Source of the DNA: a virus | Direction: 5' to 3' (one strand) | IMG/VR virus record: IMGVR_UViG_3300031885_000149 | Span: 1 to 20,374 of that record | Length of the DNA: 20,374 nt | Part shown: positions 1 through 20,374 of the stretch, piece after piece | Numbering within the stretch: the first letter of the stretch is position 1 | How the letters are laid out: each line of letters opens with the position of its first letter | Position numbers and translations under genes: made by a program | The notes under the pieces: generated by a model | Database searches by the model: none | What the model was told of the DNA's origin: nothing | Seen by the model: only the letters and a program-made list of their open reading frames with translations

Positions 1-1584
1 TATAATCGATACCATCAAGCCGCTTCCGCCTTTTTGCCAGTTGTTGAGCGTAGCCAATTTCACCGCGTATTGATTGTTGCTGTCCATGGTCGCAACCCGG
101 ACATTTCCGGTCAGAGCTATAGTAGGCGAGAACGGCGAAGATCCCACTCCCGGTAGCGCTGTCCCTGTCGCCGCCCAACCTGTTCTAACAACCCCTGTTA
201 AATCGATTGCGTTGATGTAATGAGCGGTAGTCCCTGTGTTTTTCACCAACACGTAGATGTACCTCTCGTCGGAGCATATGGCATCGATGGAATAGGTTCC
301 TGCCGGGAAGAAAGTTGCCAGCGAAATAGAACTGGCAATGGTTGGTCCGATTGCTTTGAAATGATACAGCGAGAAATTCGTATTATCCGCGACAACTATT
401 TCGCGCGTTCCGTCTGCCGGATTGAATGTCATCGCTATGTCACGCAACGCCAGTGTTCCTCCCAGACTGACCGAGTTAGGCCACGCCCACGGGCAAGCCC
501 ACGAATCGTTGTTGTGACAAAGTTGTGCCGCGATAGATCCTGGCGTTGCGTAGTGGCTAGAGCTTCCGCCGTGGAGCGTTTTGAAAAACGGATTGTCCTT
601 GAACTTGAGGTTGTTGATCTCCGACGCTCTTGAGGTTGTCAGCAGTGGGTTCTTAAAACTCCACGCTCCGCTGACTATCTCAGCCGTTGCTCGTTCCGTC
701 CGCTCATTAATGTGGCCGTAAAGCGCAACAAGAGCTTGATGTGCCTGGCCTCCCGCGAACGACTCAGGCGTTCCCGCGATTGCCGCCGCAGTGATCGAAG
801 TGTCGGGATGTTGCGGTGCCGCTCCGCCTATGTGACCATCTACTGCACCAGCAAGAGCATCCAAAGCTCCGGCGACGCTCGTGCTGGACCAACTCACGTA
901 GGTTCCGGTGTAATCTGTGGCGGATATAATTGTGTCGGCTAGAGCGTTCAACATATCCAACACTCTGTCGATTGCGTCGTGCGCGTTGCCGAAATGAATT
1001 TCGCCTGTGATGACACCATCGTACCGCAACCAGTCCTGGCGTCTGCTGTAATCGAAGTCAGAATTGAGAATGGCGGTGAAGCCGTCTGCTACCAGCATGT
1101 CGGCGAGCAGCACCGCGTCGCCCATCAGTGGAGCAGGAGTGGCGAATCCTACCGGAGCACTGGTCCCGAGTCTCACGAAGAATTCGTATGATTCGAGTTG
1201 CTTCGTGTACACGGTGACGTTGTTGCCGTCTAATGCTGGTTCCGTGTACTCTCGCTTGGATCTCAAAAAAACCGAGATGTAGCGTTCTTCACCGGCTGCG
1301 GGATTTGAATCGGTTCCGAATTCGTCCTTGGAGCAATCCACACTGCTCAACAGATCCGATACGTAGCACCGCTGCCCTTCCGGGTCGTAAGCGATTCCCG
1401 GTCCGTCGACATCTATGGTTTTGTCTGGAACCGGTGCGTGCTCAATCGCGTCCAACCCGCCGACGATACCAAGAAGGTTGTTGTCGGTGGATAAGGCATG
1501 AATTGCATCCTGCGCTTGTTCGAACACCCAATCCAATTGGCTCTGCGTTACTCTCTGGCGGAAAAAAAAATCGAATAAATTCAT
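1..1584 (-). CDS. Tail-fibre-like protein, 3' end beyond the window
   Basis: An uninterrupted minus-strand frame runs from an ATG at 1584 to the window edge, at least 528 residues; I checked it codon by codon and found no stop. AAGAGG precedes the ATG. The start is MNLFDFFFRQRVTQSQLDWVF. Residues 50-160 resemble the wedge-attachment region of fibre proteins: GPGIAYDPEGQRCYVSD, EERYISVFLRSKREYTEP, then VTVYTKQLESYEFFVRLGTSA. A segment near residues 180-280 includes HIGGAAPQHP and INERTERATAEIVSGAWSFKNP. The last part has beta-propeller-like strands (GTREIVVADNTNFSLYHF, then DAICSDERYIYVLVKNTG). Position at the end of the baseplate genes supports a fibre or receptor-binding role. No family is certain. 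A T9 run lies in codons 6-8. Confidence 0.85.
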   Translation of the reverse strand, partial: MNLFDFFFRQRVTQSQLDWVFEQAQDAIHALSTDNNLLGIVGGLDAIEHAPVPDKTIDVDGPGIAYDPEGQRCYVSDLLSSVDCSKDEFGTDSNPAAGEERYISVFLRSKREYTEPALDGNNVTVYTKQLESYEFFVRLGTSAPVGFATPAPLMGDAVLLADMLVADGFTAILNSDFDYSRRQDWLRYDGVITGEIHFGNAHDAIDRVLDMLNALADTIISATDYTGTYVSWSSTSVAGALDALAGAVDGHIGGAAPQHPDTSITAAAIAGTPESFAGGQAHQALVALYGHINERTERATAEIVSGAWSFKNPLLTTSRASEINNLKFKDNPFFKTLHGGSSSHYATPGSIAAQLCHNNDSWACPWAWPNSVSLGGTLALRDIAMTFNPADGTREIVVADNTNFSLYHFKAIGPTIASSISLATFFPAGTYSIDAICSDERYIYVLVKNTGTTAHYINAIDLTGVVRTGWAATGTALPGVGSSPFSPTIALTGNVRVATMDSNNQYAVKLATLNNWQKGGSGLMVSII

Positions 1585-1610
1585 GTTTTACCTCTTCTTT
1601 GAGAATCCCT

Positions 1611-3866
1611 CTACTCCAAGAGTTCGGTAGTCACTTCCAATTCGCTCACACCCAAGACCCAACCGTCCGGCCACGGCAACGGCAGTACCGTTCTGATGCT
1701 GATTAGGTGCGTGTGCGCGGGACGCATGTACTCGGCTACCTTTCTCACAATGTTCTCCTGTTCTGAAGTTAGCACGTTTTCGGTTTCAATGTCGAATGAG
1801 TACTTAATAAACGAATCATCCGGACCCAAAATCGTGCCGCCCACATACCCGATCTCCTCCGTATCGAAATCCACAAGGGAGTTGGCGATTCCTCCCGTGA
1901 CTTGAATTGACGCTTCTTTGCTGGCGTCCGTGGAATAAATCACAACCTGTGCATGATCTGTCCCTTCGATAAGAGCGGTTGAAAATCCCAGAGCTGTTTG
2001 TGTCGCCGAGGCCTGGACTTGAATTGATGCCAACTCCCCTCGCCTAATCGTTTCCGCCATCACCGCTCCAGATTCGTCCCTGGCCACCATGATCCCAAAC
2101 AGGTCGGCACTGATGCGAGAGGCGATTTCTGCCGCTGTCGCCGCTCCTGAGACAGCGATGTCTTCGGTCCGGAACATCACATCTCGCGGGACGATCTCGC
2201 CGTGAAAAGTGATTTGCAACAAGTCTCCAGGTGATATAGCGAAAGGCTCAACATTGGTCCCTAGCACCGTCGCAGATTGGCCGGGAATAGCGGCATAGGC
2301 TCCGGCTCCCGTGGCTCGCGCCGTGACCGCTGCGGCGACCTCCGCTGCTTTAGCATCCGTCTCGTCGGCGAAATCAGAGGCCACCAGCGTCACTGTTTGC
2401 GACACTCCCCTGAGTCGGAAGGTCAATTCCCACGGTTTCGCCAAGGATGTGAAATCCCACGGCTCCCAACCTTGACTCATCACCTCGGCGATTCCCCCGC
2501 TACCCAATTCGTCGACGTCCAATATCCATCCTTCGGATGCCAGATAATCGACAACATGGACGATCTCTCCCAGCAAGAAATAAACCGTTTGTTCGATTCC
2601 CCAGGCCGTTCCTTTTGAACCATAAATATCAACGAGAATTCGAAGCAATTTCCTTTTCTGAATCGGAGCGAGTTCCAAGTCAACCCACGACGCAAACGGG
2701 TTGCCCATGTCGTACAGCATTGCATCGATCTGAAGGTCGTTTGCGAGATCCGGGTCCCACTGGTCTACAAAATGGTCCACGTAGTAGAGCATCCAACCCA
2801 GAACTTCATTGATGCAATTCGCAAATCGTTCCAAGTCTCTTGTCGCATCCTCGGTCTTGTTTTTTTGCGGTACGATATTCTTCCAGTAATCGAAGGTTCT
2901 GCCCACAGGAACGGCCGGACCAAACCCGGTAAAATATGCTGAGCTAAAAGCAGAGTCTATCGCGTTGCCAGACTCGTCTTCAATCGCGGCTCCTGCTGTC
3001 AATCGGTAACGGCAATCAGGTGTCATTTCCCAATTAACCCGTAGATCGAATTGAGACGCAGGAGTTAGATCGGTCCAGCGGATCGGCGAGTATCCCGTCA
3101 ACATCCAATAAGTTGAATCGCTGGATTGAAACGCCAACTTTCCGACGTCGCCTTCGACAAAACCTATGGCAGCAAGTCGCGAAGATTCGTCCACATAGGT
3201 CCATGTGGTGGGCACCGACAAGGTTGCCACATCTGATGCCGCCAACGATACCGCTGCCAGGTTTACGCCAGGCATCGGATCTACGTTGAGTCTCGCAAAA
3301 GCGTTTGCCCAATTTGCTATGTCGAGCACCGAACCAGAACCGCTGAGCATCATGTCATCGTCGAAGGTCAGCCGGATCGTGAATGGATCTGTGGCTTCTG
3401 CCGAAACAAAGCGAGGCGGAGTCAGATCAACGATTTGAAACTGGTAAAGGAACAAGATGGATTCAGGAGAGCTTATTCCTACTTCTACATTCACAACCTG
3501 TTCTGATTCGAAAAACGGTCCTCCGCTTTGTTGCGCCGCGACGTTCCAAAACACGTATGGCGATGAAGACTGATACGCGGTCAACAATCCAGTCCAAGGC
3601 GCGAACCAGGTTTCGACTCCGGCCACATAAGTCATGGCCGTTTCGCCTTCGATTGTCAGGTCAAAATCAGGAGGTACCAGACTTGCATCGGTCGGATCTC
3701 CATCCAAATCCACCAGAGTAAAAATGACTTCGGTGTCTATCGCGATGCGCGTCTCATCCGGTTGTGGATCTCGTTGGATCAGTACATACCGACCCGACGT
3801 GGATACCTCGACTCCGGCTTGATCGATACCGAGAGTGGCAAGTAATTGTTCAACCGTAATGGACAC
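1611..3866 (-). CDS. Large gpI-type baseplate wedge protein with inserted Ig-like domain
   Basis: This 751-residue protein carries the core of the P2 tail protein I family. Residues about 348-445 contain the helical region (FANCINEVLGWMLYYVDHFV, then KRKLLRILVDIYGSKGTAWGIEQTVYFLLG) with the characteristic Y-x-x-K-GT at 415-420; MRPAHTH near 714-720 is the usual end. P2 gpI is much shorter. The extra N-terminal 330 residues contain an Ig-like element (PPRFVSAEATDPFTIRLTFDDDMM) and the 43-residue module shared with the 1037-residue protein. Residues about 480-690 are alanine-rich beta repeats (AAEVAAAVTARATGAGAYAA, AATAAEIASRISADLFGI). GTG at 3866 is the start, with AGGAGG five nt upstream, overlapping the preceding stop. 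It should link wedges and outer fibres. Confidence 0.87.
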   Translation of the reverse strand: MSITVEQLLATLGIDQAGVEVSTSGRYVLIQRDPQPDETRIAIDTEVIFTLVDLDGDPTDASLVPPDFDLTIEGETAMTYVAGVETWFAPWTGLLTAYQSSSPYVFWNVAAQQSGGPFFESEQVVNVEVGISSPESILFLYQFQIVDLTPPRFVSAEATDPFTIRLTFDDDMMLSGSGSVLDIANWANAFARLNVDPMPGVNLAAVSLAASDVATLSVPTTWTYVDESSRLAAIGFVEGDVGKLAFQSSDSTYWMLTGYSPIRWTDLTPASQFDLRVNWEMTPDCRYRLTAGAAIEDESGNAIDSAFSSAYFTGFGPAVPVGRTFDYWKNIVPQKNKTEDATRDLERFANCINEVLGWMLYYVDHFVDQWDPDLANDLQIDAMLYDMGNPFASWVDLELAPIQKRKLLRILVDIYGSKGTAWGIEQTVYFLLGEIVHVVDYLASEGWILDVDELGSGGIAEVMSQGWEPWDFTSLAKPWELTFRLRGVSQTVTLVASDFADETDAKAAEVAAAVTARATGAGAYAAIPGQSATVLGTNVEPFAISPGDLLQITFHGEIVPRDVMFRTEDIAVSGAATAAEIASRISADLFGIMVARDESGAVMAETIRRGELASIQVQASATQTALGFSTALIEGTDHAQVVIYSTDASKEASIQVTGGIANSLVDFDTEEIGYVGGTILGPDDSFIKYSFDIETENVLTSEQENIVRKVAEYMRPAHTHLISIRTVLPLPWPDGWVLGVSELEVTTELLE
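3075..3203 (-). repeat. 43-residue module, copy B (in the gpI-like protein)
   Basis: Residues 222-264 begin WTYVDESSRLAAIGF and end MLTGYSPIRW. The module aligns without gaps to residues 645-687 of the 1037-residue protein. Conserved positions include W1, Y3, D5-E6, R9-L-A-A, G14-F15, E17-G-D-V-G, L35-T-G-Y and W43. Confidence 0.8.
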
Positions 3867-3875
3867 CGAGTCCTC

Positions 3876-5009
3876 CTACCGGATCGAAAGCGTGTTCAGC
3901 TTGAGCCGAAAACACACTTCGCAGGCTCCGTTCAGATGCCGAACCGGAGCTTTGAAATCGGTCCACCTTCTCCGCTCCTGCGGCATTATCGTTCTCTCCG
4001 CGTAAACCTCATCATTGATTAGTATTTGCATCAACCATCGGAAGTCCACAGGCGCAGGCCATTCTGTAGTCTCCCAATAGCTATCCGCAATTTGCGACTG
4101 GCTCAACGCCATCGGCAGCATCCGCATTTCATCCAAAGAACCCCAGAGTAATGGATCTCCAACTATCACGGGAGTCCCAGGTGCAGGAGCTATCGGAGAT
4201 GTACCCATTACCGAAGATGGCAGATATGAAACAGGATTGTCGTCTATGTACAGCAGCAATCTATCTGCTGGAGGTAGAGAAATGTCCCAAACCAGACTGA
4301 TTAACGTCCATCCGGGATTGGGTGAATCGATTACATATCCCGGAAATGCCTTGCCAACAATACCCGCTGCCGCATGACACACCGCTGGTGACCAACGGTG
4401 TCCTATCGCTCCTCTGAGAAAAAAACGAAAACCGTTGAGTGCTCCATCAATGCAATCGAAAATTACCGGATTGATCCCTGCCGAAGACAGATGCGCCACA
4501 GCATTGAAATCGATCCATATTTGAAAGGTGTAGGCATCTAAAGTAGAAGGGACCATCCATTGCGGAGTGTTGACGCCTTCCAAATAAGCCGTCCCGTCTA
4601 CAGGAATGTCACGGCAGTAAGTCAGTGCTGGCGAATGCGTCTCCTGGCCTATCTCGATATTGCCGCGTCCCTCAAGGCTGAAAGCTCCCGCTACTCTATT
4701 GGCTGCTCTGCCGTCTGGCTCTCCGATGTTGTAATCAAACCACCACAGCGGGTCCAGGTCGGAAAAGCCCGGTTGAGGCTGGGCCTGGCTCATTAAAACA
4801 CCAATTGTATCCATTGTTGCCGCAACCAGATCCCAATCGGTCAAATCGACAATCTGCCTGATCTCAGTGCAGTCGCCCGATTGCAGAATGGCCTTTTCGA
4901 TATTGCCATCGACGCCGAGCACAAAAACATGCTCTCCGTTTGGAGCTACAAAATTCTGAGGTTTTGTTCTCCCCTGCCCTTCCGCTCGCAATCGGTCGAA
5001 CCAAGTCAT
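3876..5009 (-). CDS. Tail structural protein with a LamG/concanavalin-like domain
   Basis: This 377-residue protein has a head part up to about residue 110 and then a jelly-roll lectin-like domain. That domain has an AFSLEGRGNIEIGQ opening strand, YTFQIWIDFNA, PGWTLISLVWDIS, DRLLLYIDDNPVSYLPSS and the typical closing pattern GSLDEMRMLPMALSQSQIADSYWE. That last element (DE-R-x-x-x-x-L-S-x-x-Q-I) is characteristic of LamG-like domains. The C-terminal 60 residues (FRWLMQILINDEVYAERTIMPQERRR) are distinct and could be a baseplate anchor. The start is ATG at 5009 in a TAATG overlap with the gene before it. With its neighbour it forms a pair of probable glycan- or surface-binding proteins inserted between gpJ and the gpI-like protein. 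Confidence 0.82.
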   Translation of the reverse strand: MTWFDRLRAEGQGRTKPQNFVAPNGEHVFVLGVDGNIEKAILQSGDCTEIRQIVDLTDWDLVAATMDTIGVLMSQAQPQPGFSDLDPLWWFDYNIGEPDGRAANRVAGAFSLEGRGNIEIGQETHSPALTYCRDIPVDGTAYLEGVNTPQWMVPSTLDAYTFQIWIDFNAVAHLSSAGINPVIFDCIDGALNGFRFFLRGAIGHRWSPAVCHAAAGIVGKAFPGYVIDSPNPGWTLISLVWDISLPPADRLLLYIDDNPVSYLPSSVMGTSPIAPAPGTPVIVGDPLLWGSLDEMRMLPMALSQSQIADSYWETTEWPAPVDFRWLMQILINDEVYAERTIMPQERRRWTDFKAPVRHLNGACEVCFRLKLNTLSIR

Positions 5010-5764
5010 TATGTTATCCTGTACGCCTCCATGGCATCGAAAGCTCCGCGTCTATTAAGGCTGGCTGCCACCTGAAAAGCGAACCCGCAGTAGCCGCCCC
5101 ACAACGGAGCACGATTCGTCAAAATCCGCAGCACATCATCGATCACTCCTCCGGCTGGAAATCCGGGGATGTTCTGCCAATCTGGACCGCCTGGCGTCCC
5201 AATGGGATGAGTACTCAGGTTGTTCTCAAAGCATTTCAGCAGCACATCTCCGTTCGGTTCGACAATCGCGTCGAGCCGGAGATGGTGCCACTGCCCGTCT
5301 CCCATTGCATACTGATTCGAGGACCGTGCCAGAATCGTCACGTTTTCGTCCGAGGCTACCAGGCCGGAAACCAGAGGAGCTTTAGCCAGAACAATCTCGT
5401 ATGGATCTGCGTCCGACAATCCGAGAATGTAGCAGTAATCGTTCACCGATACTGGAGCGCCTTGGCCGCAAAAGAACAGCATCGGAGACATGCCCACGTT
5501 CCCTGGCGAGCTTACTCGCTTGACGCATCCACGGATCGATCCTCCGCCGTCTGGCACCGAAAGTCCTGACCCGGTCGGATTGAATCCTCCGAGGTCGACG
5601 TACTTTCCATGGGCTCCCGTGACCGTTCCGTCGAGAGAGTTGTACCCGTAGACAAAGTCGTTGGCTCCAACCGAAGGTGGCCGGTCGATTCCGCTGGTCA
5701 CTCCTCGGGCCAGCGTAGCCGTGCTGAGTGATCCACCCACATCTTTCCAATCAAGCTGGCCCAT
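5009..5764 (-). CDS. Tail structural protein with lectin-like (LamG-type) features
   Basis: This protein of about 251 residues probably lies on the baseplate periphery. The N-terminus (DWKDVGGSLSTATLARGVTSGI) is followed by glycine-rich strands. The C-terminal two thirds show a concanavalin/LamG-like pattern: CYILGLSDADPYEIVLAKAP, then DENVTILARSS, then MGDGQWHHLRLDAIVEPNGDVLLKCFENN. The W-HHLRLDAIV strand is typical of jelly-roll lectin domains in tail proteins. AGGAGGT overlaps the preceding TAG stop; the ATG at 5764 has better spacing than the ATG at 5767, so I chose it. The TAA stop overlaps the next ATG by one base. The fold is a pattern-based guess; ligand unknown. Confidence 0.8.
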   Translation of the reverse strand: MGQLDWKDVGGSLSTATLARGVTSGIDRPPSVGANDFVYGYNSLDGTVTGAHGKYVDLGGFNPTGSGLSVPDGGGSIRGCVKRVSSPGNVGMSPMLFFCGQGAPVSVNDYCYILGLSDADPYEIVLAKAPLVSGLVASDENVTILARSSNQYAMGDGQWHHLRLDAIVEPNGDVLLKCFENNLSTHPIGTPGGPDWQNIPGFPAGGVIDDVLRILTNRAPLWGGYCGFAFQVAASLNRRGAFDAMEAYRIT

Positions 5765-5773
5765 CATTACCTC

Positions 5774-8700
5774 CTATGTTGGAAATATCTCATCAGGCCA
5801 TTCCGTGTCGAGAAATTGTTCCGTATCTGCAACTCCAGAATCAAACATAGCTGGATCTAGTGTTACCTCAGACAGATCGGAAACCCAAATGGCGCTGATT
5901 CCAAACCAACCATCAAGCATGAATCTCTCAATAATCGTATCTCGCGGAATTGCGATGTCGAATATTGCTGGCAACATGCTGTTTTCAATTGCGTACTCAC
6001 CAAATATAGGATCGTCGCTGATTTCAATGAGATTGGCTGACCATGAATCGAGCAGAAAACGATCCAAAGGGTCTACTCCTCCTGGGAGCACCGAATAGGC
6101 CCAGGCCGGTATACCGATTCCGGCCCATGATCCATCAGGACTAAAGGAAGCGAATCCAATGGCTCTCCTGCCGTCTCTCCACATATCCGATTTCAAAGTG
6201 GCAAACCCAAACCATACCGACATCATCGAGACACCGTCCCAACCGAACCAAATCCCTTGCTCGGAACCGTCGGTCCAAGATCCGAATTCGATACCCCTGC
6301 CGGTGAGTTCCGCCGAAGTGGCAGCGTTTAAATCGCTCACCAAACTGGCAAGATCCGCATAGGTGTTGCGCGGCAACGAAAACATTATCGGTTTGTAGAT
6401 GAGTCTCCCTACCTCTGGGTCGGTCAGCAGAATTATCCTGTTCTGATTCGGCGGAATCGTCAGGGGAAATGTAAGCGCGGCGCCTCTCAACCTGCCGCCT
6501 TGCGCTGTGTCGGCTCTCCATCGCTGGCCCAGGAAAACTGACAGCGGATCGTTGTCCCAAGCTTCTTCGAAAGATTCCACGGCCAGCGGGTCATCATTGG
6601 TAGAATAGAGATGATCGTACCATCCGTCGAAGCCAGTCGGACCCGGACCAATCGTATCTTCGCATGGAGGAACCATGTTGTAGGCGTCCAGCCACGGCAA
6701 CCCGTTCCAAAGCGAAAACATCTCGGTAGTGCTCTCATAATTGGGGATGCCTGGATTGAACACCTTTGCGACGATGTTGGCCAAACTGCTCATCCATTCT
6801 TGGTTTTCTCCAACCGGACTTATCGACCAGGCTATCGGAGCATATCCGGTGAGAATGTAGATTTCATTAGTATCGATTTGCCATGCTGCTCCGCCAACAT
6901 CTCCCTCGGTAAAACCTGTCGCGGCCAGCCGAGTCGCTTCGTCGGTATAGGCCCAGGAGTAGCCAAGGAACCAGCCAGCCTCGAATCCCTCCCGCGCGAT
7001 TCTCCATGTATCCAAATCGGCTCGGTACGCTGAAAATTCGGCCCACATTCCTTCGCCTTGGAACGATTGCCATTCCCAGTCTTCCGCTTCTCCCGGCCTG
7101 CCGGTCCCGCCAGCGATTTCGAAGTTGCCGTTTTTGAATCCATCCGTTCCTTCTTCATCAAAAGCGTGTTTAATATCCATGTCGGTACACGGCTCGTAGA
7201 AGGTAACTCCTCCAAACCAGTGACCTTCAAAACTATTGCCGAGCACCGAAATACGAGAGCCAATCGACGCCTGCCAGGTGGTCGATATGAGCAGAGCAGG
7301 AACGAGCGCTCGAGCTACGGTCACGCCATCAACCACAATACGAAGCTCGTAGTTTTCCCGGTTGATCGAATCCCCATGATTGCCAGTCCAACTGAACGCC
7401 AGATCGACAAGTCCGTCGTCGTAATCTTCGATGCTAAACGGAGCGACCAGTTCCAACCAGTCGGCGGCAATCCCATCCCAGTGTTTCAATACCAGTTCTC
7501 CGCCGTTGTCGGCCCGCCATATCAATCCGATTCCGCCTTCGGCCGGGCTGGGAGTCGCGGATATTCCGGCATAGCCAAAAGAGACAAGGACACTATCTCC
7601 TGGCCATGCGGACATATTCTTGAACTTGTACCGACCGACGTAAGTAAACGGAACCTCCGCGCCGAGAAAATCAATATCTGAAAGCACAAGCGGCAGATAT
7701 TGGGTAGAGGCAGTTGTTGCGTTTATTTCTTTGCGGTCCTCGATGCCGCGCATGAACAGACTGGTGCGGTTGTTGAACAGAACTCCCCATCCGTTATCCA
7801 AGTCGTAATCTCTTAGCTTCTCCGGACCGCACTCGTGTCCTTCCGGGTAGTGTTGCAAATCCACCGCAGGTACTGTTTGCAAACTGGTCTGAAACGCAGG
7901 CGGAACGGCGATGCCCATCTCGGTAAGCCTATATATAAATTCTCTATAGGTTTGGTTGCAAAGATCCAGAACCCACGGATCGAACCGAGACACCGATATG
8001 TATCTGAACCAACTCTCTTGGAGCGCCGGAGGCTCTGGCAATGCGCCTGGAAATACTTTCGTAGCACCATGGAAAAGAGCCGGATTCAGCAGCATGTAAT
8101 CTTCGAAACCGGGAGGAGCGTATGCTTGAAGGTCAGCGGTTGTGGATACGAGGTCGACCCAGCCTGGAACCGCGTCGTCCCAATACTGGATCTTTATTGT
8201 CCAAGCGGGCGGTCCACCAGTAATGAGCAGCCTGACGCGCCCAGAATCCACGCCATCCCAGGGAGTAACCACTGCCGATGTGGACACGAAAGCTCCAGTC
8301 GGATCTTCCACGCTGCCACCTCTGTATTCCCACGAGGCATCTCCAAGTCTCTTACCGTGCAGCGCATACATCAAGAAATCCGACAACTCCGTCCGGCCAT
8401 CGAAAAGCATCGCTACCAAACCGGTCCATGCTCCTCGTGCGTCGGCGGAATTCCGCACCTCGGAATCGCCCCATCTCAATTCAATGTCAACGTTCAGATT
8501 GTCGACCCTGGAAGCGATCCATCCTCGGAGCGCTAGTCGGTAACCACAACAAATGTACCGATAATTCTCGCCAGCCACCGCGTCTGCTGCATCCTCTGGT
8601 TGCGGTTCTCCGTTAATAGGTTCAGCACCAAAGAACGACATATTCTCTGGCATATATTGAAACCCGGCGATCTTGGCTCCGTTCAGCGGATCTGCGCCGT

Positions 8701-8887
8701 CTTCAAAGTTCAACTCGGAAAGGTAATTGATGCCGCTCGCGCCCGCATACAGCACCGGCTCGATCCAGTGTCTGGCCAACAAGGGCCAGCGCGGATCGTT
8801 GCCTGAGATGACCAGTGGCCCATCGGCAGACCGCACTATCAGGTCTACGTTGACTGCCGGTCTCCAGATGTGGAAAGGTCTTGCCAT
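5774..8887 (-). CDS. Large baseplate/peripheral tail structural protein, 1037 residues
   Basis: I cannot assign a specific family. Position directly after gpJ and a length near that of T4 gp7 suggest a peripheral baseplate protein. Visible parts are an N-terminal region (about 1-110), beta-rich segments up to about residue 300, and a lectin-like stretch near 470-540 (GGELVLKHWDGIAADWLELV, VDLAFSWTGN, YELRIVVDGVTVARAL). FKNGNFEIAGG, an NG-FE opening seen in carbohydrate-binding-like modules, follows. Residues 645-687 form a module repeated in the gpI-like protein (24 of 43 identical by hand count). From residue 633 on, F-x3-W motifs recur (GFEAGW, SFEEAW, RFLLDSW, RFMLDGW). It starts at ATG 8887, abutting the gpJ stop. 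Surface binding or receptor contact is inferred. Confidence 0.85.
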   Translation of the reverse strand: MARPFHIWRPAVNVDLIVRSADGPLVISGNDPRWPLLARHWIEPVLYAGASGINYLSELNFEDGADPLNGAKIAGFQYMPENMSFFGAEPINGEPQPEDAADAVAGENYRYICCGYRLALRGWIASRVDNLNVDIELRWGDSEVRNSADARGAWTGLVAMLFDGRTELSDFLMYALHGKRLGDASWEYRGGSVEDPTGAFVSTSAVVTPWDGVDSGRVRLLITGGPPAWTIKIQYWDDAVPGWVDLVSTTADLQAYAPPGFEDYMLLNPALFHGATKVFPGALPEPPALQESWFRYISVSRFDPWVLDLCNQTYREFIYRLTEMGIAVPPAFQTSLQTVPAVDLQHYPEGHECGPEKLRDYDLDNGWGVLFNNRTSLFMRGIEDRKEINATTASTQYLPLVLSDIDFLGAEVPFTYVGRYKFKNMSAWPGDSVLVSFGYAGISATPSPAEGGIGLIWRADNGGELVLKHWDGIAADWLELVAPFSIEDYDDGLVDLAFSWTGNHGDSINRENYELRIVVDGVTVARALVPALLISTTWQASIGSRISVLGNSFEGHWFGGVTFYEPCTDMDIKHAFDEEGTDGFKNGNFEIAGGTGRPGEAEDWEWQSFQGEGMWAEFSAYRADLDTWRIAREGFEAGWFLGYSWAYTDEATRLAATGFTEGDVGGAAWQIDTNEIYILTGYAPIAWSISPVGENQEWMSSLANIVAKVFNPGIPNYESTTEMFSLWNGLPWLDAYNMVPPCEDTIGPGPTGFDGWYDHLYSTNDDPLAVESFEEAWDNDPLSVFLGQRWRADTAQGGRLRGAALTFPLTIPPNQNRIILLTDPEVGRLIYKPIMFSLPRNTYADLASLVSDLNAATSAELTGRGIEFGSWTDGSEQGIWFGWDGVSMMSVWFGFATLKSDMWRDGRRAIGFASFSPDGSWAGIGIPAWAYSVLPGGVDPLDRFLLDSWSANLIEISDDPIFGEYAIENSMLPAIFDIAIPRDTIIERFMLDGWFGISAIWVSDLSEVTLDPAMFDSGVADTEQFLDTEWPDEIFPT
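6827..6955 (-). repeat. 43-residue module, copy A (in the 1037-residue protein)
   Basis: Residues 645-687 begin WAYTDEATRLAATGF and end ILTGYAPIAW. The module matches residues 222-264 of the gpI-like protein at 24 of 43 positions with no gaps. Similar RLAATGF-x-x-x-DVGKLA segments are common in phage tail and receptor-binding proteins (general knowledge). Confidence 0.8.
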
Positions 8888-10423
8888 CTAAATCGCTGTC
8901 CCTGTTGCTCCGTTAATTATCGTGACAGTTCCGAGTTGTGGAAACTCCCAGTTGTTGATTGCGACATCGTCTGTGATGCCGTTCAGTTCCATCGTGTGTT
9001 CCACCTTTCTCACTCCGGCTGAATCCTTTATCACATCGAACAGATCCGACCATGGTATCTCGCCAGCCGGAAGACCCTCGTCATCTTTGTAGTAATATCC
9101 GAAATCGACATTAGGATTGGGTTCTCCGCTGGCTAGCATCGGCTCGAAGTAATCTTCGAGATTGGCCAGAATAGCAGCTTTGACTGCACTGGCCACCGCT
9201 CCTTCCCGAAGCCATATCGTTGTCTCGACATTTATGGTTTTGTAGATAGGTACCAATACGGCCAATTGGAACGTCAGAGTGTGCGGATACCCGTCTGGTG
9301 GCGGCAGGGTCAGCATGTCCACAACCTGTTGGAGCAACAACGAACTCGGCGCACCTCCGGTCGTCGGCACGATGAATAACTTGCCGTGATTCTCCTCAAT
9401 GGTTGAAGTCTCGTTGCTCGTCAGCATCAACGCTCGGCCAACCCCTACAACACGCTTAGCGTTGATTTCAAAATCCTCTCTCGTAACCGTCCTCGTCAAC
9501 GTCCTCGCAGTCTCGGGCGCATTGACTCTGGCCGCCTCCACTTCTTCTCTCGGTGTTCCTCCTGCAGCTCTATTCGCATTCGTCGCCACCACGTAGGCTT
9601 CCCGACCAAGAGAATCGACAAATTTGCCGACAACTTTTTTCAACGAATTAGGCTCGACGTTCCCGTAAATTCCTCCGCCTGTTTTATAGCTGATGGTGCG
9701 GGTTCCAGCCGGTATCACGCCATTATGCCCGTCACCATAGAAGATGGTTGCTCTGTCGTTCTGATCCATCTGTACTCGGTAATGGCAGTCTGACGGTCCC
9801 GAATTGTAGAAAGTATCGACCCTGGCGAATATCCCCTGGGTCGGCGTTGATACTCTCTCCGAATTCCACAGAAAAGGACCAAAGGGCAAGATGTCCTGCT
9901 GATCCGCTCGATTGTTCGACGCCACCAAATACGGTGTCTGTGTAGTCGAGTTTTCCCAACCAAACGTCTTGCTGATTTCTCCCGCTCCTAGATCAAACGA
10001 TACCGTGCCTTGCAATTCTCCCTTTATAGGATTGGTCACCTGTTCGGTTTGTACCGTCACTGGCGAAGCAGAAGGAGTCACTACGCCAGAGAGAGCCGTA
10101 GGGTTGGTAATAGTCAGCGTGACATCTGCTGTGGCTGCTGCCGCTGGGTCGAGAGTGTAGCCGATAAGTTTGCACAGCGCTATCATGTTGCGCCGAAGCT
10201 GGACGAATGCGATCCGGCCTTCTCTCGCATGTTGGTCTTGGTAAAACAGAAGCACATCCAAAATCCATGAATAGGATTCAACGAGAAGGTTTCCGAAGTT
10301 AGCCACGGCTTCATCGGTCCAGTCAGGGAATACCGACCTAATCAGATCGAAGGCGCGCTCGCGGATGGCGTAAAAATCCTTGTCGGTATAATCGTAGCTC
10401 TGAGGCAATATTGTTTCAGTCAT
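8888..10423 (-). CDS. Baseplate wedge protein J (P2 gpJ / T4 gp6-like)
   Basis: This 511-residue protein matches the baseplate J family, the main component of the wedge iris that opens on contraction. Typical features are the N-terminal DYTDKDFYAIRERAFDLIRSVFPDWTDE and the following SWILDVLLFYQDQHAREGRIAFVQLRRN. The central region has FYGDGHNGVIPAGTRTISYKTGGGIYGNVEPNSL, then APETARTLTRTVTREDFEINAKRVVGVGRALML. The C-terminal half (LAVLVPIYKTINVETTIWL, then DLFDVIKDSAGVRKVEHTMELNG) completes the family pattern. The ATG at 10423 lies in an ATGA overlap with gp25. The TAG stop at 8890-8888 directly abuts the next ATG. No gpI-type gene follows immediately, unlike in P2. Confidence 0.94.
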   Translation of the reverse strand: MTETILPQSYDYTDKDFYAIRERAFDLIRSVFPDWTDEAVANFGNLLVESYSWILDVLLFYQDQHAREGRIAFVQLRRNMIALCKLIGYTLDPAAAATADVTLTITNPTALSGVVTPSASPVTVQTEQVTNPIKGELQGTVSFDLGAGEISKTFGWENSTTQTPYLVASNNRADQQDILPFGPFLWNSERVSTPTQGIFARVDTFYNSGPSDCHYRVQMDQNDRATIFYGDGHNGVIPAGTRTISYKTGGGIYGNVEPNSLKKVVGKFVDSLGREAYVVATNANRAAGGTPREEVEAARVNAPETARTLTRTVTREDFEINAKRVVGVGRALMLTSNETSTIEENHGKLFIVPTTGGAPSSLLLQQVVDMLTLPPPDGYPHTLTFQLAVLVPIYKTINVETTIWLREGAVASAVKAAILANLEDYFEPMLASGEPNPNVDFGYYYKDDEGLPAGEIPWSDLFDVIKDSAGVRKVEHTMELNGITDDVAINNWEFPQLGTVTIINGATGTAI

Positions 10424-10833
10424 TTCACTGCTCCGCGTACCGAGATCGGCAACGTCTCCAACTCTCCCATCTGTGTCGTTTTAGGCGCGAAGGAAACTAT
10501 CACCTTCAGCGAATTCTCGTCCGTCTCGATGCGCACCGGACCCGTTCGCACACGACGTTCATATCTTCGCATTGGTGTGGCGGTATATTGTTCCGCCAAA
10601 GCTCTCACCATTTCGGAGTGTAGTTGGCGATGTTTTAAAGATCCAATTCTGCTGCCGCGTTCCGGGTCCCATGGCAGCTCTCCCGGATCGTTCGGCGATG
10701 CGCCGATGAGCCCAATCAATTCCTCGATGTCCGATTTCAGCAGTCGCATACCTTCGGCATTGGCAAAATCCCCCTTGCCGTCCCTCTGGAACGGACACAC
10801 TATCCCTTGACCGAATTGTGTTTGTTTCGCCAT
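10420..10833 (-). CDS. Baseplate wedge protein (T4 gp25 / P2 gpW family)
   Basis: This 137-residue protein belongs with the gp25/gpW wedge proteins, which bind the gp6/gpJ wedge and are homologous to the sheath-initiating TssE of type VI secretion. Length and order (directly before gpJ) fit. The conserved signature is visible near residues 51-63 as GELPWDPERGSRI, corresponding to the family's EPR/GS region. It is followed by a helix (LHSEMVRALAEQYTATPMRRYERRV) and the closing strand pattern LKVIVSFAPKTT. The N-terminal GQGIVCPFQRDGKGDFANAEG is the usual entry strand. AGGAAAG precedes the ATG at 10833. The stop overlaps the gpJ start by four bases (ATGA), indicating coupled synthesis of the two wedge partners. 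Confidence 0.92.
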   Translation of the reverse strand: MAKQTQFGQGIVCPFQRDGKGDFANAEGMRLLKSDIEELIGLIGASPNDPGELPWDPERGSRIGSLKHRQLHSEMVRALAEQYTATPMRRYERRVRTGPVRIETDENSLKVIVSFAPKTTQMGELETLPISVRGAVK

Positions 10834-10843
10834 CTTTCCTATC

Positions 10844-11620
10844 TTAGCACTGCTGCTTCCCTAATGCCAGTGTGAGAGCCAGGTCTGGATCGGGAATCGC
10901 ATCAGCTATCGCCTCCAAAATATCTGCCAATGAAGTCAACAAATCCACCACCACCGCTATGCCGTCAGCGATGTTGTCGCTCACCAGCGATCCAAAACAC
11001 GGTATCTCTTCTCCGCCAAACAACCCGATAAAAATATTGAGCAAAAGGATGATTCTGCCTATACCCTTAAGAGCTTCTGCCGTTGAAAGAATCGAGCCAT
11101 TCATCGTGTCCTGGGCGCAGACCAGAAATCCGTTCATCTTGACATCGTTGAGATTCGCTGCTCGGTCTATCATGTCGGCAATACGTTGGAGTTCGCTCTG
11201 GATGTAGAGAAAATCTGCTGCAATCGCTCGGAGTAAAAAGGCCAGATTGCGAAGCGCCGCGATAATCATCTTGGGTATGGACAACTGAGGTATCAGCTTG
11301 AGCATCTGATCGACCAACTCGGCCAGCGCCGGAATGCATTGTAACAATTCGCTAGGATCGAGTGTCACAATCGTCTGCGGTATCGCCTGGACACAGCGGT
11401 ACACAGCGAGCACGGTATCGAGTATGTTGAACAGCGGCACCAACGGAGCCATCGCCGGTCCTATTTGAGAAAAGAAATTCAGCGATATGTCTGCCCCGTG
11501 AGGTATCTGATCTATCGCATCCCAAACATAGGACAGGCACAACCCTCCTGGTAAACATATCTCGTCCAACGTCGGGATGTTGGGGAGGTTGAAGCACAGT
11601 TCTTCTGGAGGGAATGCCAT
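10844..11620 (-). CDS. Unrecognised hydrophobic cysteine-containing protein in the baseplate cluster
   Basis: I do not recognise this 258-residue protein. It starts with a proline- and cysteine-rich segment (FPPEELCFNLPNIPTLDEICLPGGLC; Cys9, 22 and 28). The rest is mostly hydrophobic helices such as FNILDTVLAVYRCVQ, MIIAALRNLAFLLRAIAADFL, GIGRIILLLNIFIGLFGG and GIAVVVDLLTSLADILEAIADAI. There are eight cysteines in all, the last being the C-terminal residue. No signal peptide is obvious. It is locked between spike and gp25 by a TAATG overlap upstream and a 10-nt gap downstream, so it should be made with the baseplate. Candidate roles, all inferred, are a membrane-active protein delivered at injection, a hub plug, or an assembly factor. 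Confidence 0.8.
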   Translation of the reverse strand: MAFPPEELCFNLPNIPTLDEICLPGGLCLSYVWDAIDQIPHGADISLNFFSQIGPAMAPLVPLFNILDTVLAVYRCVQAIPQTIVTLDPSELLQCIPALAELVDQMLKLIPQLSIPKMIIAALRNLAFLLRAIAADFLYIQSELQRIADMIDRAANLNDVKMNGFLVCAQDTMNGSILSTAEALKGIGRIILLLNIFIGLFGGEEIPCFGSLVSDNIADGIAVVVDLLTSLADILEAIADAIPDPDLALTLALGKQQC

Positions 11621-12225
11621 TATCGTATCGGCCTGGAAGCAGGCATCACCTTTCTGTGGCGTATCTGCACATCGCCGTCGCTATCAATATCCGTCAGCGC
11701 TCCCGATTCGATCTGTGCCGCCGAATCACCGTGCATTTGAGCTGAATTTTCACTCAGTCGGAACCACGCCGTATCAGTCTCGCTGCCGTCTTTCAATGTT
11801 GCGACCTGCTTCACCAACAGGCTCGGCTTCAATCCCGTCTCCTCGTTCTCGCGTAAATCGATCACGATTCGAAACGGCCCATATCCGCCTACGATCACAT
11901 CCGGCGATTCGTGTTCCGGAAACATCTCCCGCTCGCCATCTTTGGTCCCGTAATCGGCTGGCTCGTAAACCGGTCTTTCGAGATCGCCGTTGATGAACTG
12001 TACATAGACATCCGCTCCTTTGGGCGGAACGCGCACGAATCCCCACAGTGCCGATCCTCCTCCTTTGGGTTTGGCCCAGGCGGATTTCTCGTCGATCAAT
12101 CCAGGGATCTGAACTCGAACCCGGCCATCTCCATCTGGGTCTTCCCGGTCTATTACCGTACCCATATAGAGTCCGTAATGCGGATCGCCCTGAAAATCGT
12201 CGCCTTCGAAACCAGAGTTCTTCAT
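11620..12225 (-). CDS. Baseplate spike base protein (gp5/gpV-like OB-fold)
   Basis: This protein of about 201 residues should sit below the hub and start the cell-puncturing spike. Residues about 17-100 match the gp5/gpV OB-fold domain: GLYMGTVIDREDPDGDGRVRV, QIPGLIDEKSAWAKP, WGFVRVPPKGADVYVQFING, DLERPVYEP. There is no T4-type lysozyme insertion and the C-terminal part is short, with neither a long beta-helix nor an obvious HxH iron-binding tip, so a separate tip protein may exist elsewhere. The ATG at 12225 overlaps the hub stop in a TGATG motif; a GTG three bases upstream (12228) is possible. The stop overlaps the next start (TAATG at 11622-11618). Confidence 0.9.
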   Translation of the reverse strand: MKNSGFEGDDFQGDPHYGLYMGTVIDREDPDGDGRVRVQIPGLIDEKSAWAKPKGGGSALWGFVRVPPKGADVYVQFINGDLERPVYEPADYGTKDGEREMFPEHESPDVIVGGYGPFRIVIDLRENEETGLKPSLLVKQVATLKDGSETDTAWFRLSENSAQMHGDSAAQIESGALTDIDSDGDVQIRHRKVMPASRPIR

Positions 12226-13619
12226 CACATTGCCGAATCCGGTGACGACGATTGGCCGCCACCTTGGTACAGGTTTTCTAAAGTCTTGTCGTTCAAGGCC
12301 AATATCTCTTCCGGCGACAGCATCGCCAGAGGTCCGGAATATGCTCCTGTAGTGTCTACAAAGGTGTATGCTGGCACGACATTACCGGCAGGATCGGTTG
12401 TCAATGTAACGGTTTTGGCAAGCGTCTGTTTTTCCTTGACCATGGTGTCGTCTTCGCTTGGAACAACAGCAGGATTCTTGGCTTCTTTGTTCCCTTTGCG
12501 AACCACTTTGGAAGTCTTGACCCGGTTGATGGCGTCCTTGCGACACTTCAAACCGATGGTCCACTTGCCTCCTGCAATGGTGTGCTCCGCCTCGTTGATG
12601 TAGTAGAGGCCATCTAGTGTTTCGGAAATACCGGCAAAACCCACGAGGAGCTTCGCGCCGACCCTGGAATCGCCTATGATCGGCACTGCCATTTTGTACC
12701 GTCCATTTGCGGTTTCATAGTACCTGGCATTGGCCTCGGTTTGGGCCTCCTCTCGGGTCATAACGCCTCCGTATCTAACGTCTTCCCGCGTCATCCTCCC
12801 GGCGCGTCTACCCTGCCCAGAGTCATCGGGATTCCCCATCTCTGTCTCTTCGCCCAGGCTATCGATCTCGGTGTCGTCTGGACCTCCTAGCGCTTCTCCC
12901 CACTCTTTCGTTTTTGGGTCTCGATACGTGACCTTTACCCTGGAAATGCCCCTGGTCATGTTGATGTCGAAACTTGGAGGAGCCAGAATGTCTCCTCGCC
13001 CTTCGTCTTGCCTATAAATGAACCAGCGTACCGGCTCCGTTTTCAGATTACGAGCGTGCCAATGAATGCCAGTAGCGTCTTCGTAAAACACAAATCCGTT
13101 CTTCCGGGCCAACCTGTTGAGCATTCGCGCATCGGTCACATGAGATTGGGTCACGTCCGTTCTGACCGAGGTTTCTTCAATCCACTGATAAGTTCCGGTA
13201 TAACCGTATTCCTCGACCACCATGCGTACAAATTCAGAGTGTGTGACGTTCTCCGCGAACCTGGATACTTTGGCGCGGTCCATCAGCGAGAGTCGGCAGT
13301 GGGCCGATACCGTTACCTTGTCTCCTCCGCGCACCGACTGGACGATAAATCTGCGAGGCGTCACCATGTCTCCTGGCCATCCCCAGGTGACTAACAGTTT
13401 CTGCCCCTTGGCGAACACGGGCGAATCGATCATCTGAAAATCGTCGTTGCGGAACAGGAGTTCAAGCCGGTCCTTGCCACGGTCCCTGTCTATCACCTTC
13501 ATGGAGAGCATACGAGTCTGAAGATATTCGACCATCTGCAAATAATCGCCGTAGTAGGTGTCATCGCCTTCATCGAAGTCGATAAGCTGAATGATGACCT
13601 GTGCACTCCCATACGGCAT
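12225..13619 (-). CDS. Baseplate hub protein (P2 gpD / T4 gp27-like late control protein)
   Basis: This 464-residue protein is the likely central hub, a trimer joining tube and spike. The order fits gpD-family hubs. A first tube-like domain occupies about residues 30-120 (LELLFRNDDFQMIDSPVFAKGQKLLVTWGW, PRRFIVQSVRGGDKVTVSAHCRLSLMDR). A middle domain contains the frequent hub motif DARMLNRLARKNGFVFYED. A second tube-like domain ends with DGLYYINEAEHTIAGGKWTIGLKCRKD near residue 355. The last hundred residues are lysine-rich then low in hydrophobics, probably flexible. The start is ATG at 13619, with GGAG formed partly by the preceding TAG stop. The 3' end overlaps the spike gene (TGATG at 12227-12223), which suggests translational coupling of the two partners. 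Confidence 0.9.
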   Translation of the reverse strand: MPYGSAQVIIQLIDFDEGDDTYYGDYLQMVEYLQTRMLSMKVIDRDRGKDRLELLFRNDDFQMIDSPVFAKGQKLLVTWGWPGDMVTPRRFIVQSVRGGDKVTVSAHCRLSLMDRAKVSRFAENVTHSEFVRMVVEEYGYTGTYQWIEETSVRTDVTQSHVTDARMLNRLARKNGFVFYEDATGIHWHARNLKTEPVRWFIYRQDEGRGDILAPPSFDINMTRGISRVKVTYRDPKTKEWGEALGGPDDTEIDSLGEETEMGNPDDSGQGRRAGRMTREDVRYGGVMTREEAQTEANARYYETANGRYKMAVPIIGDSRVGAKLLVGFAGISETLDGLYYINEAEHTIAGGKWTIGLKCRKDAINRVKTSKVVRKGNKEAKNPAVVPSEDDTMVKEKQTLAKTVTLTTDPAGNVVPAYTFVDTTGAYSGPLAMLSPEEILALNDKTLENLYQGGGQSSSPDSAM

Positions 13620-13627
13620 GCCGACTC

Positions 13628-13969
13628 CTAGTGATGATACCGTCTATTCTCTCTGTTAAAAACGTAGTTCCTTATAATCCGTTCGCTCGGTATCGCTATC
13701 GAAGTCCCTGGTTCGATCCGGATGGTAGGGTCGACAACCGGCTCCGGCTGATATTCACAAAGCAACCACCAAAGCAAAGATCGATTGGAGAATGACGGAA
13801 AAAACTTCCACGCCAAACCCCACCAAGTTTCGCCTTCTTTGGCCACATAAAACCTGTTGTCGGATTCATCTCTGAACCTGAATGGTTCTCGCTCGTCGAG
13901 ATACTTGGTTCCGTCTCCCGTGTCGAGGACGGTGCAATATCGATACCGGCTGTATTCATACATAGACAT
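13628..13969 (-). CDS. LysM-domain baseplate protein (gp53-like)
   Basis: This 113-residue protein has an opening typical of small phage LysM proteins (MYEYSRYRYCTVL). A LysM-like domain follows from about residue 41 (YVAKEGETWWGLAWKFF, then LWWLLCEYQP and IRIEPGTSIAIPS). In T4 gp53 and Afp7-type proteins such domains bridge tube or hub to the wedges; here it is probably structural rather than wall-binding. I chose the ATG at 13969 because it forms a TAATG overlap with the preceding stop and has GGGG upstream. A GTG at 13981 (four residues longer) and an ATG at 13963 are alternatives. In Afp7-like systems the tube-like and LysM parts are in one chain; here they are two coupled genes. Confidence 0.85.
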   Translation of the reverse strand: MSMYEYSRYRYCTVLDTGDGTKYLDEREPFRFRDESDNRFYVAKEGETWWGLAWKFFPSFSNRSLLWWLLCEYQPEPVVDPTIRIEPGTSIAIPSERIIRNYVFNRENRRYHH

Positions 13970-14604
13970 TAAAGTCCCCACGTTCTAAACATCCCGTTCA
14001 TCAGCACATCCTCCATGGTGATGCGGCCCATAGGCGCTTCCCGGAACGTCACCGGAAGTCTCAATGCTACTATATTGCCATCGATGTCTGATTGCTCATG
14101 GATCTCTCCGAGACTTTTGAGCTTGGCTCGAACTGTAACGATGCCAGGCAGGCAAAGAATACACGGCGGTTGTTGTGCTGTTATCACCCCAGACTGCGAG
14201 TAGCCGGGATAGAGAAGCGATTGGAGAAACCTGCGTTGTTTCTCGATCTCCTCCGACATCATATTCAGTTGAGATTTTTGCCCCTCTGACTCTTTGGGCT
14301 TGCTCATCTCTTTTATCATCATCAGCGCGTTGTAATATAGCTCAAATGAAATTGTCGCGTTGGTTGTGTTCTTGTAGCTCTCATAAGCGTGCGACATGCC
14401 CATGACGTCCATAGTTTCGTCATTGACCGAGGTGTCCACGTTTATTTGAGGAGGTCGAAACGGAAAGGTAATCATGTCGGGATAATCAGGATTACCGTTC
14501 TCTTCGAGGAACAGGTTTTTCACATATCCTCGCACCACCTTACTGGGACGCTGTGATGCGCTCGCTCCCAGATTCGTTTCGGGTGTTATAGCCGGATCTC
14601 CCAT
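13969..14604 (-). CDS. Tube-like baseplate adaptor (CIS tube / Afp7-like N-terminal domain)
   Basis: This 211-residue protein probably forms a tube-fold ring between hub and tail tube. The segment after about residue 43, MITFPFRPPQINVDTSV, then MGMSHAYESY and ATISFELYYNALMM, has the pattern of the contractile-injection-system tube protein family (FQ/FxPP-type entry strand, G-x-x-x-Y, isFeL). Position supports it: it directly follows the tape measure and precedes a LysM protein, as in other contractile tails. A central helical segment (KSQLNMMSEEIEKQRRFLQSLL) separates it from a C-terminal beta-rich half. It starts at ATG 14604, eight nt after the tape measure stop, and its TAA overlaps the next ATG by one base (TAATG). 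The family call rests on pattern recognition, not a search. Confidence 0.75.
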   Translation of the reverse strand: MGDPAITPETNLGASASQRPSKVVRGYVKNLFLEENGNPDYPDMITFPFRPPQINVDTSVNDETMDVMGMSHAYESYKNTTNATISFELYYNALMMIKEMSKPKESEGQKSQLNMMSEEIEKQRRFLQSLLYPGYSQSGVITAQQPPCILCLPGIVTVRAKLKSLGEIHEQSDIDGNIVALRLPVTFREAPMGRITMEDVLMNGMFRTWGL

Positions 14605-14612
14605 TTAATCTC

Positions 14613-17312
14613 CTAGAACGCTGGCACGGCTGCGGTGTCGTCCAGCGAATCTTCTCCCGTCATGCTCGGTTGCCGACCCACGACTTGCGCCAGCTTGTCT
14701 CCGTCCACGTTTATTGTCACGGGTTGACCACTCATCTTTTCCAACTGCTTCGTTATGGACTGAAGCTCGGACAGGAACTGCTGTTGCATACCTTGTGAGG
14801 CCTCGGAGAACGGCAGATTCCCTTCGGCAGCAGTTCCCTTGTTTCTGGCTCTGAAATCTTCAGCAGATGTGTTTATCCAATCCTCAATGGATCGTTTCCG
14901 CGCCTCCAGATCTCCAATCTGCACGGATTCTCGAGGACGGTTCATACCCTTGCGTCGCTCTCGTGTTGCCGCGTCAGCAAGATCAGATTCCCGTTGCGCA
15001 TCCCGTTCCGCTTTGTTCGCATATACGTCTGCCAGATCGGTCGCGGCTCCCGCTGTGAAAGAGAAAGCGTTTTCGGGACTCAGCGAGTCCTTAAAGTAGT
15101 CCAATGTGTCCTGAAATTCTTTCTTTGTCCCCGTCAATCCAGACCACACTATATCTATTGGTGCCGATAAGACGTTGCGTATCAAATCCACTCCTTCGAA
15201 TATCGCCGCGAGTAGCATCTTCACCGTGTAGTAGACGCTGTCCAAAACGGTTTTCGTATCGGCGAGGAAGTAGTAGAGTTGCCTGAAAGCGTCAACAAAA
15301 GTGGCCACGCCTCCTCTGAGATCCTCTGCTGTTAGGTTGCCAATAAATGTGGCGAAATCAGATCCAAATTGAATCAGATTTTCCATCACCGATGCCGCTG
15401 TCTCGCCAAGTCGCGCCAGTTCCGATCCTGCCGCTGCGCCTTTCTCTTTCCATTGGTTCAACAGGTCGGAAGAATTCTGTGCATCGCCTCCGGTGAAAAC
15501 AGAAATGATGCTTTCCAGTTTATCTTTGAATCGACCGAATGCCGACGACTCCGACAAGGCGGCAATGCCCGACTCAAATCCCGATTTCAAACCGGTCCAA
15601 AACGATTTGAGTCGTTCGATCCACCGTTCAAAACTCTTCAGAAACTTCACGATGCCTTGGTTCTCGGCCTTGTCCAGATTCTTTTGAAGGTCTTCCGAGA
15701 ACGCCTCTCCGGTCAGTATCGACATGGCTCCCGAAGCCGCCAACCGGACCTTCTCCATGATGACCGAAATGTCCATGCCCTTGTCGCCAAACACCTTCAT
15801 GGATTTGAACAGAGCCGTAAAACCGATTCCCATCCCTGACAGAAGCATGACAATAGGAGTGCCGATGAGCAGAAGTTTCCCTATCGACACAACGAGGCCG
15901 ATTATCGATCCGCCGAGCATCCCTATCGCTCCGCTGACGAGCATGAGTCCGCCTCCTGCCACAAGTAATCCTCCTATGGCGACAACGAATTTGAACACGG
16001 TCTGCTTCGCTTCCGGTGACATCGATTGCACGAACGCGGTTATGGATGTCAGCAATTCGTATAGGACTTTAACTGCCGGTTTCAGGCTCTTTGTGAAATC
16101 TTCTCCCAACAGTGTTAGCAGGGTTTGCCAAGCCGCTCCGATGAGTTGTTTCTGTCCGCCATAGGTGTCTGCCAAGGCATCACGGAATTGCTGCGCCACA
16201 TGCGTAGAAGTGCTGAGCACTTCACCCAGGTTCTGCACACCAAGAGCCGCTTTGAGCGACGCGGTTTGCTGCTTGTCCAAAACATCGCCGTTTTGAGACA
16301 TGCTATATCTCATAGCGTTGACGGCATCTATCCCCTTCAGCGTGATCTCCCTGTTCTTCGACATTACTTTGAAGGACGCTTCGGATACCGCATTATAAGC
16401 ACCGACCCCTCGGAATCCAAAAACTACAGTTCTGATTCGCATCCGTTCCTGGTCGCTCAAATCCTTTGTCTTAACGGCCAGCTCGGCCATGATACTCAGA
16501 GCGCTGCGCATCTTTTTGGTATGCGGATCAAATACGGAGATCCCCAACTTTTGCATCTCGGCTTGACCCTGCTGATCCGTGGCCAGATTGCGGTACGCTT
16601 CCGCGAGCGCCATCGTGGCTTTCTCCGCCCCGATGTTTCTGTTTCGCATCAATCCCATATTGACGAGAATATCCGAGAAGGTTTGGTTGTAGTCTTTGGC
16701 AGTCACGGAAAGTTTGCTTATCGATCCTTCGAAATCTCGCGCCTGATATTCGGACATCTGCGTGATACGCAGCAGTTGATCCGTTACTGTTCCCGCCTGG
16801 CTCATCTCCTGGTTCATGCCATCTATTGCATCGGCAAGAACGTCTGCCGATTGAGCCAATCCGAGTTGACCCATGGAACCTGTCGTGAGATCGAGCGCGG
16901 CTCTTAACGCAATTTGCGAATCAGTTGCCCTGACTCCATTCTCCACAAGGACTCGCAGCCCTTCTATCGCTTGGTCAGGAGAAAACTCTGTGCCTATCGT
17001 GGCGGCAATGGTGGCGTCGTGGTACTTCTTCAGATCCACAGCGGTAGCTCTGCTGATTAGTCCCACGCCGATTAAACCTTTTTTGAAACTACCCGCTGCT
17101 TCGGAGGCTTGTTCTGCCAAATGGATTATTCCCAGACCTGCATGGAGCGCACCGAAACCAATCGCTGTGGCGCTGAGAGAGGCGTTGAGTCCTCCGGCCA
17201 TATTACCGGCTTTGTCTTTCAACCAGGCAAAACCGGCACCGACTTTTTTAATGACTGGTGTTGCAGCATCAGATGCCCTCAGAACAAATCCGGCTCCCAT
17301 CTCGTTCAGCAT
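14613..17312 (-). CDS. Tail tape measure protein
   Basis: This 899-residue protein is the tape measure, which fixes tail length, fills the tube lumen and usually enters the host envelope on injection. The N-terminal 350 residues have the alanine- and glycine-rich helical pattern of phage minor tail tape measures (for example FSPDQAIEGLRVLVENGVRATD, LAQSADVLADAIDGM and GAYNAVSEASFKVMSKN). Residues about 440-500 are a long hydrophobic stretch (VVAIGGLLVAGGGLMLVSGAIGMLGG and onward) that could form several membrane helices. The C-terminal third is charged and helical. Using the rough rule of 0.15 nm per residue, the tail would be about 135 nm. The start is ATG at 17312, with AAAGGCAGG upstream and a TGATG overlap with the chaperone frame. 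Several long plus-strand frames inside it are antisense shadows. Confidence 0.93.
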   Translation of the reverse strand: MLNEMGAGFVLRASDAATPVIKKVGAGFAWLKDKAGNMAGGLNASLSATAIGFGALHAGLGIIHLAEQASEAAGSFKKGLIGVGLISRATAVDLKKYHDATIAATIGTEFSPDQAIEGLRVLVENGVRATDSQIALRAALDLTTGSMGQLGLAQSADVLADAIDGMNQEMSQAGTVTDQLLRITQMSEYQARDFEGSISKLSVTAKDYNQTFSDILVNMGLMRNRNIGAEKATMALAEAYRNLATDQQGQAEMQKLGISVFDPHTKKMRSALSIMAELAVKTKDLSDQERMRIRTVVFGFRGVGAYNAVSEASFKVMSKNREITLKGIDAVNAMRYSMSQNGDVLDKQQTASLKAALGVQNLGEVLSTSTHVAQQFRDALADTYGGQKQLIGAAWQTLLTLLGEDFTKSLKPAVKVLYELLTSITAFVQSMSPEAKQTVFKFVVAIGGLLVAGGGLMLVSGAIGMLGGSIIGLVVSIGKLLLIGTPIVMLLSGMGIGFTALFKSMKVFGDKGMDISVIMEKVRLAASGAMSILTGEAFSEDLQKNLDKAENQGIVKFLKSFERWIERLKSFWTGLKSGFESGIAALSESSAFGRFKDKLESIISVFTGGDAQNSSDLLNQWKEKGAAAGSELARLGETAASVMENLIQFGSDFATFIGNLTAEDLRGGVATFVDAFRQLYYFLADTKTVLDSVYYTVKMLLAAIFEGVDLIRNVLSAPIDIVWSGLTGTKKEFQDTLDYFKDSLSPENAFSFTAGAATDLADVYANKAERDAQRESDLADAATRERRKGMNRPRESVQIGDLEARKRSIEDWINTSAEDFRARNKGTAAEGNLPFSEASQGMQQQFLSELQSITKQLEKMSGQPVTINVDGDKLAQVVGRQPSMTGEDSLDDTAAVPAF

Positions 17313-17572
17313 CAGTGCCTGCCTTTGAACGCGCCTTTCACTTCGCGCGTTCTCTCCTCTACCGCCTTCTCGAGCAAGTCTACCGCCTCATACATGCCGA
17401 GGTTCAACGTATCCATGTAACCGATTTGGAGTCCTGCGCCGAACAAAGGTAGCCATGCCAGATTGAATCTCAATGTCCTAATGTCCTCCTCGCTCAATCC
17501 TCCGATTGGGGCGCACCACTCCGAATCTCCTTCCTCTTCGCCTGCGCTCTGCCAGGCGAGAAAATTCCGTCG
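17312..17572 (-). CDS. -1 frameshift extension of the tail assembly chaperone (gpGT-like)
   Basis: The -1 frame continues for 86 residues after the slip site, from RRNFLAWQSAGEEE to the TGA at 17314-17312. A fusion of zero-frame residues 1-250 with this extension would be 336 residues. The extension is acidic then helical (LSEEDIRTLRFNLAWLPLF, then YMDTLNLGMYEAVDLLEKAVEERTREVKGA), resembling the T part of G-T chaperones that contacts the tape measure. The -1 frame stays open back to at least 17737, but the TTG there has no visible support. An ATG at 17620 with GGAG five nt upstream could give an independent 102-residue protein, so internal initiation is the alternative to frameshifting. The stop overlaps the tape measure ATG by one base (TGATG). 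Confidence 0.8.
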   Translation of the reverse strand, partial: RRNFLAWQSAGEEEGDSEWCAPIGGLSEEDIRTLRFNLAWLPLFGAGLQIGYMDTLNLGMYEAVDLLEKAVEERTREVKGAFKGRH

Positions 17573-18321
17573 AAAGGGAGGTCGATTGCGAACACGTTTC
17601 GGCACAGAGAACGGGGACATTCGATCTCCACCTCTGTGTCTATACCGCAGTCCGCCTCCACAAATGCGGCACGAAGATCCTCGGCTTCGTCGCTCGTCAA
17701 TCCTTCGTGCGGTCCTTTGCCGAGCCCGTCGAGCCAATTCATCAGGTCTTTGGAATCTATCCCGTCCACCTTTGCGATGCGCGTCCTCAAGCTACACGCC
17801 ATCTCACGGCCTGGAAATTGCCGCTCCAACTTCTCTTGGAACTCGGCGTCCTTCACCATCTGAAGATTGAAATGGACCATCTGGCCTGCGATCTCGACGC
17901 TCATTGGCTTGCCTGCAAGAAACGCATCGAACGAAGGCTTAGGTATCGTCTTCAGAGCGAGATCGGTATCCAGATTGACCGCCCAAGTGAACTTATGGTT
18001 GCAGACTCGGCTGGGGCATTTGATGTTGATGTCATATTGCGCACCTTCTCTATATGACAACTTACGGAGTCCCAGCATGGCGGCCAGCATGTCTCCGGCC
18101 AGCATGTCTTTCCACTTGATCTCGCCTCCTATCGCGGCCCAGGAATACGGTCCTGTCTCAACGAAACCCTCGCTGCACATCGATACGATCTCCACCAGTA
18201 CCTTGTCCTGCGCGGCCCTGCGCGAGCGCGATGCCGATGCCAGATGATTCTCTTCCTTCACCATGAGTTGCCTCATGGCTACGATTGCTCCGGACGGTAA
18301 TGGGATATTCTGACGCCTCAT
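17494..18321 (-). CDS. Tail assembly chaperone, zero-frame product (T4 gp26-like / gpG-like position)
   Basis: This 275-residue protein sits between tube and tape measure, the position of lambda-G-type tail assembly chaperones that bind the tape measure before tube polymerisation. The sequence also recalls the T4 gp26-type baseplate family found at this position in other phages; that family assignment is tentative. Two similar cysteine knuckles are visible, C102-PSRV-C107 and C235-PRSL-C240. Each follows an I-x-CP pattern and has F three or four residues after the second Cys, so the four cysteines could bind one zinc ion. The start is ATG at 18321 with AAGGAGG five nt upstream. A CCCTTTC slip site at codons 249-250 can divert ribosomes into the -1 frame; otherwise translation ends at TGA 17496-17494. 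Confidence 0.85.
   Translation of the reverse strand: MRRQNIPLPSGAIVAMRQLMVKEENHLASASRSRRAAQDKVLVEIVSMCSEGFVETGPYSWAAIGGEIKWKDMLAGDMLAAMLGLRKLSYREGAQYDINIKCPSRVCNHKFTWAVNLDTDLALKTIPKPSFDAFLAGKPMSVEIAGQMVHFNLQMVKDAEFQEKLERQFPGREMACSLRTRIAKVDGIDSKDLMNWLDGLGKGPHEGLTSDEAEDLRAAFVEADCGIDTEVEIECPRSLCRNVFAIDLPFDGIFSPGRAQAKRKEIRSGAPQSED
17538..17559 (-). promoter_or_regulatory. Stem-loop downstream of the slip site
   Basis: Twelve nt after the heptamer the minus strand has TCGCCTG (17559-17553), an 8-nt loop (17552-17545) and CAGGCGA (17544-17538), a perfect 7-bp stem. Frameshift-stimulating structures are often 5-9 nt from the slip site, so this spacing is slightly long. The stimulatory role is inferred. 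Confidence 0.6.
17572..17578 (-). promoter_or_regulatory. Slippery heptamer C CCT TTC for programmed -1 frameshift
   Basis: The minus strand reads CTC CCT TTC GAC in the chaperone frame, giving the canonical X XXY YYZ form with X=C, Y=T, Z=C. After a one-base backward slip the tRNAs re-pair with CCC (Pro) and TTT (Phe), so amino acids and pairing are preserved. The -1 frame then continues CGA CGG AAT TTT, which is exactly the downstream open frame. Confidence 0.8.
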
Positions 18322-18345
18322 GGAATCCTCCTTGCCTATTCTGTT

Positions 18346-18365
18346 TCAATCCCTCGCGGGACCGA
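18346..18365 (-). other. GNRA-capped hairpin, CRISPR-repeat-like
   Basis: On the minus strand TCGGTCCC pairs with GGGATTGA around a GCGA loop, which is a GNRA tetraloop. Eight pairs form, two of them G-U. It abuts the long hairpin, sharing 18364-18365, so the two could stack. The 3' side continues as GGGATTGAAAC (18353-18343). A short stem followed by ATTGAAAC resembles the 3' half of many CRISPR repeats and the crRNA 5' handle. There is one copy only and no array. Confidence 0.45.
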
Positions 18366-18399
18366 CCGGCAGGAATGCGGTTATCGCACCCTGCCGATC
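18364..18399 (-). other. Long hairpin, 15 pairs, in the tube-chaperone spacer
   Basis: On the minus strand the arm GATCGGCAGG (18399-18390) pairs with CCTGCCGGTC (18373-18364). Inside it, GTGCG (18389-18385) pairs with CGCAT (18379-18375) across an ATAAC loop (18384-18380), with one bulged base at 18374. Two of the 15 pairs are G-U in the minus-strand RNA and would be A-C mismatches in the plus-strand RNA. The structure therefore belongs to the transcript of the tail operon. No T-run follows. Confidence 0.7.
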
Positions 18400-18414
18400 A
18401 TTGCCTATGCCCAA

Positions 18415-18427
18415 GCCGCTAAGCGGC
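18415..18427 (-). other. Small hairpin immediately after the tube stop codon
   Basis: The minus strand reads GCCGC-TTA-GCGGC, a perfect 5-bp GC-rich stem with a 3-nt loop, beginning six nt after the TAA stop of the tube gene. It is followed by TTGGGC rather than a T-run, so termination is doubtful. It could protect the 3' end of a processed tube mRNA. Confidence 0.55.
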
Positions 18428-18433
18428 ATTCGA

Positions 18434-18889
18434 TTATGACGGAACCTGCTCGAAATAATCGAACTTCACGATCACCGATTCTACCCGGACTTCGTCCGCG
18501 TTGTTGTCCCAGTCGCCTGCCGAGAACTTGCGGCAGTAGCACTTAAAGCAACGGAACCGCTTCAACTCCTCGCCTGCGCGGTCGAGTTGAACGATGTCCA
18601 TGGTGCGGAACAGGTCAGGCGGAACCATGCCTGTCCCGGCTGCCGCGTCGTATGTATCGCGGAACCAGTTGTAGAGGTCGTAATCGTTACACGCTCCTCT
18701 GACTAGCGTTGCCTCGGTGAAGGTGACTCTACCCGGAGCGTTGTGCGGGTGGAGCCTCCCTCCCTCGTTGTATTCGATATTGGCGGCCTCGGCAGCGATC
18801 TCGCTACAGCTTTGGAACGCGGCACGAGCCACGCCATCTATCTCCACGACGAAGGAGAACTTCTTATCCCAATTGGTAGGTGTTCCCAT
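18434..18889 (-). CDS. Tail tube protein (T4 gp19-like)
   Basis: This 151-residue protein is the likely inner tube subunit, which stacks as rings inside the sheath to form the DNA conduit. Its length is close to that of T4 gp19 and related tube proteins. The N-terminus (NWDKKFSFVVEIDGVARAAFQSCSEI) and the LYNWFRDTYDAAAG segment fit the gp19/Afp1 tube family, in which a beta-strand core carries a helix in the middle. The C-terminal part has an unusual CFKCYC cysteine cluster. An AAGGAGG Shine-Dalgarno site at 18895-18901, five nt before the ATG, suggests strong translation, as expected for a major structural protein. The stop is TAA at 18436-18434, followed immediately by the structured spacer. 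Confidence 0.93.
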   Translation of the reverse strand: MGTPTNWDKKFSFVVEIDGVARAAFQSCSEIAAEAANIEYNEGGRLHPHNAPGRVTFTEATLVRGACNDYDLYNWFRDTYDAAAGTGMVPPDLFRTMDIVQLDRAGEELKRFRCFKCYCRKFSAGDWDNNADEVRVESVIVKFDYFEQVPS

Positions 18890-18901
18890 CGTTTCCTCCT
18901 T

Positions 18902-20374
18902 CTACGCTGCCAGGCTCTCCTCGAGTGCCCTGGTGTCTTGGGTGATGAGCAGGATGATCCAGTCGGTCGGTTTGTTGGTCGCAAGCCCGACCCTGATAGT
19001 CATGATCCCTGCAAATTCGTTTGCTACTGGATTCAAATTGTCGCTGACGTCTACGAAAAACGCTGTCTCCGGATTCGTCGACCTGAACGCTCCTTTCCCC
19101 ATCTCTCCGACAAGGAACTGCTTTATGGAGCGACCTGCGCGTTGCCTGTTGGTCCGGTTGTTGAACCGGTGCCGGAAGATTTGGAGTCCTTCCTTCAGCG
19201 ACTCCGCGATGAATATCACTCCGCGTCTCTCGCCGATGGACGGGAAATTGCCCGTCGACTTCAGGGTCCGGCTGCCGTCGATGTACCACAGTCCGCCTGT
19301 GGTTTTGTTGAACGGATTGATCCGGTACGGGTAGACGTAATCGCGCGTCTTCTCATCCAGGACTTCGTGTTGGGACTTGCCTCCTGGATCGTCTTCGACG
19401 CCCATCATTCCCCGAATGACTCCCCATCCCTCGCCATAACCAGCAGGCGCTTCGTACACTCCGCCGAGCTTCTGGTCGTTCGCCGCGCACTTGCCAGCGA
19501 TCCAGCCGGACGGAGGAACAGTGATGGTGTCAACGTCGCCGTACACTTCCGGAGCCGGATTCGCCACTTTGATTCTCGGCCAGTGAATCGCTGCAAATTC
19601 CGAATATTCAAAAATACCGTACCCGGTCAGCGTGGAAACGATGTTCGTCTTGTTCAGACCTGCGGCACAGTCGAGGAAGCAGAACATGGAACCGTTCCTG
19701 TCGAGTTCCGCGTAGTCCATCATGCCTTTATAAATCGCCTCGGTCGACATGCCCGGAACTATCAAGATTCTGCCTGTGTTGATTCGGTCGAAGGTGTAGA
19801 GTCCGGTAGGGCCAGCCACGTTGCCTATGTAGTCAGAATCCGCTATGCCCGCGAGTCCGTCTCCGCCACCAGTCATGTTGGCACTGACTACGTTCACGGG
19901 ACGTTTGTTGAGCAATGGAGTCAAGCCTGCGTCGACTACCGCGATCAATCTCGATCCCAGGTTTTCGTTGTTTACCAACGACTCCACATAGTTTGCGCTG
20001 GTTTCATCCATGTTGAGATTGGGCCATGTTTCCTTGACGATTCCGCTGTCCAGCACTTTCAAGTTGAAACTCTCAGCCTGGCCATTTGTTGCCGCTTCGA
20101 TTGCGATTTTGAGATCGTCGGAATAGGTTCCGGGGTACTTGCCGTAGCAAGTCAGTGTCGTCTCGGCTACTGCGTCTTCGCCGATGTGCTCATCGTTGTC
20201 GAAGCCAAAATCGTAATCCGACGTACCGAGCACTTGCACCATATAGGCTGCCCCTGGCGTATTGTACCGCATCGTGAGTTGATTGCTGGCGACGGTCACT
20301 CCCAAATCCACGCCCAGTGCCTCTATCAAAACTTCCATTTCGAGCGCAGTTACACTGCGTATGTTGCCAACCTC
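18902..20374 (-). CDS. Contractile tail sheath protein, 5' end truncated by window edge
   Basis: This is the tail sheath, the protein that polymerises around the tail tube and contracts to drive it into the cell. About 490 residues lie in the window. The middle has the sheath signature (a PGTYSDDLKIAIEA-type stretch, then E-TWPNLNMD), and the C-terminal part matches the conserved sheath region: GLWYIDGSRTL, GERRGVIFIAESLKEGLQ, RFNNRTNRQRAGRSIKQFL, and an ending IRVGLATNKPTDWIILLITQ. The frame stays open without a stop from the ATG at 20338 to the window edge, and that ATG has no Shine-Dalgarno sequence. I therefore infer that the true start lies upstream and that the sheath N-terminus is missing here. 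The stop is TAG at 18904-18902. The tube gene follows 12 nt later, the usual sheath-tube pairing. Confidence 0.95.
   Translation of the reverse strand, partial: EVGNIRSVTALEMEVLIEALGVDLGVTVASNQLTMRYNTPGAAYMVQVLGTSDYDFGFDNDEHIGEDAVAETTLTCYGKYPGTYSDDLKIAIEAATNGQAESFNLKVLDSGIVKETWPNLNMDETSANYVESLVNNENLGSRLIAVVDAGLTPLLNKRPVNVVSANMTGGGDGLAGIADSDYIGNVAGPTGLYTFDRINTGRILIVPGMSTEAIYKGMMDYAELDRNGSMFCFLDCAAGLNKTNIVSTLTGYGIFEYSEFAAIHWPRIKVANPAPEVYGDVDTITVPPSGWIAGKCAANDQKLGGVYEAPAGYGEGWGVIRGMMGVEDDPGGKSQHEVLDEKTRDYVYPYRINPFNKTTGGLWYIDGSRTLKSTGNFPSIGERRGVIFIAESLKEGLQIFRHRFNNRTNRQRAGRSIKQFLVGEMGKGAFRSTNPETAFFVDVSDNLNPVANEFAGIMTIRVGLATNKPTDWIILLITQDTRALEESLAA

Follow-up and report, generated by a model that had tools for sequence, protein, structure and literature searches.

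The stretch of DNA analysed here (the window, 20,374 bases in full) is a linear virus record of an uncultured virus of bacteria. Its minus strand carries a contractile tail module made up of a sheath gene, a gp19-type tube gene, a gene for a 275-residue protein, a −1 frame, a tape measure gene and more baseplate genes. The sheath gene (18902–20338, minus strand) has matches to PHROG tail sheath families and, by tblastn, to the sheaths of Streptomyces phage BRock, Bacillus phage SP-15 and others, and the tail tube gene of the T4 gp19 type (18434–18889, minus strand) matches PF06841 (E-value, 1.8 × 10−25) and phrog_4542. It is followed on the same strand by a structured leader RNA (18322–18426) that ends at the Shine-Dalgarno sequence of the next gene, whose zero frame (17494–18321, minus strand) encodes the 275-residue protein, a putative short tail assembly chaperone (TAC-N). 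The tape measure gene (14613–17312, minus strand) was assigned by PF10145 (E-value, 8.8 × 10−22) and PHROG tape measure matches. The chaperone locus with its extension is thus located between the tail tube and tape measure genes. On the plus strand, a 544-codon open frame (18743–20374) lies antisense to the sheath gene and runs off the end of the window; it is probably an effect of base composition.

Read directly on the minus strand, the chaperone gene contains the heptamer CCCTTTC at 17578–17572, with its first C at codon position 3, which gives the phase C CCT TTC. The X XXY YYZ heptamer of the canonical bacterial −1 signal is therefore present in phase, and C CCT TTT or C CCT TTA is found in relatives. 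Twelve nucleotides past the heptamer, TCGCCTG (17559–17553) pairs perfectly with CAGGCGA (17544–17538). The −1 frame that would be entered by a slip (17572–17312, minus strand) comprises 86 codons and ends in ...CAC TGA TG over the tape measure ATG at 17312. The unshifted product has 275 residues, and the predicted fusion has 336 (250 + 86). An ATG is also present at 17620, with GGAG five nucleotides upstream. All of these elements had been described in an earlier sequence-only reading, and each was confirmed. In-phase XXXYYYZ heptamers are not rare in the window (13 in the 6,663 codons of its genes), so that a heptamer in a single genome is by itself weak evidence; this one gains its significance from conservation, as each of the 18 tabulated records retains it in phase.

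Conservation of the heptamer and of the −1 frame

A scan of viral contigs with the single protein returned only a spurious polymerase match (L002). Relatives were found in IMG/VR by a scan with the sheath and by scans with the chaperone and extension alignments, together with one MAG contig (L028), which is binned as Candidatus Bipolaricaulis. The resulting 18 records include the window and some near-duplicates (L003 of L011, and L047 of L046), and L044 is close to L045. In 18 out of 18 records, CCCTTT followed by C, T or A is found in the same phase and at the aligned position, 82–157 nt before the zero-frame stop, while the identity of the short protein to that of the window falls to about 27% (L026).

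Two zero-frame codons that form the slip site are frozen at synonymous positions. In an alignment of 11 genomes, 27 fully conserved columns have four- or six-fold degenerate codons, and only at Leu248 (CTC) and Pro249 (CCT) is a single codon used throughout; the mean codon identity over all same-residue pairs is 0.33. With 15 genomes, the codons of Leu248 and Pro249 are identical in 105 of 105 pairs, although such pair counts are not strictly independent, and the remaining columns average 0.30, with Ala133 (45 pairs) as one further codon-invariant column. Common descent is unlikely to account for the frozen codons, given how low the overall identity is at these sites. The −1 frame is also free of stops between the heptamer and the zero-frame stop in 12 genomes (none found, versus 0.6–2.8 expected per genome by synonymous shuffling), and the extension is conserved as a protein, with 39–59% identity to the same segment in ten relatives and no conserved start codon. 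The sequence-only reading had proposed to look in related phages for a heptamer and overlap kept while other codons drift, and this is what was found in all 18 records. The opposite pattern, which it had named as speaking against a frameshift, is a kept in-frame start with a degraded heptamer; in the relatives, starts are not conserved and the heptamer is.

The heptamer might be retained without any slipping if both frames encoded conserved residues at this point. The −1 frame does read Pro-Phe here, and both residues are invariant in alignment A4. However, in half of the records a stop 3–21 nt before the heptamer leaves nothing translatable in the −1 frame ahead of it, conservation falls immediately past CTCCCTTT, and L026 retains CCCTTT (as CCCTTTA) even though its zero-frame residues have changed from LPF to IPL. 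Such a dual-coding constraint is considered extremely unlikely.

The same stops bear on the alternative offered by the sequence-only reading, i.e., that internal initiation at ATG 17620 makes the second frame a gene in its own right, from which a free T-like protein would be made. The ATG and its Shine-Dalgarno-like GGAG are present in the window, an ATG at the same position (−42) is found in L005 and L020, and a GTG in L008, L011 and L003. The codon arises, however, from a conserved Glu-Cys codon pair (GAA TGT/GAG TGC), and elsewhere this position has ATG, GTG or no start at all. In nine of the 18 records (L009, L007, L004, L028, L026, L044, L046, L047 and L048), a stop interrupts the −1 frame 3–21 nt ahead of the heptamer, and the stretch in between lacks ATG, GTG and TTG; these stops fall between the position of ATG 17620 and the heptamer, and there is no start upstream. 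Moreover, no start codon precedes the conserved PLFG motif in L007, L046 and L047, so internal initiation cannot make the PLFG domain in these phages. An internal start would also leave the frozen CTC CCT codons unexplained, and this route to the second protein is very unlikely.

Alternatively, translation of the second frame could be coupled to that of the first at a TTG overlapping the zero-frame TGA (GGAGGATTGA), in which case only the conserved C-terminal domain would be made. GGAGG or GGAGGA stands directly before this TTG in the window, L004, L003 and L011, but a normal Shine-Dalgarno interaction needs more than the roughly one base that separates the two. The codon is CTG in L009, L008, L005 and L028, TTA in L007 and CTA in L020 and L022, so it is a Leu codon rather than a start that is conserved. 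Coupled initiation, which also does not account for the heptamer, is exceedingly improbable, and both candidate starts were rejected on the basis of conservation.

Proposed synthesis of a short and a long chaperone

A −1 frameshift best explains the gene anatomy, the conserved heptamer with its synonymously frozen codons, the conservation of −1 coding and the lack of usable starts in several relatives, and on this comparative sequence evidence it is highly probable that one gene yields tail assembly chaperones of two lengths, one short and one long. The candidate frameshift of the sequence-only reading, with the same two products, is in this respect supported by the comparison across 18 records. 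The occurrence and efficiency of the slip, the function as chaperones and any contribution of the hairpin past the heptamer are inferred from comparison and analogy. Most ribosomes would read the 275 codons and produce the short chaperone, TAC-N. A minority would pause at C CCT TTC, where tRNA-Pro and tRNA-Phe would slip together one base back onto CCC and TTT. The tRNAs expected for CCU and UUC usually read CCC and UUU too, so re-pairing after the slip should be near-perfect. The slipped ribosomes would then translate 86 further codons up to the TGA over the tape measure start, to yield a long chaperone of 336 residues, TAC-NC. If the two products act as gpG and gpGT of lambda do, the segment shared by both would cover the tape measure protein, and tube subunits would be brought in by the rare extension.

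The 7-bp hairpin (17538–17559, minus strand), a possible stimulator, is strong in the window: the 45 nt downstream of the heptamer fold more stably than any other 45-nt segment of the gene (z = −2.65). Among relatives, z for this fold ranges from −2.45 (L005) to +0.95, and the fold is weak or absent in L007, L020, L026 and L028. RNAalifold revealed no common structure downstream of the heptamer among relatives, and at the positions of the stem 51% of cells pair, compared to 48% in shuffles, with no covariation. The perfect pairing described in the sequence-only reading thus holds for the window and is not shared by the relatives. The hairpin may help slippage in the window genome; judged by the alignments, the conserved signal does not include it.

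The strategy of making two products by frameshifting is classical in tailed phages, and the less usual parts here are the family context and the shift site. The open-access papers searched contained no description of CCCUUUC as a −1 site of phage tail genes; for a fungal virus, CCC_UUU_C has been proposed in one paper as a +1 shift site. With its relatives, the window offers a clean comparative case for this shift site, in a putative chaperone family whose members are annotated as baseplate hub proteins.

Protein family and related systems

The short protein of the window matches PF12322 (T4_baseplate) with an E-value of 3.9 × 10−5 and 23.9 bits (cut-off, 24.5), and 11 out of 13 aligned members are matched by this family at E ≤ 0.01, with 2.4 × 10−17 as the best value. 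A match to phrog_150 (baseplate hub) was obtained as well. The predicted fold of the short chaperone (pLDDT 85) resembles the baseplate hub subunit of SP-15 (E-value, 2.8 × 10−15) and T4-like baseplate hub (assembly) proteins. The first-ranked PDB fold match, the HK97 tail assembly chaperone 2OB9, was non-significant (E-value, 2.2; probability, 0.25), and the structure of the −1 extension was predicted poorly (pLDDT 62). Direct profile comparison with the single sequences of gp26 and gp51, which we take to be the chaperone pair of T4, gave no match (hhalign probability, 0.3% and below), and the T4 link therefore rests on PF12322 and the predicted folds. On these sequence and fold matches, the short chaperone is a member of the T4 gp26 'baseplate' family PF12322 and not of the lambda G family.

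The label of a G/GT-type system, given by the sequence-only reading, consequently fits in gene position and logic and not in the N-terminal protein family. The window phage is contractile, its N-terminal protein is of the T4 gp26 family, and the heptamer of its lineage is C CCU UUC/U/A, whereas the slippery heptamer of lambda is G GGA AAG. T4 has separate, divergent genes 26 and 51, and the window has one gene and a −1 frame. In lambda (Xu, Hendrix, Duda 2004, as described in PMC5009743), the gpG/gpGT locus likewise lies between tube and tape measure genes, and a short and a rarer long product share their N-terminal part, as is predicted for the window. The short protein of the window shares its Pfam family, PF12322, with gp26 of T4, whose chaperones are the subject of Vladimirov, Gautam and Davidson (2022), as cited in PMC10885494 and PMC12846349. 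In PMC10885494, which cites Vladimirov 2022, some T4-like phages are described as having a short gene and a longer fusion gene in place of frameshifting. Pakpunavirus Adele and the Andersonviridae (PMC12846349) provide another parallel, i.e., a myophage chaperone with a −1 frameshift proposed in silico from an open −1 frame and a conserved site, as in the window; the shift site there is a GTTTTT motif, unlike CCCTTTC.

A tblastn search of the phage collection with the short protein gave no match, and distant PF12322-like phages were reached by bridging searches through L024 and L026. These were SP-15, LIS04, vB_SagM-GXN1, two huge uncultured phages and Streptomyces phages, in which the tape measure gene, where annotated, follows the short frame. 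In Bacillus phage SP-15, Listeria phage LIS04 and Streptomyces phages BRock and LuckySocke, the order of sheath, tube, PF12322-like protein, short frame and tape measure is the same as in the window, and the PF12322-like protein is annotated as 'baseplate hub' or hypothetical. The second frame overlaps in +1 in SP-15, LIS04, GXN1, LR756508, BRock, LuckySocke and L027, so any shift in SP-15, LIS04, BRock and LuckySocke would be +1; the overlaps of these four phages and of GXN1 are regarded as candidate +1 frameshifts. The +1 frame was seen to run to near the tape measure gene in L030:2600–2930 (SP-15), L031, L032, L014:14600–14920 (BRock) and L035:2650–2950. NCC_CGA_TT recurs at the gene ends of SP-15, LIS04 and GXN1, and CTC_TAA/TGA in BRock and LuckySocke. 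In LR756511.1 (L034:2600–2880), from a huge uncultured phage, the overlap is in −1, and the PF12322-like gene has at its end a different slippery sequence in phase, T TTT TTC.

It is tentatively proposed, with rather less than even confidence, that the gp26-family 'baseplate hub' proteins are chaperones whose long form would be made by a −1 shift at CCCUUUY in the window lineage, by −1 at UUUUUUC in the huge phage, by +1 in SP-15-like and BRock-like phages and from separate genes in T4, with a new leader RNA that would set chaperone output in the window lineage. For the T4 members of the family, frameshifting has reportedly been replaced by separate genes. With −1, +1 and separate genes mixed in one family, the evolution of recoding would become testable. 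Annotation pipelines would split such a long chaperone or lose its second half, and this is apparently the case in SP-15 and LIS04. The +1 second frame carries no annotation in LIS04, and in SP-15, BRock and LuckySocke it is annotated as a short hypothetical gene.

Leader RNA upstream of the chaperone gene

The leader with its two covarying hairpins is located directly upstream of the chaperone start and is common to 10 genomes (e.g., L009:7834–7941 and L028:973–1077). Matches to the model R1 have E-values of 1 × 10−14 to 1 × 10−21; R1 was built from nine of the ten leader sequences, so the scores of those nine are high by construction. In the alignment, 88.9% of cells are paired, and nine pairs are changed on both sides, compared to 3.8 in shuffles (0 of 500). 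Only one significant copy is found per record, even in records of 95–100 kb, with one weak extra match (E-value, 0.6). The leader has no match in Rfam, and R1 has none in the more distant L022, L024, L026 and L044–L048. One copy of (A)TAGGCAA lies on either side of the hairpin pair, and the second copy abuts the Shine-Dalgarno sequence. Perhaps the leader RNA controls the output of the chaperone relative to that of the tube.

The element GATTGAAAC upstream of the chaperone gene was considered as a CRISPR-like repeat and rejected, as the relatives show it to be the edge of a variable hairpin; the exact 24-mer is absent from other viral contigs. In L024, the chaperone gene is preceded by a different stable leader, also of two hairpins (L024:2950–3064; z = −3.26), which is similar in layout and is unmatched by R1.
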